Positions 1 through 64,000 of a stretch of DNA of 64,000 nt are shown here, one piece after another. The stretch's first letter is position 1. Each line of letters opens with the position of its first letter. The position numbers and the translations under genes were made by a program. Under the pieces are notes generated by a model. It made no database searches and was not told the origin of the DNA. It was given only the letters and a program-made list of their open reading frames with translations. Source of the DNA: Marinobacter fonticola (lineage in GTDB: Bacteria; Pseudomonadota; Gammaproteobacteria; Pseudomonadales; Oleiphilaceae); assembly GCF_008122265.1 (NCBI RefSeq), contig NZ_CP043042.1, forward strand, positions 868,001 through 932,000, written 5' to 3'.

Positions 1-90
1 GACGAGTTGGTGGAAGTGACGCCGGAGACGATTCGCATCCGCAAGAAGCTGCTCAAGGAGAACGAGCGTCGTCGCGCACATAAGAAGTAA
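1..90 (+). CDS. typA: GTP-binding protein TypA/BipA, C-terminal end (partial)
   Basis: Only the last 29 codons and the TAA stop lie in the window. The frame is open from the first base and contains ELVEVTPETIRIRKKLL, followed by a basic tail rich in Arg and Lys. This closely matches the C-terminus of BipA/TypA, the translational GTPase that binds ribosomes and helps 50S assembly and stress adaptation. The start and GTPase domain lie upstream of the window. A strong terminator follows directly, so this is the end of its transcript. The identification rests on this short tail alone. Confidence 0.85.
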   Translation, partial: DELVEVTPETIRIRKKLLKENERRRAHKK

Positions 91-101
91 GCGCGATATT
101 A

Positions 102-142
102 GCGCCAGCCCCGGTTAAAACTTGGGCTGGCGTTTTCTTTTT
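102..142 (+). terminator. Rho-independent terminator after typA
   Basis: The arms CGCCAGCCC and GGGCTGGCG are perfect inverted repeats separated by a short A-rich loop. They are followed by TTTTCTTTTTT. Placed 12 bases after the typA stop, this is a textbook intrinsic terminator. Confidence 0.9.
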
Positions 143-278
143 TGGTCCCGACGGTTCCTCTTTATCACGTGAATCAGCGTTCCGTCGTGCGCTGCCAAAG
201 GTGGCAATTCCTCGCTTTATCCCCTAAATTCAGCCTGACATTCCGTTGCCTGATCCCCCAAGGATTGTGAGGTGCCTC

Positions 279-1250
279 ATGCTGTCGCTCTATCCCGAAA
301 TCAAACCCTACGCCGAGCATCGCCTGAAGGTCGACGCCCCCCACGAACTCTATATAGAAGAAAGCGGTAATCCGGACGGTACTCCGGTGGTCGTCGTTCA
401 TGGCGGGCCGGGTGGCGGTTGCGAGGATTACTACCGGCGCTTCTTCGATGCCGAGCGTTTTCGTATTGTACTTTTCGACCAGCGTGGGGCCGGGCGCTCG
501 ACGCCGCTGGCGGAACTGGAGGGCAATCATACACAGGCGTTGGTCGAGGACCTGGAGCGTATACGTCATTTTCTGGGCATCGAGCAGTGGGTATTGTTTG
601 GGGGGAGCTGGGGGTCGACTTTAAGCTTGGTTTACGCGGAAACCCATCCCGATCAGGTGCTTGCCTTGGTCTTGCGTGGGATTTTTTTGTGCCGGCCGCG
701 GGATATTTATTGGTTTTACCAAGAGGGCGCCAGCCGGGTTTTTCCCGATTACTGGAAAGATTACGTCTCGGTGATCCCGGAGCAAGAGCGGGACGATATG
801 GTGAGCGCCTATTACCGGCGTCTGACCAGTGCCAACGAATTGAAGCAAATTCAGGCGGCCAAGGCGTGGTCCGTCTGGGAAGGTCGCTGCGCGACGCTGC
901 ATCCTAACCCGCGCGTGGTTGAGCGCTTCGGCCATCCTCACGTAGCGATCGCACTGGCGCGGATCGAATGTCACTACTTTATGAACAATGCGTTCCTGGA
1001 GCCGAATCAGATCGTGCGTGATGCCGGTCGTCTTAAAGGCATTCCAGGCCACATCGTTCACGGCCGCTACGATATGGTCTGCCCCCTGGATAATGCCCAG
1101 GCGCTTCACGAAGCCTGGCCGGAAGCGGACTACGCCATTATTCGCGATGCGGGCCACTCCGCGTCCGAGCCTGCCATTGTCGATGCGCTGATGATCGCTT
1201 GCGAAAAGGTTGCAGAACATTACGAAAAAGAGCCGCGACGCCCGATTTGA
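279..1250 (+). CDS. pip: Proline iminopeptidase
   Basis: Alpha/beta-hydrolase of peptidase family S33, predicted to release N-terminal proline from peptides in the cytoplasm. The 323-residue product has the family oxyanion motif HGGPGGG at residues 41-47 and a nucleophile elbow GGSWGS with Ser110. A late Asp (GRYDMVCP) and His (DAGHS) complete the triad. Length fits the roughly 315-residue Xanthomonas/Serratia type. ATG at 279 is preferred over an in-frame TTG at 246, because GAGG lies about 8 bases before it and the protein then begins where the family usually does. dtd follows 170 bases downstream, as I recall for Pseudomonas. Confidence 0.93.
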   Translation: MLSLYPEIKPYAEHRLKVDAPHELYIEESGNPDGTPVVVVHGGPGGGCEDYYRRFFDAERFRIVLFDQRGAGRSTPLAELEGNHTQALVEDLERIRHFLGIEQWVLFGGSWGSTLSLVYAETHPDQVLALVLRGIFLCRPRDIYWFYQEGASRVFPDYWKDYVSVIPEQERDDMVSAYYRRLTSANELKQIQAAKAWSVWEGRCATLHPNPRVVERFGHPHVAIALARIECHYFMNNAFLEPNQIVRDAGRLKGIPGHIVHGRYDMVCPLDNAQALHEAWPEADYAIIRDAGHSASEPAIVDALMIACEKVAEHYEKEPRRPI

Positions 1251-1420
1251 ACCAGAGCATTAGGCTTTTGTCTCTTTATGTAACCGCTGCTTGCCGACCC
1301 GGTTCGGGATAATTAGAATTCCGATCTGTTCGATTTCGTACCGCTGTGTAATAAACGAATCCAATAAGGTTCACAGCGAAGAAATCTTAGCCTTTCAGGC
1401 AAAAGAACAAGGAGCCGTTT

Positions 1421-1864
1421 TTGAAAGCGCTGATCCAGCGGGTTACTCAAGCCAACGTTGACGTCGACGGCCGCTCGGTCGGGCGGATCAATGCCGGTAT
1501 CCTTCTATTTCTGGGTGTCGAACACAAAGACACCCAAGATAGCGCTTTTCGCCTTTGCCAGCGTGTCCTGAACTACCGCATTTTTGCCGACGGGGCTGGG
1601 CGTATGAATCTCAGTCTTATCGATGCAGGAGGCAGTCTCCTCGCCGTTCCCCAGTTCACCCTTGCCGCCGATACCCGAAAGGGCCAGCGTCCCAGCTTTT
1701 CCGCCGCCGCCCCTCCCGAGCAGGGCAGGCATTTATTCGATGCTTTTGTAAATCGGGCGGAGCAGGCTCTTGGTGAGCTGCGACTTGCGACGGGACAATT
1801 CGGGGCGGATATGGCGGTCAGTCTGGTCAACGATGGGCCGGTGACCTTTCTGCTGGAGGCTTGA
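1421..1864 (+). CDS. dtd: D-aminoacyl-tRNA deacylase
   Basis: Removes D-amino acids (and mischarged glycine) from tRNA, a cytoplasmic proofreading step. The 147-residue length matches the E. coli enzyme. The C-terminal Gly-cisPro motif is present as VNDGPVTF. The usual SQFTL active-site motif reads PQFTL here (codon CCC for the first residue), which is noteworthy. The start is TTG at 1421, preceded by AAGGAG about 8 bases upstream; the next in-frame ATG would delete conserved N-terminal sequence. The gene follows pip on the same strand but with its own 170-base gap. Confidence 0.93.
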   Translation: MKALIQRVTQANVDVDGRSVGRINAGILLFLGVEHKDTQDSAFRLCQRVLNYRIFADGAGRMNLSLIDAGGSLLAVPQFTLAADTRKGQRPSFSAAAPPEQGRHLFDAFVNRAEQALGELRLATGQFGADMAVSLVNDGPVTFLLEA

Positions 1865-2500
1865 GGCGGCTGTGGCGAGCGCAAGCGTGTCTTGTCACAA
1901 AACCGTAATGATGAACATGATTCAATGCGGCGCAAACAAATGCGCACTGGCCGAAAGTCTCGGTTATTTACGTGAACCGTTGTGCTAGTTTCCGTGTGTT
2001 TCTCGTGCTGGGCAATAAGAGTGCAGGGTCGTTTTGGTTGCTCCAGCCTGGAGCGGTGCATCATCTAAAGACGACAGGTTGTTTAGGATTAAATAACTGA
2101 AATTTAAAATTTTTCCTGAGTTGGCCTGAAAGTTGTTGTGCGAACCCGGAATTCGTCAGGGGCGGATACCTAAAAAATCGCCATAAAAAATTTGCAAAAT
2201 ACGGCGCATTGTATTAAAACCTTGTCATCAGGCAGCGCTTTAAAAAAGCGCTGTAAGTGACTGACCCTGAAGGGTCAAGCGATTGCCAAGTCCGACACAA
2301 AACGGAACGGCGCGGCGCCAGGCTTCAGGGTAAAAAAGATCACGCATGAATAAATTCTGTCATTCCGGAAGGATACGGAAAGGAGTAACAGGAATGACAT
2401 GTTTGATTCACATAATGGGCGCGATTTGAGCCCAATACTAAAAACGGGTAATAAAACCCGCAGCTAAAACCTGAGTTAACCTTAAGAAGGAAGACGCAAC
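1865..2500 (+). promoter_or_regulatory. Long structured intergenic region upstream of the porin gene
   Basis: These 636 bases hold no convincing gene. The second half is AT-rich, and three inverted repeats precede the porin start: a perfect 9-bp hairpin at 2233-2253, a perfect 7-bp hairpin at 2262-2277, and TGTCATTCC paired with GGAATGACA at 2358-2399. A possible Pho box lies near 1892. A long regulated 5' leader is the most likely reading. A strong ribosome binding site (AAGAAGGAAG) sits about 10 bases before the porin ATG. Confidence 0.5.
1892..1909 (+). promoter_or_regulatory. Candidate Pho box
   Basis: TTGTCAC-AAAA-CCGTAAT has the 7-4-7 layout of the PhoB binding site. Each half differs from the consensus CTGTCAT at two positions. 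It lies about 590 bases before the porin start, so the link to that gene is uncertain. A weak match could arise by chance. Confidence 0.25.
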
Positions 2501-3514
2501 ATGAAAAAGACTCTGATCGCTTCGGCTGTAGCGGCGGCTACATTCTCCGGCGCTGCATTGGCGCAAGAATCCAACCTGCCGACCGTGTACGGTAACATTC
2601 AGTACGCGCTCGCCTACGATGCAATCGACAACGGCCCTAACAGCCTGGAGCATTTCGACAACGGCACTACCTTGGGCGTCAAGCACGAGCACGTGATCGC
2701 GCCGGGTTTCACGGGCTTCTTCAAGTTGGAGCTGGAAGGCATCAACGCTGACGATAAGTCGTACGAGGACGGCATCGACGACCTGGACGAAGCTTACATC
2801 GGTGTTAAGGGTGACAGCTTCGGTCAACTGTGGGTTGGTTCTGACGACTCAACTTACGAAACAGCCGTTGACTACATCGTTAACTTCTACGAAGTAGCCA
2901 GCCTGAACATCGGCGGTTCATACACCACTGGTGAAGGCGACCTGATCCAGTACAAGACCCCGTCTTTCGGTGGCCTGACCTTCGGCGGTGCCGTTCAGAT
3001 CAACGGCGACGGCGACGACCAAGCGGGTGGTGACAAGTCGTACCCGTACCAGCTGTCTGCCATGTACGAAATGAACGGCCTGACCCTGGCGGTTGCCATG
3101 GACTCTAACGACGGCAACACTGGCTACTCCAGCGGCTCTGCAGACGATTTTGATAGCAACGAAAATACGTACGGTGTTCGTGCAGCTTACGCACTGGATA
3201 ACCTGTTGGTGTCCGCTGAGTATCAGACTCGCAAAGATGCATACGACAAGGCCGGTGTTATTGGTGTTTACACCCTAGGTGCCAACCAAGTGTCACTGGC
3301 ATATGAGCTTCGCACCAACGACTATGGTGACGATGACAAGACTGACACCATCACTCTGCAGGCTCTGCACAACCTGTCTGACCACATGTACGTCTACTTC
3401 GAAGGCTACCTGGGCGGCGGCGACGATGTCTACGAATACGAAGACGATCAGGGCAACGAAGCCTTCTCTGACGAGCGCTCTGTTGCTTCTGTCGGCGCGG
3501 TTTACTACTTCTGA
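2501..3514 (+). CDS. Outer-membrane general porin (Gram-negative porin family)
   Basis: The 337-residue product begins with a classical signal peptide (MKKTLIASAVAAATFSG...), with probable cleavage after ALA at residue 21. The rest has alternating polar and aromatic stretches typical of a beta-barrel and ends in Tyr-Tyr-Phe, the usual C-terminal phenylalanine needed for outer-membrane insertion. It fits the roughly 330-residue trimeric porin family. The chain is very rich in Asp and Glu, including acidic runs such as GDGDDQ and DDVYEYEDD, suggesting a cation-preferring pore or salt adaptation. It is monocistronic, with a long leader upstream and a strong terminator downstream. Substrate is unknown. 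Confidence 0.9.
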   Translation: MKKTLIASAVAAATFSGAALAQESNLPTVYGNIQYALAYDAIDNGPNSLEHFDNGTTLGVKHEHVIAPGFTGFFKLELEGINADDKSYEDGIDDLDEAYIGVKGDSFGQLWVGSDDSTYETAVDYIVNFYEVASLNIGGSYTTGEGDLIQYKTPSFGGLTFGGAVQINGDGDDQAGGDKSYPYQLSAMYEMNGLTLAVAMDSNDGNTGYSSGSADDFDSNENTYGVRAAYALDNLLVSAEYQTRKDAYDKAGVIGVYTLGANQVSLAYELRTNDYGDDDKTDTITLQALHNLSDHMYVYFEGYLGGGDDVYEYEDDQGNEAFSDERSVASVGAVYYF

Positions 3515-3550
3515 TCCAGGCCTAGCCTTATTTAGAAGCAGTAACGAGTA

Positions 3551-3584
3551 AAAAAACCGGCGTCCTTCGGGCCGCCGGTTTTTT
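3551..3584 (+). terminator. Rho-independent terminator after the porin gene
   Basis: AAAAAACCGGCG pairs with CGCCGGTTTTTT around a short TCCTTCGGGC loop. The 3' arm supplies the T tract. It begins 37 bases after the porin stop and may act in both directions. Confidence 0.92.
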
Positions 3585-3646
3585 GTGCGTGCAATTCTGT
3601 AGCGGTATGCTCAGCGTCCGATCAGCAATCGTCGAGGGATTTTTTC

Positions 3647-4492
3647 ATGGCTGAAGAATTGGAAATCAAGCTGACCCTGGCGCCGGGCAGCGCCGACAAG
3701 GTTCTTGCCTGGGTCGCGGATAAAGGCTCGGAGGCGCTTTCTAAAAAACGGTTGCTGAATCGCTACTACGATACGCCAGACCAGGCGCTTAATCGGCACC
3801 GCGCAGCCTTGCGAGTCCGTCAGGCGGGCACCCATTATATTCAGACATTGAAAACCAAGGGTGAATTTGTCGAAGGCGCCCATCGCCGCAACGAGTGGGA
3901 ATGGCCACTGCCGGGCGCTGACCTGAACCTTGGCCTGCTGGCGGATACGCCCATTGGCGACCGGGTGAATCTGGCTGAACTCGAGGTCGTGTTCGAGACC
4001 AATTTCGAGCGCCAAAGCCTGTTGCTGGAAGACGCCGGATCGACGGTAGAATTTGCGTTGGACCAGGGCAAGATTTTGGCGGGAGGCGAGGCGCTCGAAC
4101 TCGCGGAAGTTGAGTTCGAGATGAAATCAGGCGACAGCAGTGCCTTGATAGCCTGGGCATCGGCGCTTGCCGGCCGTGTACCGACGTTCCTGAATCTGGT
4201 CAGCAAGGCCGAGCAGGGCTATTGGCTGGCCGGTTTAGGTGAGCCGTCGCCACAAGTCGAGGGCGACGACCCTGTTACATCGTTTCTGCGTGCGCTGAGT
4301 GTGCACTGGCTGACGGGCACGGCGAGTGAATCGCTGCAGGCTGCACTGGAAAAGATCAAGATGCTAGCCATCGAAGCGGGCCTGGAATCCCAGTGGCAGT
4401 GGGCGCGTGAGCAGGCATCGACCTCGCCGGGCCACCGCTGGATGTTCGAGCCTCAACTGATACAGCTCCAATTGGGGTTGCTAGAGGCATAG
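3647..4492 (+). CDS. CYTH-domain triphosphatase-like protein (YgiF type)
   Basis: The CYTH signature ExExK is present at residues 4-8 (ELEIK) and further charged strands such as RAALRVRQ follow, as in the triphosphate tunnel fold. E. coli YgiF, an inorganic triphosphatase, is 433 residues with CYTH plus a CHAD domain. This protein is 281 residues, with only about 75 residues after the CYTH part, so a full CHAD domain is missing. GAGGGA lies 8 bases before the ATG. The 3' end is odd: three diverged in-frame copies of its last 102 bases lie downstream in a tandem array. Likely substrate is a polyphosphate or nucleoside triphosphate; this is inferred from the family. Confidence 0.85.
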   Translation: MAEELEIKLTLAPGSADKVLAWVADKGSEALSKKRLLNRYYDTPDQALNRHRAALRVRQAGTHYIQTLKTKGEFVEGAHRRNEWEWPLPGADLNLGLLADTPIGDRVNLAELEVVFETNFERQSLLLEDAGSTVEFALDQGKILAGGEALELAEVEFEMKSGDSSALIAWASALAGRVPTFLNLVSKAEQGYWLAGLGEPSPQVEGDDPVTSFLRALSVHWLTGTASESLQAALEKIKMLAIEAGLESQWQWAREQASTSPGHRWMFEPQLIQLQLGLLEA

Positions 4493-4496
4493 TCCC

Positions 4497-4560
4497 GTAG
4501 GTTGGGCTGGCAAGCCCAACAGACCCGGCCCATCTTGTTGGGCTTGTCAGCCCAACCTAC
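4497..4560. repeat. REP-like palindrome, copy 1
   Basis: The outer arms start GTAGGTTGGGCTG and end CAGCCCAACCTAC. Each arm also contains its own small hairpin, GTTGGGCTnGCAAGCCCAAC in the left arm. The middle is GACCCGGCCCATC. The form is that of a paired REP element. Confidence 0.85.
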
Positions 4561-4565
4561 AGGCT

Positions 4566-4667
4566 GACTGGCATTGGGTGTCGACACAGTTATACGCCGC
4601 GAAGAGGCATCATTGGATGTTCGACCCGCAACTGGGCCGGCTACAACTGGGACTGCTCAAGCGTTAA
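4566..4667 (+). pseudogene. Remnant of a CYTH-gene 3' end, copy 1
   Basis: These 102 bases align without gaps to the final 102 bases of the upstream CYTH gene and end in the same frame with TAA. The translation includes HHWMFDPQLGRLQLGLLKR, against HRWMFEPQLIQLQLGLLEA in the intact gene. No start signal is present, so it is a remnant. Confidence 0.75.
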
Positions 4668-4729
4668 TCGGGTTTGTCCGTGGGGGGCGGTCGCCGGTTT
4701 TGTCTCTGTGGATTGCCCCTGTAAGTCCC

Positions 4730-4793
4730 GTAGGTTGGGCTGGCAAGCCCAACAATTCCGGCACATCTTGTTGGGCTTGTCAGCCCAACCTAC
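4730..4793. repeat. REP-like palindrome, copy 2
   Basis: Same 64-bp palindrome as copy 1 with identical outer arms. The spacer differs slightly (AATTCCGGCACATC). Confidence 0.85.
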
Positions 4794-4798
4794 AGGCT

Positions 4799-4900
4799 GA
4801 GTGGCGTTGGGTGTCGACACAGTTATACGCCGCGAAGGGGCATCATTGGGTGTTCGACTTGCAACTGGTCCGGCTACAACTGGGGCTGCTCAAGCGTTAA
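4799..4900 (+). pseudogene. Remnant of a CYTH-gene 3' end, copy 2
   Basis: Second copy of the 102-bp remnant. It carries a few substitutions relative to the other copies, such as WVFDLQLV in place of WMFDPQLG, and ends in TAA. Confidence 0.75.
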
Positions 4901-4960
4901 TCGGGTTGGCGGTCGCCGGTTTTATCTCTGTGGATTGCCCCTGTAAGTTGTGTCTGTCTC

Positions 4961-5024
4961 GTAGGTTGGGCTGGCAAGCCCAACAGACGCGGCAAATCTT
5001 GTTGGGCTTGTCAGCCCAACCTAC
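4961..5024. repeat. REP-like palindrome, copy 3
   Basis: Third 64-bp palindrome, with the same arms and spacer GACGCGGCAAATC. Confidence 0.85.
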
Positions 5025-5029
5025 AGGCT

Positions 5030-5131
5030 GAGTGGCGTTGGGTGTCGACACAGTTATACGCCGCGAAGGGGCATCATTGGATGTTCGACCCGCAACTGGT
5101 CCGGCTACAACTGGGGCTGCTCAAACGTTAA
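5030..5131 (+). pseudogene. Remnant of a CYTH-gene 3' end, copy 3
   Basis: Third remnant. By hand count about 65 of 102 positions match the intact CYTH gene end, with no gaps. Its TAA (5129-5131) overlaps the stop codon of the convergent channel gene (5128-5130). This may preserve the original convergent junction. Confidence 0.75.
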
Positions 5132-6309
5132 TCGGGTTTATCCGTGGGGGCGGCCGCCGGTTTTGTCTCTGTGGATTGCCCCTGTAAGTTGTGCCAGCGC
5201 TCGAGATAGGCCCGGTAGCGATCGAGTGCATCCACGAGTTCTTCCACCGGCGGGGTATCGGCCGATTTTACCAGTACGATAAGGCCTTTGCCTTCTACCT
5301 CTGCATCCGGCTCCGGGTGGCAGACGATTCGATCTTCCGGGTCGATGTAAGCCAAGGCTGTACCGATGCCGTGGCGAATCAGGGCGCTGACGATGTCGGC
5401 CCAGGTCAGTTCGTCCAGGGGCAATTCGTAGCGGTGAGGGTGATCGTTCTGGTAGTTGAACAAGTCCTCCAGCACCTTCTCCGTGCCGGGCGAGATAACG
5501 GCGCGCACCATGATTTCCGGGTAGGTCCGCACCGGCCTGATCACGGTTCGAATGCCCATCGAGGTATAGCGATGCCTGTCCTCGTCCCGAATGCACTCCA
5601 AAGTGACCCGGTGACAGAGTTTCAGGTCATTGAGCCTATGGGCAATGTTGAAGGTCACGCTGTCGGAATTGGGGTCGGTTTCGTCTGGCGCAAGCACGAG
5701 AATGTGACGGGCATCGATGATGTTGACCGCGCGCAGCGCCTGGGGGTCGGAGCCTGAGCCATGGTAATGCACCAGGCCCGCATCCCGCAGTTCAGGCGGT
5801 AGGCCTTCCGGATACTGCTGGGTGAGAATCTGAATCGGCGCGCTCTCGTAGCCCGGCACCGCCCGGATTTGGCTGGAGAGGCGCAGAAAATACTGCTGGC
5901 CGCCATGCTTGGGCGTATTCACGATGACGATGTGATTTTTCAATGTGTACCTCCAGCGTCCTGTCAGGATGCGTTCACGCCGATAGAACCGGTATTCGAT
6001 GTAATCGCTGACGATGAGTGTCAAGACCGTGATGGCCATGATGTACATCAGGGCAATGGTAAGCAGCCGCCCCCCGGCGGTTTGCGGAGAAATGTCGCCG
6101 TAGCCCACCGTCGCCAGAGTCGTAAAGGTGAGCCAGCAAGCCTCCAGCAACGATAGCCCCTCAAGCGCCATCATGGATACGACGTGAATGGCCATTAGGC
6201 TGAGCAGCGCAATCAGTAGGCGTTTGATACGCTTGCGTATCACCCCTGACATGGGAAGATGCGAGAAATGGCGCTCGGCGGTAATGGCGCGTCGGTCTTT
6301 ACTTAGCAT
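5128..6309 (-). CDS. Two-TM potassium channel with RCK/TrkA-N-type domain
   Basis: Inner-membrane ion channel. With the start at 6309 the product has 393 residues. TM1 comes first (LLIALLSLMAIHVVSMM), then the pore helix and the K+ selectivity filter TLATVGYGD near residues 65-72, then TM2 (LLTIALMYIMAITVLTLIV). A long cytoplasmic part resembling a nucleotide-binding RCK domain follows. The start is uncertain: TTG at 6399, ATG at 6309 and ATG at 6252 are all in frame and none has a clear ribosome binding site. The last 55 or so bases are repeated twice more in the adjacent tandem array. Ligand and gating are unknown. Confidence 0.88.
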   Translation of the reverse strand: MLSKDRRAITAERHFSHLPMSGVIRKRIKRLLIALLSLMAIHVVSMMALEGLSLLEACWLTFTTLATVGYGDISPQTAGGRLLTIALMYIMAITVLTLIVSDYIEYRFYRRERILTGRWRYTLKNHIVIVNTPKHGGQQYFLRLSSQIRAVPGYESAPIQILTQQYPEGLPPELRDAGLVHYHGSGSDPQALRAVNIIDARHILVLAPDETDPNSDSVTFNIAHRLNDLKLCHRVTLECIRDEDRHRYTSMGIRTVIRPVRTYPEIMVRAVISPGTEKVLEDLFNYQNDHPHRYELPLDELTWADIVSALIRHGIGTALAYIDPEDRIVCHPEPDAEVEGKGLIVLVKSADTPPVEELVDALDRYRAYLERWHNLQGQSTETKPAAAPTDKPD

Positions 6310-6596
6310 CGCGTCGAAACATCCGGTCCGGGCCTGAGAGTGACGTTTAGGGCGCCATGACGGCCTGTCGTCAGGATTAAAGTCGTGGCCATTATCCAAT
6401 AGCGTGGCAGGGGTGTCTCTAATGCCCTGTCTTTAATACTCTTGTCTTTATACCTTTGCGGCCATTCTGAAAATATAGGGAAACCCACCGCAAGTCTAAT
6501 CGCTTGACAGTGGGATTCGATGCTACGACGTCGATGAGCCGGCGGGCAACCCGCTATCATTAATGAACAATCAACAACAGAGAATTGCCTGAGCCT

Positions 6597-9506
6597 ATGG
6601 ACCCGTCTCAACGTGAACTGCCTCCAATCCCTGAATGTCTGCAGGCTGATGCAGAGGAGGCACGCCGTATTCTGGATCGCTCCGGATTGGAGCAGTGGTT
6701 AGATAGGGATGACGGCGTGCACCGCTCCTTGTGGGAGCGGGCGGCCCTCTACAGCACGTTTGTGCGGGAAACGGTCGAGCGCTATCCCGAGCAGCTTGCA
6801 CAGTGGCTTGAGTCGCAGCCGTTATCGGCAGCGACGACCCCCGAGACCATCTCGGCCTGCTGGCAGCGTTATCTTCAGGCGGTTACGGATGAAACCGGGC
6901 TGCACCGGGAGCTACGGCTGTTCCGCCGGGAATGTATGTTCCGCATTATCTTTCGGGATTTTACCCGCCTGGCGGACCTCGAGGAAACCATGCGCGCCGC
7001 CAGTAGCATGGCGGATGTGGCGATTGGCGGTGCGTTGAACTGGCTATACGCCGACGCCTGCGAACAGTGGGGTACGCCCTACGGCGAAGATCCGGCAACG
7101 GGAGAGCAGGCTCCCCAGCGGATGATCGTTCTGGGCATGGGCAAGCTGGGCGGCTTGGAATTGAACGTTTCATCCGATATCGACTTGATTTTCGCCTTTC
7201 CCAGCAACGGCGAAACCCGCGATGGCAAGCGCACGCTCGACAATCAGCAATTTTTCACGCGCCTGGGGCAGCGTCTGATTCAAGCACTTGATCAGTTGAC
7301 CGCCGATGGCTTCGTGTTCCGGGTGGATATGCGGTTACGTCCCTATGGCCAGAGTGGCGCCTTGGCCCTGAGCTTTGCTGCCCTGGAATCTTACTATCAG
7401 GACCAGGGGCGTGACTGGGAACGCTACGCCATGGTCAAGGCACGGGTCGTGGCTGGCGACGTTGAAGCGGGCCAAGTACTGATGGAAAGCCTGCGGCCCT
7501 TCGTCTATCGCAAATACATTGATTTCAGTGCCTTCGAGTCCCTGCGGAATATGAAGGCGATGATCAGCCGGGAGGTTCGGCGCAAGGGGCTGGAGAACAA
7601 TATCAAGCTGGGCAGCGGCGGCATTCGCGAGATCGAATTCGTCGTCCAGGCCTTCCAACTGATTCGCGGTGGCCGTGATCGGGAACTGCAGCAGCGCGAG
7701 CTGTTGAAGATCCTGCCGGAACTGGTGAATCTGGAACTTCTGCCCGAGGCGGTGACCCAGGAGCTGGCCGAGGCCTACGTTTTTCTGCGTAATGTCGAGC
7801 ACGCCCTGCAGGGCGTGGCCGATCAACAGACCCAAGAGCTCCCCGACACGCCGCATGAACAGGAAAGACTGGCGTTGATTATGGGATTTACGGACTGGGC
7901 CACATGTCACGAGGCGCTGAAGCAGCATCGTGAGCGGGTCGCGGCCCATTTCGCCGACATTATCGCCTCGGACGACGACGATGCCGAAGAGCAGGAAGCA
8001 AGCGAGCGCTGGCAGGAAATTTGGCTGGGTGAGCTGGACCTGGACGATGCGGCGAAACGTTTGGCGAATGTGGGCTTCGAAAAACCGGAGGAGAGCTTCG
8101 AACTGTTACAGAAGCTCCGCCAGAGTCGGTCCGCACAAGTCATGCAGACAGAGGGGCGCCGTCGGTTGAACCGCTTTATGCCGGTTCTGCTGGAAGCGCT
8201 GAGTGACGTGGAGGCGCCCTCCGAAACCCTCGGCCGGGTGCTGCAGTTGGTGGAAGCCGTTTTGCGCCGCACAGCCTATCTGTTGCTGCTGCTGGAGAAC
8301 CCCGAGGCCCTCAAGCAGCTTGTGCGCCTGTGCAGCGAAAGCCCCTGGATCGCGCGTCAGCTTGCCGAAACCCCTTTGCTGCTGGATGAGTTGCTGAACA
8401 AGGAAAGCCTCTATCACCCGCCGACCAAGGGGGAGCTCGAAGACGATCTGCGCCAGCAGCTCCTGCGTATTCCGCTGGAAGACCTGGAAGAACAGATGGA
8501 GGTGCTGCGCCATTTCAAGAAAGCGCACATCCTTCGGGTCGCCGCGTCGGAGCTGCGCGGCACACTGCCGCTGATGAAGGTGAGCGATTACCTGACCTGG
8601 ATCGCGGAAGTCGTGCTTGACCACGTCGTTGAGGTGGCTTTCTCCAATCTGGTCAGCCGCCATGGCTACCCGCAACAGGACGATGAGCGGGCCTGCAATA
8701 ACGATTTCGCCATTATCGGTTATGGCAAATTTGGCGGCATCGAGCTGGGCTACACCTCCGACCTGGACCTGGTCTTTATTCACACCGCCGATCCCCAGGG
8801 GGCGACGGGCGGCGACAAGCCCATCGACAATGCGGTGTTCTTCACCCGGCTGGGCCAGCGTATTGTTCATATCCTCAACGCCCAGACGCCATCGGGCCAG
8901 CTTTACGAAGTGGACATGCGTCTGCGTCCATCCGGCAACTCGGGTTTGCTGGTGAGCAATTTGCCCGCGTTCGAAAAATACCAGCGCGAAGATGCCTGGA
9001 CCTGGGAGCATCAGGCTTTGGCGCGCGCACGCGGCGTCGCCGGCAGTAAAGAGGCGCTGGCTGCTTTCGAGACGCTGCGTCACGACTTGCTGTGCCAGTC
9101 GAGGGACCGCAAGAAGCTACGCGACGACGTGGTCGACATGCGGGAAAGGATGCGGGAGAACCTGGGAACCGCGATTCGTGAAGGGGAGTCCACAGTTTTC
9201 CATATCAAGCATGACCAGGGCGGCATCGTCGATATCGAGTTCATGGTTCAGTACCTGATGCTGGCGTATTCCGCCGAGCATCCGGCGCTGACCCAGTGGT
9301 CCGACAATATCCGCCAGATGGAAGAACTAGGCCGGGCGGGCGTTCTGCCCGAGGAAGACACAGAGCGTCTGCGCGAGGCTTATATCACGCTGCGCTCCAC
9401 GATCCATCGCCGGGCACTGCAAAACCTGAATAGCCGCGTGGAGGGTGACGCCTTTGAATCGGAGCGCGCCTATATCTGGAGCGTCTGGCAGCGCATCATG
9501 GGGTGA
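6597..9506 (+). CDS. glnE: Bifunctional glutamine synthetase adenylyltransferase/deadenylase
   Basis: Adds or removes AMP on glutamine synthetase in response to PII, setting nitrogen assimilation. The 969-residue product carries two nucleotidyltransferase modules. The N-terminal deadenylase contains GMGKLGGLELN with SDIDLIF near residues 180-195. The C-terminal adenylylase contains GYGKFGGIELG with SDLDLVF near 707-722. Length fits E. coli GlnE (946 residues). ATG at 6597 is chosen over an in-frame TTG 12 bases upstream; neither has a strong ribosome binding site. Adjacent ilvE on the same strand is the order I recall in Pseudomonas. Confidence 0.96.
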   Translation: MDPSQRELPPIPECLQADAEEARRILDRSGLEQWLDRDDGVHRSLWERAALYSTFVRETVERYPEQLAQWLESQPLSAATTPETISACWQRYLQAVTDETGLHRELRLFRRECMFRIIFRDFTRLADLEETMRAASSMADVAIGGALNWLYADACEQWGTPYGEDPATGEQAPQRMIVLGMGKLGGLELNVSSDIDLIFAFPSNGETRDGKRTLDNQQFFTRLGQRLIQALDQLTADGFVFRVDMRLRPYGQSGALALSFAALESYYQDQGRDWERYAMVKARVVAGDVEAGQVLMESLRPFVYRKYIDFSAFESLRNMKAMISREVRRKGLENNIKLGSGGIREIEFVVQAFQLIRGGRDRELQQRELLKILPELVNLELLPEAVTQELAEAYVFLRNVEHALQGVADQQTQELPDTPHEQERLALIMGFTDWATCHEALKQHRERVAAHFADIIASDDDDAEEQEASERWQEIWLGELDLDDAAKRLANVGFEKPEESFELLQKLRQSRSAQVMQTEGRRRLNRFMPVLLEALSDVEAPSETLGRVLQLVEAVLRRTAYLLLLLENPEALKQLVRLCSESPWIARQLAETPLLLDELLNKESLYHPPTKGELEDDLRQQLLRIPLEDLEEQMEVLRHFKKAHILRVAASELRGTLPLMKVSDYLTWIAEVVLDHVVEVAFSNLVSRHGYPQQDDERACNNDFAIIGYGKFGGIELGYTSDLDLVFIHTADPQGATGGDKPIDNAVFFTRLGQRIVHILNAQTPSGQLYEVDMRLRPSGNSGLLVSNLPAFEKYQREDAWTWEHQALARARGVAGSKEALAAFETLRHDLLCQSRDRKKLRDDVVDMRERMRENLGTAIREGESTVFHIKHDQGGIVDIEFMVQYLMLAYSAEHPALTQWSDNIRQMEELGRAGVLPEEDTERLREAYITLRSTIHRRALQNLNSRVEGDAFESERAYIWSVWQRIMG

Positions 9507-9698
9507 CATGGGGTGATTGCCATGAGGTGATGAAAAAATCGGCGATGACATGGACGATGAACCGCTGGTAGAGGCGTGTGTCGATGGGGCAGGGGCCACT
9601 TCGTCCGTTCTGGTTTTCCTGCTAGAATGCCGTTTTTCCAAAGTGTTCCACGGCCCAGCCAGGGAACGCTCTCATCGCTTGTTTCAGGAGCAATAAAG

Positions 9699-10625
9699 AT
9701 GTCGATGGCGGATCGTGACGGCCTCATCTGGATGGATGGCGAAATGGTGCCCTGGCGTGAGACCAAGGTACACGTACTGACCCACACGCTGCATTACGGA
9801 TTGGGCTGTTTTGAAGGCGTGCGTGCTTACAACACCGAAAAGGGCCCCGCCATCTTCCGGCTGCAGGAACACACGGATCGCCTGTTCCGCTCCGCGCACA
9901 TTCTCAATATGAAGCTGCCCTTTACCAAGGAGCAGGTCAACGAAGCCCAGCGCCAGGCAGTGCGGGAAAATGGGTTGGATGAAGCCTACATTCGTCCGAT
10001 GGTTTTCCTGGGCTCCGAAGGCATGGGGCTGCGTGCGGACAACCTCAAGGTTCACCTGATGGTTGCCGCCTGGAGCTGGCCGTCCTATATGGCGCCGGAA
10101 GCCCGTGATCTGGGTATTAAAGTCCGCACCTCGTCCTACACCCGCCATCACGTCAACATTACCCTATGTAAGGCGAAGGCCAACGGCAACTACATCAACT
10201 CCATGCTGGCGCTGAACGAAGCGATTGCCTGCGGCTGCGAAGAAGCGTTGCTGCTGGATAACGAAGGCTACGTGGCGGAAGGTTCCGGCGAGAATATCTT
10301 CATTCTGCGCGACGGTGTGCTGCATACGCCCGAGCTAACCTCCTGTCTGGAAGGTATCACACGCCAGACGATCTTCGATTTCTGTAAAGAACTGAATGTG
10401 CCCGTGCGCGAGCGTCGTATTACCCGCGATGAAGTTTACATCGCCGACGAGGCCTTCTTCACCGGTACCGCGGCTGAGGTCCTGCCGATCCGCGAACTGG
10501 ACGGCCGTGTCATCGGCCAGGGTAAGCGCGGTCCGCTGACCGAGAAGCTTCAGGGTATGTACTTCGATGCGGTGAAGGGCAAGCGCCCCGAAAATCTCAG
10601 CTGGCTCACCGCCGTTAAAGACTGA
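9699..10625 (+). CDS. ilvE: Branched-chain amino acid aminotransferase
   Basis: Class IV PLP enzyme catalysing the last step of Val, Leu and Ile synthesis with glutamate as amino donor. The 308 residues match E. coli IlvE (309). The PLP lysine sits in AKANGNYINS, followed by the family block EGSGENIF and GTAAEVLPI. ATG at 9699 follows CAGGAG with about 8 bases spacing; an open extension upstream to 9576 lacks these signals and family similarity. It lies 192 bases after glnE and 80 bases before a DUF6165 gene. Confidence 0.95.
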   Translation: MSMADRDGLIWMDGEMVPWRETKVHVLTHTLHYGLGCFEGVRAYNTEKGPAIFRLQEHTDRLFRSAHILNMKLPFTKEQVNEAQRQAVRENGLDEAYIRPMVFLGSEGMGLRADNLKVHLMVAAWSWPSYMAPEARDLGIKVRTSSYTRHHVNITLCKAKANGNYINSMLALNEAIACGCEEALLLDNEGYVAEGSGENIFILRDGVLHTPELTSCLEGITRQTIFDFCKELNVPVRERRITRDEVYIADEAFFTGTAAEVLPIRELDGRVIGQGKRGPLTEKLQGMYFDAVKGKRPENLSWLTAVKD

Positions 10626-10705
10626 GGGGTGCTCGTTGACCGGTCCTGAGTACGGCAGCGGTTACCATTCATCAACTGAATCCAGCGAAAATCCGGGAAG
10701 ATTAA

Positions 10706-11110
10706 ATGGCCGACGTAATCAAAGTACCCGTCTCCTTTGGTGAGGTGCTCGACAAGATCACCATCCTCGAGATCAAGTCCGAACGTATCAAGGATGAAGA
10801 AAAAGTCCGCAATGTTCGTCTCGAACTTGATGAGCTGAGTGAAACCTGGAACCAGGCGGTGCAGGATCAAGCGGCCATCTCGGAACTGCGCCAGCAGTTG
10901 AAAACCGTCAACGAGCAGCTTTGGGTGATTGAAGACGATATCCGTGACCAGGAAGCGGCGCAGGATTTTGGTTCCCGCTTCATCGAGTTGGCCCGTGCGG
11001 TTTACGTCACCAATGACAAGCGTGCGGCGATCAAGAAAGAGGTCAATCTGGCGCTAGGCTCTCGTTTTGTCGAAGAGAAGTCCTATCAGGATTACACCGC
11101 CCGTAAGTAA
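10706..11110 (+). CDS. DUF6165 family protein, function unknown
   Basis: A 134-residue soluble protein with a strongly helical, charged sequence and no signal peptide or membrane segment. It starts VIKVPVSFGEVLDKITILEIK and ends with the conserved SRFVEEKSYQDY. I recognise this as the DUF6165 family, often found near LPS glycosyltransferase genes; the family name is from memory. GGGAAG lies 6 bases before the ATG. It sits between ilvE and a convergent heptosyltransferase-type gene, the edge of the glycan locus. No function can be assigned. Confidence 0.8.
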   Translation: MADVIKVPVSFGEVLDKITILEIKSERIKDEEKVRNVRLELDELSETWNQAVQDQAAISELRQQLKTVNEQLWVIEDDIRDQEAAQDFGSRFIELARAVYVTNDKRAAIKKEVNLALGSRFVEEKSYQDYTARK

Positions 11111-11121
11111 GCCTTCCCCCG

Positions 11122-11147
11122 GGGAGCCGGTTATTTCTCCGGCTCCC
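11122..11147. terminator. Shared hairpin between convergent genes
   Basis: GGGAGCCGG pairs perfectly with CCGGCTCCC around an 8-base loop that contains the stop codon of the minus-strand gene. It lacks a T tract on either side, so it may be a weak terminator or an RNA-end stabiliser for both transcripts. Confidence 0.5.
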
Positions 11148-12183
11148 TGTTCCGGCGGCTCGTGACCCACTGGTCGAGCCGCTGACAGACTTCGTCAACG
11201 CTGATCAGTTCCATTGCGCCGGGGTATTCAGCCTTTGCCCCCCAGCGCGCCGTCTCCACGCTCTTTCCCGCAAACTTTTCGAGCGCTTCCGGATAGCGAT
11301 TGACGCAAAGTTCGAGTGAGTTATAGGGACCGGAGCGATAGGGATTGCTGCCCGCGAACAGGCCCAGCACGTCCGTACCCATGGCGCTGGCAATATGCGC
11401 CGGGCCCGTGTCAGGCGCCACCAGCAGGTCCGCTTTTTTGAGCAGCGCGGTCAGCTGTTTGAGTGTGTCCTTGCCGCAAATGTTGACGGGTTTTTCCTGC
11501 ATGCCCTGTTCGATCGCTGCGCAGTATTCTTTTTCCTGTGGGGCAGGACTGCCGACAAGAATGACCTGGGCGCCGTGGGTTCGAATCGCGTGGTCGGCGA
11601 GTGCTGCATAGCGTTCCGCGGACCAGTTGCGTAGTGGATGGCTGGCGCACGGACTGATGACGATAGTGTGCCGGTCCGGCGAGATATGGGCGTCGGCAAA
11701 GGCCAGGTCGGCCTCGGACAGCGGGATCGTCCAGCGCGGAGGCGCGGCCTTCAACCCCAAAGGCTCCAGGAAGCTGGCCAGGCAGTCGCGGACATGCTGA
11801 CGCTCTGCCGGCGCGATGCGGCGATTGATAAAAGCCCCGTGCAAATCCTTGCTGCGAGACCGGTCATAGCCGATCTTGAGCTTCGCCGGAATGACGGCCG
11901 CCGCCAGATTAGCGCGAAAGGCGACCTGCATATGCAAAAGCGCATCGAATGTCTGGCCCTTCAGGGTTCGGCGCAGTTCCCGGTAGCCTTCTATCCCTGC
12001 CTTCTTGTCGAAGATCACGAACTCGACGCCGGGCAGGTCACCGACCAGCTTGGCTTCGATCTTGCCGATGACCCAGGTGATTCTGATGCCAGGCAGTTGT
12101 TCCTGGAGGCTGAGAACGACCGGTATCACGTGGGTTACATCGCCGATGGCGGACAGGCGGAGGATGCAGATGGAGTTGATCAA
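11131..12183 (-). CDS. Glycosyltransferase family 9, LPS heptosyltransferase type
   Basis: The 350-residue product has the GT9 layout of WaaC/WaaF enzymes, which move heptose from ADP-heptose to the LPS inner core on the cytoplasmic face. The N-terminal block is ILRLSAIGDVTHVIPV, and the C-terminal donor-site block is APDTGPAHIASAMGT followed by GLFAGSNPYRSGP. The start is TTG at 12183 with GGATAG just upstream; the frame is closed by a TGA shortly above and contains no earlier ATG or GTG. Whether it adds heptose I, II or III cannot be told. It is the first gene of the glycan locus and points into DUF6165. Confidence 0.88.
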   Translation of the reverse strand: MINSICILRLSAIGDVTHVIPVVLSLQEQLPGIRITWVIGKIEAKLVGDLPGVEFVIFDKKAGIEGYRELRRTLKGQTFDALLHMQVAFRANLAAAVIPAKLKIGYDRSRSKDLHGAFINRRIAPAERQHVRDCLASFLEPLGLKAAPPRWTIPLSEADLAFADAHISPDRHTIVISPCASHPLRNWSAERYAALADHAIRTHGAQVILVGSPAPQEKEYCAAIEQGMQEKPVNICGKDTLKQLTALLKKADLLVAPDTGPAHIASAMGTDVLGLFAGSNPYRSGPYNSLELCVNRYPEALEKFAGKSVETARWGAKAEYPGAMELISVDEVCQRLDQWVTSRRNREPEK

Positions 12184-12395
12184 GAAGCTATCCGTTAATC
12201 AGGTGCCTATTATTACAGAGCCTTAGGCTCCCGTTTTGATAAGCTAGTGGCCATTCTAGCCTAGTCGTCGGCCCTGAGTCTCTCCGGTCTCTGCCGGCGG
12301 TGAACTTCCAGGGCCGCTGAAAAAGCGCGATGGGCTCGATTGGAGGCTCGCGAACAGGCAGCCGTAAAGTCAGGAATGAGGTGCCATCCCAAGCC

Positions 12396-13406
12396 ATGTC
12401 TTCTGCAAAACCAGGCGAACCGATTGATGCTGTCGTCACATGGGTCGATGGCGACGATCCGCGACATCAGCAAAAGCTCGAGACCTACCTGGGCTGGCGC
12501 GCTCGTAAGAGGCCGAAAGCCGCAGCCAAGACCCGTTATGCGGACCGGGGCGAACTGGAATACTGCATTGCTTCTCTGCTCCGGTTTGCGCCCTGGCTGC
12601 GGTATATCTTCATTGTCACTGACGAGCAGGTCCCCGGCTTTGTCGGCCGGCTCCCAGCGGCTGCCATTGACCGTATCCGGGTGGTTGACCACAAAGTGAT
12701 TTTCCGCGACATGGCTGACAGTCTGCCAACATTCAACAGTCTCTCGATTGAAACCCTGCTATGGCGTATACCCGGGCTGGCCGATAATTTCGTCTACTTC
12801 AATGACGATTGCTTCCTGATCAAACCGGTGGCTCCTGAGGTTTTTTTCAAGAGTGACAAGGTTGTGTTGAGGGGGACTTTTCGCTCTTTGGTCAAGTCAA
12901 CGCTCAAAAGAAAGCTCAAACGCATGATGGGTATGGGGCGTCCGACGCGACGCACATTACAGTCGGAGACGGCCAGCCTGGCTGGAGCCGAGGATCGTTA
13001 TCTGGATGTCGGGCATATTCCGCATCCGATGCGCGTCAGTACGTTCCGGGACTGTTTTGCGAAACATCCTGAGCGGATGCGTCGCAATGCATCGTACCCT
13101 TTGCGTCATGTCAGACAATTCTGGCCTGTGGCGCTCGCGAACCATCTTGAACTACGGCATGATGCCGCCGAAATTTCGCCACTTCCTGAGGCTCTCTATC
13201 TGAGTTCCACGTCGGATGTCGAGGATATTGAATCGTTGATCGAGGCCGAGACGCGCCCTGAGTGCAAGTTTCTTTGTGCCCAGAGTCTGGACAATGCCAG
13301 CGACGCATTCATGCGCTTGTGGATCGCCTGGATGGATCGGATTATCGGTCGTCTGCAGCCGGATTCCGACCGAGTCGACGAGCGGCCGCCCGTTAGGGAT
13401 TGTTGA
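12396..13406 (+). CDS. Stealth-type sugar-phosphate transferase
   Basis: The 336 residues carry the Stealth conserved regions: IDAVVTWVDGDDP near the N-terminus, then RYADRGELEYCIASLLRFAP and YIFIVTDEQVP, then the FVYFNDDCFL block, and later RNASYPLRHVRQFWP. Stealth proteins transfer sugar-1-phosphate to make phosphodiester-linked capsules and are related to GlcNAc-1-phosphotransferase. ATG at 12396 gives the family N-terminus; an extension to 12330 is also open. The stop overlaps the next start (TGATG), so translation is probably coupled to the downstream kinase-like gene. It probably adds a phosphate-linked sugar to the surface glycan. Confidence 0.85.
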   Translation: MSSAKPGEPIDAVVTWVDGDDPRHQQKLETYLGWRARKRPKAAAKTRYADRGELEYCIASLLRFAPWLRYIFIVTDEQVPGFVGRLPAAAIDRIRVVDHKVIFRDMADSLPTFNSLSIETLLWRIPGLADNFVYFNDDCFLIKPVAPEVFFKSDKVVLRGTFRSLVKSTLKRKLKRMMGMGRPTRRTLQSETASLAGAEDRYLDVGHIPHPMRVSTFRDCFAKHPERMRRNASYPLRHVRQFWPVALANHLELRHDAAEISPLPEALYLSSTSDVEDIESLIEAETRPECKFLCAQSLDNASDAFMRLWIAWMDRIIGRLQPDSDRVDERPPVRDC

Positions 13407-14110
13407 TGCCTTTAGCTTTTGATTACCGTCACTATCACGTGGTTTCTCATGTGGGTGAAGACGCAAGCCGGGAACTCGTGGATGCGGTTCTGGACGAGAC
13501 GCTAACGCGCGAAAAAGTGTTTCGCGACAACTGGCGGACCTTAAGCGCGCGCGTTCGTTTTCGGGATGAGTCGCTCCTGCTCAAGGTGCCCCGGGCCAGA
13601 AACAGCCGCCGATGGGAGCGCTTCCTGACGCGTTTCCGGGAAAGTGACGCCCTGCGCACGTTCCGGCATCTTGAATTGATGTCGACTATGGGATTTACGG
13701 CGCCCGTTCCCATGTTGGCGTGCGAACACAGGCCGGACGGCGTTGTAACCGACGCCTTCGTCTGCTATCGCTTTGTCGAAGGCCGTCCCGCCGAGCCGCG
13801 GGATGCGCTCAAAATCCTGGACGCTCTCGAAGCTCTCCATCGCCGCGGTTATCTCCGTAACGACCCGCAGTTGGCCAACTTCGTTGTATCTGGAGAGACC
13901 GTATGCTTCATCGACTTCCGGTTAAAGAAGCCTAAATTTTTACCGGCGTTGCAGAAGGCCCGGGAGCTGGCGCGCTTTCTTGGCAGCTGCCCGGAGGCGG
14001 AGAGACTTTTGCCAGCCACCGTTACTTCGTCGGGCTGGTTTTGGTTAGCCGTTCGTTTGGAGAAGATCAGTTTGGGTATTCGAAAGCTGAAAAGACGTTT
14101 GCGCAAGTGA
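13406..14110 (+). CDS. RfaY-like lipopolysaccharide core kinase
   Basis: A 234-residue eukaryote-like small-molecule kinase. Visible kinase features are a VAIK-like Lys in LLLKVPR, the catalytic-loop equivalent GYLRNDPQLANF, and the metal-binding block CFIDFR. The C-terminus is highly basic (KLKRRLRK), suited to membrane contact. RfaY phosphorylates a core heptose; the exact target here is unknown. ATG at 13406 overlaps the Stealth gene stop and has AGGGA 6 bases upstream. Together they look like one transcript that continues into a GT4 gene. Confidence 0.78.
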   Translation: MPLAFDYRHYHVVSHVGEDASRELVDAVLDETLTREKVFRDNWRTLSARVRFRDESLLLKVPRARNSRRWERFLTRFRESDALRTFRHLELMSTMGFTAPVPMLACEHRPDGVVTDAFVCYRFVEGRPAEPRDALKILDALEALHRRGYLRNDPQLANFVVSGETVCFIDFRLKKPKFLPALQKARELARFLGSCPEAERLLPATVTSSGWFWLAVRLEKISLGIRKLKRRLRK

Positions 14111-14165
14111 TGTGTCGTAGCGCTTTTGGTCTAAAACGGCGGTTGGAACATAGTCGGAGTTGCGC

Positions 14166-15239
14166 ATGAGGAAAGCCGTGCTCTTTTGCCCATCCCGAGT
14201 TTGGGGAGGGATCGAAAAAAACGTGCGTCTCAGAGCCCGGTTTCTGGGAGAGGATGGCGTAAGGGTTTACGTGATCTTGCTGAAAGGCTTCTTTGCAGAG
14301 CGCTTTGCGGAGTTACCTAACGTAAGTGTGATCGAAGTCGCTTCACGTGGGGGCGACTTTAATCTTTTCGTGGTCGCCAATTACATAAAGATCCTTCGGG
14401 ACATCGCTCCGGATGTCGTTTTTGCTGCGCTTAAGAAAGATTGGTGGCTCGTTTCCCTGGCCTCGAAGCTCGCCGGTGTGGATCGGGTTGTGCTCTATCT
14501 GGGGATCGCCCGAAGGGTGAAAAGCCCGCTTAAGTATTTTGTGATTTTCAGAATGATGAAATCGGTTCTGATGGTTAACAGCGATTCCCTGAAGCAGGCC
14601 ATGCTGAAGCACCCGAAGTTCTTCGATGAAAACAATGTATTCCGGGTGTACAACGGTTTTGACGTCCCTTCGGCTGAAACTGAACCCATGGATTTCAGGG
14701 CGATGTTTAATTTACCCGCCGACACGGTTGTTGTGGGTTGCGCTGGCCGCTTCAGTCCACAGAAGGGCTTCGATTTGCTGCCCGATATTCTTTCCAAACT
14801 TCCTAATAACATTCACATTGTCCACGCTGGCGAAGGTGAGTTCGAGCAGGAGATTAAAGCGGCTATCCAGCTGCGCCCGGAGTCCAAGCGGATCCATTTT
14901 CTTGGATATCATCAGAATATGCCGTCGTTTTTTGCTGGCATCGACGTGTTCTTGTTGTGTTCCAGAAACGAAGGCATGGCCAATGTCCTCAATGAAGCGA
15001 TGAGCCATGGCACGCCGGTCGTTTCAACCCGGGTCCCGGGAAGTGAAGAGCTTCTGGCCCATGGAGAGTACGGCATTCTTGTGGATGTCGATGACGTACC
15101 GGCGATGGCTCGGGCGATCAGCGCCATTGCAAATGGCGAGCATGCAGTTGGCCCCGAGCGCCTAAAACGCTGGATAGCTGACGAGTTTGGTCTGGAGAGA
15201 ATGGTGCGTGAAACGAACCAGCTGTTTTTTTCAAGCTGA
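14166..15239 (+). CDS. Glycosyltransferase family 4
   Basis: Retaining GT-B glycosyltransferase of 357 residues. The N-terminal domain has the glycine-rich acceptor loop RVWGGIEKNVR. The C-terminal domain has VGCAGRFSPQKGFDLL and the nucleotide-sugar site LCSRNEGMANVLNEAMSHGT, including the E(x7)E motif. CGGAG lies 6 bases before ATG 14166. This gene has visibly lower G+C than most of the window (a sampled 60-base row is 48% G+C), hinting at separate ancestry. Donor and acceptor are unknown. Confidence 0.88.
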   Translation: MRKAVLFCPSRVWGGIEKNVRLRARFLGEDGVRVYVILLKGFFAERFAELPNVSVIEVASRGGDFNLFVVANYIKILRDIAPDVVFAALKKDWWLVSLASKLAGVDRVVLYLGIARRVKSPLKYFVIFRMMKSVLMVNSDSLKQAMLKHPKFFDENNVFRVYNGFDVPSAETEPMDFRAMFNLPADTVVVGCAGRFSPQKGFDLLPDILSKLPNNIHIVHAGEGEFEQEIKAAIQLRPESKRIHFLGYHQNMPSFFAGIDVFLLCSRNEGMANVLNEAMSHGTPVVSTRVPGSEELLAHGEYGILVDVDDVPAMARAISAIANGEHAVGPERLKRWIADEFGLERMVRETNQLFFSS

Positions 15240-15315
15240 TCGGGTAGAGCATCAGCGTTGGTAAGGCGTTCATCATGGTTCTATATGCGCGGAGAGTCCG
15301 TATGAAGGGGTCGTC

Positions 15316-15954
15316 TTGGCTATAAAGTATCGACTGAGAGCCGCCCGGATTGATGCTTTCAACCGCTTTAAATTTGGTGCTGATGCCCCTCGCTATGCCG
15401 AGCGCATCTGGGTGTCTCCCTCGCAATGCCAGCGCTACATCGAGGCTGCGGATCTGGCGAAGCATTTTGGTTCGAGAGTCAGGCAGATGTCAGGTCGCGT
15501 TTTTTTTGAATGGCCAACATCGCTCGAGCAGCCCTTCGAAAACCATCCGAAACTGAATTACTGCTGGGGGCATTGGCGAGACGGAAAGAATTGGCATGAG
15601 TCCGGTGCCATCGACTTTATGCTTCAAAAGATTGCCGTTTCACCCACCGGGGTGACTGACAAGTGCCGTACCCCTCAAGATGTCGAGCAGCGCTTTGAAA
15701 CACTGGATGGAATTTGGGCGCAGGTCAGGGACAAAGGGCGTTTCCCCTCACGCCGGGAGCTGGTTTCGGATAACTATCGTGAGATCGGGGGTATTTTGAT
15801 GCATTTGGGTCCCGGAGGTGAGCCGATCTTTTCCGGTGCTGGCTGTCATCGCTTCGCGATGGCGATGATGCTCGATACGCGTTTCCCAGCCCAGGTTGGT
15901 TGTGTCCACGTCTCGGCGTTGGATCGCTTGTCCGAGTTCCGCTCACGAACCTGA
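15316..15954 (+). CDS. Uncharacterised protein of the glycan locus, ParB/sulfiredoxin-like C-terminal motif
   Basis: A 212-residue soluble protein that I do not recognise. There is no signal peptide or membrane segment. The C-terminal third reads GGILMHLGPGGEPIF then GAGCHRFAMAMMLDTRFPAQ, which recalls the ParB/Srx fold pattern (D/G-G-x-HR-x-A plus a later V). The N-terminal half has aromatic-rich NYCWGHWRDGKNW. The start is TTG at 15316 with AAGGGG 6 bases upstream; no ATG fits. It ends 3 bases before a convergent GT4 gene. The position suggests a role in glycan synthesis or transfer. Confidence 0.7.
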   Translation: MAIKYRLRAARIDAFNRFKFGADAPRYAERIWVSPSQCQRYIEAADLAKHFGSRVRQMSGRVFFEWPTSLEQPFENHPKLNYCWGHWRDGKNWHESGAIDFMLQKIAVSPTGVTDKCRTPQDVEQRFETLDGIWAQVRDKGRFPSRRELVSDNYREIGGILMHLGPGGEPIFSGAGCHRFAMAMMLDTRFPAQVGCVHVSALDRLSEFRSRT

Positions 15955-15957
15955 TCC

Positions 15958-17097
15958 TTATGGCATCAGGAAGGCGTCAACGACCGATTTGGAACTGAAA
16001 GGCGCCAACCAATCGGGTTTTACCTCTATCGGTAGTTTTTCGACGGTACTCTCAAGCCCTTCCGTCAGACCCTTAACCGTCCGGGGCGTGAGGTACTGTT
16101 CGAGCTCACCCGTGAAGACCGAGCGGACACCCCCGCGACTGTCCACGGAAAGGATAGGGGTACCGCAAGCCAACGCCTCCGTGAGAACAATACCAAGCCC
16201 TTCGTATTCTGAGGCCAGAACGAAGAGATCGGCCTGCCGCATCCAGGGGTAAGGGTTGCTGCGTTTGCCCGCGAAAAACACGCGGTCCGAAATGCCCAGA
16301 CTGTTCGCTTTTTCTTCGAGTTTTGCTCGAAGGGGGCCTTCGCCGACAATTACCAGTTTGTGGGGAACGCGGGCCGCTTTGAAGGCCTCCAGCAGCAGGG
16401 AGTGACCTTTCTGGGGCACCAGGCGGGCGACGTTCACGATGAACGGGGCGTCCGGAAGGCCTGATTCGGTTTCATCGGCCATTGTCTGGATGTGATTCAC
16501 CGGACAGGGATTGGTAATAACGCGTAGGCTTTGAGGTTGAATGCTTCCCTTGGAAAAAGCCTGTTTGGCGGATTCTTCCACGCCAGAAGAAACGCAAACG
16601 AGATGGCGTTTATGGAATACCAGTTTCCACTCCAACTTTTTTTGCCATAGCGGCCGGTCGTAGTGAATAACGTTTTCCAGTACGTAGATATTGCGTTCAT
16701 CCCGGAACGACCAAAAGTATTTGAAGGTACCCAGCCCCCGGAAAACGATGCGATCGAAACGACCGTACCGACGCTCCAAGTGCTTTATTTTCCGCTTGAG
16801 CAACCAGCCGCTCAGCCAGCCTATCCACATGAAGTGGGAGCGAGGGAGAACCACACCGAGAATAAGGCGCGAAATCAGAAATACGGGGATGCCGATGACG
16901 GATTTCAGCAAGGCTTTTAGCTGGTCGTGATAGTGAACATTAACGGCAGGATCTTGAGGGTGGAGATCATTGGGTTGGGCGCGGCAGGACAGTAAGTGGC
17001 TTTCATGGCCTTCTTCGGCGAACGCATCGGCAAGATTCACAGCCACACGCTCCATGCCACCCATCTTCAAGCTGTGGATGATAACCAGGGTTCTCAT
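15958..17097 (-). CDS. Glycosyltransferase family 4
   Basis: A 379-residue GT-B enzyme. It begins RTLVIIHSLKMGGMERVAVNL, the usual GT4 glycine-rich loop, and carries IVNVARLVPQKGHSLLLEA plus the donor site ASEYEGLGIVLTEALACGTP with the E(x7)E pair. The ATG overlaps the stop of the upstream GT2 gene (ATGA at 17094-17097), so both are translationally coupled. It belongs to the lower-G+C stretch. Probably extends an outer-core or O-chain sugar. Confidence 0.9.
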   Translation of the reverse strand: MRTLVIIHSLKMGGMERVAVNLADAFAEEGHESHLLSCRAQPNDLHPQDPAVNVHYHDQLKALLKSVIGIPVFLISRLILGVVLPRSHFMWIGWLSGWLLKRKIKHLERRYGRFDRIVFRGLGTFKYFWSFRDERNIYVLENVIHYDRPLWQKKLEWKLVFHKRHLVCVSSGVEESAKQAFSKGSIQPQSLRVITNPCPVNHIQTMADETESGLPDAPFIVNVARLVPQKGHSLLLEAFKAARVPHKLVIVGEGPLRAKLEEKANSLGISDRVFFAGKRSNPYPWMRQADLFVLASEYEGLGIVLTEALACGTPILSVDSRGGVRSVFTGELEQYLTPRTVKGLTEGLESTVEKLPIEVKPDWLAPFSSKSVVDAFLMP

Positions 17098-17963
17098 GAA
17101 GCGACGTTCTTCTCAATACCATTCTCCGCCCAGAATGTCCGGTTGTCTTTAACGGCCTCCCGTATGGCCCGGTTCTTTGCCCATATTTCAGGCTTGGAAT
17201 ACCCGCGTGCATGGTCGAGGTGTAGACACACCGTACTGAATCGGATTTGTCTGGACTTGTGCCCGAAGTTCCAGAGGCGCTCGCCCAGCTCCCGGTCCAG
17301 ACCGCCGTACTGCATGTCTTCATTGAATCCGTTCACGGCCATCAGATCTTTGGTCCAGGTAGAACTGTTCATGCCATTCCAGCTCGCAGCCGCTGGCGTC
17401 ACCGTATTCATGAACGCTTTCACCCAGGGTGAAGACGTCAGTTTCCAAAGCTTATGGCTTCTGGGCTGGCCGTTGGCTACCAGCCACTTCGCATCGAATA
17501 TGACGCCCGAGCGGATATCTTCATCTGAAATGTTCTCAGAAATTGATGAGGTTAACTTGATGTAGCCGCCGGATAGAAAAAAGCCAGGTTTGGCCAGGTC
17601 GCGATGCGTCTCGACAAGATTGGGTTCTGGTATGCAATCGCCGTCCGTAAAGACAAGGTAGTCGCAATCGGTATGGCCGATCACCTCGTTAAGAACCCGG
17701 CACTTCCGGAAGCCTTCGTCTTCCTGCCAAACGTGGTCAATAGCCAGCACGCCACGCTCTTTGAAACGCTCGATTAACTCGCGCGTCGAATCTGTCGACC
17801 CATCGTCCGCGATGATTACCCGAAAGTCCTTTATGGTCTGATTTTCATAGCCCGTAAGCACCTTGCTTAGCCAATCGGGCGAATTGTAGGTGGTGATGAC
17901 CACGCCAATTGCATCTGGTTTCATAGGTTTGACAGGATACGGGGAAATGGGATCGATAAGCAT
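17094..17963 (-). CDS. Glycosyltransferase family 2
   Basis: GT-A enzyme of 289 residues. The nucleotide-binding start is IGVVITTYNSPDWL, followed by IIADDGSTDST and the metal-binding DGDCI motif in LVFTDGDCIPEP. The later block WNGMNSSTWTKDL and a Gly-rich EDMQYGGLDRELG match the GT2 subfamily that carries a C-terminal galactosyl-type extension. The start may be ATG 17963 or the internal ATG at 17924; neither has a clear ribosome binding site. It is the first of a coupled pair with the GT4 gene. Product sugar unknown. Confidence 0.88.
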   Translation of the reverse strand: MLIDPISPYPVKPMKPDAIGVVITTYNSPDWLSKVLTGYENQTIKDFRVIIADDGSTDSTRELIERFKERGVLAIDHVWQEDEGFRKCRVLNEVIGHTDCDYLVFTDGDCIPEPNLVETHRDLAKPGFFLSGGYIKLTSSISENISDEDIRSGVIFDAKWLVANGQPRSHKLWKLTSSPWVKAFMNTVTPAAASWNGMNSSTWTKDLMAVNGFNEDMQYGGLDRELGERLWNFGHKSRQIRFSTVCLHLDHARGYSKPEIWAKNRAIREAVKDNRTFWAENGIEKNVAS

Positions 17964-18108
17964 CAAGTATACATGGGCACGTCAACGTATACTGCAAAGC
18001 GCTTTTAATCTGTGACGCGTATAGTCGCCGGCCGTCCCGGCAGAAAAAGCACAATGGGTGTCATGAGAAGCACCTCCAATGCCGGGCAGACGCAGTACGC
18101 CGGTTTTA

Positions 18109-19107
18109 TTAACGGGCTTTGGGTCCATGCAGCGTGTTGTCTGTAGGCTGTTTTGTTAAATTTCGATAGAGATAAATTTTGGTGCTTCGGCTCAGCCATT
18201 TGTAGTGCTGGCGCAGTGCAAGAACGTATCTTAGCTTCTCGCGGCGGCTGACGGGGACCGGATAGCGTGAACCCCAGGGGGTTTGCCGTAGGAAATCCCG
18301 ATACAGCGGTTTGAACGGGTGGAAACAGTAGTGTAGCCAGGGCTTTTTCTTGCCCGTGAAGTGAACGATCTTGGGCCGGCCAACGCCCTCGCGCAATTCG
18401 TCTACGGTATAGGCGCTGCCTTCGCTGTACCTGCGTAAGATCTTGTAGATGTTGGCCTGCTGGTTCCAGGCGGGGGACAGGCGTTTCCATCGCGTATGCA
18501 GGATCGCGTTCAGACTGCACTGGTCGACATACTGGAACCGGTGGGCATTCTCCCCGGCATACCGGGCGACCGTGCCGTGAATATCTTCAGCGCGCCACTG
18601 CTCCAGGTCCATCACCAAGACACCGGAATTGAAATATTCTTGCCGGCTTACGCCAACCGATTCGCAAGCGGAGCGGGAAAGATCCTCGACCGCCGCAACG
18701 GGTTTCCCGTCCAGGTCCAGCTCCCAAAGTTCGCTGACATCCCCGATGACCAGGGTGTCAGAATCGATATAGATGACGCGGTGAATATCGGGTGGAAGAT
18801 AGTCGGCCAGCAGGATGCGCTGATACACCGACGACCCGAAGCGGAGCGTGGGTAATCCGTCGAACCGCAGATTATCGGCAGGGTAGACAGAAAGCCTGCC
18901 GCCACGCTTTTCCACCAGTGCTCGCATCTCGGCAAGGACATCTTCGGGCACCTTGTCGGCGACGAAATGGAAATGGAGCTGGTAGTCCGGATGAGCGTTT
19001 TCCAGCGCCGATATCATCATGACGCTGGCAAACGGGACGTAATTCTCGTCGCAACAGGCGCCGATATCGATTTCAGCCCGTTGCCCTGGTCCCTGGTTTG
19101 TGGGCAT
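18109..19107 (-). CDS. Glycosyltransferase family 8 (LPS hexosyltransferase type)
   Basis: A 332-residue GT-A enzyme like WaaI, WaaJ or WaaO, which add galactose or glucose to the LPS outer core. The first strand includes DIGACCDENYVPFASVMM, the metal site is the DxD in VIYIDSDTLV, and the later YFNSGVLVMDLEQWR block and the IVHFTGKKKPWLHY motif are typical of GT8. It overlaps the end of the upstream waaL-type gene by 35 bases, with AAGGATC just before the ATG, suggesting one transcript. Confidence 0.9.
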   Translation of the reverse strand: MPTNQGPGQRAEIDIGACCDENYVPFASVMMISALENAHPDYQLHFHFVADKVPEDVLAEMRALVEKRGGRLSVYPADNLRFDGLPTLRFGSSVYQRILLADYLPPDIHRVIYIDSDTLVIGDVSELWELDLDGKPVAAVEDLSRSACESVGVSRQEYFNSGVLVMDLEQWRAEDIHGTVARYAGENAHRFQYVDQCSLNAILHTRWKRLSPAWNQQANIYKILRRYSEGSAYTVDELREGVGRPKIVHFTGKKKPWLHYCFHPFKPLYRDFLRQTPWGSRYPVPVSRREKLRYVLALRQHYKWLSRSTKIYLYRNLTKQPTDNTLHGPKAR

Positions 19108-20476
19108 GATCCTTGACCCCGGTCTTCAAGTAGAAGTGATAGATGAATCCGCCAACGCACGCGGTAATAACGTGGCCTGAGTTGAACATGATGTACGACT
19201 CAAAACAGTTTACGACCATCCAGAAGATAAAAAACGTCCAGGCGAAAATAAAAGCATCCCGCGGCATGGCGCCGGAACGGTATGCCTGAATAGTGGCCCA
19301 GCCCAGATAGGCCACCAAGCCCAGCAGGAGCAGCAGTCCGAGCGTTCCCAAAGAAACGGCGGCTTCGAGATAGGAATTGTGCAAGTGCCCGAATTGGTTC
19401 TTGAACCAGTCGTCGAAGTACGGGGCGTTTTCAATGAGCTGAGGAGTCGTGCCCGGGCCCCAGCCCAAAATCGGCCGTTGAGAGAACCAGTCGATTGCGG
19501 CGGACCAAGACGCCACGCGGACGGCGGTACTGGTATTTTTCACGTCTTCCAGTGCGAAAGCCTGTTGCAGCGCCTCGATTTGATTGTCGGTTGCGCTCAG
19601 TCGCTTCTCCATGTGTCCTTCGATGCCCGTCGTCAGCAGTAAAGCGGTGGTGACGCCGATCACGGCCAAGAGGGCAGCAATCGGAAGGTATACCCCCTTG
19701 AGTGAAGGCTTGCGAGACCGATCGCGATAGACGAGTGATAGGACAAAACCAATAGGTAAGGCCAGGGCTAACCCAAGCCAGACGGCGCGCACCTGCGTGA
19801 CGAGGACGCAGGCTGCGGAGATAACGATCGCGCAGGCCAGTAACACGACATAGGCATATCGCTGCGGCTTTTGGGTATGCAGTACACGAGGAGCAAAAAT
19901 AACAAGGGCCAACAGGGCGGTACCGAACGCGACGCCGGAATGCTGGGCGTTGGTAAAGCCGAAGCTGGGTCGATATCCTTGCAGAATCTGGTCGATCAAC
20001 GGGCCGTTTACGGTCAAGGCGAGCTGAACGAGCAGTCCGCAAAAGGCAATAGGAAGGAACAGCCAAGCGAACCCCGGACGCGCGAGAGCCAGGCCGTAGG
20101 CGACGATCAGAATCAGGAGCGGTTTAAGGTAATACCGCGAGAAGCGCACGCTCACATCGTAAGCTTCCGGGAGTACGGCTCTATGATAGAACAAGCTGGC
20201 TGCCAGGTAAACCAAAAGAGCCATGCACAGCAAAAAGGCGGGATTGGTACGCAATGGCCGCCCCTGCCTCAGACATAGCGACAACAAGAAGAGTGCGACC
20301 AGTGCGCCTTCGGCACCGTGATAGGCCGGGGGCAACGGGTGCCAGGAGAACGCATAGATAGCCAGTGCGATGGAAAATAGAATGTGAAGATGGCGGGAAA
20401 GTAAGTCCATATACCCCTTTGAGCGCTTTTCCATTTGCGGGTCGCTACTGCTGGAATGTAAATTGCTGGCTGACAT
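19073..20476 (-). CDS. waaL: O-antigen ligase WaaL family membrane protein
   Basis: A 467-residue polytopic inner-membrane protein with about a dozen hydrophobic segments. The Wzy_C region shows RPILGWGPGT and then the periplasmic HLHNSYLEAAVSLGTLG motif, characteristic of ligases that join polymer to lipid A-core. The start chosen is ATG 20476, with AGGAG about 13 bases upstream; the frame stays open to 20650 but that stretch is unlike the family. The 3' end overlaps the GT8 start. WaaL and Wzy share this domain, so a polymerase role is possible. Confidence 0.8.
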   Translation of the reverse strand: MSASNLHSSSSDPQMEKRSKGYMDLLSRHLHILFSIALAIYAFSWHPLPPAYHGAEGALVALFLLSLCLRQGRPLRTNPAFLLCMALLVYLAASLFYHRAVLPEAYDVSVRFSRYYLKPLLILIVAYGLALARPGFAWLFLPIAFCGLLVQLALTVNGPLIDQILQGYRPSFGFTNAQHSGVAFGTALLALVIFAPRVLHTQKPQRYAYVVLLACAIVISAACVLVTQVRAVWLGLALALPIGFVLSLVYRDRSRKPSLKGVYLPIAALLAVIGVTTALLLTTGIEGHMEKRLSATDNQIEALQQAFALEDVKNTSTAVRVASWSAAIDWFSQRPILGWGPGTTPQLIENAPYFDDWFKNQFGHLHNSYLEAAVSLGTLGLLLLLGLVAYLGWATIQAYRSGAMPRDAFIFAWTFFIFWMVVNCFESYIMFNSGHVITACVGGFIYHFYLKTGVKDHAHKPGTRATG

Positions 20477-20755
20477 TGGCAGCGCGCTACTCCTATACGG
20501 CACTCGACGGCGGATACCTGAGACGTGAGGCCGGACAAACGGGTAACAGCGCTTCGCCAAGCATGCCCTGGAGAGGCTGAGCGGCCGGACTACGCGGCTT
20601 TCGCAGGCTGGTTCCAGGCTGCCAGGTTTCGATGGCGGGGATTCTAGCATGGAGATCTGGGCTGATATAGGTTGCGCGCTCCCAGGTAATGAACCGTTAA
20701 TTCCCGGCGTGGCATGTTCAGTGCCTTCCGGTAATCCAGAGGATTGAATAGGGCG

Positions 20756-21478
20756 ATGGCCACGTCGTTTACACGGACGGAAAGCAAGGGTGAAATTGTC
20801 CTGATCGCACCGGGCTTCGAAGACAGCGTTTCAGCTGAATCTTTCGATCCGCGCAGCTGGCAGGAGAAGGCCCGGCCGGTATCGGTGGGTGGCCGCGGCG
20901 GCGCCTGGTATATCCAGCGCGCGGAAAGCGATTGGGTCTTGCGACATTATCTGCGAGGCGGGCTGGTGGCGAGAATTTCACGCGACCTGTTCAAGTTCGC
21001 AGGTGAAAACCGGGTGCGTTCGTTCATGGAAGTGCGATTGCTGGACTATTTGACGCAGCAGGGCCTTCCCGTGCCTGCGCCGGTTGCCGCCTGGTATGCC
21101 CCGGCGGGCATTGGCTTCTATCGGGCCCGCATTCTGATCGAACGCATTGCCGGCGCCAAAACACTGCTTGAATTCGCCGGGGAGGCGACCGATCAGCTAC
21201 TCAGGGATGCCGGCCGGGTCATTGCGCGCTTCCATTGGGCCGGCCTCGATCATGTCGATCTCAATATCAACAACATCCTGGTCGCGCCGGGCGGGGTTTA
21301 TCTGGTCGATTTCGATAAATGTCTTATACGGGAACAGGGCGAGAGTGGTCTGAAATGGCAGCAGGCCAACTTGGCCCGCTTGCGCCGCTCGGTGGACAAG
21401 GAACTCGGCGCGTGGTCTGTTTCAGATCGGGAGAGCTTCTGGCAATCGCTCGTCGGTGGGTATAACGCTCGCGCTTGA
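20756..21478 (+). CDS. kdkA: 3-deoxy-D-manno-octulosonic acid kinase
   Basis: Phosphorylates the 4-position of Kdo in LPS inner cores that carry a single Kdo (known for Haemophilus and Vibrio). The 240-residue product has the KdkA opening GRGGAWYI with WVLRHYLRGGLVARI, a catalytic-loop equivalent GLDHVDLNINNILV and the metal-binding YLVDFDKC. The start is either ATG 20756 or a TTG at 20744 that has AGAGGA close by. It is flanked by a divergent waaL and a convergent second kinase gene. Its presence suggests a phosphorylated Kdo core. Confidence 0.9.
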   Translation: MATSFTRTESKGEIVLIAPGFEDSVSAESFDPRSWQEKARPVSVGGRGGAWYIQRAESDWVLRHYLRGGLVARISRDLFKFAGENRVRSFMEVRLLDYLTQQGLPVPAPVAAWYAPAGIGFYRARILIERIAGAKTLLEFAGEATDQLLRDAGRVIARFHWAGLDHVDLNINNILVAPGGVYLVDFDKCLIREQGESGLKWQQANLARLRRSVDKELGAWSVSDRESFWQSLVGGYNARA

Positions 21479-21489
21479 GCGGTTGACGG

Positions 21490-22239
21490 TCAGCTTCGAG
21501 CGTCCTTGCGTTTTGCCCGTTTACGGTCTTTCGAGCGGTATCTCCAGCGCCAGAACGCCAGGCCCAGATGAATCAGCATGCCTGCCAGCCCGTTCATTTT
21601 TTTACTTTCGGCGTACCTTGCCAGGACTTGTTCCAACTGTTCGTCACTCAAGCGCCCCTCTCGGGTCAGGCGCAGCATTTCCTTGCCGATGGAGATGTAA
21701 AGGAGCGGATTGACGGCGTTGTAGACTCGCGCGCGACCGAAATCGATGAAAGCCAGGGTGTCGGGCTGGCTTGCCGGGTGCAGAAAATTTTCGGGTTGGG
21801 GGTCCAGCGTGACGACCCCCCGATTATGGAAGGTCGCGAATAAATCAGCCACTCGGGGGATGTCGGGCAGGGCAATATGTTCCAGCGGGTCGCCGGCCAG
21901 GCAGCTTCGCACGTAAAGAACCGAGCTGCGGCCAGCCGAGTGGTCGGCCTGCATATAGCCCAGAGAGCGAGGCACGGAAAGACCCTCCAGTCTGGCCAAT
22001 GCACGGTGCTCGCGTCGCCAGACACGGCGGAAGTCCTTGCGCCCGGGAAACTGGCAAAAGCGTTTGAGCACGTAGCCAGAGGGTGTAATGTAAACTTCGC
22101 GGCGTGTGTTGTGTATCCATCGCGATTTCAGAGGGGACAAGGCCTCAAGCTCGGCCTGGCTGCCGATGACACCATTTTTCTGCAGGAAGCGTTGCTCTTC
22201 GGCATGCCACTCGAGCGTCGTCTCATCTGTCGTGTTCAT
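21490..22239 (-). CDS. WaaP/InaA-like lipopolysaccharide kinase family protein
   Basis: A 249-residue kinase-like protein. Visible are a nucleotide-binding Lys in GYVLKRFCQFPG, the catalytic loop equivalent VTLDPQPENFLHP, and FIDFGRARVY. The C-terminus is very basic (RYRSKDRKRAKRKDARS). It resembles RfaY/WaaP proteins that phosphorylate LPS core heptose. ATG 22239 gives the family start; the frame remains open to 22614 only as an upstream extension that overlaps the divergent GT4 gene. It converges on kdkA with a 11-base gap. Confidence 0.78.
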   Translation of the reverse strand: MNTTDETTLEWHAEEQRFLQKNGVIGSQAELEALSPLKSRWIHNTRREVYITPSGYVLKRFCQFPGRKDFRRVWRREHRALARLEGLSVPRSLGYMQADHSAGRSSVLYVRSCLAGDPLEHIALPDIPRVADLFATFHNRGVVTLDPQPENFLHPASQPDTLAFIDFGRARVYNAVNPLLYISIGKEMLRLTREGRLSDEQLEQVLARYAESKKMNGLAGMLIHLGLAFWRWRYRSKDRKRAKRKDARS

Positions 22240-22362
22240 GCTATTCTCGCAGCCTTGTGTGCCCGGTCTCCCCTCCGCGGGATGCGCCAATCTATCAAGT
22301 TTTACGCATGCCGGCCATCGCACAGCCTGGTAGCTGCTGGAGAATTGGAGAGCCTTCAACCG

Positions 22363-23469
22363 ATGATCGCCCAAGAGCCACGCATCCTTATTGTCACTGA
22401 CAAGTGCGATCTCTCGGAAACCCAATGGATTCTCGGTCTTCATGAGGCCGGAGCCCGAGTTGCCGTGGCATGCAACCCGGCTGGCCGGTACTTCGGCGAT
22501 CTGGACGCTGCGGGTATCGTTCGGGCGCGCATCGCCTTGACGGGACGATTCGACAAAACCGGTACCCGGCAAATTCAGCAGGTGATCGACGACGAGCGAA
22601 TCGACGTCATGCATTGCTTCAATCCTCGCGCTCTAGCCTGCGGCCTGCGGGCTGCCCGGGGCCGTAAGGTCGCTATTGCCGCCTACCGTGGAGTGATTGG
22701 CAACATCGATTATCTCAATCCGGAGTCCTGGATTACTTTTTTACATCCTCGTCTCAACCGTATTGTCTGTGTTTCCGATGCGGTCAAACGGTATTTCCTT
22801 GGGCTCAGCTTTCTATGGATGCGCCTCCCTGAGCGAAAGGTGGTTCGCATCTACAAAGGCCACAAACTGGAATGGTACGAGGGCCCTCCGGCCGATCTCT
22901 CGGCGTTTGGATTTCCGCAGGATGCCTTTGTGTTCTGCTGTACCGGTCGTGACCGGCCGGGCAAGGGCTTCCGAACGCTAATCGAAGCCATGGACCATAT
23001 CCCCGACGACATGCCGGTGTATCTGCTGTTGGTGGGCAAACTGGATGAGAACGCTGAACTGACCGACCGCATACGGGCCTCTCGCCATGCCGACCGGATA
23101 AAGCTCGCCGGTTTCCGGACCGATGCGCCGCAGGTCGCAGCGGCCTGCGATGCGATGGTGTTGCCGTCGGAGAGTGAGGGGTTGCCACGCGTGGTGATCG
23201 AAGCCATGGCCTATGAACGCCCGGTCGTGGTGACAGAGGCCGGCGGCATGCCGGAACTGGTCGATGACGGCGTCGAGGGGTACGTGGTCCCGGTCCGCAA
23301 CGCCAAGGCCCTTGCCGATGCGTTTATCAGGCTGGCATCGGATCGGGATGCGGCAACGGCCATGGGGCAGCGAGGGCGTGAACGCATCGGCCGCGAGTTC
23401 ACCAACGAAGCGACGGTTCGGGAGACACGGGTGCTCTACCAGGACATGCTGGACGAGTTGAGCCTGTGA
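22363..23469 (+). CDS. Glycosyltransferase family 4
   Basis: A 368-residue GT-B enzyme. It shows FCCTGRDRPGKGFRTLIEAM, then the donor site LPSESEGLPRVVIEAMAYER with the E(x7)E pair and VVVTEAGGMPELV. ATG 22363 is preferred, with GGAG about 13 bases upstream; the frame is open further up but there it overlaps the divergent kinase gene. The stop overlaps the GTG start of the next gene (GTGA), so the pair is coupled. The N-terminal acceptor domain lacks the usual glycine loop. Confidence 0.88.
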   Translation: MIAQEPRILIVTDKCDLSETQWILGLHEAGARVAVACNPAGRYFGDLDAAGIVRARIALTGRFDKTGTRQIQQVIDDERIDVMHCFNPRALACGLRAARGRKVAIAAYRGVIGNIDYLNPESWITFLHPRLNRIVCVSDAVKRYFLGLSFLWMRLPERKVVRIYKGHKLEWYEGPPADLSAFGFPQDAFVFCCTGRDRPGKGFRTLIEAMDHIPDDMPVYLLLVGKLDENAELTDRIRASRHADRIKLAGFRTDAPQVAAACDAMVLPSESEGLPRVVIEAMAYERPVVVTEAGGMPELVDDGVEGYVVPVRNAKALADAFIRLASDRDAATAMGQRGRERIGREFTNEATVRETRVLYQDMLDELSL

Positions 23470-24542
23470 GACGCTACCTATTCTACGTGAGCCAGCCCTA
23501 TTCCTACGCCATCCTGCGGCCCTTGCAGGCGGCTATTCGCAAACGGGGCGATGAAGTGGCGTGGCTGATCATAGGCTGTACTGCCAAGCCGTTGCGGCCG
23601 GATGAAAAGCGCATCGTGAGTTTTCGCGAGGCGCGGGACTGGGCACCGGACGCGGTTTTTTGTCCCGGCGACTGGGTTCCTTTTTTCCTCCCGGGTATCA
23701 AGGTCAAAGTCTTTCATGGGCTGCCGATCAACAAACGAGGCCACAAACCGGAAAAACAGTCTCATTTCCGCATTCGAGGGTGGTTCGACCTTTACTGCAC
23801 CATGGCGGAAACGGACACCCGGCGCTACCAGAAGCTGGCGGACGACTATCGGCACTTCGCCGTGGTCAAGACCGGATGGCCCAAGCTGGATGCGATCCTG
23901 GCCGATAATCCGCAAGGGGCTGTACCGGCGCCTCATGCGCTACCCACGGTGTTCTACGCCTCGACGTTCAGCGATACCGTCACATCGGCACCGCATTTGG
24001 TCGACACCATTCGGCGTATGCGGGATTCAGGCGAATGGCGGTTTATCGTTACCCTGCATCCCAAGATGCCAGAGGCCGTCGTCGCGGAATACCGGGCCCT
24101 TGCCAACGAGCATCTGACGTTTATTGAAAGCGACCATGACTTCGTTCCCTTCATGTCCCAGGCGGACGTCATGCTCTGCGATACCTCATCCATCCTGTTC
24201 GAGTTCATGTTCCTCGATACGCCGGTAGTGACTTTGCGCACCAATATGCCGGGGCCTTACTTGCTGGATGTGAAAACGCCGGACGAGGTGGAGCCGGCAT
24301 TGCGCAGAGCGCTCGTTCGTCCTCCGGAACTCATGGAGAACATGCGGCGTTTCGCCGATGAGTTGCACGAATTCCGGGACGGGCACTCCAGTGAGCGCGT
24401 CCTGGATGCGGTCGAAAGATTTATGGATAACCCCCCACCGCTGAAAAGAAAGCCGCTGAACCTGCTGCGGAAGCTCAGGGTTGCCCTGCGGCTGCGCAGG
24501 GAAGCGGCTTTTCAGCGGCAGTTGGATCAGTCCGGTGTCTGA
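23466..24542 (+). CDS. CDP-glycerol glycerophosphotransferase-like protein (TagF/TagB type)
   Basis: A 358-residue GT-B-like protein with the Glyphos_transf pattern: VFHGLPINKRGHK, then TGWPKLD, PTVFYASTF, and the C-terminal block CDTSSILFEFMFLDTPVVTL. In Gram-positive bacteria this family builds teichoic acid from CDP-glycerol; in LPS loci members may transfer glycerol-phosphate or a related unit. GTG at 23466 overlaps the preceding GT4 stop (GTGA). The 3' end overlaps the convergent fusion gene by 16 bases. No CDP-glycerol synthesis gene is visible in the window. Confidence 0.8.
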   Translation: MRRYLFYVSQPYSYAILRPLQAAIRKRGDEVAWLIIGCTAKPLRPDEKRIVSFREARDWAPDAVFCPGDWVPFFLPGIKVKVFHGLPINKRGHKPEKQSHFRIRGWFDLYCTMAETDTRRYQKLADDYRHFAVVKTGWPKLDAILADNPQGAVPAPHALPTVFYASTFSDTVTSAPHLVDTIRRMRDSGEWRFIVTLHPKMPEAVVAEYRALANEHLTFIESDHDFVPFMSQADVMLCDTSSILFEFMFLDTPVVTLRTNMPGPYLLDVKTPDEVEPALRRALVRPPELMENMRRFADELHEFRDGHSSERVLDAVERFMDNPPPLKRKPLNLLRKLRVALRLRREAAFQRQLDQSGV

Positions 24543-26572
24543 TCCCGGTTGCGCTTTGCCATGCGTTCCGTTCGGCTCAGCGTCCACAGGCCCGCGTATT
24601 TGTTGAACGATCCCTGCGCGTAGGTGACGGATACCAGGTAACCCACGGGCCCATCGAGGAAGCCAAAGCGTAGGAAATAGACCTGGATGAACGTCAGTAA
24701 GCCACGAAAGCTGGCATAGGCCAGGGTGCGCGTCCGCTTGCCGCGACGGAACTTTTCCTGCGACCCGAGCCAAGCGTACTTGGCACTTTTTTCCAGGGCC
24801 TGGCCGAAGTGACGGTGGGTGTAATGGGTCATACGACCCCGGAGTTGACGGGTCTTGCGACCGGAAGGAATCAGGATTCTCTCGTGGACCAGCGCATCGG
24901 AGAAGCGCACACCCTCGCGCCGGAATAACCGTAGGGGAGAGCGGCCGCTGCGACCAAAGTCCAGCCGTGTTCCGTACAGGGTGACGGCCCAGGGCAGCTT
25001 ATAGGCGTCGGCGTCCGGATCGGCCAGCCGCTCGTTGATTTCACGGGCCAGCCCCTCGGTGATCCGTTCATCGGCATCGATCGACAGTACCCAGTCCCCG
25101 GTTGCCCGGTCCAGTGCCCGCTGTTTCTGGATGCCGAAGCCGGGCCAGTCGGTAACCTCTACGCTATCGGCCAGGGCTCGGGCCCGTTCCACGGTGTCGT
25201 CGGTGCTACCGCTGTCGAGCACGATAATCTCATCGGCCACGGCGCGAACGGAGCGTAGGCAATCCTCGATATTGTGCGCCTCATCCTTGGTGATAATCGT
25301 TGCCGAAACCCTGACCCGTCTCCGGCGCCGGTCGCCCAAGTCCAGCTCGACAAAGAGTGTCGCCGCAGTGGCTCCTATCAATACCAGGTACGTCGTCACA
25401 AACAGGCTGCGGTCCAGGGTCGCTTCGGTCAGTCCGAACACGAGGTAGCCTACGGGGACAAGCAGGCCGGCCAAGGCGGTATAGGCCACCTCGGGGTTAC
25501 GATCCAGTAGGTGGCGGCCAAATAGGGCGGCCGGCAAGCCCAGTAGGAATCCCCAGGCCAGCAAGCCGATCAGTCCTCTTGTAGCCATCACCTGCATTAC
25601 GTCGCTATGAGCGTGATCGGCGCAGCACCCCGCCAGTTGCGCCTCTAATGTGCCTTGGGCAGTGCCTTGGAGGATGGCGTGCTGGTAGCCATCGAGACCG
25701 GCGCCCTTCAGCGGGGACGCCAGGAAGAGTCTGAGCGCTTCTCCCCAAGCTGCAAACCGAAGCTCGATGCTCTGATCGAAAGAACCGGCAGCCACGCCGG
25801 TCACCGTTTCGATTACACGGTCACTGAAGCCTGCGGCCAAAGCGATGAGGGCAAAGCACGTCACCAGCGCCGGCACCCGCGCGTTGCGAGGCAATAGAGG
25901 GATGAACAGGAGGGCCAGCACAGGAAGCGCCACCAGGCTGCTACGGGTTTGCGACAGGCCTGCGCCCGCCAGTCCTATCAGGCTGGCGATGATCAGTAGC
26001 GCAGCCATTGTTCGTTGCTGCTGACGAGTGTAGAACAAGGCGCCGGCCAGGCTCAGAAACCCGGCCAGTAACGACAAGTTGCCGAAGATAATTGGATTCA
26101 GATCGTAGCCCGCTGGATGCTTGAGAAGCGTCTGCCAGGCTTGGGCATTGAGTCCGTTGTCGAGCACGATCGCCAGCCCCGCTGCAAAGGCCATCAGCAT
26201 AAAAGCGATAAACAGGTGTCGCGCCCGGACGCGGGCATAGGTGAGGGCAACGAGTAGAGGCCAGAACAGAATAAAGCGCGCATGGACGCCCAATGTCTTG
26301 AAGCCTTCGTAACTAAACCCCGAAAAGGCCCAGCTGATCGCGCTGACAAGAACGAAGAACCAGAAACCGAAGTGAATCAAGCGCAGTTCCCGCGGCTTGT
26401 CCCAGCCGGTCGCCTTCAGCTTGCCAGTCATTGCGATGACGATACCCGAGATTGCAATCAGTAGCGCTGCGCCAGCCATGATGCTGGAGGATATCAGCGT
26501 GCCGCCCAGTCCCAGAAACATGAGGCCGGTCAGTGCGGACTTGCTTTTTTCGGTTGGGCTAGGCGACACCAC
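24527..26572 (-). CDS. Fusion: O-antigen ligase/polymerase domain plus WaaE-like GT2 domain
   Basis: A 681-residue two-part membrane protein. Residues about 15-410 are a multi-span Wzy_C/WaaL region with SPLKGAGLDGYQHA and the ligase-type loop DHAHSDVMQVMATRG. From about residue 420 a WaaE/KdtX-like GT2 domain begins: VSATIITKDEAHNIEDCL, LDSGSTDDTVERA, GDWVLSIDADERI with the DAD metal motif. WaaE-type enzymes add glucose to core heptose I. GTG 26572 is chosen because AAGGA lies 5 bases before it; a longer reading to 26680 would overlap the upstream acyltransferase gene. I know both parts as separate proteins. Confidence 0.85.
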   Translation of the reverse strand: MVSPSPTEKSKSALTGLMFLGLGGTLISSSIMAGAALLIAISGIVIAMTGKLKATGWDKPRELRLIHFGFWFFVLVSAISWAFSGFSYEGFKTLGVHARFILFWPLLVALTYARVRARHLFIAFMLMAFAAGLAIVLDNGLNAQAWQTLLKHPAGYDLNPIIFGNLSLLAGFLSLAGALFYTRQQQRTMAALLIIASLIGLAGAGLSQTRSSLVALPVLALLFIPLLPRNARVPALVTCFALIALAAGFSDRVIETVTGVAAGSFDQSIELRFAAWGEALRLFLASPLKGAGLDGYQHAILQGTAQGTLEAQLAGCCADHAHSDVMQVMATRGLIGLLAWGFLLGLPAALFGRHLLDRNPEVAYTALAGLLVPVGYLVFGLTEATLDRSLFVTTYLVLIGATAATLFVELDLGDRRRRRVRVSATIITKDEAHNIEDCLRSVRAVADEIIVLDSGSTDDTVERARALADSVEVTDWPGFGIQKQRALDRATGDWVLSIDADERITEGLAREINERLADPDADAYKLPWAVTLYGTRLDFGRSGRSPLRLFRREGVRFSDALVHERILIPSGRKTRQLRGRMTHYTHRHFGQALEKSAKYAWLGSQEKFRRGKRTRTLAYASFRGLLTFIQVYFLRFGFLDGPVGYLVSVTYAQGSFNKYAGLWTLSRTERMAKRNRDQTPD

Positions 26573-26607
26573 GGCATTCCTTTCGGCGGTTTCGGGTCGG
26601 GGCGTCT

Positions 26608-27513
26608 CTAACAGATGCGCCCAGGTTTGTAAGGATTCATCTCGCCCGGTGGGCGATGGCGCATGCGCTTGTATTCCCATTGGTATTGTTCCGGGATTTC
26701 GCGCACGCAGTGCTCGACCGAGGCGTTGAGAGCGGTGGTGGCCGTTACCGGATCGGTGTCGGCCATGTCCGGTTCACACTCGCGTATCACGATTTTGAAG
26801 CCTCGGGCATCGGGTAGGCGCTCGGCGTAAGTCACCAGTACGGAAGCCCCGGATTTCTGCAGTAACTTAGCCACCAGCGTCATGGTGCGCACTTCCATGC
26901 CAAAGAAAGGCGCATAGGCATTGGTTTTACCCCGCGGGCTTTGGTCGGGCAGAATGCCCGCGACGCCGCCTTCGCGTAGTAGAGCAATGAGCCGCGCCAG
27001 CCCCCTTCGGTCACCGCGCACCAGCTCAGAGCCGAGCCGACCGCGCACCTGGATCATGTAATCCTCGAATTCGGGATAGTGGGGTGGGCTGTAGAGTGCG
27101 GCCATCTTGTAACGCGAGGAAAAATACAGCCCCGCCAGCTCCCAGTTGCCTAGGTGAGGTGCCAGCAAAATAAGGCCCTTGCCGTCGTCACGGCAGCGTG
27201 TCAGTAGCTCTTCGCCTTCAATGTCACGGATCAGGCCCAGGCAGCGCTCCACCGGCCATTCCCACATCAGCGGAATTTCCATAATGGTGCGGCCGGTCTG
27301 CTTCATGCTCGCGCGTGCCAGGCGCTGGCGCTCTTCGGCGGGAAGGCTGGGGAAAGCGATACCCAGGTTGATTTCCGTCACCCGCCGGGACTCGCTGCGG
27401 CACCACCAGCCCAGCAGGCCGATAAAGCTTCCCACGGCTTGCGCGACGCTCAGCGGTAATTTACCGGCGCACTTGAGTATCCAGGTTAAAATAGAAATTC
27501 GTGACAGGGCCAT
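26608..27513 (-). CDS. LpxL/HtrB-family lipid acyltransferase
   Basis: A 301-residue inner-membrane acyltransferase that would add a secondary acyl chain to lipid A or a related lysolipid. It has an N-terminal membrane anchor and the catalytic HX4E motif in PHLGNWELAG. A later SPRGKTNAYAPFFG block and the C-terminal YQWEYKRMRHRPPG are also present; that ending is typical of the Pseudomonas-like HtrB group. ATG 27513 is used; a TTG three codons upstream is also possible. It precedes the fusion gene with a 35-base gap on the same strand. A second paralogue lies near 32.1 kb. Confidence 0.88.
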   Translation of the reverse strand: MALSRISILTWILKCAGKLPLSVAQAVGSFIGLLGWWCRSESRRVTEINLGIAFPSLPAEERQRLARASMKQTGRTIMEIPLMWEWPVERCLGLIRDIEGEELLTRCRDDGKGLILLAPHLGNWELAGLYFSSRYKMAALYSPPHYPEFEDYMIQVRGRLGSELVRGDRRGLARLIALLREGGVAGILPDQSPRGKTNAYAPFFGMEVRTMTLVAKLLQKSGASVLVTYAERLPDARGFKIVIRECEPDMADTDPVTATTALNASVEHCVREIPEQYQWEYKRMRHRPPGEMNPYKPGRIC

Positions 27514-27707
27514 AATCCCCAAATTCCGGGTATTGAACAGGGCGGCAAGCTATCACCATCGCTCGCGGCCGGCAAGGTTGAAGATGCCGTGATAAAGCCT
27601 GCCCTGGCTGTAGTTGGTGGCCATTATAGACAACTTTTGCGAGCGATGGTTTGGAGGCTCGCCAGCCTTTCTTGCGTGTGCTTATTGAGGCATGGTTCAG
27701 CGGCGCC

Positions 27708-28361
27708 TTAGAGCTTCTCCGCCGATGCCCAAGGACCCTGGCGCCCGCCGGTTTCCCAGTCGATGCGGATCCCAAAGCGCTGGATTTTACGATCGATATA
27801 GCGGTCGCGGTAGGCGGCACTGTGCGACAAGGCTGTGGGCACGGTGGGCGCGCCAAGGCCATCCACCAGGTAGAGCTCAAGCTGATGTTGCCGGGTAGCA
27901 ACGACCAAGTTGTGGGGTAGGAGATTGCGGGTCAGAATTTTCGTTTCCCTGAGCCACCGGCAGAAACGATCGATAGCCCCGTGGATCGTTTTATCCAAAC
28001 CGTGTTGATGAAGGTAGGCTTCCAGCGTGATACACGGTGTCCTATCGGGATTGGTGATCAGTTCACTGACGTTGGCCGGCCCTAAGGTGGTAGGCTCGCT
28101 ACCGTAGAAGCGGGGGAGGTGCGCCCAGACCAGCGGGGTACCGTTGGCCACAGCCGGCTGGCTATGGGCGGCCTGTTCCTGCAGATTGTCGTTGATGCGC
28201 GTTTTGCCAAGGAGCTTCTTGTACCACGGCTGGCGGGCGAAGCGCCGCTCGATGTTTTCCGGCCGGAGCACTTTAAGGCAGCGCGACGGATCGTCCGGGT
28301 GGATATAGCAGGTTCGGTTGTAACCTGCGGCGAAGGGTTCCTGGCGAGTCAGGTCGATCAT
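27708..28361 (-). CDS. YrbL-like PhoP-regulon kinase-like protein
   Basis: A 217-residue soluble protein related to enterobacterial YrbL, a PhoP-regulated protein of unknown role. The start LTRQEPFAAGYNRTCYIHP and the early KVLRPENIER match YrbL's opening (a G-x-x-R-x-CY-HP pattern, then a Lys block). A kinase-like catalytic region is visible as ILTRNLLPHNLVV and LYLVDGLG, with Asp reduced to Asn in the first. Position between an acyltransferase and an SGNH gene in an LPS locus supports a role in glycan modification. The 186-base gap to lpxL-like contains nothing notable. Confidence 0.75.
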   Translation of the reverse strand: MIDLTRQEPFAAGYNRTCYIHPDDPSRCLKVLRPENIERRFARQPWYKKLLGKTRINDNLQEQAAHSQPAVANGTPLVWAHLPRFYGSEPTTLGPANVSELITNPDRTPCITLEAYLHQHGLDKTIHGAIDRFCRWLRETKILTRNLLPHNLVVATRQHQLELYLVDGLGAPTVPTALSHSAAYRDRYIDRKIQRFGIRIDWETGGRQGPWASAEKL

Positions 28362-28390
28362 GGCACACGTATCGGTTAGGAGCGTTAAGG

Positions 28391-29098
28391 ATGACGATGA
28401 ATAAGTGTATCGCCTATGGCGATTGCAACACCGAAGGGATTCGGCAGTTTACGGGCCAGCTTTGGGCAGAGCGCGTTGCGCAGGCTCTGGATATGCCGCT
28501 GACCAATTGCGGTCACACCATGAGCACCACGCGGGAGCTACGCCGCTACGCACAGGACTACCCACCCGCCACGTACCGCGTGGCGATGATTCAGTACGGG
28601 CTGGTGGACTCCTGGCTGACCTTTCGTGGCGCGCCCTATGTCCTCTATTATCCGGACTCGCTGAAACGGAAGCTGGCCCGCAAGCTGGTCAAGAAACTCA
28701 AGAAATGGGCTCGCAGCTTTCACCTCCAGGCGCGGCTAGGGGCCGTGGAACAGGTTCCCCTCGACGAATACCTGGCCCACATCAGAACTGTAGTCTCGTC
28801 CGCGCCGACGACCTTGTTCGTACTGGTGGGAACTGCGCCGAACAAGGACGAGTCGCGCAATCCCCGTATTCTGCGTTACAACGCCGCCCTGATGGCGCTC
28901 GCCGGTCAAAGCGACAATACGCTTTATGTCGATGCCTACGATGCGCTTTGGGATCAGCGAGGCTACACGCTGATGGCGGACGGCACGCATCTCACCGACG
29001 ATGGCCACGCGCTCTTGGCGGAGAAGGTCATCAGCGTGCTGCGTCCGAGCCTGGCCTTAATGCATCGAGCGCCTCATAAAACTGCCGCGTTTGCTTGA
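28391..29098 (+). CDS. SGNH/GDSL hydrolase-like protein with Cys at the nucleophile position
   Basis: The 235-residue product has the SGNH layout. Block I reads YGDCNTEG at residues 9-16, so Cys12 replaces the usual serine of GDSxTxG. The C-terminal block has DGTHLTDDGH with Asp197 and His200. There is no signal peptide, so it should act in the cytoplasm. GDSL members in glycan loci often remove acetyl groups from sugars. Its 3' end overlaps the convergent GT4 gene by 68 bases. ATG 28391 is chosen, with GGAG 8 bases upstream; ATG 28397 is also possible. Whether it is active is unknown. Confidence 0.8.
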   Translation: MTMNKCIAYGDCNTEGIRQFTGQLWAERVAQALDMPLTNCGHTMSTTRELRRYAQDYPPATYRVAMIQYGLVDSWLTFRGAPYVLYYPDSLKRKLARKLVKKLKKWARSFHLQARLGAVEQVPLDEYLAHIRTVVSSAPTTLFVLVGTAPNKDESRNPRILRYNAALMALAGQSDNTLYVDAYDALWDQRGYTLMADGTHLTDDGHALLAEKVISVLRPSLALMHRAPHKTAAFA

Positions 29099-30089
29099 CC
29101 ATGGCGTCACGTGTGAGGGTTCTGGCCGCCTGAGCAAATGCAGGTTCCTGTTTTTCCCGTAGCGACACCAGATCGCCGAGTGCTGAAGCCAGGCACTCGG
29201 CGAGGTCGTCCACTTCACTTGAGCGGGCGATACAGGTTTCCGGTAACAGGGCGCCTACGCCGCTGACGGGTGTTGAAACGACAGGGCAACGGCTGAGCAA
29301 GGCCTCGACGAGAATATAGGGAAACCCCTCGCGCTCGGAACTGATTACGCAAAGATCGGCCTTCTCGAGCCAGCCGGCAACGTTGGCTTCGTAACCCGGC
29401 AGTGTGACCTGTTCGCCCAAACCGAGCGTCTTTATCTGCTTTTCAAGCTGTGGTCTCGCGCTGCCTTCTCCGAGGATCGCCAGCGATGCCTTAATGTTGG
29501 CTCTGGCCCACGCGTCCAATAATCGGTCGAAGCCCTTGACGGGTTCCAGGCGGCCGGCGGCGACGACCAAAGGACGCTCTGCAGGTAACGCGAAAGACGT
29601 TGGGGTGTTGTTCGGTGGCGAGGCCATGCCGTTAAAGATGACGGTTTTTTCCGGGTGCGCCAGCGACGCATAGATCTCGTCGCTGACGGCGATGACGCCA
29701 TCCAGCCGGGTAAAGGCGTTGTGCGACGATTTTGTGCCGTGCAGCGTGCCTATGTAGAGCGAGCGCTTGGCGCCTCCGCGCCGTTTTATGTTACTCAGTA
29801 GCTGAGCAGCCTTGTTGCCCTGGGCGTGGCAAATGTCCGGCTGAATGCGCCGCAATAAACGCCGTAGGCGAAGGCCCAGCCAGGGGTGGCGGCGGCTGTA
29901 CTGGACCGGAATCGGATGGAAGTGAGCGACGGTTGCAAAGCGCCCGCGATACTCGGCATCGGCAAGCACGTGCACTTCATACCCGGTCTCTATTAACCCC
30001 TGGGCCAGCTCCAGTGTGTGTCTCTCCATGCCGCCCCAGGTTGTGCCTGGCGTGCCCAAAATCAGGGCGATACGGAGGGGCTGGCTCAT
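29031..30089 (-). CDS. Glycosyltransferase family 4
   Basis: A 352-residue GT-B enzyme. The N-terminus reads RIALILGTPGTTWGGMERH, with the GT4 glycine loop; VVAAGRLEPVKGFDRLLDA and the donor site SSEREGFPYILVEALLSRCP follow. The ATG overlaps the stop of the upstream GT4 gene (ATGA), so it is the last of a four-gene coupled operon running from 33.1 kb. The 3' end overlaps the SGNH gene on the opposite strand by 68 bases. Donor and acceptor unknown. Confidence 0.9.
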   Translation of the reverse strand: MSQPLRIALILGTPGTTWGGMERHTLELAQGLIETGYEVHVLADAEYRGRFATVAHFHPIPVQYSRRHPWLGLRLRRLLRRIQPDICHAQGNKAAQLLSNIKRRGGAKRSLYIGTLHGTKSSHNAFTRLDGVIAVSDEIYASLAHPEKTVIFNGMASPPNNTPTSFALPAERPLVVAAGRLEPVKGFDRLLDAWARANIKASLAILGEGSARPQLEKQIKTLGLGEQVTLPGYEANVAGWLEKADLCVISSEREGFPYILVEALLSRCPVVSTPVSGVGALLPETCIARSSEVDDLAECLASALGDLVSLREKQEPAFAQAARTLTRDAMVKQTRQFYEALDALRPGSDAAR

Positions 30090-31204
30090 ACGTCCGCTTT
30101 CCCGTGACGGGCAAGTACCTGACGGTAGACGGACAGCGTGGCCTCGGTTTGTGCCTCGAGCCTGAAGCGTTCGGGAATCTGGATGCTTGGCTCGCGCATC
30201 GATAGCACGGCGCGCGCTTTCTCCACGAAAGCGTCGATGTCGTCCGGCGGCACCAGCCCCTCGGGGAAACAGGCGTTAAGGGATTCGGCCGCGCCGCCGC
30301 GCTCGAAAGCGACGACCGGCGTGCCCGACGACAAGGCTTCGGTCAGGGTGCGGCCAAAGGGCTCGGGCTTGGTGGACATATGGCACACCACGTCTGCAAA
30401 CAGGTAAAGCTCGTGCATGTCGTCGCGCTGGCCCAGGAAAGTAACATGTCTATCCAGTTTAAGCGCTTGCCGCCGGGTTTCCAGCTCCCGCATGAAATGC
30501 TGCTTGCCGCCTTCCAGACCGCCCACGATCAGGCCATGTAACTGGTCGTTGTCGCGCACGAGTCGTGCCATAACGTCGAGAAAGGACAACTGGCCTTTCC
30601 AGCGTGACAGACGCCCCGGCATGAGCAGGATTTTCCGGTCACGCAGTTGCGGATGGCTCTCGAGCATCTGGCGGCGCCAGGCCGGGTCCAGCGGCATTTC
30701 CCGGAACGTGCGGGTATCCACGCCACGCTGGATAACCGATATGCGTTCGGGATCGACCCGGTAAGCGTCGAGGATATAATTGCGCACGCAGTCCGATACG
30801 GCGATCAGATGCTCCGCCTTGCTCATGATTGCACTGTAGCGATTGACCGAGTACATCCCATGAAAGGTGCTGATTAATCCCGGCCTGCGGTCAGCGGGCA
30901 GTTTTTTCCACGCCAGGTAGGTGACCCAGGCCGGCATACGCGAACGCAGGTGAATCACATCCGGACGCAGCTCCTCAAGCAGGCGGCGAACCGGACGTAT
31001 CTGGCCTAACGTTGCGAGAGACTTGCGATGAATGGGCAGAGCCACATGGTGGGCGCCTTGCGCCCGTAGCTGGTCGACCATCGGGCCGCCGGATGAAAGC
31101 ACGTAGGCATCGTGACCCCGCTTGACCAGCTCGGCGGCAAATTCCACGGTACCGCGCTCGACGCCGCCGCTGTATAGCGCGGGCAGAACTTGAAGGACCT
31201 TCAC
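30086..31204 (-). CDS. Glycosyltransferase family 4
   Basis: A 372-residue GT-B enzyme starting VKVLQVLPALYSGGVERGT. It carries LMPGRLSRWKGQLSFLDVM and the donor site STKPEPFGRTLTEALSSGTP with VVAFERGGAAE. The start is GTG 31204, which overlaps the stop of the upstream ELM1-like gene (GTGA) and has GGGAGA 7 bases before it; an extension to 31261 is open but has no signal. Member of the coupled operon from lpxL to the next GT4. Function: core or O-chain sugar addition. Confidence 0.9.
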   Translation of the reverse strand: MKVLQVLPALYSGGVERGTVEFAAELVKRGHDAYVLSSGGPMVDQLRAQGAHHVALPIHRKSLATLGQIRPVRRLLEELRPDVIHLRSRMPAWVTYLAWKKLPADRRPGLISTFHGMYSVNRYSAIMSKAEHLIAVSDCVRNYILDAYRVDPERISVIQRGVDTRTFREMPLDPAWRRQMLESHPQLRDRKILLMPGRLSRWKGQLSFLDVMARLVRDNDQLHGLIVGGLEGGKQHFMRELETRRQALKLDRHVTFLGQRDDMHELYLFADVVCHMSTKPEPFGRTLTEALSSGTPVVAFERGGAAESLNACFPEGLVPPDDIDAFVEKARAVLSMREPSIQIPERFRLEAQTEATLSVYRQVLARHGKADV

Positions 31205-32142
31205 TGGCGGCTCTCCCGGCAGCGCCCTAACAGCCATCTGGCGGCACGGTCTGCCTCCCATAGCGGTTCGGGTGGGGTGACCTGACGGGACATGATTTGC
31301 TCGGCATCCGCCAGCGAGCCAGTCCGCCCACTGTGCAGCAGGGCTTCGACACCATTCGCCACACGGCTGTTCGAACGCGCAGGAAGCGTCAGTAGTCCGG
31401 TGGGCACCCCGGCGGTTAGCGACTCGTAGACCATCGACACGCTATCGGGGGTGATCCATGCCGCGCGGCTGTTGGCGAACATGTGTGCCAGCCAATGGGC
31501 GTGGGTCTGTCGATGATCGTGAACCGTGAAATTCACGCCCGAGCGCTGATTCAGCGCCTCAATCACATCCTCGGGAGTTCGCCGGCTCGATGACACCGTC
31601 CAATGCCACCGGGGGTAGTTCTGGCGTAGCTGGTCGATTTGCCGGAGAACGGATGCGCTGTCCCACTGAAAATGCTTTGACGGGCCGCCAACCAGAATCA
31701 GGGCATTTTGCTTCGTAGTCAGACGCGCTATCGGCGTTAGCGTGTTGAGCGCACCGCAGGTGATCAGGGTATCCGGCGTTTCTGCAACATGATCGTGGGC
31801 CGGGATAATACGGCTGTCGATCCAATGCTTGGGAAAGGCGGGGCGCATGAGGACAACTGTATGAACGCCTCTTTTACGGCGTTGAGTAGCTAGCAAACGG
31901 TGTGTCCGCGCGCCGGCGCCGACAATGATGTCGGGGCGCGTATAGGGTTCGGGAATCGCCAGGCTCGGTGATAAACCCAGCCCTACACGCCATAGCGGAA
32001 CCTTGATGGCGGTGCAGTCGATCCAGTGGAGCTTTGCGCTGGCCAGTGCGATCAGCCGGTTACCCAAACCTTTGAGTTGCACCTGATGGCCTCGTCGGTC
32101 GTCGTGGAGTAACCATACCACGGGGCTGGCAGGGGCGTTCAT
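31201..32142 (-). CDS. ELM1-like (GT-B fold) protein, DUF1022 type
   Basis: A 313-residue soluble protein of the bacterial ELM1-like family, relatives of the plant mitochondrial fission protein ELM1 and of GT-B enzymes. Motifs are VVWLLHDDRRGHQVQLKGL at the start, IVGAGARTHRLLA, ILVGGPSKHFQWD and the later WITPDSVSMVYESLTAGVP. In bacteria such genes commonly sit in LPS loci; a transferase role is suspected but unproven. It overlaps lpxL upstream (ATGA) and the GT4 gene downstream (GTGA). Confidence 0.8.
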   Translation of the reverse strand: MNAPASPVVWLLHDDRRGHQVQLKGLGNRLIALASAKLHWIDCTAIKVPLWRVGLGLSPSLAIPEPYTRPDIIVGAGARTHRLLATQRRKRGVHTVVLMRPAFPKHWIDSRIIPAHDHVAETPDTLITCGALNTLTPIARLTTKQNALILVGGPSKHFQWDSASVLRQIDQLRQNYPRWHWTVSSSRRTPEDVIEALNQRSGVNFTVHDHRQTHAHWLAHMFANSRAAWITPDSVSMVYESLTAGVPTGLLTLPARSNSRVANGVEALLHSGRTGSLADAEQIMSRQVTPPEPLWEADRAARWLLGRCRESRQ

Positions 32143-33095
32143 GCCCGCTTTTTTCCATAGAACCCAGGTTCATTCGACGACGGGCGGGTCTTGAAGCGCC
32201 GGTGCATCCATAGATACTGATCGGGGTAGCGGCGAATTTCATTCTCAATGGTGAGGTTGACCCGCGTGGCATCGGCCACGTCATCGCCCGACGGGAAGTT
32301 GTTCAGTGGCGGGTGGAAGTAGATGTCGTAGCCGATCTCGCCCTCACGGCGGAAATGGCTGAAGGGCACGACAGTACAGCCGCTACGTTCGGCGATGCGC
32401 GCCGTCGCGGTGATACTGGCGGCGGGCACACTGAAGAAGGGGGCGAAGACGATGCCCTTGCGGCCATAGTCCTGATCGGTGGCGTACCAAACAATGCGAT
32501 TGTCTTTGAGTCGCCGAAACAGGCCGCGCAAATCCTTGCTGTTGAGTGCCACGCCATAACGCTTCTCACGGGCCCGGGTCATGATGGCATTCATCAGCCC
32601 GTTGTTATGGTCGCGCTGCATAACATCGGCTTCGATGAACATGGTCACCAGGCTGCCTCCGAGATCGAGGGTGCTGTAATGTCCGCCCAGCAGGAGAATG
32701 CCCTTGCCGTTGGCCAGGCCTGCATCGACGTATTCGAGTCCATGCACCCGGGTAAGCTTGCGTAGGGATTCGGGGTCACGAAACCAGGCCAAACCGATTT
32801 CCATAATGCCGATTCCGTTGGAGTGAAAGGATTTGCGCACCCGCGCTTCGCGTTCTTCGTCGTTCAGTTCGGGAAAGCACAGGCCGATGTTCACCCGGGT
32901 GATATGCTTGCGCCGGTTCAGGGTACGGTAGGCCAGTTCTCCCAGGAACACGCCGGTCGACCACTGCACGCGCATGGGCAGCTTGGCGAGCAACCAGATA
33001 AAACCAATAACCAGCCAGGTGGGCCACCAGCGGGGATGCAGGTAGTGGGAAAGCTGGGTATCGCGTACGCGTTTGCGTTTTTTCGACTGACTCAC
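32139..33095 (-). CDS. lpxL: Lipid A lauroyl-type acyltransferase
   Basis: Inner-membrane acyltransferase adding a secondary fatty acid to Kdo2-lipid IVA. The 318-residue product has one N-terminal membrane segment (WLVIGFIWLLAKLPM) and the catalytic HX4D in GGHYSTLDLGG. The strongly LpxL-like blocks NSKDLRGLFRRLK, WYATDQDYGRK and YLWMHRRFKTRP are present. GTG 33095 is preferred over GTG 33122 because GAGCG precedes it; neither is decisive. The gene heads a four-gene coupled operon (lpxL, ELM1-like, two GT4 genes). Confidence 0.92.
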   Translation of the reverse strand: MSQSKKRKRVRDTQLSHYLHPRWWPTWLVIGFIWLLAKLPMRVQWSTGVFLGELAYRTLNRRKHITRVNIGLCFPELNDEEREARVRKSFHSNGIGIMEIGLAWFRDPESLRKLTRVHGLEYVDAGLANGKGILLLGGHYSTLDLGGSLVTMFIEADVMQRDHNNGLMNAIMTRAREKRYGVALNSKDLRGLFRRLKDNRIVWYATDQDYGRKGIVFAPFFSVPAASITATARIAERSGCTVVPFSHFRREGEIGYDIYFHPPLNNFPSGDDVADATRVNLTIENEIRRYPDQYLWMHRRFKTRPSSNEPGFYGKKRA

Positions 33096-33284
33096 GGCGC
33101 GCTCATGGTGATGATTTTGCACAAGTCTATCAGCAAATGTTTATTTGATAAGGGCGCCTGCGCAAACCTAAGGAACCTCTGATTAAATCTATTGGCGATT
33201 CTGCAAGCCTTGAGGCCGTCGCACGTAAGTCCTGGCGCGATGCGCTAGAATGCCTGCAGTCTTTCATCCCGGGCCGGAGTGCTG

Positions 33285-34553
33285 ATGCTTCATTACCTGT
33301 ATTCCTTTATTTTTCGACTCATTCTGCCGTTCGTTTTGCTGCGCCTGTGGTGGAATGGCCGCCATTCGCCGGACGTGCTGGAGCATTGGAAAGAAAGACT
33401 GGGGCTGATTCCCGAGGCCGACGAACCCGTGATTTGGGTGCATGCCGTGTCGGTGGGCGAAACGATTGCGGCCGCGCCTTTGGTCAAGGCGCTTATCGAA
33501 CGGCGCCCGGATCTAAAAGTACTGATCACGGCCATGACTGCAACGGGTCGGGCCCGTGCGCAAGCCTTGTTTGGCGATGCGGTCACCTATGCATATTCGC
33601 CCTACGACACGCCGGGGTCGGTCGCGCGCTTTCTCAAGCGGGCGCGGCCCAAAGCGCTGGTGATCATGGAAACGGAGCTTTGGCCAAACATGATCGATCG
33701 GACCGCCGCCGCCGGCACACCGATTTTTCTCATCAATGCCCGGCTTTCTGCCCGGTCGGCGCGGGGTTATCAGCGAGTGAGCCGTTTCGTTCGTTCGCTG
33801 TTGCAGAAGCTGGACTGGATCGCCGCCCAAAATGGCAACGATGCACGTCGTTTTGTGACCATCGGAGCCCCAGCGGACTCGGTAACCGTGACCGGTAGCA
33901 TCAAGTTCGATGTGGAAGTGACCGAGTCGTTACGCGCCGATGCCGGCCATCTGCGCGAGCAGCTTGGCCGAGAACGGCCCGTGTGGATTGCGGCCAGCAC
34001 CCATGAGGGCGAGGACCGCCAGATTCTCGAGGCCCATGGCGAAGTACTCAGCAAGCATCCCGATGCGCTACTTATCCTGGTGCCCCGCCATCCAGAGCGT
34101 TTCAACGATGTGGCCGCACTCGTGCAAAGCCAGGGTCTTGGCATGGCAAGACGTTCAATGGATTCTCGAGACAGCGCCAGCAGCAAAACTCAGGTATACC
34201 TCGGCGATACCATGGGGGAGTTGATGATGCTTTACGGGGTTGGGGACGTGGCGTTTATCGGTGGGTCGTTGATCGAACGCGGTGGCCATAATCCGCTGGA
34301 GCCCGCGGCATGGGGCTTGCCCGTCGTGAGCGGTCCCCATGTGTTTAACTTTGCCGATATTTATCAGCGGTTGGCACAGGGGCACGCGCTTGTCAGTGCC
34401 AGTAACGCGGAAAGTCTGGCAGATGCCGTCAGCCATTATTTCGACGATCCGGCGCGGGCGAGGACTTTGGGGCAAAACGCCTTGGCGGTGGTAGAGGCTA
34501 ACCGGGGCGCTCTGGACAAGGTGGTCGGCGGCATCCTGCAGAAGCTGGTTTGA
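33285..34553 (+). CDS. waaA: Kdo transferase (GT30)
   Basis: Adds Kdo from CMP-Kdo to lipid IVA at the inner membrane, the first step of LPS core synthesis. The 422-residue length matches E. coli WaaA (425). It has an N-terminal membrane anchor, the block WVHAVSVGETIAA with the catalytic Glu, ETELWPNMI, ASTHEGEDRQI, LVPRHPERF and GGSLIERGGHNPLEPAAW. GGAG lies 6 bases before ATG 33285. The presence of kdkA suggests the mono- or bi-functional nature should be checked; sequence alone does not decide it. Confidence 0.96.
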   Translation: MLHYLYSFIFRLILPFVLLRLWWNGRHSPDVLEHWKERLGLIPEADEPVIWVHAVSVGETIAAAPLVKALIERRPDLKVLITAMTATGRARAQALFGDAVTYAYSPYDTPGSVARFLKRARPKALVIMETELWPNMIDRTAAAGTPIFLINARLSARSARGYQRVSRFVRSLLQKLDWIAAQNGNDARRFVTIGAPADSVTVTGSIKFDVEVTESLRADAGHLREQLGRERPVWIAASTHEGEDRQILEAHGEVLSKHPDALLILVPRHPERFNDVAALVQSQGLGMARRSMDSRDSASSKTQVYLGDTMGELMMLYGVGDVAFIGGSLIERGGHNPLEPAAWGLPVVSGPHVFNFADIYQRLAQGHALVSASNAESLADAVSHYFDDPARARTLGQNALAVVEANRGALDKVVGGILQKLV

Positions 34554-34587
34554 CCCGGCTTTGGCAAGATGCCGCTTTTTCTTTCAG

Positions 34588-35973
34588 CTACGGATTCTGC
34601 TGTAGCGGGTTTTCGGTCGTGTCTTCGTTGGCGATCGCTTCGATGCCGGGCGCTGCGGCGCTTAACCAGCGGTTGAGATCCACCAGGTCCTGCGGGCTCA
34701 GTGTACCGGCAACCAGTTTCAGGTTCAGCGTGTTGACGACATAGTCGTAGCGGGCGTTGGCATAGTCGCGCAGGGCAATGTAGTAGTTGCGCTGGGCATC
34801 GAGCACTTCCACGATGTTCCGGGTGCCCACGTCGTAGCCCGCGCGGGTTGCGTCCAGGGCGCTACGACGGGAAACGATCGTCTGCCTCTGGGCGGTGACG
34901 GTCTCGATGTTGGTGTTGACCGTACGATAGAAACTACGCGCGTTGACGCTGACGTCGCGCCGGACCGTGTTCAGATTCTGATCGGCCACTTCCACCTGTG
35001 CCCGCTGTTGGCGAATCGCCGCCTGGGTACCGTGGCCCTCGTATAGCGGCACGTTCAAGGTCAGCGCTATCACGCCCTCTGTGGTCGTTCCGTTCTGGTT
35101 GGTCTGCAGCGCGGAGGTCTGGCCAACGCCGTTCAGTCGCGTGTTGCCGTAGCTTGCGCTCAGGTCCAGGGTGGGTAGGTGGCCGGACTTGGCCGCGTCG
35201 AGCAAAGAGCGGTTTGCGTCCAACTGATAGGCGGCTGACTGGATACGCCAGTTTTGCTCCAAGGCGATGTTTTCCCAGGCGGTGGGATCCATCGGCTGGG
35301 GGCGGGAAAGCGGAAAGTCCTGCTCCAGGTTCTGCAGGTCGTCCGCGTTCTCGCCGATCAAGCGGCTCAGTTGTTCACGGGCGATGTCCAGATCGCTCTC
35401 CGCGGAGATGCGCTCGCTCTTGGTGGCATCGTAACTGGCGCGCGCTTCGTAGACTTCGGTAATCGCGATCAGACCGACCTCGAAGCGCTCCTGCGCCTGG
35501 TCGTATTGGCGCTCGAAGGCTGCCTCGGCAGCGCGGACGGTGGTGAGGCTATCCTCGGCGCGCAGAACGTTGAAGTAGGCTGTGGCAATGTCGAGGATCA
35601 GCTGTTGCTGGGCCAGGCTGTATTCCGCACGGGAGCTATCGCTCCGGAACTGGCTGGCGTCGAAATTGAACCAGGCTTCGGGACGGAACAGCGGTTGGGC
35701 CAGTTCCAGTCCATAGCTGTACGTTTTGTAAGAATCTTCCCGGCGAGGGCCATCGGCATCCGTGTGGCGCGCATCGCCGAAGGCGCTGAGTTGGGGCAGA
35801 AGCTGGCTACGTACCACGTTGATATTGGCCTGCTGGGCTTCGTAGGAAGCTCGGGCTGCGGCAATGCCGGAGTCGTAGGCCAGCGCTTTTTCATAGGCCC
35901 CGATCAGGTCGATGGCCAAAGTCGGCTGGGCAACCAGTAAGCCGATCAGACCGGAAAGCACCGTTCTTTTCAT
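34588..35973 (-). CDS. tolC: TolC-family outer-membrane efflux/secretion protein
   Basis: A 461-residue trimeric outer-membrane channel for type I secretion and efflux. A signal peptide (MKRTVLSGLIGLLVAQPTLA) is followed by two duplicated coiled-coil/beta halves, and the typical NVPLYEGHGTQAAIRQ and RSALDATRAGYDVGTRN motifs occur near residues 320-400. AGGAG lies 5 bases before the ATG. It converges on waaA with 34 bases between. A divergent thiC riboswitch region lies upstream. Partners are not visible in the window. Confidence 0.92.
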   Translation of the reverse strand: MKRTVLSGLIGLLVAQPTLAIDLIGAYEKALAYDSGIAAARASYEAQQANINVVRSQLLPQLSAFGDARHTDADGPRREDSYKTYSYGLELAQPLFRPEAWFNFDASQFRSDSSRAEYSLAQQQLILDIATAYFNVLRAEDSLTTVRAAEAAFERQYDQAQERFEVGLIAITEVYEARASYDATKSERISAESDLDIAREQLSRLIGENADDLQNLEQDFPLSRPQPMDPTAWENIALEQNWRIQSAAYQLDANRSLLDAAKSGHLPTLDLSASYGNTRLNGVGQTSALQTNQNGTTTEGVIALTLNVPLYEGHGTQAAIRQQRAQVEVADQNLNTVRRDVSVNARSFYRTVNTNIETVTAQRQTIVSRRSALDATRAGYDVGTRNIVEVLDAQRNYYIALRDYANARYDYVVNTLNLKLVAGTLSPQDLVDLNRWLSAAAPGIEAIANEDTTENPLQQNP

Positions 35974-36145
35974 GGATTCTCCTGCCTGCGCATAGATATA
36001 GCCTCATCCCGAGGCACTTGGGAGCGGTGGACATTATGGACAATAATCCATTTGATCTCTACACTTGCGAAAGTCACCTATATCAAGCGTGGAACGCCGC
36101 CTATTGTTCGCGGCCCCAGACCTTGCAGGTGACGACGTATGACGC

Positions 36146-36239
36146 GTCTTGACGGGGTGCTGGCGTTAGCTGGCTGAGATTGCCCAAAGGCAAAACCCGC
36201 GAACCTGATCCGGTTAGTACCGGCGTAGGGATTTGAGAC
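36146..36239 (+). promoter_or_regulatory. TPP riboswitch (THI element) upstream of thiC
   Basis: The conserved core is clear: GGGGTGCT at 36154-36161, GGCTGAGAT at 36172-36180, and then CCTGATCCGGTTAGTACCGG with CGTAGGGA. GTCT at 36146 can pair with AGAC at 36236-36239 to close helix P1. Such elements bind thiamine pyrophosphate in the mRNA and shut down thiamine genes. It lies about 170 bases before the thiC start. Confidence 0.95.
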
Positions 36240-36278
36240 TGACCTTTCTGACCGGTTGTGGTGGTGTTCCCACCCGCC

Positions 36279-36297
36279 CTTCAGCACTCTGCTGAAG
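36279..36297 (+). promoter_or_regulatory. Hairpin between the TPP riboswitch and thiC
   Basis: CTTCAGCA and TGCTGAAG form a perfect 8-bp stem with a three-base loop. No T tract follows, so it is not a standard terminator. It may be part of the expression platform. Confidence 0.4.
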
Positions 36298-36394
36298 CCT
36301 CGTCAAACGCGCCCCCGTCCGTTATGGACTCAGTATTCGTCGATACCCTGGTGTTAGCCGAATCCATGGCTGATCCCAAGGAATCGATTCATAA

Positions 36395-38290
<1,896 letters not shown>

Positions 38291-38394
38291 CTGTAAAAAC
38301 GATTAGGCACTGGCCTGTCGTCAGGCGGGGGACTTGAAATAGGCGTCCTCCGCCTTCTATTGTTCTGCTTCACTCGATGAACGCAGGACGGCTC

Positions 38395-39024
38395 ATGTCT
38401 GAGAAATCGCCAGCCCCATTCCAGTTTTCCGAAAAGGACGTCAGGATTGAGAATCGGGAGACCCTGTTCAAGGGTTTTTTCCAGATGGATCGTCTGCGTC
38501 TGAGCCACATCCGGTTTGCCGGTGGCTATACCGAGGTTTTTGACCGTGAGCTTTTTGTCCGCGGCGACGCAACCTGTGTGTTGCCCTACGACCCGCAGCG
38601 GGATGAAGTGGTCCTGCTGGAACAGTTCCGGCCCGGCGCGCTATGGCGGGATCAGTCTCCTTGGTTATTGGAATTGGTTGCCGGTATGAACGAGCCTGGA
38701 GAAACCCCGGAGGATGTCGCGCATCGGGAGGCCGAAGAGGAGGCCGGGCTTGAGTTCAGGCAACTGGAAAAAATCTGCAGTTATCTGGTTTCACCGGGCG
38801 GCACCACGGAAATGGTGTCGCTGTATTGTGGGCATGTCAGCACCGAAGGTGCCGGCGGCCTATATGGCATAGAGGCCGAGCATGAAGATATTCGCGCGCA
38901 TGTAATGGCGGCCGACGAGGCTTTGCGTATGATAGCGGATGGACGGATCAACAACGCCGCCGCCATCATCGCCTTACAATGGCTGACCATACAGCGTTCG
39001 CGTCTGCGAGAAGAGTGGGTTTAA
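38395..39024 (+). CDS. nudF: ADP-ribose pyrophosphatase (NudF type)
   Basis: Nudix hydrolase splitting ADP-ribose into AMP and ribose 5-phosphate. The 209 residues equal the E. coli NudF length. The Nudix box is complete: GMNEPGETPEDVAHREAEEE followed by AGL, with the REUxEE core. ATG 38395 has AGGA 6 bases upstream. The stop overlaps the next ATG (TAATG at 39022-39026), so translation is coupled to the DUF1249 gene. The order nudF, yqiB, cpdA, yqiA matches E. coli. Confidence 0.94.
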   Translation: MSEKSPAPFQFSEKDVRIENRETLFKGFFQMDRLRLSHIRFAGGYTEVFDRELFVRGDATCVLPYDPQRDEVVLLEQFRPGALWRDQSPWLLELVAGMNEPGETPEDVAHREAEEEAGLEFRQLEKICSYLVSPGGTTEMVSLYCGHVSTEGAGGLYGIEAEHEDIRAHVMAADEALRMIADGRINNAAAIIALQWLTIQRSRLREEWV

Positions 39025-39515
39025 TGCAGAAGAAGTCAGAAGTCGTTCCTGTTTTGCGAAAGAAAGCCTACGTGCCTGACCTTCAGCGCTTCGGCGCCTT
39101 GTGCGAGGCGAATTATGGCCGTATTCGGCGTTTGCGCCTGTTGGCGGAGGGGCGCATGGATGTGGCCGAGTTCGAGCTGCAGGATGGCGATGCCTATTTT
39201 GGCCGGGTGCGTATCGAGCAGCTCCAGCAGTCTCGGTTTACCGAGACGCTGCTGTTGGAGCAGGTGCATAACGCGGGACGCTGGCTCAACAATCCCCATC
39301 TGACGGTGCGTGTATACCATGATGCCGGTCTGGCCGAAGTGATCAGTTGCTACCGCAATCGCCGCATCGAGGCCATCAATGACTACCCCAATCGGTTCAT
39401 GCACCATCCGGACGAGAAAACCCAGGTGAATGCTTTTCTGGCGGACTGGCTGAGCTTCTGCCTGCGCTTCGGTCACGTTCCGGCGGACCGGATTGCCTGG
39501 CCGGTCGCGGAATAG
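39024..39515 (+). CDS. DUF1249 family protein (YqiB-like)
   Basis: A 163-residue soluble protein. It starts with KKAYVPDLQRFGALCEANY and shows YRNRRIEAINDYPN and later KTQVNAFLADWLSFCL, as in YqiB. No function is known; its fixed position between nudF and cpdA in E. coli suggests a link to nucleotide signalling. The start ATG overlaps the nudF stop. No catalytic residues are evident. Confidence 0.9.
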   Translation: MQKKSEVVPVLRKKAYVPDLQRFGALCEANYGRIRRLRLLAEGRMDVAEFELQDGDAYFGRVRIEQLQQSRFTETLLLEQVHNAGRWLNNPHLTVRVYHDAGLAEVISCYRNRRIEAINDYPNRFMHHPDEKTQVNAFLADWLSFCLRFGHVPADRIAWPVAE

Positions 39516-39740
39516 CGCGATCACGCTCGAGTTGTTGGCCGCTTTCCGGCAGATGCGTCGTTGAATGTGACAGTGCTCCAGGAAAATCGGCCCGCAATTC
39601 GCTAGAATTCAACCTGTGTTAAGGGACACCAGGAGTCTGCTGCCAAACCTTGATGCCTATCGATAGTCGGGGCTTGTGCGGCGTCTCCTCGCATTCAACC
39701 GTTTTTTGGATATCACTCATCCTGGAGTCGCGGCTCGCTC

Positions 39741-40574
39741 ATGTCTTCCCGTGTTTCGCCTGAAATAAATGCCAGCCGGACGTCGACACCGACGCTCCGC
39801 ATTCTGCAGCTGACCGATCCGCACCTGATGGCGGATCCCGACGGCGAGCTGTTAGGCATGAATACCCGGGACAGCCTTGACGCGGTCATGGCTCTGGCGA
39901 GCAAGGAACCTCATGCGCCGGATCTGGTGATAGCCAGTGGCGACATTGCCCAGGACGGTTCCGAAGTCGCCTATCGCATCTTTCAGGAAAAAATGAGCCG
40001 GTATGCCTGTCCGGTCATTTGGTTTCCGGGCAATCATGACGATACCGAGGCCATGCAACGTGTGACCGCAGGAACCCGTGCGGAGCAGCGTCGTGTTCTG
40101 GATGGAGGGTGGCAGCTCATCTTTCTCAACTCGGCCGTGCCCGGTAAGGTTTATGGCGAGTTGGCTGAAACGGAGCTGGATTTCCTGCGTGAGTGTCTGG
40201 CGCAGTATCCCGACCGCCCTACGCTAATCGCTTTCCATCATCATCCTGTCGATGTGAACTGCGGCTGGATGTCTGAAATCGGACTCACCAACAGCGACGT
40301 ATTCATGGCTGCGATTGCAGGTCACGCTCAGGTTAAGGCGTTACTGTGGGGGCATATCCACCAGAGCTGGGACGAAGAGCGTGACGGTATTCGCCTGATG
40401 GCCACGCCTTCCACCTGTATCCAGTTCGCGCCGGGGTCGACCGAATTTTCGATCGACGAACAGGCGCCGGGCTATCGCTGGCTTGATCTCTATGCGGATG
40501 GAACGCTGAATTCTTATATCCGCCGGGCGGAGGATTATGCGTTTACGGTCGATATGAACAGTCAGGGCTATTAA
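39741..40574 (+). CDS. cpdA: 3',5'-cAMP phosphodiesterase
   Basis: Metallophosphoesterase that hydrolyses cAMP to AMP. The five metal-binding motifs are all visible: LTDPHL, ASGDIAQDG, WFPGNHDD, FHHHPVD and LLWGHIHQ. The 277-residue length matches E. coli CpdA (275). ATG 39741 begins the family region; GGAG lies about 13 bases upstream. It is separated from yqiB by a 226-base gap with no evident gene, and followed by yqiA after five bases. Confidence 0.95.
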   Translation: MSSRVSPEINASRTSTPTLRILQLTDPHLMADPDGELLGMNTRDSLDAVMALASKEPHAPDLVIASGDIAQDGSEVAYRIFQEKMSRYACPVIWFPGNHDDTEAMQRVTAGTRAEQRRVLDGGWQLIFLNSAVPGKVYGELAETELDFLRECLAQYPDRPTLIAFHHHPVDVNCGWMSEIGLTNSDVFMAAIAGHAQVKALLWGHIHQSWDEERDGIRLMATPSTCIQFAPGSTEFSIDEQAPGYRWLDLYADGTLNSYIRRAEDYAFTVDMNSQGY

Positions 40575-40579
40575 CCGGC

Positions 40580-41197
40580 ATGGCGATTGAAACACCGTTC
40601 CAACGTCGGCCGCGTCTGATCTATCTGCACGGTTTCAAGAGCTCGCCGCAATCTCAGAAAGTGACGGAGCTACGCGAGTGGCTGGCGGCACACGAACTAC
40701 CCATCGAATTGGTGGCGCCGGCGGTGGGCTTCTCGCCAAACGAGGCCATCGCACGGATCGAGCGCGACATCGCCGCCTCGGCAGACCGCCCGTGCGCCTT
40801 GATGGGCAGCTCCCTGGGGGGCTATTACGCCACCGTGCTCGGCGCCCGCCACAATCTGCGCAGCGTGCTGATCAACCCCGCTGTGGCCCCGTATCGGTTG
40901 TTGCGCACATACATCGGCGTACAGGAGAATCTGTACACGGGCGAGCGCTTCGAGGTGGAAGAAGCGCACATGGACGAGCTGGAAGCCATGGATCCCGGTC
41001 AGTTGACCCAACCCAGGCAGTTCCTCGTTCTTCTGCAGTCCGGCGACGAAACGCTGGACTACCGTGAGGCTGTCATGCGCTATCCGCAGTCTCCGCAGTG
41101 GATCCAACCCGGTGGCGACCATCGCTTCCAGAATTTCACGCGCACCTTGCCCGCTGCGCTGGCGTTCCTGGGGTTGTTGCCGGGGCACACTTTCTAA
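40580..41197 (+). CDS. yqiA: YqiA/YcfP-family alpha/beta-hydrolase (esterase)
   Basis: A 205-residue small serine esterase. The opening YLHGFKSSPQS and the nucleophile motif GSSLGGYYA are those of the YqiA family, with Asp in GDETLDYREA and His in GGDHRFQNF. E. coli YqiA cleaves short acyl esters; the physiological substrate is unknown. It follows cpdA closely on the same strand, so the two are probably co-transcribed. Confidence 0.92.
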   Translation: MAIETPFQRRPRLIYLHGFKSSPQSQKVTELREWLAAHELPIELVAPAVGFSPNEAIARIERDIAASADRPCALMGSSLGGYYATVLGARHNLRSVLINPAVAPYRLLRTYIGVQENLYTGERFEVEEAHMDELEAMDPGQLTQPRQFLVLLQSGDETLDYREAVMRYPQSPQWIQPGGDHRFQNFTRTLPAALAFLGLLPGHTF

Positions 41198-41267
41198 GCC
41201 CGGCTATTCAGTGGATGCCTTCAAGTGCGCTAAACTGGCGTGAAATTTCGATAAGGAAATGCAAACC

Positions 41268-41660
41268 ATGAGTCAAGTTCCCGCGGATCTCAAATACATC
41301 GAGACCCACCAATGGGTGCGGGTTGCAGCGGACGGCACGGCAACAGTCGGCGTTACCGACTTTGCCCAGGATCAGTTGGGCGACGTCGTATTCGTCCAGT
41401 TGCCGGAAGTGGGCGCTACCGTCACGGGCGGTGAAGAGGCCGGCGTAGCGGAATCCGTCAAATCCGCGTCCGACGTCTTCAGCCCGGTAACCGGTGAGGT
41501 GGTCGAAATTAACGAGAGTCTCGAGGAAGAGCCGGAAAAGCTCAATGACGATCCTTATGGCGAAGGTTGGTTGTTCCGGGTCAAGCTGGCGGACGAAGGC
41601 GAGCTCGACGGTTTAATGGAAGCGGATGCCTACGCCGAGCTCATCGCCGACATTGACTGA
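41268..41660 (+). CDS. gcvH: Glycine cleavage system H protein
   Basis: A 130-residue lipoyl carrier that passes aminomethyl groups between the P and T proteins. The lipoylation site is the Lys in ESVKSASDVFSP, followed by GEVVEINESL. ATG 41268 is chosen over ATG 41259, because AAGGAA then lies 9 bases upstream. gcvP and gcvT are not next to it in this window. Length equals E. coli GcvH (129). Confidence 0.94.
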   Translation: MSQVPADLKYIETHQWVRVAADGTATVGVTDFAQDQLGDVVFVQLPEVGATVTGGEEAGVAESVKSASDVFSPVTGEVVEINESLEEEPEKLNDDPYGEGWLFRVKLADEGELDGLMEADAYAELIADID

Positions 41661-41785
41661 TCGCTTCTGCTAAGGAACCTACGCGGGGTAGCGGTTAGCC
41701 GCCCCGCACGCCATCGCGCTGTCTTCGTCGACGCAGCCTCCGTATAATCCCGCAGTCCTCCATATCCCTTTTTTCTGGAATCGCT

Positions 41786-42979
41786 ATGTTTCCCCAGCTC
41801 TACCTGCGTAAAGGCGCCGAGCGTCGTATTCGCGCCGGCCATTTGTGGATCTACAGTAACGAGGTGGATACCCGCCGCTCGCCGCTGAACACCTTCGAAC
41901 CCGGGGCGCAGGTCTGTGTGGTCGCCGCCAACGCCAAGCCGCTGGGCACGGCCTTTATCAATCCCCATACCCTGATTTGTGGTCGGCTGATCAGCCGCAA
42001 CCCAGAGCAGGGCATGACGCCCCAGCGTCTGACGGAGCGCCTGGAATCGGCGTTGGCCTTGCGTGAAAGACTATTTGATCGGCCCTTTTACCGCTGGGTG
42101 TTCGGCGACGCCGACGGTCTTTCCGGCCTGGTAATCGACCGCTTCGATGACGTGGTCGTCGTCCAGATATCCACCGCCGGCATGGAAACCTTGAGAGAGT
42201 CGCTGGTGCGTGCTGTGCAAAAGCTGGTGCATCCTCGCAGCATTGTCTTCAAGAACGACGGCAAGATGCGTGAGGTGGAAGGTCTCGATAGTTATGTTGC
42301 GGCCGCGCACGGTGACATTCCCGAGGTCCTGCAGGTGGAGGAAAACGGGGTTCGCTTCGAGGCGCCATTGGCGGACGGCCAGAAAACCGGCTGGTTCTAC
42401 GACCACCGGATGAACCGGCGCCGCTTGCAAGCGTACGCTCCGGGCAAGCGGGTGCTGGATGTGTTCAGTTACATCGGCGGATGGGGGGTGCAGGCTGCAG
42501 CCGCCGGGGCTTCGAAGGTCACGTGTCTCGACAGCTCACGCCCGGCACTGGACGCGGTTGAACGCAATGCGACGCTGAACGGACTGGCGAACGTCGACAC
42601 ACTGGAAGGCGATGCCTTTGCGGCGTTGAAGGACTTGTGCGACCAAAAGGAAAAATTCGATATTGTGGTATTGGACCCGCCGGCTCTGATTCCCCGGCGC
42701 CGGGACCAGAAAGCCGGCGAGCAGGCATATGCCCGGCTGAACCAGTTGGGTTTGAGGCTGCTCGAGCGTGACGGCTTATTGGTGTCTGCGTCCTGTTCCA
42801 TGCATCTGTCGACCGAGCGGCTGGTCGACATTATTCGCGGCAGTGGCCGTCGCATCGACCGTTTCGTCCAGTTACTGGAGCAGGGCCACCAGGCGCCGGA
42901 TCACCCGGTCATTCCCGGCATCCCGGAGACTGACTATATCAAGAGCTGCTTCGTTCGCTCGCTCACTGGATTTTTCTAG
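41786..42979 (+). CDS. rlmI: 23S rRNA (cytosine-C5)-methyltransferase RlmI
   Basis: Methylates C1962 of 23S rRNA. The 397-residue protein has an N-terminal PUA domain (YLRKGAERRIRAGHLWIYSNE), a central region with FGDADGLSGLVIDRF, and a C-terminal SAM methyltransferase domain with VLDVFSYIGGWGV, VVLDPPALIP and the SASCSMH loop containing the catalytic cysteine. GGAA lies 6 bases before the ATG. Length agrees with E. coli RlmI (396). Convergent with the imelysin gene. Confidence 0.92.
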   Translation: MFPQLYLRKGAERRIRAGHLWIYSNEVDTRRSPLNTFEPGAQVCVVAANAKPLGTAFINPHTLICGRLISRNPEQGMTPQRLTERLESALALRERLFDRPFYRWVFGDADGLSGLVIDRFDDVVVVQISTAGMETLRESLVRAVQKLVHPRSIVFKNDGKMREVEGLDSYVAAAHGDIPEVLQVEENGVRFEAPLADGQKTGWFYDHRMNRRRLQAYAPGKRVLDVFSYIGGWGVQAAAAGASKVTCLDSSRPALDAVERNATLNGLANVDTLEGDAFAALKDLCDQKEKFDIVVLDPPALIPRRRDQKAGEQAYARLNQLGLRLLERDGLLVSASCSMHLSTERLVDIIRGSGRRIDRFVQLLEQGHQAPDHPVIPGIPETDYIKSCFVRSLTGFF

Positions 42980-42985
42980 TGTCCC

Positions 42986-43022
42986 TTAGCAAAAGTTCGT
43001 CTGGTTAATTCGCTGCCCTCTG
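42986..43022. repeat. Possible degenerate end of the inverted-dimer element
   Basis: TGGTTAATTCGCTG here equals 14 bases of the terminal arm of the element at 51716-51979, and TTAG lies near the start as in that arm. The rest does not match. It may be a solo decayed end or chance. Confidence 0.25.
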
Positions 43023-43030
43023 GCTTTTCC

Positions 43031-44149
43031 TCAATATTGCGCTGCCTGACCTTCGAACGCGAGTTCGGTCAGGCCCTCGCTGAATTGCGTTAGCGCCACT
43101 CGGGCTTCAGCCAGCGCCGCTGTGTCGATGGGTTTCTGTTGCGGATCGATGGCGTCTAGTTTGGTGGCCAGCGTAGCCAATGCTTCCGAGGCTTTTTCAC
43201 GGGCCTCTTCCTTCTCGGCCAGCAGGATCGGTATCCATGTGGCTTTCAGGGCGTTCACCACGGCGCTGTATTCAGAAAAGTCGGTGCGCGCCTGGGGACT
43301 ATGGCCCACTGGCATGCCGTTTCGATCCTCGCCTTCGGGATTCTTTGCCCAGGCAGCCAGCGCTGTACCGACGGTATTGGCCAGGGTTCTTTCCAGGCGT
43401 ACGGCCGCTTTGGGCGGGGCCTGATGCAGGCGAGCGAGCCCGGCTATCAAGTGGGCTTGGTTCTGTGGCTGGCAAAGAGGCTGGATATCCCGCTGGAGTG
43501 CGGTGGCGATCAATCTCAGCAAGTCCTGGCGTCGTTCGGGGGCATTGATCTTTCCGGTCTCGGGTGTCGCGCCCGGCGTCCGGAAATTAGCGAGGGTCGC
43601 TTCGATGGGGCGGTGGCCCTTGGGCCAGAGCAGCGACTCCAGTGGATGAAAGCCGAGTGTCAGGTAGAAGAAATCGGTGGACTGGTGCTCCTTGCGCAGA
43701 AAGTCCGGCGTCAGCGGCACTTCTGAAAAGGTCAGCCCGCTGCGTGGGTAGTGGGGCACTTGGTCCAGGTAACCGGGCAGCATCGGATGGGCGTCGACCG
43801 GGTCTCGATCGTTGAACTGGTGAGGTAAGGATAGATCCGCAATGCGATAGAGCGTGGCCAATTGCTGATAGGTTTGGTGAGCGCCGCGCCAGGTTTCCCG
43901 CGCTGACGTTAGGGTCTGGGCGCTGGGGGCATCGAGGAATTGATTGATTCTATCGTGCAGGGTGCTGACGCTTTCGCAAACAGCCTGGGTCTGTTCGGTG
44001 ACCGCCGTTTTCAATGCCGGCGGAATCGTTGCGGGTTCGGCTTCGCTGACGACGGGAGCTTCTCCCGGAGGCGGCGGCTCGGAGCAACCGGCCAGCAACA
44101 AGGCGATGCCCAGTCCATAGACAATCGATGCGCGTGCTTTCCCTGCCAT
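43031..44149 (-). CDS. Imelysin (peptidase M75) family lipoprotein
   Basis: A 372-residue lipoprotein with the lipobox LLLAGC (Cys22) and so probably anchored in the periplasm or outer membrane. The M75 motif GxHxxE is present as GFHPLESLLW. Family members are linked to iron uptake and insulin cleavage; the real substrate is unclear. It follows the HAD phosphatase gene by 6 bases on the same strand, so they probably share a transcript. A run of EKEEAREKASEAL near the C-terminus is highly charged. Confidence 0.85.
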   Translation of the reverse strand: MAGKARASIVYGLGIALLLAGCSEPPPPGEAPVVSEAEPATIPPALKTAVTEQTQAVCESVSTLHDRINQFLDAPSAQTLTSARETWRGAHQTYQQLATLYRIADLSLPHQFNDRDPVDAHPMLPGYLDQVPHYPRSGLTFSEVPLTPDFLRKEHQSTDFFYLTLGFHPLESLLWPKGHRPIEATLANFRTPGATPETGKINAPERRQDLLRLIATALQRDIQPLCQPQNQAHLIAGLARLHQAPPKAAVRLERTLANTVGTALAAWAKNPEGEDRNGMPVGHSPQARTDFSEYSAVVNALKATWIPILLAEKEEAREKASEALATLATKLDAIDPQQKPIDTAALAEARVALTQFSEGLTELAFEGQAAQY

Positions 44150-44155
44150 GAGCGC

Positions 44156-44812
44156 TCAACCCCTTAGTGAAATTACTGGCCAGCCTCTTTCCCGGGCCAG
44201 CGCGGCAAGTTTTTCATCCGGGTCGACGGCAACCGGATGTGCGACCTGTTCCAGTAGCGGCACGTCGTTGTGGGAGTCGCTGTAGAACCAGGCGTTGTCT
44301 GCTGACTGTCCCTGTGCCTCCAGCCACGCTTTTAAACGTGTGACTTTGCCTGCCTGGAAACTAGGCGTGCCGGCGACCTGGCCGGTGTAGCGTCCATCGC
44401 GCATCTCCGGCTCGGTGGCGATCAGGTCGTCTACCCCAAGCAGGTCGGCGATAGGCTGTGTCACGAAGCGGTTGGTCGCGGTAACGATCAACAGATAGTC
44501 ACCCTGCCGACGGTGTTTTTCCAGAAGCTCAGCCGCCTTGCTCAACATCAGCGGACGAATACGCTCGTTCACAAAGCGATCGCGTAACGCGTACAGCGTA
44601 TCCGGTTCATGCTTGGCCAATGGCGCCAGGGCGAACGCCAGGTAGCGGAGAATGTCGAGGTCGCCGTTGAGGTAATCCTGGTAGAACCGATCATTTGCCT
44701 CTTCGTATTCGCGAGCGTCGACAACGCCTTCCGCCACCAAAAAATCGCCCCAGGCGTGGTCGCTGTCACCTTGGATGAGGGTGTTGTCGAGGTCGAAGAT
44801 GGCGAGGGTCAC
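44156..44812 (-). CDS. HAD-IB family phosphatase (SerB-like)
   Basis: A 218-residue HAD phosphatase. Motif I is FDLDNTL with the nucleophile Asp7, motif II is IVTATN, and motifs III and IV are GKVTRLK and SDSHNDVPLL. The sequence resembles the small HAD protein next to rppH in Pseudomonas, which I recall being proposed as a histidinol-phosphate phosphatase; this is uncertain. GTG 44812 has AAGGA 6 bases upstream. It is divergent from rppH and followed by the imelysin gene. Confidence 0.88.
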   Translation of the reverse strand: MTLAIFDLDNTLIQGDSDHAWGDFLVAEGVVDAREYEEANDRFYQDYLNGDLDILRYLAFALAPLAKHEPDTLYALRDRFVNERIRPLMLSKAAELLEKHRRQGDYLLIVTATNRFVTQPIADLLGVDDLIATEPEMRDGRYTGQVAGTPSFQAGKVTRLKAWLEAQGQSADNAWFYSDSHNDVPLLEQVAHPVAVDPDEKLAALARERGWPVISLRG

Positions 44813-45060
44813 GGCGAGTCCTTACTGGAAGCGTCAACGAGTGTCATTGTGCGGGTTTCACATCCGCTCTCTGGCGGTGGATTCTAGCATGTCTGACGGG
44901 AGCGGGTCTGGTTTGCCCGGCGGTACGCTTTCTGTAAGAATGAAGGCAACTTAGGCAAAGTGCGGATGCCGCGTCAGGCGCTTTATTCCGATAGGAATGA
45001 GGTTGCGAAGTATAACCGGAACGGCTTTCCGCTGCTGACAAATTTGAACAGGATATTACG

Positions 45061-45582
45061 GTGATCGACTCCGACGGTTTCAGACCCAACGTCGGAATCA
45101 TTCTGGCCAATCATCGAGGTGAGGTACTCTGGGCAAGACGAATCGGACAGGACGCATGGCAGTTTCCTCAAGGCGGCATCAATGGTGATGAGTCGCCGGA
45201 GGAAGCGCTCTATCGCGAGCTGGGCGAAGAAGTTGGCCTGGGACAGCAGGATGTGGAAATCATCAGCTGTACCCGAGGCTGGCTGAGGTACCGTCTGCCC
45301 CGTCGAATGGTGCGACACCATTCGCATCCGGTGTGTATCGGGCAAAAACAGAAATGGTTCCTGCTGAGGCTTTTGTCCCCCGACGCTAGTGTATGCGTCG
45401 ACGGGACGGATTCACCCGAGTTCGACGGCTGGCAATGGGTCAGCTACTGGTATCCGCTCGGACAGGTCGTATCGTTCAAGCGAGAGGTGTATCGACGCGC
45501 ACTGCGTGAGCTGGCGCCGAGATTGTTCCACAACATGGAGCAGTGGCAGGGATCGCCGCAGTTCCCGGACAGGATGGATTAA
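45061..45582 (+). CDS. rppH: RNA pyrophosphohydrolase
   Basis: Removes pyrophosphate from 5' triphosphate ends of mRNA, starting decay by RNase E. The 173-residue product has the Nudix box [20 protein letters not shown] with VGL following, plus RPNVGIIL near the start. GTG 45061 has AGGA about 7 bases upstream. It lies 6 bases before ptsP and is probably co-transcribed with it, as in E. coli and Pseudomonas. Divergent from the HAD phosphatase gene. Confidence 0.95.
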
Positions 45583-45588
45583 CAGCCT

Positions 45589-47877
45589 ATGTTGAGCACG
45601 CTGAGAAGTATTGTTCAGGAAGTTAATGGTGCCCGGGACCTTCAGGAAGCATTGGATATCATCGTCTCCCGTGTCCAGCGTGCCATGAATACCGAAGTAT
45701 GCTCGGTGTACCTGCTGGATCCGGATACCAATCTCTATATTCTCATGGCCACCGAGGGTCTTTATAAAAAGGCAGTCGGCCGGGTCATCATGTCGCCCTC
45801 GGAAGGCCTGATTGGTTTGGTCGGCTCAAGGGAAGAGCCGATCAACCTCGAAGACGCCACGGCTCATCCCCGCTATCGTTATTTTCCGGAAACCGGCGAA
45901 GAACGCTTTCGTTCTTTCCTCGGTGTTCCCATCATTCATCATCGCCGTGTTCTGGGCGTATTGGCGGTGCAGCAACGGGAGAGTTCGCGCTGCTTCGACG
46001 AGGGCGAGGAAGCCTTCCTGGTTACGATTTCCGCCCAGCTGGCCGGCGTGATCGCCCATAGTGAAGCGACGGGTGCCATCAGCGGCCTCTCGCTTACCGG
46101 CGAGCAGGCTCACGATATCTGCTTCAAAGGCGTGGCCGGCGCACCGGGGGTGGCTATCGGCACGGGCGTCGTGGTCTATCCCCCAGCGGACCTGGACGCC
46201 GTTCCGGACAAATCCGTCGAGGACGCGGAGGCCGAAAAGGAGGTCTTTCTGCAAGCGGTGAGCGTGGTACGGGAAGACATCCAGCTTGTGGCCGAGCGTC
46301 TGGCGCCACAGTTGCGTCCTGAAGAGCAGGCCCTGTTCGAAGTCTACTTGCGCATGCTGGACGACAACGCGCTCCCCGGCGAAGTTATGACCCGCATCGC
46401 GGATGGCCAGTGGGCGCAGGGCGCGCTCAAGCAGGTGGTGCAGCAGTACGTTCGCCATTTCGAGATGATGGGCGACCTTTATCTGCGTGAGCGTGCGGTG
46501 GATATTCGCGACCTTGGGCGCCGTCTGCTGGCCCACCTGCAGGAAGGCGACCAGCAACCCGTGGCCTATCCTGAGAAAACCGTGTTGGTCAGCGATGAAC
46601 TGACTCCGGCGATGTTGGGCGAGGTGCCCCGCGGTCAGTTGGTCGGTCTGGTTTCCGTGCGTGGTTCAAGCAATTCCCATGTGGCCATTCTGGCTCGCGC
46701 CATGGGTGTGCCAACCGTCATGGGCATGATCGACATGCCGGTGAATCAACTGAATGCCCGAGATCTGATCGTCGACGGTTTCGAAGGCCAGATTTATGCC
46801 TCGCCGTCTGCGGACTTGCTCTCGTTCTACCAGGAAGTCTGCGACGAGGAAGCGGCCCTGTTCCGTGGGCTGGAAGAGCTGCGGGACAAGCCATGCGTGA
46901 CCACGGATGGCAAGCGGGTGTCATTGCTGGTGAACACCGGACTGATGACCGACGTGGTCCGTTCCCTCAGTCATGGCGCCGAAGGTATCGGTCTGTACCG
47001 GACGGAAGTGCCGTTCATGATCAACGAGCGCTTTCCCTCGGAACAGGAGCAGCGGGAATACTACCGGGAACAACTTGAGGCCTTTGCGCCCAACGCTGTC
47101 ACCATGCGCACTCTGGATATCGGTGGCGACAAGGCGTTGAGCTATTTCCCCATCAGCGAAGAAAACCCGTTTCTTGGCTGGCGTGGTATACGGGTAACCC
47201 TAGACCATCCCGAGATTTTTCTGGTGCAGGTGCGCGCCATGCTCAAGGCCAGTGAAGGTCTCGACAACCTGCGCATCATGCTGCCGATGATCAGCAACGT
47301 CTCTGAAGTGGAGGAGTCGCTGCATCTTATTTACCGGGTCTATCACGAGGTCCGTGAAGAGGGCTACCAGATTCAGATGCCCAAGGTGGGCGTGATGATC
47401 GAGATCCCCGCCGCCGTCTACCAAGTGCGGGAGCTGTCGAGTAGGGTGGATTTCCTATCGGTGGGCTCCAATGATCTAACCCAGTATCTGCTGGCCGTAG
47501 ACCGCAATAACCCGCGCGTAGCGTCGCTCTATCATTCGTTCCACCCGGCTGTGCTGCAGGCGTTGCTGAAAATCGCTGACGATGCTCATGAGGTGGGCAC
47601 GTCGGTAAGCATTTGCGGTGAATTGGCTGGCGACCCAGGCGGGGCGGCATTGCTCATGGCTATGGGCTACGATGCGCTGTCGATGAACGCTGCCAGTCTG
47701 CCAAAGGTGAAGTCGGTGATCCGCAGTATCGATTCAGCCTGGGCGCGCACGTTGTTGGAGGATGTACTGGCACTGGATTCGCCCCACGTCATCAAGAGCT
47801 GCGTCGATCTGGCGCTACGCAATGCGGGCTTTGGACGCTACCTGCGCCCGAATCGATCCATCTCCGACACGCAGTAG
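45589..47877 (+). CDS. ptsP: PEP-protein phosphotransferase, nitrogen PTS enzyme I (EI-Ntr)
   Basis: Phosphorylates NPr in the nitrogen phosphotransferase system with PEP as donor. The 762-residue protein starts with a GAF domain (residues about 15-155) and continues with the PTS enzyme I body. The phosphohistidine region is VRGSSNSHVAILARAMGVPT, followed by IGLYRTEVPFM and VSICGELAGDP with the catalytic Cys. Order with rppH is conserved. Length agrees with E. coli PtsP (748). Confidence 0.95.
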   Translation: MLSTLRSIVQEVNGARDLQEALDIIVSRVQRAMNTEVCSVYLLDPDTNLYILMATEGLYKKAVGRVIMSPSEGLIGLVGSREEPINLEDATAHPRYRYFPETGEERFRSFLGVPIIHHRRVLGVLAVQQRESSRCFDEGEEAFLVTISAQLAGVIAHSEATGAISGLSLTGEQAHDICFKGVAGAPGVAIGTGVVVYPPADLDAVPDKSVEDAEAEKEVFLQAVSVVREDIQLVAERLAPQLRPEEQALFEVYLRMLDDNALPGEVMTRIADGQWAQGALKQVVQQYVRHFEMMGDLYLRERAVDIRDLGRRLLAHLQEGDQQPVAYPEKTVLVSDELTPAMLGEVPRGQLVGLVSVRGSSNSHVAILARAMGVPTVMGMIDMPVNQLNARDLIVDGFEGQIYASPSADLLSFYQEVCDEEAALFRGLEELRDKPCVTTDGKRVSLLVNTGLMTDVVRSLSHGAEGIGLYRTEVPFMINERFPSEQEQREYYREQLEAFAPNAVTMRTLDIGGDKALSYFPISEENPFLGWRGIRVTLDHPEIFLVQVRAMLKASEGLDNLRIMLPMISNVSEVEESLHLIYRVYHEVREEGYQIQMPKVGVMIEIPAAVYQVRELSSRVDFLSVGSNDLTQYLLAVDRNNPRVASLYHSFHPAVLQALLKIADDAHEVGTSVSICGELAGDPGGAALLMAMGYDALSMNAASLPKVKSVIRSIDSAWARTLLEDVLALDSPHVIKSCVDLALRNAGFGRYLRPNRSISDTQ

Positions 47878-48000
47878 GGTGTTTATTCTAAAGCGGGTTG
47901 ATATGGTTCTGAGGTAGGTTGGTATGGTTTTTAGGCTGCAAGCACGCAGACTTGGAAAGTCTTTCTCTACCCAGTCTTTCTCTACCCAATAGAGCGACGA

Positions 48001-49236
48001 ATGGCGGCGACCAAAACAGAGCTAAAAGAAAGACCCCGGATCGGCCTGGCCCTTGGCGGCGGCGGGCCCTTGGGGGGCATTTACGAGATTGGCGCGTTAC
48101 GTGCGCTGGATGAGGTGCTCGACGGCATCGATTTTAACGACCTCGATGTTTATGTTGGTGTGAACGCGGGGTCGTTCGTTGCCGCAAATCTCGCAAACCA
48201 GATGACGACGGCACAGTTATGCCGAATCTTCGTCAAAAACGAAGCTGAAGTTCATCCTTTCCATCCCGAAGTTTTCTACCGCCCCGCTTTCAATGAGATC
48301 GGTCGGCGTATGATGGCTGTGCCCGGCTTGCTAGCCAACGCCGTGGGGCGTTTCGTCAGCAATCCCTACGATCAGAGCTTGCTCGAAGCATTGACGATTC
48401 TGGCTCAAGCGGCGCCGGCGGGGCTGTTCGATAACGAAGGTCTGCACGACTATCTAAAGCGCGCATTCAGTATGCTAGGACGCACCAACGATTTTCGGCA
48501 ACTGCGGCGCAGCCTGTATATCGTTGCCGCCGATGTGGAAAGCACCGACGCAGTCTGTTTCGGTGCGCCGGGTTACGACCATGTGCCGATCTCTCGGGCC
48601 GTTCAGGCGAGCACCGCGTCTCCGGGTCTGTACGTTCCGGTGGGGATCGACGGCCGTTATTACGTAGACGGTACGCTACGTAAGGGGTTGCATGCTTCGG
48701 TGGCATTTGAAGACGGGGCCGACCTGGTACTGGCGGTAAACCCGCAGGTGCCGGTCGATGCCAGTGCAGCGGTGCGTGCCGGCTCCATGAAGCCGGGGGC
48801 GCTCACTCACTCAGGTATGCCGACGGTACTGGCCCAGACGTTCCGAACGATGGTTTATTCCCGCATGCAGTCCGGCATTGCTCAGTATGCACGCGACTAT
48901 CCGGACAAGGACATTTTGCTTTTCGAGCCCACGCGAGACGATGCCAAGCTCTACTTTTCCAACGTATTCAGTTTCCAGTCCCGGCGCATGGTGTGTGAGC
49001 ATGCCTATCAGATGACGCGCCGTGACCTATTGGCGCGTGCCGACCATCTTGAGACGACATTGGCACCCTACGGTATCCGGCTACGGCGGGATAGGCTGGA
49101 AGACGACCAGCGCACGATCAGCACCAGTCTGTATGGCGAGATGTTGCCTCTCTATGTGGCGAAGGGGCGCGCTAAACGCGCTCGCGTGCGATCCGGTTTG
49201 GACAACGTAACCGGACTTCTTCAGAAAGCGCTTTAA
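48001..49236 (+). CDS. Patatin-like protein with Asn at the catalytic serine position
   Basis: A 411-residue patatin-fold protein. The oxyanion loop GGGGPLGG is present at residues 19-26, and the nucleophile elbow reads GVNAGS with Asn55 where GxSxG has serine. The second catalytic site reads YVDGTLRKGLH with Asp223. If the substitution is real, the usual lipase mechanism is lost, though a nearby Ser57 exists. The codon is AAC and the surrounding frame is clean. It stands alone downstream of ptsP. A regulator or binding role is possible. Function not determined. Confidence 0.85.
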   Translation: MAATKTELKERPRIGLALGGGGPLGGIYEIGALRALDEVLDGIDFNDLDVYVGVNAGSFVAANLANQMTTAQLCRIFVKNEAEVHPFHPEVFYRPAFNEIGRRMMAVPGLLANAVGRFVSNPYDQSLLEALTILAQAAPAGLFDNEGLHDYLKRAFSMLGRTNDFRQLRRSLYIVAADVESTDAVCFGAPGYDHVPISRAVQASTASPGLYVPVGIDGRYYVDGTLRKGLHASVAFEDGADLVLAVNPQVPVDASAAVRAGSMKPGALTHSGMPTVLAQTFRTMVYSRMQSGIAQYARDYPDKDILLFEPTRDDAKLYFSNVFSFQSRRMVCEHAYQMTRRDLLARADHLETTLAPYGIRLRRDRLEDDQRTISTSLYGEMLPLYVAKGRAKRARVRSGLDNVTGLLQKAL

Positions 49237-49304
49237 CGGCTCCAGGTGCCGCTTATCGCTTTGCTGGATTTTCTGGATAGGGACGCGGGTTAGGGTTTTA
49301 CCTG

Positions 49305-49697
49305 TCAGGGCTTTATTTGATAGGGCTTTGCTGGGGCGTCCCGGCTTCCACCTTCCGCCTCCAGTCTTGCGAGATAATCTCGCCAGTAGTCGTTCTGATT
49401 CCGCCCCAAATCCTGCAGATAGCTCCAGGTAAACAGGCCTGAATCGTGCCCATCGCTGAAACTGAGCTTCAGCGCGTAGTTCCCCACCATATCCGCTCCC
49501 GTCACCAGCACGTCGCGCTTTCCGGTTTGCAGCGTGCCGGGACCGGTGCCGTGGCCGCGTACTTCGGCCGAGGGAGAATAGACCCGGAGCAGCTCGAAGG
49601 GCAATTCAAGTACGTCGCCGTTGGCATAGCTCAGCTGCAGTAGACGGCTTTGACGGCGAATACGGATGTCGCTGGGCAGCGTAGAAGCATCGGTCAT
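49305..49697 (-). CDS. DUF971 family protein
   Basis: A 130-residue protein with the GBBH-like N-terminal fold: IRIRRQSRLLQLSYANGDVLELPFELLR and the later FSDGHDSGLFTWSYL motif. The family is found as a stand-alone protein and as the N-terminus of gamma-butyrobetaine hydroxylase. It sits downstream of hslVU, as I recall in Pseudomonas, but a strong terminator separates them. GAGAG lies about 9 bases before ATG 49697. Function unknown. Confidence 0.87.
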   Translation of the reverse strand: MTDASTLPSDIRIRRQSRLLQLSYANGDVLELPFELLRVYSPSAEVRGHGTGPGTLQTGKRDVLVTGADMVGNYALKLSFSDGHDSGLFTWSYLQDLGRNQNDYWRDYLARLEAEGGSRDAPAKPYQIKP

Positions 49698-49741
49698 AAG
49701 CAAAGACTCTCGTGAAGATGAGCGGACGCTGGTGTGACCAT

Positions 49742-49782
49742 AAAAGCCACGATGGCGCGATTAGGAGGCGCCATCGTGGCTG
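49742..49782 (-). terminator. Rho-independent terminator after hslU
   Basis: GCCACGATGGCGC and GCGCCATCGTGGC form a perfect 13-bp stem with a 9-base loop. On the minus strand TTTT follows directly. It ends the hslVU transcript about 25 bases after the hslU stop. Confidence 0.9.
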
Positions 49783-49806
49783 AGACCTGCAGAGATCGTG
49801 AGCGGG

Positions 49807-51135
49807 CTACAGAATGTAGCGGCTCAGGTCTTCGTCTTCGGCCAGATCGCCAAGTTTTTCGTCGACATAAGCCGCAGTCACCTCGACATCGCCGGTGACG
49901 GAATCGCCAGCGTCGAAGGAAACGCTCTCCAGTAGCCGCTCAAGCACGGTGTGTAACCGACGAGCACCGATGTTTTCGGTGGTTTCGTTCACTTTCCAGG
50001 ACACCTGAGCGATACGCTCGATGGCGTCATCGGTGAAGGTCAGCGTTAGGCCTTCGGTGTTCATCAGCGCTTCGTACTGCTTGACCAGCGAGGCATCCGG
50101 CTCGGTCAGGATGCGCTTGAAGTCTTCCGGCGTCAGCGCCTGAAGTTCCACCCGGATGGGCAGGCGACCCTGCAGTTCCGGTATCAGATCCGATGGCTTG
50201 GATAGGTGGAAGGCACCCGATGCAATGAACAGGATGTGATCGGTGCGAATCATGCCGAATTTTGTGCTAACGGTGCTGCCCTCGATCAGCGGCAGCAGAT
50301 CGCGCTGAACGCCTTCCCGGGAAACATCCGCCGATCCGGTTTCGGAGCGTTTGGCGACCTTATCGATCTCGTCGATAAAGACAATGCCGTTTTGCTCTAC
50401 GGCCTGTATCGCTCTTTGCTTGATGTCTTCCTCGTTGACCAGCTTGGCCGCTTCTTCTTCGCGAAGACTGGCGAAGGCATCCGCGACCTTCATTTTCCGG
50501 GTCTTCTTGCGGTCTTTGGACAGGTTGGAGAACATGCTCTGCAACTGGTTAGTCATTTCCTCCATACCCGGCGGCGCCATGATCTCGACGCCGGCGCCGT
50601 TATTGCTCAGCTCAACCTCGATTTCCTTGTCGTCCAGCTGGCCTTCGCGCAGTTTCTTGCGGAATAGTTGCCGGGTGGAGGAATCTTCAGTGGGGCGGCT
50701 ATCTTCCTGGAAGTTGCGGGCCGGGGGCAGCAGGGCATCGAGGATGCGATCTTCGGCAGCATCGGCGGCGCGATGTTCGTGGCGCTTTATTTCTTTTTCG
50801 CGCAGCATTTTTACGGCCATATCGGCCAGGTCGCGAATGATCGACTCGACATCCCGGCCCACGTAACCGACTTCGGTAAACTTGGTGGCCTCTATCTTGA
50901 GAAAAGGCGCATCCGCCAATTTGGCCAGGCGCCGCGCGATCTCGGTTTTGCCCACACCCGTGGGACCGATCATCAGAATATTTTTGGGGGTTATCTCGTC
51001 CCGTAGGCCGACCTCAAGCTGCATACGGCGCCAGCGGTTACGCAGGGCGACGGCGACGGCTCGCTTGGCTTCTTCCTGACCGACGATATGTTTGTTGAGC
51101 TCATGAACAATTTCGCGGGGGGTCATTCCAGACAT
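49807..51135 (-). CDS. hslU: HslU, ATPase subunit of the HslVU protease
   Basis: AAA+ unfoldase feeding HslV in the cytoplasm. The 442-residue length is that of E. coli HslU (443). It shows [14 protein letters not shown] at the start, Walker [10 protein letters not shown] near residue 57, Walker [10 protein letters not shown] and the C-terminal EDLSRYIL that inserts into HslV. GGAG is 6 bases before ATG 51135; the open frame to 51201 is an extension that overlaps hslV. The gap after the hslV stop is 11 bases. Confidence 0.96.
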
Positions 51136-51146
51136 GGTGGCTCCAA

Positions 51147-51677
51147 TCACTCGTTGGCAGTGAGCACTTCCAGGGTGCGGTTGTGGTTCGTATAGATGCA
51201 AATGTCGGCGGCGATATCCAGGCCCTTCTCGACAATCTCATCCGCTTTCAGATCTGTGTTTTCCAGTAGTGCCCTGGCTGAGGCTTGTGCGAAAGGGCCA
51301 CCGCTGCCGATAGCAATTAGGCTATCCTCGGGTTCGATAACGTCGCCGTTGCCAGTGATGATCAAAGAGGCGGTGTGGTCGGCGACCGCGAGTAAGGCTT
51401 CCAGGCGCCGAAGGGCGCGGTCCGTTCGCCAGTCTTTGGCCAGTTCCACCGCAGCACGCGTCAGATTCCCCTGATGCTTTTCAAGCTGGGCTTCAAACCG
51501 TTCGAACAGGGTAAAGGCATCGGCCGTTCCGCCGGCGAATCCTGCCAGTACCTTGTTGTTGTGAAGGCGGCGTACTTTCCGGGCGTTGCCCTTCATGACG
51601 GTGTTGCCGAGAGAAACCTGGCCGTCGCCGCCCATGGCGACGGTATCGCCGCGGCGGACCGAAAGAATCGTTGTCAT
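51147..51677 (-). CDS. hslV: HslV, peptidase subunit of the HslVU protease
   Basis: Threonine protease; the catalytic Thr2 is exposed after Met removal ([13 protein letters not shown]). The 176 residues equal E. coli HslV, and [14 protein letters not shown] is the typical block. GGAG lies 5 bases before the ATG at 51677. Only about 38 bases separate this start from the repeat element to its right, so its promoter must be within that space, within the element, or further upstream. Confidence 0.97.
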
Positions 51678-51715
51678 GCGTGCTCCAATTACGAGGTGAG
51701 CGATTCAAAGAGTTA

Positions 51716-51979
51716 GTGCACTGTTTGGTTAATTCGCTGACTTAATGAGACCCTGAAAATCTGGCTAGCAAGGCGCGGTGATGAAGGTGTGGTGGTTCCA
51801 CATCGAGTCGCCGCAACGCCGCTAGCCAGATTCTCAGGGTCTCCCTTCGGGCGAGCTTCTGAAGGCTTTGGATCTGCGTTGCTGCTCTTTGACATGGAAC
51901 CACCATGCCTGCAGACCAGCGCCTTGCCCAAAGCCTTCAGAAGCCCGCAGTAAGTCAGCGAATTAGCCAAACAGTGCAC
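51716..51979. mobile_element. MITE-like inverted-dimer element with two hairpin units
   Basis: A 264-bp imperfect palindrome. The terminal arms at 51715-51744 and 51951-51980 are 30 bases with one mismatch. Inside are two hairpins: 51747-51843 with 23-bp arms (one mismatch) and 51855-51944 with 17-bp arms. Their loop cores match in inverted orientation (about 38 of 52 by hand count), while the stems differ but stay paired. The outside flanks both read TTA, a possible 3-bp target duplication. The middle is CCCTTCGGG. No transposase is present. It looks like a non-autonomous mobile element or a structured RNA gene. Confidence 0.8.
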
Positions 51980-52074
51980 TTAGATATGGCCATCGAGCGG
52001 CGAATTTCAAGGGCATGCTATTGGTAGTGGGGGTGAAGAAACAGCAATAAAGAAGCGGCGGGGAGGGCATGGCG

Positions 52075-52104
52075 CCCCGGCTGGCGCTGTGCATCCAGCC
52101 GGGG
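52075..52104. other. Perfect hairpin downstream of the ftsN-like gene
   Basis: CCCCGGCTGG pairs with CCAGCCGGGG around a 10-base loop. It lies 10 bases past the stop of the minus-strand ftsN-like gene. No T tract follows on that strand, so it may stabilise the mRNA end or terminate weakly. Confidence 0.4.
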
Positions 52105-52113
52105 GTGGGAGTC

Positions 52114-52758
52114 TTATCCTTCTTTGGTCGCTTTTTTAGGGACTTTGCGAACCAGCGGCTGGATGTTGATGCTGACGAGTTTGTCCAGGGCGCTGTTCAT
52201 CTTGCTACGGGAATCGAACGGACCGACGTTGACGCGATACCAGATTGTGCCGCTATCCAGGGTGATCTTCTCGATATTGGCTCGCAGGCCTTGGAAGGCA
52301 ATTTGTGCGCGCTGACGTTCGGCATCGGTTTGTCCTTTGAACGAGCCGGTCTGGACCAGATAGCGAAATTGCCTCTCCTCCGGAGCTGGGCCGGGGTCGT
52401 ACTCCTCGACCTTGGGCGGCACCACTTCCGATTCAGGGAGCATGTCGTAGAACTGAAAAGATTGTTGCTGTTCTTTTGGTTTTTCCGCTGGCGCGGGTTT
52501 GAGCGGTTTGGAGGGCGCCGGCTTGGTCGTCGCTGTTTGCCGGTTTTCGGACGTCGGCATGGAGTTCAGATAAGCGATAAACCCGATAAACCCGCCGACC
52601 AGCGCCAGTGAAAGAATCCAGCGTAAAGACAGCCCTCCCGACTGGCGCTTAGGCGCTGTCTTGGGACGGGCTGCCGCGCGGGGCTTGGCTTTTGCGTTGG
52701 TTCTGGACGTGGCGGCCTGCCGACGACTGTTAGGCTTTTTGGCGTAATCACGTGACAT
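52114..52758 (-). CDS. ftsN: SPOR-domain protein, FtsN-like
   Basis: A 214-residue bitopic protein. A highly basic cytoplasmic tail (KPNSRRQAATSRTNAKAK...) precedes one membrane segment (WILSLALVGGFIGFIAYL, near residues 46-64), a Pro/Lys-rich periplasmic linker, and a C-terminal SPOR domain (YLVQTGSFKGQTDAERQ...WYRVNVGPFDSR...). SPOR domains bind denuded peptidoglycan at the division site. GAGG is 8 bases before the ATG. Placed between argS and hslV as in Pseudomonas. It is shorter than E. coli FtsN (319). Confidence 0.85.
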   Translation of the reverse strand: MSRDYAKKPNSRRQAATSRTNAKAKPRAAARPKTAPKRQSGGLSLRWILSLALVGGFIGFIAYLNSMPTSENRQTATTKPAPSKPLKPAPAEKPKEQQQSFQFYDMLPESEVVPPKVEEYDPGPAPEERQFRYLVQTGSFKGQTDAERQRAQIAFQGLRANIEKITLDSGTIWYRVNVGPFDSRSKMNSALDKLVSINIQPLVRKVPKKATKEG

Positions 52759-52796
52759 CGAGTGGGGCCTCGCGCGTTAACTGCTCGTGTGTTGCT

Positions 52797-54482
52797 TTAC
52801 ATCTCTTCCGGCGCGCTGACGCCAATCAAATCCAGACCGTTGACCAAGACCTGCTTTACCGCGAGGCACAGGGCGACGCGGGCATCCCGAAGCTCAGGCT
52901 CATCCACCAACACCTTGTGAGCGTTGTAATAGGTGTGGAACTGGCCGGCCAAATCCCGCAGGTAATGCGTCAGGTGGTGCGGTTCGCGCTGGACGGCAGC
53001 GCTGGCGATCAGCTCTGGGTACTGGGCCAGGCGATTCGCCAGGTCCCGCTCCTCTTCAAGCTCCAGGCCGTCCAGCTTGTGGGCAAAACGTTTGGTCTCG
53101 ACCTTAACGCCCAGTCCGTCCAGTTTGCGCAACATGCTGCTAATTCGGGCATGGGCGTATTGCACATAGTAGACGGGGTTTTCATTGGATTGGGAGCGAG
53201 CCAGGTCAATGTCGAAGGTCAGTTGCGAATCGACCCGGCGCGCAGCCAGGAAGAAACGAGTGGCGTCACGGCCCACTTCGTCGATCAGATCGCGCAGGGT
53301 GACGTAGCTGCCGGCGCGCTTGGACAGTTTTACCTCGACGCCAGAACGTGTCACCAGCACCATCTGATGCAGAACGTAATCCGGCCAGCCCTCGGGGATG
53401 CCTGCACTCAACGCCTGGAGTCCGGCCCGGACGCGGGTGACCGTAGAATGGTGGTCGGCACCTTGTTCGTTAATGACGGTGGTAAAGCCACGCTGCCATT
53501 TGTCCAGGTGGTAGGCCACATCCGGCAGGAAATAGGTGTAGCCACCGTCGGATTTACGCATCACCCGGTCTTTGTCGTCGCCGAATTCCGTCGTACGCAA
53601 CCACAAAGCGTCATCCTTTTCGTAGGTATAGCCATTCTCGCTCAGCTTCTCGACCGCCTCGGCTACTTTGCCGTCGTTGTACAGCGAGGATTCGAGGAAA
53701 TAGACGTCGAATTCGACGCCGAAGGCTTTCAGGTCGAGATCCTGTTCGCGCCGCAGGTACGCCACGGCGAACGCCTTGATGGCATCTAAATCATCGGCAT
53801 CGCCTTTGGCGGTCACTTCCCGGTCGTCGGCGGACACGGTTTCTTTGGCCAGATAAGCCTTGGCGACATCGGTAATATAGTCGCCGCGGTAGCCATCCTT
53901 CGGCCAGCCGGCATCTTCCGGCGTCATGCCTTTGGTACGGGCCTGAACCGACAAAGCCAAGTTGTCGATCTGGGCGCCGGCATCGTTGTAGTAGAACTCG
54001 CGGGTCACGCGGTAGCCGTTGGCTTCCAGTAACCGGGCCAGGCAGTCACCGATTGCAGCCCCCCGGCCGTGACCGACGTGGAGAGGGCCGGTGGGATTGG
54101 CGGAAACGAATTCGATCTGGACGGACTCGTCCTTGCCCGAATCGTTGCGGCCGAAGGTTTCTCCGGCTTCGATAATGGTGCGGACGATATCGAAGCTGCT
54201 GGCGTCGCTCATGAAAAAGTTGATGAATCCGGGCCCGGCGATCTCCACCTTGGCGACGCTTTCATTTTTTGGCAGCTTGTCGATGATCGTCTCGGCCAGC
54301 TGTCGCGGTGGTTTTCCGGCTACTTTCGCGGTGGCTAAGGCGATGTTCGTTGCAAAGTCGCCGTGGGCCTTGTCGCGTGTATTGTCCACATTGGGCGTGA
54401 AGGTCTGGTCAGACGGCAGAACGCCATCAGCCTGGAGCGCCGCAATAGCGGCTTCAAGTAGCTGGATTACCGTGTCTTTCAT
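52797..54482 (-). CDS. argS: Arginyl-tRNA synthetase
   Basis: Class I synthetase charging tRNA-Arg. The 561-residue protein has an N-terminal Add-1 domain ([15 protein letters not shown]), the HIGH-type motif [17 protein letters not shown], and a KMSKS-like loop [17 protein letters not shown], then a C-terminal anticodon-binding DALR domain. Length is close to E. coli ArgS (577). The gene precedes ftsN-like on the same strand with a 38-base gap. Confidence 0.96.
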
Positions 54483-54859
54483 ACTGGCAGATGACTCAGT
54501 CGGATCGGAGCATGGATAGGGGCCGCGGCCCCCGCTATCGGGGACGGCGTATTATCGCGGAAAAATGGGCTTTTAATCAAAGAAGCCAGACAGTTTTGCC
54601 GGGCTTCCTCAATTTCTCTGACTTAAATTTCTAAAATTGCTGCAGCTATTTCTTCCTTCGTGTACGCACAGCTGCTGTAACGGTGGCTGAAGCCAAGCCA
54701 TCGCTGTGATTTGCGTATATGCAGGTGTTGAGCTTTTCTAAATGCCAGGCGCCCCGATAGTGCCTTTGACTTTGCGGTTTATAGTGCTCAGATCATAGCA
54801 TAACGTGAAAAAACGCTAATCTTGAACGGTATGATTTATGCAAAAGTTTGTAACCGTTC
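54483..54859. other. Intergenic region between argS and priA
   Basis: These 377 bases are AT-rich over most of their length and hold no open frame with start signals. They contain a GC-rich inverted repeat near 54520-54545 (GGGGCCGCGGCCCC). The argS promoter must lie here. No terminator for priA is clear. Confidence 0.5.
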
Positions 54860-57025
54860 TCATCCCGTTTCCAGCGGATCTACGTCGATCTGCCATTTCA
54901 GGGAGGCGGGCTTTTTGCGGTCGTCGAGGTGTAGGCAAAGCGCAGACAAATGGCGCTGCAGAGGGCCTTTTTGATCGCTGACCAGGACGAGTTGAGCGCG
55001 GTGGCGGTCGGCGCGTCGGGCGATGACCGCCGGTAGCGGGCCCCAGATTTCAAGATCTTGGCCTTGCAGGCGGCTTTTCGCTTCATCGAGAAAGGCGAGA
55101 CTTTCCTCCATAGTAGCGGCTTCGGCTCGTAATAAAGCCATCGCACGAAAAGGGGGGAGTTGGACGGCGCGCCGTTCGCTCAGAATGTGTTCGGCCATAG
55201 CCAGGTAGTCGCCGGTGCAGAGCTGGTTTAAAAGGGGATGGTCGCTGTGGCAGGTCTGGATGAGTACGGCGCCAGGAATGCGCCCGCGGCCAGCCCTGCC
55301 GCTAACCTGAAGTAGGGTCTGGATCAGCTGTTCCGGCGCTCGGAAATCGACGCTGAACAACCCGCCATCAGCGTTGACGACGACCACCAGGGATACGTTG
55401 GGGAAGTCGTGACCTTTGGCTAGCATTTGGGTACCGACGAGGATGCAGGGCGCGCCGCTATTGACCGTGTTCAGGATGCGATCGATGCTGCCGCGTGTTC
55501 GGGTGCTATCCCTGTCGACTCGTATAACGGGCGTTTCGGGGAACGTGGCCTGGAGAACGTCTTCGGTCCTTTCGGTGCCCTGGCCGACCGGGCTGTAGGC
55601 CTCGCTTGCACACTCCGGACAGGTGACCGGCGCTGCGGTCTGATAGTCGCAGTGATGGCAGCGTAGGGCCCGGTCGCGCCGGTGGTAGGTCAGGCGTGAG
55701 TCGCAGCGCGGGCATTCGCTGATATGGCCGCAGTCGAAACACATCATTACCGGCGCGAAGCCCCGGCGATTGACAAAAACCAGCACCTGCTCCTTACGGT
55801 TTATGCGTTCGCGAATGGCCTGAATTGTGCGATTCGATAGACCGCCTTCGAGTGGGCGGCTGCGGATATCCTGCAGTCGAAGCGCCGGAGGGCGAGCGTC
55901 GCCCACGCGCTCTTCCAGTCGAACCAGCGTGTACTTACCGGAGGTTGTGTTTTGGTACGACTCGATCGACGGTGTGGCAGAGCCGAGCAGCACCGGGCAT
56001 TGGTTGAGGTGGGCGCGGTAGACGGCAAGGTCGCGTCCGGAATAGCGAAATCCTTCGCCTTGCTTGAACGACGTATCGTGCTCCTCGTCGACGACGATCG
56101 CTCCCAGCGCAGTGAACGGCAGAGTGACTGCGGAGCGTGTGCCGATAACGATGACGGGATCGCCACGACGGATCCGGAGCCAGGTCTGTAGGCGTTCGCT
56201 ATCGTTGAGGGCCGAGTGCCAGACGCGAATGCGGTCACCAAAGTAACGGGTGAACCGGCTCACAGTCTGGGGTGTAAGGTTGATTTCCGGTACCAAAACC
56301 AACGCTTGTTGGTCAGGTTCCAGGTAGCGCTCAAGATAGTGGAGGTAGATTTCGGTCTTACCGCTACCGGTGATGCCGTAGAGAAGGGCTGCACTAAAGC
56401 CTTTTGCGGGCGAGGGAAGTTCGCTGAAGGCTATATTCTGGGCTGGAGTCAGCGGTGGTAGTTTCTCCACTGGCGCTGCGGCTTGGGCTTTTTGTGCCGT
56501 TTTTTCGATGAGCTGCCGCCGTTCCAAATTGCGAATCTGATCGAGTGAGTAACCTGCGGCCTGAATAGTGCTTTGACTCGTAGGTTCCGGTTGTGCTCTG
56601 AGCCAGCTAAGCAATGCCTTTTGGCGGTGGGCCTGGGCCGGAAGGTCGTCATCCGTTGACGCCCGACGCGCCTGCCAGGCAGGCTCTTCCGTGGCTTCAG
56701 CGGGCCGGCCCCGGCGCAGCGCCGGCGGCAGGCTCATAAAAAGACACTCACCCAACGGGTGCTGATAATAGGCAGCGGCCCACTGCATCAGTTGACGGGT
56801 TTCCGGGGGCAGAGCCGGCCAGGGTTCGAGGGCTTCGGTGATCTGGCGCAATGTGATGTTGGCAGGAGGCTCGACGCCGGTCTCGACAACCAGGCCTACC
56901 AGTGACTGGCGGCCAAAGGGCACACGTACCCGTTGCCCGGGTTCCAGTTCCACACCTGGCGGGATCTGGTAGTCGAATAGTCTGCGCAAAGGGCGGGACA
57001 GCGCAATACGTGCCGTCTGAATCAC
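54860..57025 (-). CDS. priA: Primosomal helicase PriA
   Basis: Restarts stalled replication forks. The 721-residue product has the N-terminal 3'-end-binding domain (RVRVPFGRQSLVGLV), Walker A GITGSGKTE near residue 215, DEEH in VVDEEHDTSF, the zinc-binding cysteine clusters CFDCGHISECPRC and CHHCDY...CPEC, and helicase motifs GTQMLAKGHDFPN and QVSGRAGRG. GTG 57025 has GGAG 6 bases upstream. Length equals E. coli PriA (732) closely. Divergent from rpmE, the usual neighbour. Confidence 0.96.
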   Translation of the reverse strand: MIQTARIALSRPLRRLFDYQIPPGVELEPGQRVRVPFGRQSLVGLVVETGVEPPANITLRQITEALEPWPALPPETRQLMQWAAAYYQHPLGECLFMSLPPALRRGRPAEATEEPAWQARRASTDDDLPAQAHRQKALLSWLRAQPEPTSQSTIQAAGYSLDQIRNLERRQLIEKTAQKAQAAAPVEKLPPLTPAQNIAFSELPSPAKGFSAALLYGITGSGKTEIYLHYLERYLEPDQQALVLVPEINLTPQTVSRFTRYFGDRIRVWHSALNDSERLQTWLRIRRGDPVIVIGTRSAVTLPFTALGAIVVDEEHDTSFKQGEGFRYSGRDLAVYRAHLNQCPVLLGSATPSIESYQNTTSGKYTLVRLEERVGDARPPALRLQDIRSRPLEGGLSNRTIQAIRERINRKEQVLVFVNRRGFAPVMMCFDCGHISECPRCDSRLTYHRRDRALRCHHCDYQTAAPVTCPECASEAYSPVGQGTERTEDVLQATFPETPVIRVDRDSTRTRGSIDRILNTVNSGAPCILVGTQMLAKGHDFPNVSLVVVVNADGGLFSVDFRAPEQLIQTLLQVSGRAGRGRIPGAVLIQTCHSDHPLLNQLCTGDYLAMAEHILSERRAVQLPPFRAMALLRAEAATMEESLAFLDEAKSRLQGQDLEIWGPLPAVIARRADRHRAQLVLVSDQKGPLQRHLSALCLHLDDRKKPASLKWQIDVDPLETG

Positions 57026-57085
57026 AAAGGCTCCGCTACGAGAAGAAAGGCGCAGTATAGGGGAAGATCACGATCCCCTCATCTA

Positions 57086-57113
57086 TTGCGATCAAGCCGG
57101 TTTCTGATATGAT
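57086..57113 (+). promoter_or_regulatory. Candidate sigma-70 promoter of rpmE
   Basis: TTGCGA and TATGAT are separated by 16 bases and sit about 110 bases before the rpmE start. Both boxes fit the consensus at four and five of six positions. Confidence 0.35.
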
Positions 57114-57221
57114 TGCCGCCCTGATTTCGGCGGTATTGTTCGTTTTTTGCTCGCCGGATTTTTTCAATATGCGGTGCCTGGCAGCAGATCAGGTGGCGGC
57201 ATGGCCAGAGAGGTTTCCCTC

Positions 57222-57440
57222 ATGAGAGAAGGTATCCACCCCAAGTACGAAGACATTACTGCAACCTGCAGCTGCGGTAACGTCATCCAGACCCGTTCGA
57301 CCCTCGGTCGCGACATGCAGCTCGACGTGTGCTCGCAGTGTCACCCGTTCTACACCGGCAAGCAGAAGGTGATGGACACCGCGGGACGTATCGACCGGTT
57401 CCAGAAGCGTTTCGGCGGCCGTATCAAGAAAGGCAGCTGA
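57222..57440 (+). CDS. rpmE: Ribosomal protein bL31
   Basis: A 72-residue ribosomal protein of the 50S subunit. It starts [12 protein letters not shown] and carries the zinc-binding cysteine pattern CSCGN ... [13 protein letters not shown], so it is the Zn-binding (C+) form. ATG 57222 is used because AGAGG lies 8 bases upstream; an open reading to 57147 is an extension. A terminator follows. Confidence 0.97.
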
Positions 57441-57504
57441 TAGACTGTATTCGGCTGGCAGACAGTGCTGGCGAGAGCGGCAAGATGTTGCTGGCAGGAT
57501 TAGC

Positions 57505-57535
57505 AGAAAAGGCGCCTTACGAGGCGCCTTTTCTG
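57505..57535 (+). terminator. Rho-independent terminator after rpmE
   Basis: AAAAGGCGCC and GGCGCCTTTT form a perfect stem around a six-base loop, followed by TCTGTTTCT. It lies 65 bases after the rpmE stop. Confidence 0.88.
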
Positions 57536-57593
57536 TTTCTGGCAAACAGTCGGAATTTGGCGGTAAAGCTGGTTAGTATTTGCGCAGCGGCCC

Positions 57594-57622
57594 TTGTTTG
57601 GGTTGGGTAGTCACGCCATAAT
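57594..57622 (+). promoter_or_regulatory. Candidate promoter of the malic enzyme gene
   Basis: TTGTTT and CATAAT are spaced by 17 bases, about 165 bases before the malic enzyme start. The -10 box is five of six to consensus; the -35 box is weak. Confidence 0.35.
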
Positions 57623-57787
57623 GTCGCGCTCCCGTCAGCCTTGGCGGGACAATAAAGTGAGAGCAGTGTCGGAGGCTGTGCAGCGACGCATGGACGTCCT
57701 CTCAAATCATCCGAAAAACAGGATGGGAGGTCTCCGGCCAGTACAACGAATCTCCACCCTATTAACGTGACAAACGGAACAGTGGCA

Positions 57788-59053
57788 ATGTCTCAAGATC
57801 TGAAAGCAGCGGCCCTCGATTATCACGCCAACCCGCGCCCCGGTAAGCTGAGCGTTGAAATCACCAAGCCGACCCAGACCTCCCGCGATCTTTCCCTGGC
57901 TTACAGCCCAGGTGTAGCGGAGCCGGTTCGCGAGATCGCAAAAGACCCCGAGAATGCATACAAGTACACCGCCAAAGGGAACCTGGTGGCTGTCATTTCC
58001 GATGGTACCGCTATTCTCGGTCTGGGTAATCTGGGCCCGCTGGCCAGTAAGCCGGTAATGGAAGGTAAAGGCGTTCTGTTCAAGCGTTTCGCCGGTATCG
58101 ATGTTTTCGATATCGAGGTCAATTCCGAGAGTCCCCAGGCATTCATCGAGACTGTGGCGCGCATCGCGGACACGTTTGGTGGTATCAACCTGGAGGACAT
58201 CAAGGCGCCGGAATGCTTTGAGATTGAGCGCGCCCTGAAAGAACAGTGCAACATTCCTATTTTCCATGACGACCAGCATGGCACGGCGATCGTAACGGCC
58301 GCCGGTATGCTGAATGCGTTGGAGCTTCAGGGTAAAACGCCGGAAGAAGCCAAGGTGGTATGCCTCGGTGCCGGTGCAGCGGCGATTGCCTGCATGAAGC
58401 TGTTGATCAGCTGTGGCATCAAGTCTGAAAACATCTACATGCTCGACCGCAAAGGCGTTATTCACGCCGGTCGCGACGATTTGAACCAGTATAAGGCCAT
58501 GTTCGCCAACGAGACGGACAAGCGTACTCTCGACGATGCGATCGATGGCGCCGATGTATTCCTGGGGCTATCCGGTCCTGATCTGCTGACCGCCGATCAG
58601 CTCAAGAAAATGGCGGCGAATCCAATCGTTTTTGCCTGTTCGAACCCGGATCCTGAAATTAGCCCCGAAGTCGCTTTGGCGGCTCGCGATGACCTGATCA
58701 TGGCAACGGGGCGCTCGGATTATCCGAACCAGGTCAATAACGTGCTGGGCTTCCCGTTCATCTTCCGTGGAGCACTGGATGTCCGTGCCACCGCTATCAA
58801 CGAAGAGATGAAAGTGGCTGCGGTTCTCGCGATCCGTGCCCTGGCCAAAGAGCCGGTGCCCAAGGAGATCTGCGAAGCCTACGGCGTGGAAAGTTTTGAG
58901 TTCGGCAAGAACTACATTATTCCCAAGCCGATGGATGTGCGTCTGCTCGAGTTCGTTCCGGCGGCGGTGGCCAAGGCTGCTGTCGATTCTGGGGTGGCTC
59001 GCCATGCCTACCCGGCGCATTATCCGCTGAAGTCGCTCGACGACATCAAGTAA
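57788..59053 (+). CDS. maeB: NADP-type malic enzyme, short form without PTA domain
   Basis: Oxidatively decarboxylates malate to pyruvate. The 421-residue protein has the malic N-terminal block SLAYSPGVAEPVREI, IFHDDQHGTAIV, and the Rossmann site VVCLGAGAAAIACMKLL. It lacks the C-terminal phosphotransacetylase domain found in E. coli MaeB (759), agreeing with the short form. The ATG at 57788 has GGAA about 8 bases upstream. It lies between rpmE and the convergent mrcA, as I recall for Pseudomonas. Confidence 0.93.
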   Translation: MSQDLKAAALDYHANPRPGKLSVEITKPTQTSRDLSLAYSPGVAEPVREIAKDPENAYKYTAKGNLVAVISDGTAILGLGNLGPLASKPVMEGKGVLFKRFAGIDVFDIEVNSESPQAFIETVARIADTFGGINLEDIKAPECFEIERALKEQCNIPIFHDDQHGTAIVTAAGMLNALELQGKTPEEAKVVCLGAGAAAIACMKLLISCGIKSENIYMLDRKGVIHAGRDDLNQYKAMFANETDKRTLDDAIDGADVFLGLSGPDLLTADQLKKMAANPIVFACSNPDPEISPEVALAARDDLIMATGRSDYPNQVNNVLGFPFIFRGALDVRATAINEEMKVAAVLAIRALAKEPVPKEICEAYGVESFEFGKNYIIPKPMDVRLLEFVPAAVAKAAVDSGVARHAYPAHYPLKSLDDIK

Positions 59054-59068
59054 GGCCTGCCAATCGAC

Positions 59069-59101
59069 AAAGAACCCGCCAATCGGCGGGTTCTTTGTTT
59101 C
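59069..59101. terminator. Terminator between the malic enzyme gene and mrcA
   Basis: AAAGAACCCGCC pairs perfectly with GGCGGGTTCTTT around AATC and is followed by GTTTCT. It may serve both convergent genes. Confidence 0.88.
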
Positions 59102-59184
59102 TGCTGTCATATCCCTTCACCAACTATCTCTTCACCAACGTTGCCGCCTGTCAGCGTGATGGTGCGGTGGCATGCCGGTTAAGC

Positions 59185-61629
59185 CTAGAAGAGCTCCTGA
59201 GGAAGCATGGTATCGCCATCTTCGCCGGTTTGGATGGCATCCGATGACTGCTGGGCTGGCACGTTTTCTTCCCGAAACAGTTCGAATACAGCATTGGTAT
59301 TGCCGGGCGCGGCGCGCTCGCCCGTTTCCGGATCGATCTTGACCGTCACGATGCCGTTGGGGCGTGGCATGTGGGCGGGCGGCTTATCCGCCAGGGCGAC
59401 CTCCATGTAGTCGAGCCATATCGGCAGCGCGGCAACAGCGCCATATTCGCCGCGACCCATGGGGCGCGGCTGGTCAAACCCGACCCAGGCCGTGGTGGCA
59501 ACCGAGTGGTTGAAACCGGAGAACCAAGCGTCCCGCTGTTCGTTTGTCGTGCCTGTCTTGCCAGCGATGTCGTCACGATTAAGGGCAAGAGCCCGACGTC
59601 CGGTGCCGCGCTTGATAACGTCGCGCAACATTGAATGCAGGATATAGACTGATCGCTCATCGGCCAGCCGGGGCGCGATCTGGATGGCTGGAAAGCCAAC
59701 CTCCGGTGTTGGGGTCTGTTGGGCGATTTCGGCACAATTGTCATCGCACTGGATGATACTCGGCGCTGCATACACGATATTGCCGCGGCTATCTTCGATA
59801 CGCTCGATCAGATACGGCTTGACGTCATAGCCGCCATTGGCGATGACCGCAAAGCCTCGGGCAACCTCCATCGGCGTCAGCAGTCCGCTGCCCAGGGCCA
59901 GCGAAAGATCTTTCTGCATCTGGGTCGTGTTGATCTTCAGCTGGTTCAAGTAGTCGATGGCGTAGTCGATGCCGACCGAGCGGAGGAGGCGGATAGAGAC
60001 CAGGTTGCGGGAGCGATAGAGCGCCTCCCTCAAGCGGGTGGGTCCGTAGAACTCGCCGCTGGAATTTTCTGGCCGCCAAATCGTCTCCAGGCTCGCATCA
60101 TCGAACACGATAGGGGCATCGTTAATCAGCGTTGCGGCCGTCTTGCCTTTTTCCAGGGCCGAAAGATAAAGGAACGGCTTGAAGTTTGAGCCAGGCTGGC
60201 GGCGTGCCTGGGTGGCCCGGTTGTACTTGGATTGCTGGAAGCTGTAGCCCCCCGAGAGCGCGAGAATGCCACCGCTCTGTGCGTCCAGTGAAATCAAGGA
60301 GCCTTGAACTTCCGGGAGCTGTGAAAGAGCGACACGAACTGCTTTCGGTTCGGCTTCCGCGGCTTGCTCAGTCACTTCTTGCTCATTGATCGCTTCCGCA
60401 TACACCACATCGCCAACGGCGAGCACATCGGCGGGTTTTTCAAGCGCTGGACCGCGCCGATCCTGGTTTTCATAGGTTCTGGCCCAGGCCATGGTTTCGA
60501 AGGGCATGGTGGCAGCGCCAAATTCCTGGGTGTAGACCTCTGCAGCGTCGTCCGTGAGAGAGGTCACGACGACGGGGCGTAGGGCTGCATAGGTTGGAAA
60601 ATTGCTGAGCGCCTCGGCGAGGTCGCCGGATTCGAGGGTGCTTTCGTCGAGTTCGCCAACGGCGCCACGGAATCCATGGCGTTGATCGTAGGCTTGTAGT
60701 CCGTTCTTTATTGCATGGTTGGCGGCTTGCTGGTTCTCGCTGTTAACGGTCAGGTGGACCGCGTAACCATCGGTATAGGCCTCATCGCCGAACCGTTGCA
60801 CCATTTCGCCCCGCGCCATTTCGGCAATGTAGTCCGCATTTAATTCGGTTTCCGCACCGTGGAAGCGGGCGGTGATCGGGGCACCGGAGGCCAGTTCGTA
60901 GGCGCTATTGGAGGCGAAGCCTAGCTCATTCATGCGCTGGAGGATCCAGTTACGACGGGCCAGGGCGCGCTCGGGGTCGGCCAAGGGGTTATAAGCAGAA
61001 GGGGCCTTGGGTAGGCCGGCCAGCATGGCCATCTGAGCGAGCTCCAGCTGTTTGACCGACTTGCCGTAATAGACGTGGGCGGCGGCTTCAATGCCGTAGG
61101 CGCGATTCCCCAGATATATCTTGTTTAGATACAGTTCCAGTATCTGGTCTTTAGGAAGTTCGCGCTCGATCTGAAAGGCTAGCAGTATCTCATTGAACTT
61201 GCGGATAAACGTACGATCACGTGTCAAAAAGTAATTTTTTGCAACCTGCATGGTGATGGTACTGCCCCCGGAACGGATCGAACCGGTAGATATCAGTTCG
61301 ACTGCAGCCCGCGCCAGGCCTTTGATGTCGACCCCGCTATGCTCGTAAAAACGTGCGTCTTCAGCGGCCAGGAACGCATGTAACTGAAGTGTTGGGATCT
61401 GTTCGATTGTGATCGGAGCCCTTCTCTTTTCACCGAATTCTGCTATTAATCTGTTGTCGCTGGAATAGACCCGAAGCGGCGTCTGGAGCCGGATGTCGAC
61501 GAGTTGTTCGACGCCGGGCAAACCGGGCCGCAAATAGAGATAAAAACTTGAGAGCACAATGGCGCCAAGTGAAATTCCTATTAGGAAGAACCAGGCCGTT
61601 ATGCGAGTAAAGCGGATCATTCGGGACAT
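59185..61629 (-). CDS. mrcA: Penicillin-binding protein 1A
   Basis: Bifunctional peptidoglycan glycosyltransferase and transpeptidase at the inner membrane. The 814-residue protein has one N-terminal membrane segment, the GT51 blocks EDARFYEHSGVD and GGSTITMQVAKN, an OB-like insert, and the transpeptidase motifs SNFK (SxxK), SRN and KTGT. It is divergent from pilMNO, the order seen in Pseudomonas, where the region is conserved. Length is close to E. coli PBP1a (850). The ATG at 61629 has no clear ribosome binding site. Confidence 0.95.
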   Translation of the reverse strand: MSRMIRFTRITAWFFLIGISLGAIVLSSFYLYLRPGLPGVEQLVDIRLQTPLRVYSSDNRLIAEFGEKRRAPITIEQIPTLQLHAFLAAEDARFYEHSGVDIKGLARAAVELISTGSIRSGGSTITMQVAKNYFLTRDRTFIRKFNEILLAFQIERELPKDQILELYLNKIYLGNRAYGIEAAAHVYYGKSVKQLELAQMAMLAGLPKAPSAYNPLADPERALARRNWILQRMNELGFASNSAYELASGAPITARFHGAETELNADYIAEMARGEMVQRFGDEAYTDGYAVHLTVNSENQQAANHAIKNGLQAYDQRHGFRGAVGELDESTLESGDLAEALSNFPTYAALRPVVVTSLTDDAAEVYTQEFGAATMPFETMAWARTYENQDRRGPALEKPADVLAVGDVVYAEAINEQEVTEQAAEAEPKAVRVALSQLPEVQGSLISLDAQSGGILALSGGYSFQQSKYNRATQARRQPGSNFKPFLYLSALEKGKTAATLINDAPIVFDDASLETIWRPENSSGEFYGPTRLREALYRSRNLVSIRLLRSVGIDYAIDYLNQLKINTTQMQKDLSLALGSGLLTPMEVARGFAVIANGGYDVKPYLIERIEDSRGNIVYAAPSIIQCDDNCAEIAQQTPTPEVGFPAIQIAPRLADERSVYILHSMLRDVIKRGTGRRALALNRDDIAGKTGTTNEQRDAWFSGFNHSVATTAWVGFDQPRPMGRGEYGAVAALPIWLDYMEVALADKPPAHMPRPNGIVTVKIDPETGERAAPGNTNAVFELFREENVPAQQSSDAIQTGEDGDTMLPQELF

Positions 61630-61806
61630 TTTTCTGACAACTGTTAGGTATAGGTCTATTATTTAAGAAATTGCTTTAAGAGTTTAACGCATCTTCCGAT
61701 GCTTCAGTGCCTTCCTTCCAATGAAAGAATGGGCATTGTAGACGCAAAGCAGAACAAATTCTCTTAAATAAAAAATACGTAACCGGGTGCATTTAACCAG
61801 GTATAG

Positions 61807-62882
<1,076 letters not shown>

Positions 62883-62883
<1 letters not shown>

Positions 62884-63449
62884 TGGCGAAGATTAACCTC
62901 AGACCCTGGCGCGAAGAGCTGCGGGCGGAGAAACAGCAGCAGTTCGTCGCGATGTTGCTGGGTGCCGTTATCGTTGCCGCCGGCCTCGGCTTTTTGTGGA
63001 ATACCAACCTGGATAATCGTATCGATTATCAGGAATCCCGCAACGCCTATATCGAAAGTGCCACGAAGGAGTTGGACTCGCAGATCAAGGAGATCGAAGA
63101 TCTGCGCCGCAAGCGCGACGAGTTGATTTCCCGGATGCAGGTTATTCAGGATCTTCAGGGCAAGCGGCCGGTTATCGTGCGCGTCTTCGACGAGCTGGTT
63201 AGGACCTTGCCTGACGGGCTGTTCTATATGGATTTGAAGAAAGCCGGTAACACCGTATCCATTGTGGGTATGGCTGAGTCAAATAGCCGGATTTCAAGTC
63301 TGATGCGGCAGTTCGATGAGTCGGAATGGTTTGCCAATCCCAACCTGACGAACGTGTCGTCGGCGGATGAACGCCGTGCCGGATACAGCCAGTTCAATCT
63401 CTCGGTCAACCAGAAGACGCCTGAGCCCGAAGTGGAGGAGAAGAAATGA
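62883..63449 (+). CDS. pilN: Type IV pilus assembly protein PilN
   Basis: A 188-residue bitopic protein whose conserved N-terminal INLRPWREELR segment binds PilM. One membrane span (about residues 24-42) precedes a periplasmic coiled coil and ferredoxin-like domain. Overlaps pilM (TGATG) and pilO (ATGA), so the three are translationally coupled. Length fits the family. Confidence 0.96.
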
Positions 63450-64000
63450 GCCTCGCGGACTCAATGAAAAGCCTCAATGAATTCAATATCAACGATCTCG
63501 ACGTCAATAATGCCGGCATTTGGCCGATGCCGATCAAGATCATCGTCGCCCTGATCGTATTTGGCCTCATTCTCGGAGGTGGTTACTGGTTCTTCGTCAA
63601 GGATCAGTACGCGCAGCTTGAGCGAGTGGAAAAGCGTGAAGTCGAGCTGAAGGAACAGTACGAGCAGAAAGCCTATAAGGTCGCCAATCTACAGACCTTC
63701 AAGAACCAGATGGCGGAGATGGAAGAAACCTTCGGTGCGCTGGTCAAACAGTTGCCGAGTGACACTGAGGTGCCTGGCCTACTCGAAGATATTACCAATA
63801 CCGCGCTGGGCAGCGGTCTGGAGCTGCAGGAAATTACGCTTCAGCCCGAGCAGACCCGCGACTTCTACATTGAGTTGCCGATCAACATCCGTGTTCGGGG
63901 GACCTACCACGAGTTGGCGTCCTTCGTGAGTAGTATTGCGGGGTTGCCGCGTATTGTGACGCTGCACGATTTTACGATTAAGCCAACAGGCGGTGAAGCG
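63446..64000 (+). CDS. pilO: Type IV pilus assembly protein PilO (partial, 3' end cut)
   Basis: The frame opens with ATG at 63446, overlapping the pilN stop (ATGA), and stays open to the window end for 185 codons. One membrane span (IIVALIVFGLILGGGYWFF) precedes a coiled coil and the periplasmic PilO domain (LPSDTEVPGLLEDI, PINIRVRGTYHELASF). It pairs with PilN in the periplasm. The C-terminal end lies beyond the window. Confidence 0.95.
   Translation, partial: MSLADSMKSLNEFNINDLDVNNAGIWPMPIKIIVALIVFGLILGGGYWFFVKDQYAQLERVEKREVELKEQYEQKAYKVANLQTFKNQMAEMEETFGALVKQLPSDTEVPGLLEDITNTALGSGLELQEITLQPEQTRDFYIELPINIRVRGTYHELASFVSSIAGLPRIVTLHDFTIKPTGGEA

Follow-up and report, generated by a model that had tools for sequence, protein, structure and literature searches.

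Between two convergent genes of Marinobacter fonticola, one encoding a CYTH-domain protein and the other an ion channel, lies a tandem array in which the ends of both genes recur beside a palindrome. How did the ends of two neighbouring genes come to be multiplied there, and were the CYTH pieces copied from the adjacent gene or left behind by another allele? We addressed these questions in the window, that is, the whole stretch of 64,000 nucleotides that was analysed (positions 868,001 to 932,000 of contig NZ_CP043042.1), which belongs to a host genome of one contig of 4.54 Mb. Positions are those of the window, and genome positions carry the prefix C1.

Anatomy of the array

The original prediction described three units of 231-233 bp, each made of a palindrome and the 3' ends of two convergent genes. 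TRF returned 3.0 copies with a period of 231/233 at 4491-5193, and a repeat search of the window gave unit spacings of 233 and 231; both bear out the tandem triplication. Each unit consists, in this order, of the palindrome, the dinucleotide AG, 34 CYTH codons with their stop, and the end of the channel gene, which overlaps the CYTH stop at TTAA (Table 1). The palindrome measures exactly the 64 bp assigned to its REP-like sequence. The CYTH piece is gap-free and keeps its stop, as had been stated, and its nucleotide identity to the intact end, put at about 64%, was measured at 61-63%. The stop overlap had been noticed in the third unit; it is present there and is not limited to it, as all three units have TTAA. 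Only in unit 3 is the channel gene beyond TTAA intact.

The channel gene end is present in three of three units, at 56-63 bp per unit. That of unit 3 is the intact gene's own end, and a remnant-type CYTH end now adjoins the channel gene. The reading frames of both genes are intact. The Met start of the channel gene at 6309 was assumed from an alignment with relatives, its open frame running from 6399, and its TrkA_N domain fell just below the cut-off of the Pfam search. Between units, 4-8 of every 105 bases differ in the CYTH part, and 3-5 of every 64 in the palindrome. The amplification is therefore not recent, and an assembly artefact is made less likely by these differences.

Table 1. Features of the CYTH/channel locus and solitary copies of the palindrome
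Feature	Position	Strand	Support
Intact CYTH-domain gene, 281 aa, stop TAG	3647..4492	+	Pfam PF01928, E 3.6e-26
REPIN 1, two inverted REPs, GTAG...CTAC, 64 bp	4497..4560	.	Repeat search and RNA fold
CYTH 3'-end remnant 1 (rem1), 34 codons + TAA	4563..4667	+	Gap-free against intact end
Channel gene 3' end, copy 1; TTAA stop overlap; AGT joint to REPIN 2	4664..4726	-	
REPIN 2	4730..4793	.	
CYTH 3'-end remnant 2 (rem2)	4796..4900	+	Gap-free against intact end
Channel gene 3' end, copy 2; internal deletion	4897..4952	-	
Eight bases after channel copy 2, origin not simply derivable	4953-4960		
REPIN 3	4961..5024	.	
CYTH 3'-end remnant 3 (rem3); TTAA overlap with intact channel stop	5027..5131	+	
Intact ion-channel gene, Ion_trans_2 (stop at 5128); last ~60 bp = unit 3 channel piece	5128..6309	-	Pfam PF07885, E 9.3e-14
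Solitary REPINs	C1:704361, 864086, 1265429, 1797318		

The palindrome and its family

The palindrome begins with GTAG, ends with CTAC and contains two inverted hairpins. The region of the first copy (4490-4570) folds as RNA into one long hairpin of -55.4 kcal/mol (z -9.68), with 0 of 200 shuffles as good. Judged by its sequence, it is of the REPIN, or GTAG-REP, design: two inverted REPs stand in one hairpin, and copies are dispersed over the genome. Seven 64-bp copies were found, three in the array and four solitary. The solitary ones match the palindrome only and carry no CYTH pieces, and the composite of REPIN and gene ends was found at this locus only. The units stand head to tail and include flanking sequence, as in a tandem REPIN cluster. 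A RAYT gene (REP-associated tyrosine transposase; NF047646, E 4.1e-58) lies at C1:4355203-4355505, bracketed on both sides by REPs of the REPIN stem with a longer loop, as expected of a member of such a family. The REPIN would be a non-autonomous element of a RAYT/REP system.

Other members and related genes were seen elsewhere in the genome. Further REP stems of this family, with longer loops, form three adjacent or overlapping stem-pattern matches at C1:2025216-2025297. The solitary REPINs in L005 (~1421-1640) and L004 (C1:864025-864225 and 1265429-1265532) have about 40 bp of common flank beyond the palindrome, with 91% identity over 104 bp; in L005, inverted ends of TGTCCC type lie further out, which gives the impression that a larger element may enclose some of the REPINs. 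Two more genes of the Y1_Tnp family are located at C1:3556922 and 3544419 (L091 and L092), and the stem start GGTTGGGCT is absent from the 3.3 kb around either of them.

The CYTH/channel junction in relatives

In the nearest relative examined (G004, taken as M. nanhaiticus D15-8W), the gene order is collinear, and the CYTH and channel proteins are 76% and 87% identical to those of the window. There, the two stops overlap directly as CTAG, with nothing between the genes and no array. The TTAA of the units is a junction of this kind. Stops overlap by 4 bp at 7 of the 57 loci with a channel match, the window's own locus and six contigs entered twice being included in the count. The proposal that overlapping stops represent the ancestral kind of junction is upheld by these observations.

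The survey of CYTH loci covered 488-3006 bases downstream of the gene, with at least six contigs entered twice. It included one locus with a broken frame (L080) and left out two whose reading frame was too short (L081 and L086). No channel match was present at 22 loci, and two of the 57 with a match (L012 and L039, from the same contig) hold a gene piece only. Among the 77 loci searched out of 79, copies of the CYTH end downstream of CYTH were found at the window's own locus only; one marginal 18-residue match in L023 (E 0.002) was taken as chance. The array is absent from the relatives examined, which belong to other species.

At one locus (L097, from G005, taken as M. halodurans; reverse complement, ~9329-9531), a short piece behind CYTH matches window 6235-6311, the region near the start of the channel gene, and no other channel match was found there. 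The channel gene thus seems largely lost in this species.

An unrelated repeat family found away from CYTH genes, named at the outset as the observation that would tell against the gene-end reading, did not appear in 163 genomes of the family: at E <= 0.005 the CYTH-derived piece matched CYTH ends and the array itself and nothing else, and five weaker matches (E 0.053-0.075) lay above this threshold. A search of 101 family genomes gave a match in five, and those in G002, G006 and G013 were confined to the palindrome. We therefore rejected a repeat family that is spread over the genome independently of CYTH, since the CYTH/channel part matches only this locus, the genome's own intact CYTH end and the CYTH ends or junction of relatives.

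Which allele the remnants represent

Two further candidates were rejected. A CYTH paralogue as the source is contradicted by the presence of one CYTH gene per genome in six of six genus genomes. Chance resemblance was ruled out by codon-shuffles and by the mutation simulations described below; the remnant has 66 of 105 identities with the CYTH end, a number that 2000 codon-shuffles, scored at any offset of unit 3, never brought above 52.

Rem3 differs from the intact end at 38 of 102 nucleotides and 17 of 34 amino acids (rem1 and rem2 at 40 of 102 nucleotides each) and from G004 at 36 of 102 nucleotides, whereas the intact end and G004 differ at 22. It is therefore the remnant that stands apart, the intact end being closer to the relative. 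In residues, the intact end resembles P0002 and P0003, the latter a named M. nanhaiticus protein, at 25 of 34 each, and the remnant stands at 15-18 of 34 against the seven relatives compared and at 17 of 34 against the intact end. This reverses the original prediction, which had made the intact end the odd one out.

These distances bear on an explanation that requires no donor. The remnant could be an old tandem copy of the genome's own CYTH end, formed without foreign DNA near the M. nanhaiticus split, when the polymerase slipped or switched template at the REPIN hairpin, and decayed without selection before amplification. Its best pairwise match does lie in its own genome, at the intact end (39.1 bits vs 30.1 for the next genomes), as this explanation would have it. 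However, rem3 is no nearer to the intact end than to G004, and it shares ten bases with G004 alone, compared with eight with the intact end alone. Moreover, where the intact end and G004 agree against rem3 (24 bases), an outgroup has the base of rem3 at 15, with 10.0 expected (P 0.017).

The amino acid replacements give a strong signal. Among the 17 replacements of rem3, 13 are residues found in seven relatives, and 11 are found in the four more distant of these. Random mutation of the intact end gave means of 19% and 13%, and neither observed fraction was attained in any of the 2953 stop-free simulations. As an internal control, changes private to one unit were found in relatives in one of six cases (Fisher p 0.018), and seven real orthologues, each scored against one relative fewer, reached 37-63% in residue sharing. 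From these values, the sharing probably dates from a time when the remnant sequence still functioned as a gene, and the later, unit-private changes look neutral. A copy decaying from the start fits this poorly; moreover, the frame is open, an outcome expected in 14.7% of cases after 38 random changes. Unselected decay nevertheless finds some room in the codon positions: rem3-intact differences fall at 13, 10 and 15 (third-position excess P 0.21), and the deficit of amino acid changes is weak (P 0.012, 0.056 and 0.017 for rem3, rem2 and rem1). Because of this near-flat spectrum and weak deficit, part of the divergence may be neutral decay.

A tree of intact and remnant ends had been proposed as a check. 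In a maximum likelihood tree of 12 chosen proteins with rem3 as the only remnant, the clade that holds the intact gene excludes rem3 (UFBoot 93). A sister relationship of rem3 and the intact end is, however, not rejected by the AU test (p = 0.119, delta lnL 9.2, 34 codons being little data), a result to which self-duplication can also appeal. The corresponding p values are 0.146 for rem3 as sister of P0004 and 0.325 for rem3 as a clade member. No match closer than the genome's own intact end was found in 163 family genomes, nor was a closer donor found among the 120 protein matches listed out of 597, the window's own included. On balance, we consider self-duplication with decay unlikely, and we hold with fair confidence that the remnant derives from another, once-functional and diverged CYTH allele. 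Its partner, the channel gene, is not clearly foreign, since its tail ends in PTDKPD, as in the M. nanhaiticus group when aligned with relatives.

A proposed origin of the array

The scenario that we favour, with somewhat more confidence than doubt, combines REPIN insertion, allele exchange and tandem amplification, and is neutral as to the direction of exchange. A REPIN would have come to lie immediately after the CYTH stop, at a point where the CYTH and channel genes once met at overlapping stops. Recombination between two diverged CYTH alleles would have followed, presumably one-sided, with one joint made by homology and the other, at the edge of the REPIN, illegitimate. The product would have been an intact CYTH gene, the REPIN, and then 34 terminal codons from the other allele, which kept their connection to the channel gene. 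Tandem amplification to three copies would then have taken in everything between the start of the REPIN and a point about 60 bp inside the channel gene, and the copies would have drifted since, to the 4-8 differences per 105 bp seen in the CYTH part.

The joints between units fit this amplification to different degrees. The first is explained by a 3-bp microhomology, AGT, common to CATAGTCCCGTAG and TGTAAGTTGTG; the same AGT that links channel copy 1 to REPIN 2 is also found behind the intact CYTH stop. Via AGT, the joint, CTGTAAGT followed by CCCGTAGG, can be assembled from CATAGTCCCGTAGG, which follows the intact CYTH stop, and CTGTAAGTTGTG of the channel gene. Simple microhomology does not account for the sequence of the second joint.

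Of the two alternatives offered in the original prediction, remnants from another allele are retained with the reservations above, while replacement of the intact end is one of two fitting directions. In that direction, the remnant would be native, and one-sided homologous recombination would have brought in the intact CYTH gene, together with the REPIN, from a donor resembling M. nanhaiticus. In the units, overlapping stops do still mark the junction with the channel gene, whose tail is of the local clade type, as such an import would leave them. Yet the similarity of the intact CYTH gene to G004 shows no break along the gene, and the gene relates to G004 and G003 much as its neighbours do; it therefore looks vertically inherited. 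Import of the intact gene is, in our view, a possible but somewhat doubtful version of the scenario.

A function for the array is not needed to explain it, and no physiological importance is evident. A silent store of an alternative CYTH C-terminus, switched in by recombination, or a selected bidirectional terminator might be suspected from the frame and stops preserved in three of three copies, from the very stable hairpin, and from the position of REPs in REP-rich genomes, mostly between unidirectional and convergent genes according to passages of PMC3733652. Both ideas are highly improbable. The longest exact identity between remnant and intact end is 11 bp, unit-private changes look unconstrained, and no comparable store was seen at the other CYTH loci searched. 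No intrinsic terminators or sigma-70-type promoters were found in 4300-5400 (shuffles give 0.9 and 0.4), and no known RNA family reached the gathering threshold in 3400-6600. Any effect of the hairpins would at most concern the 3' ends of mRNAs.

The events proposed here are mostly ordinary, and the locus is probably an informative fossil of DNA exchange, in which three steps (repeat insertion, allele exchange and tandem amplification) can be read at one place. It suggests that remains of displaced alleles may persist next to REPINs, a possibility open to a survey of many genomes. A bolder generalization, to which we give little credence, is that REPIN edges serve as joints for one-sided allele replacement: DNA entering the cell would recombine by homology within one gene and be joined illegitimately at a REPIN, the displaced gene end being left behind and multiplied by REPIN amplification; if true, REPIN arrays would preserve displaced allele ends that are otherwise lost.

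Comparison with known systems

Tandemly repeated REPIN clusters that include flanking DNA are described in passages of PMC3116915 (Bertels and Rainey 2011) and PMC3733652. The former reports hundreds of REPINs in Pseudomonas fluorescens SBW25, whereas they are few here. In common with the clusters presented in that paper, our array has an inverted REP doublet, and REPs of the same stem lie beside a RAYT gene. Unlike them, it does not adjoin the RAYT, and two convergent genes supply its flanks with their 3' ends, of which one probably comes from an allele other than that of the adjacent intact gene.

The GTAG-tagged REP families treated in PMC3733652, whose main text contains no occurrence of "Marinobacter", share with our REPIN the GTAG at the outer ends of the palindrome, REP dimers, a position between convergent genes near both 3' ends and clusters tandemly reiterated with their flanks; only seven REPIN copies are present here, which sets this genome apart from the families in those passages. 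Among the matches listed from the open-licence PMC literature, no REP array was found that contains gene-end remnants of a different allele. Homology-facilitated illegitimate recombination, as outlined in PMC3240628, has a homologous joint at one end of the incoming DNA and an illegitimate one at the other, as we infer here; unlike that system, this locus is tied to the process by inference only. Overall, the locus is a tandem REPIN cluster with flanks, of a known kind, and what makes it special is the likely origin of one flank from another allele.
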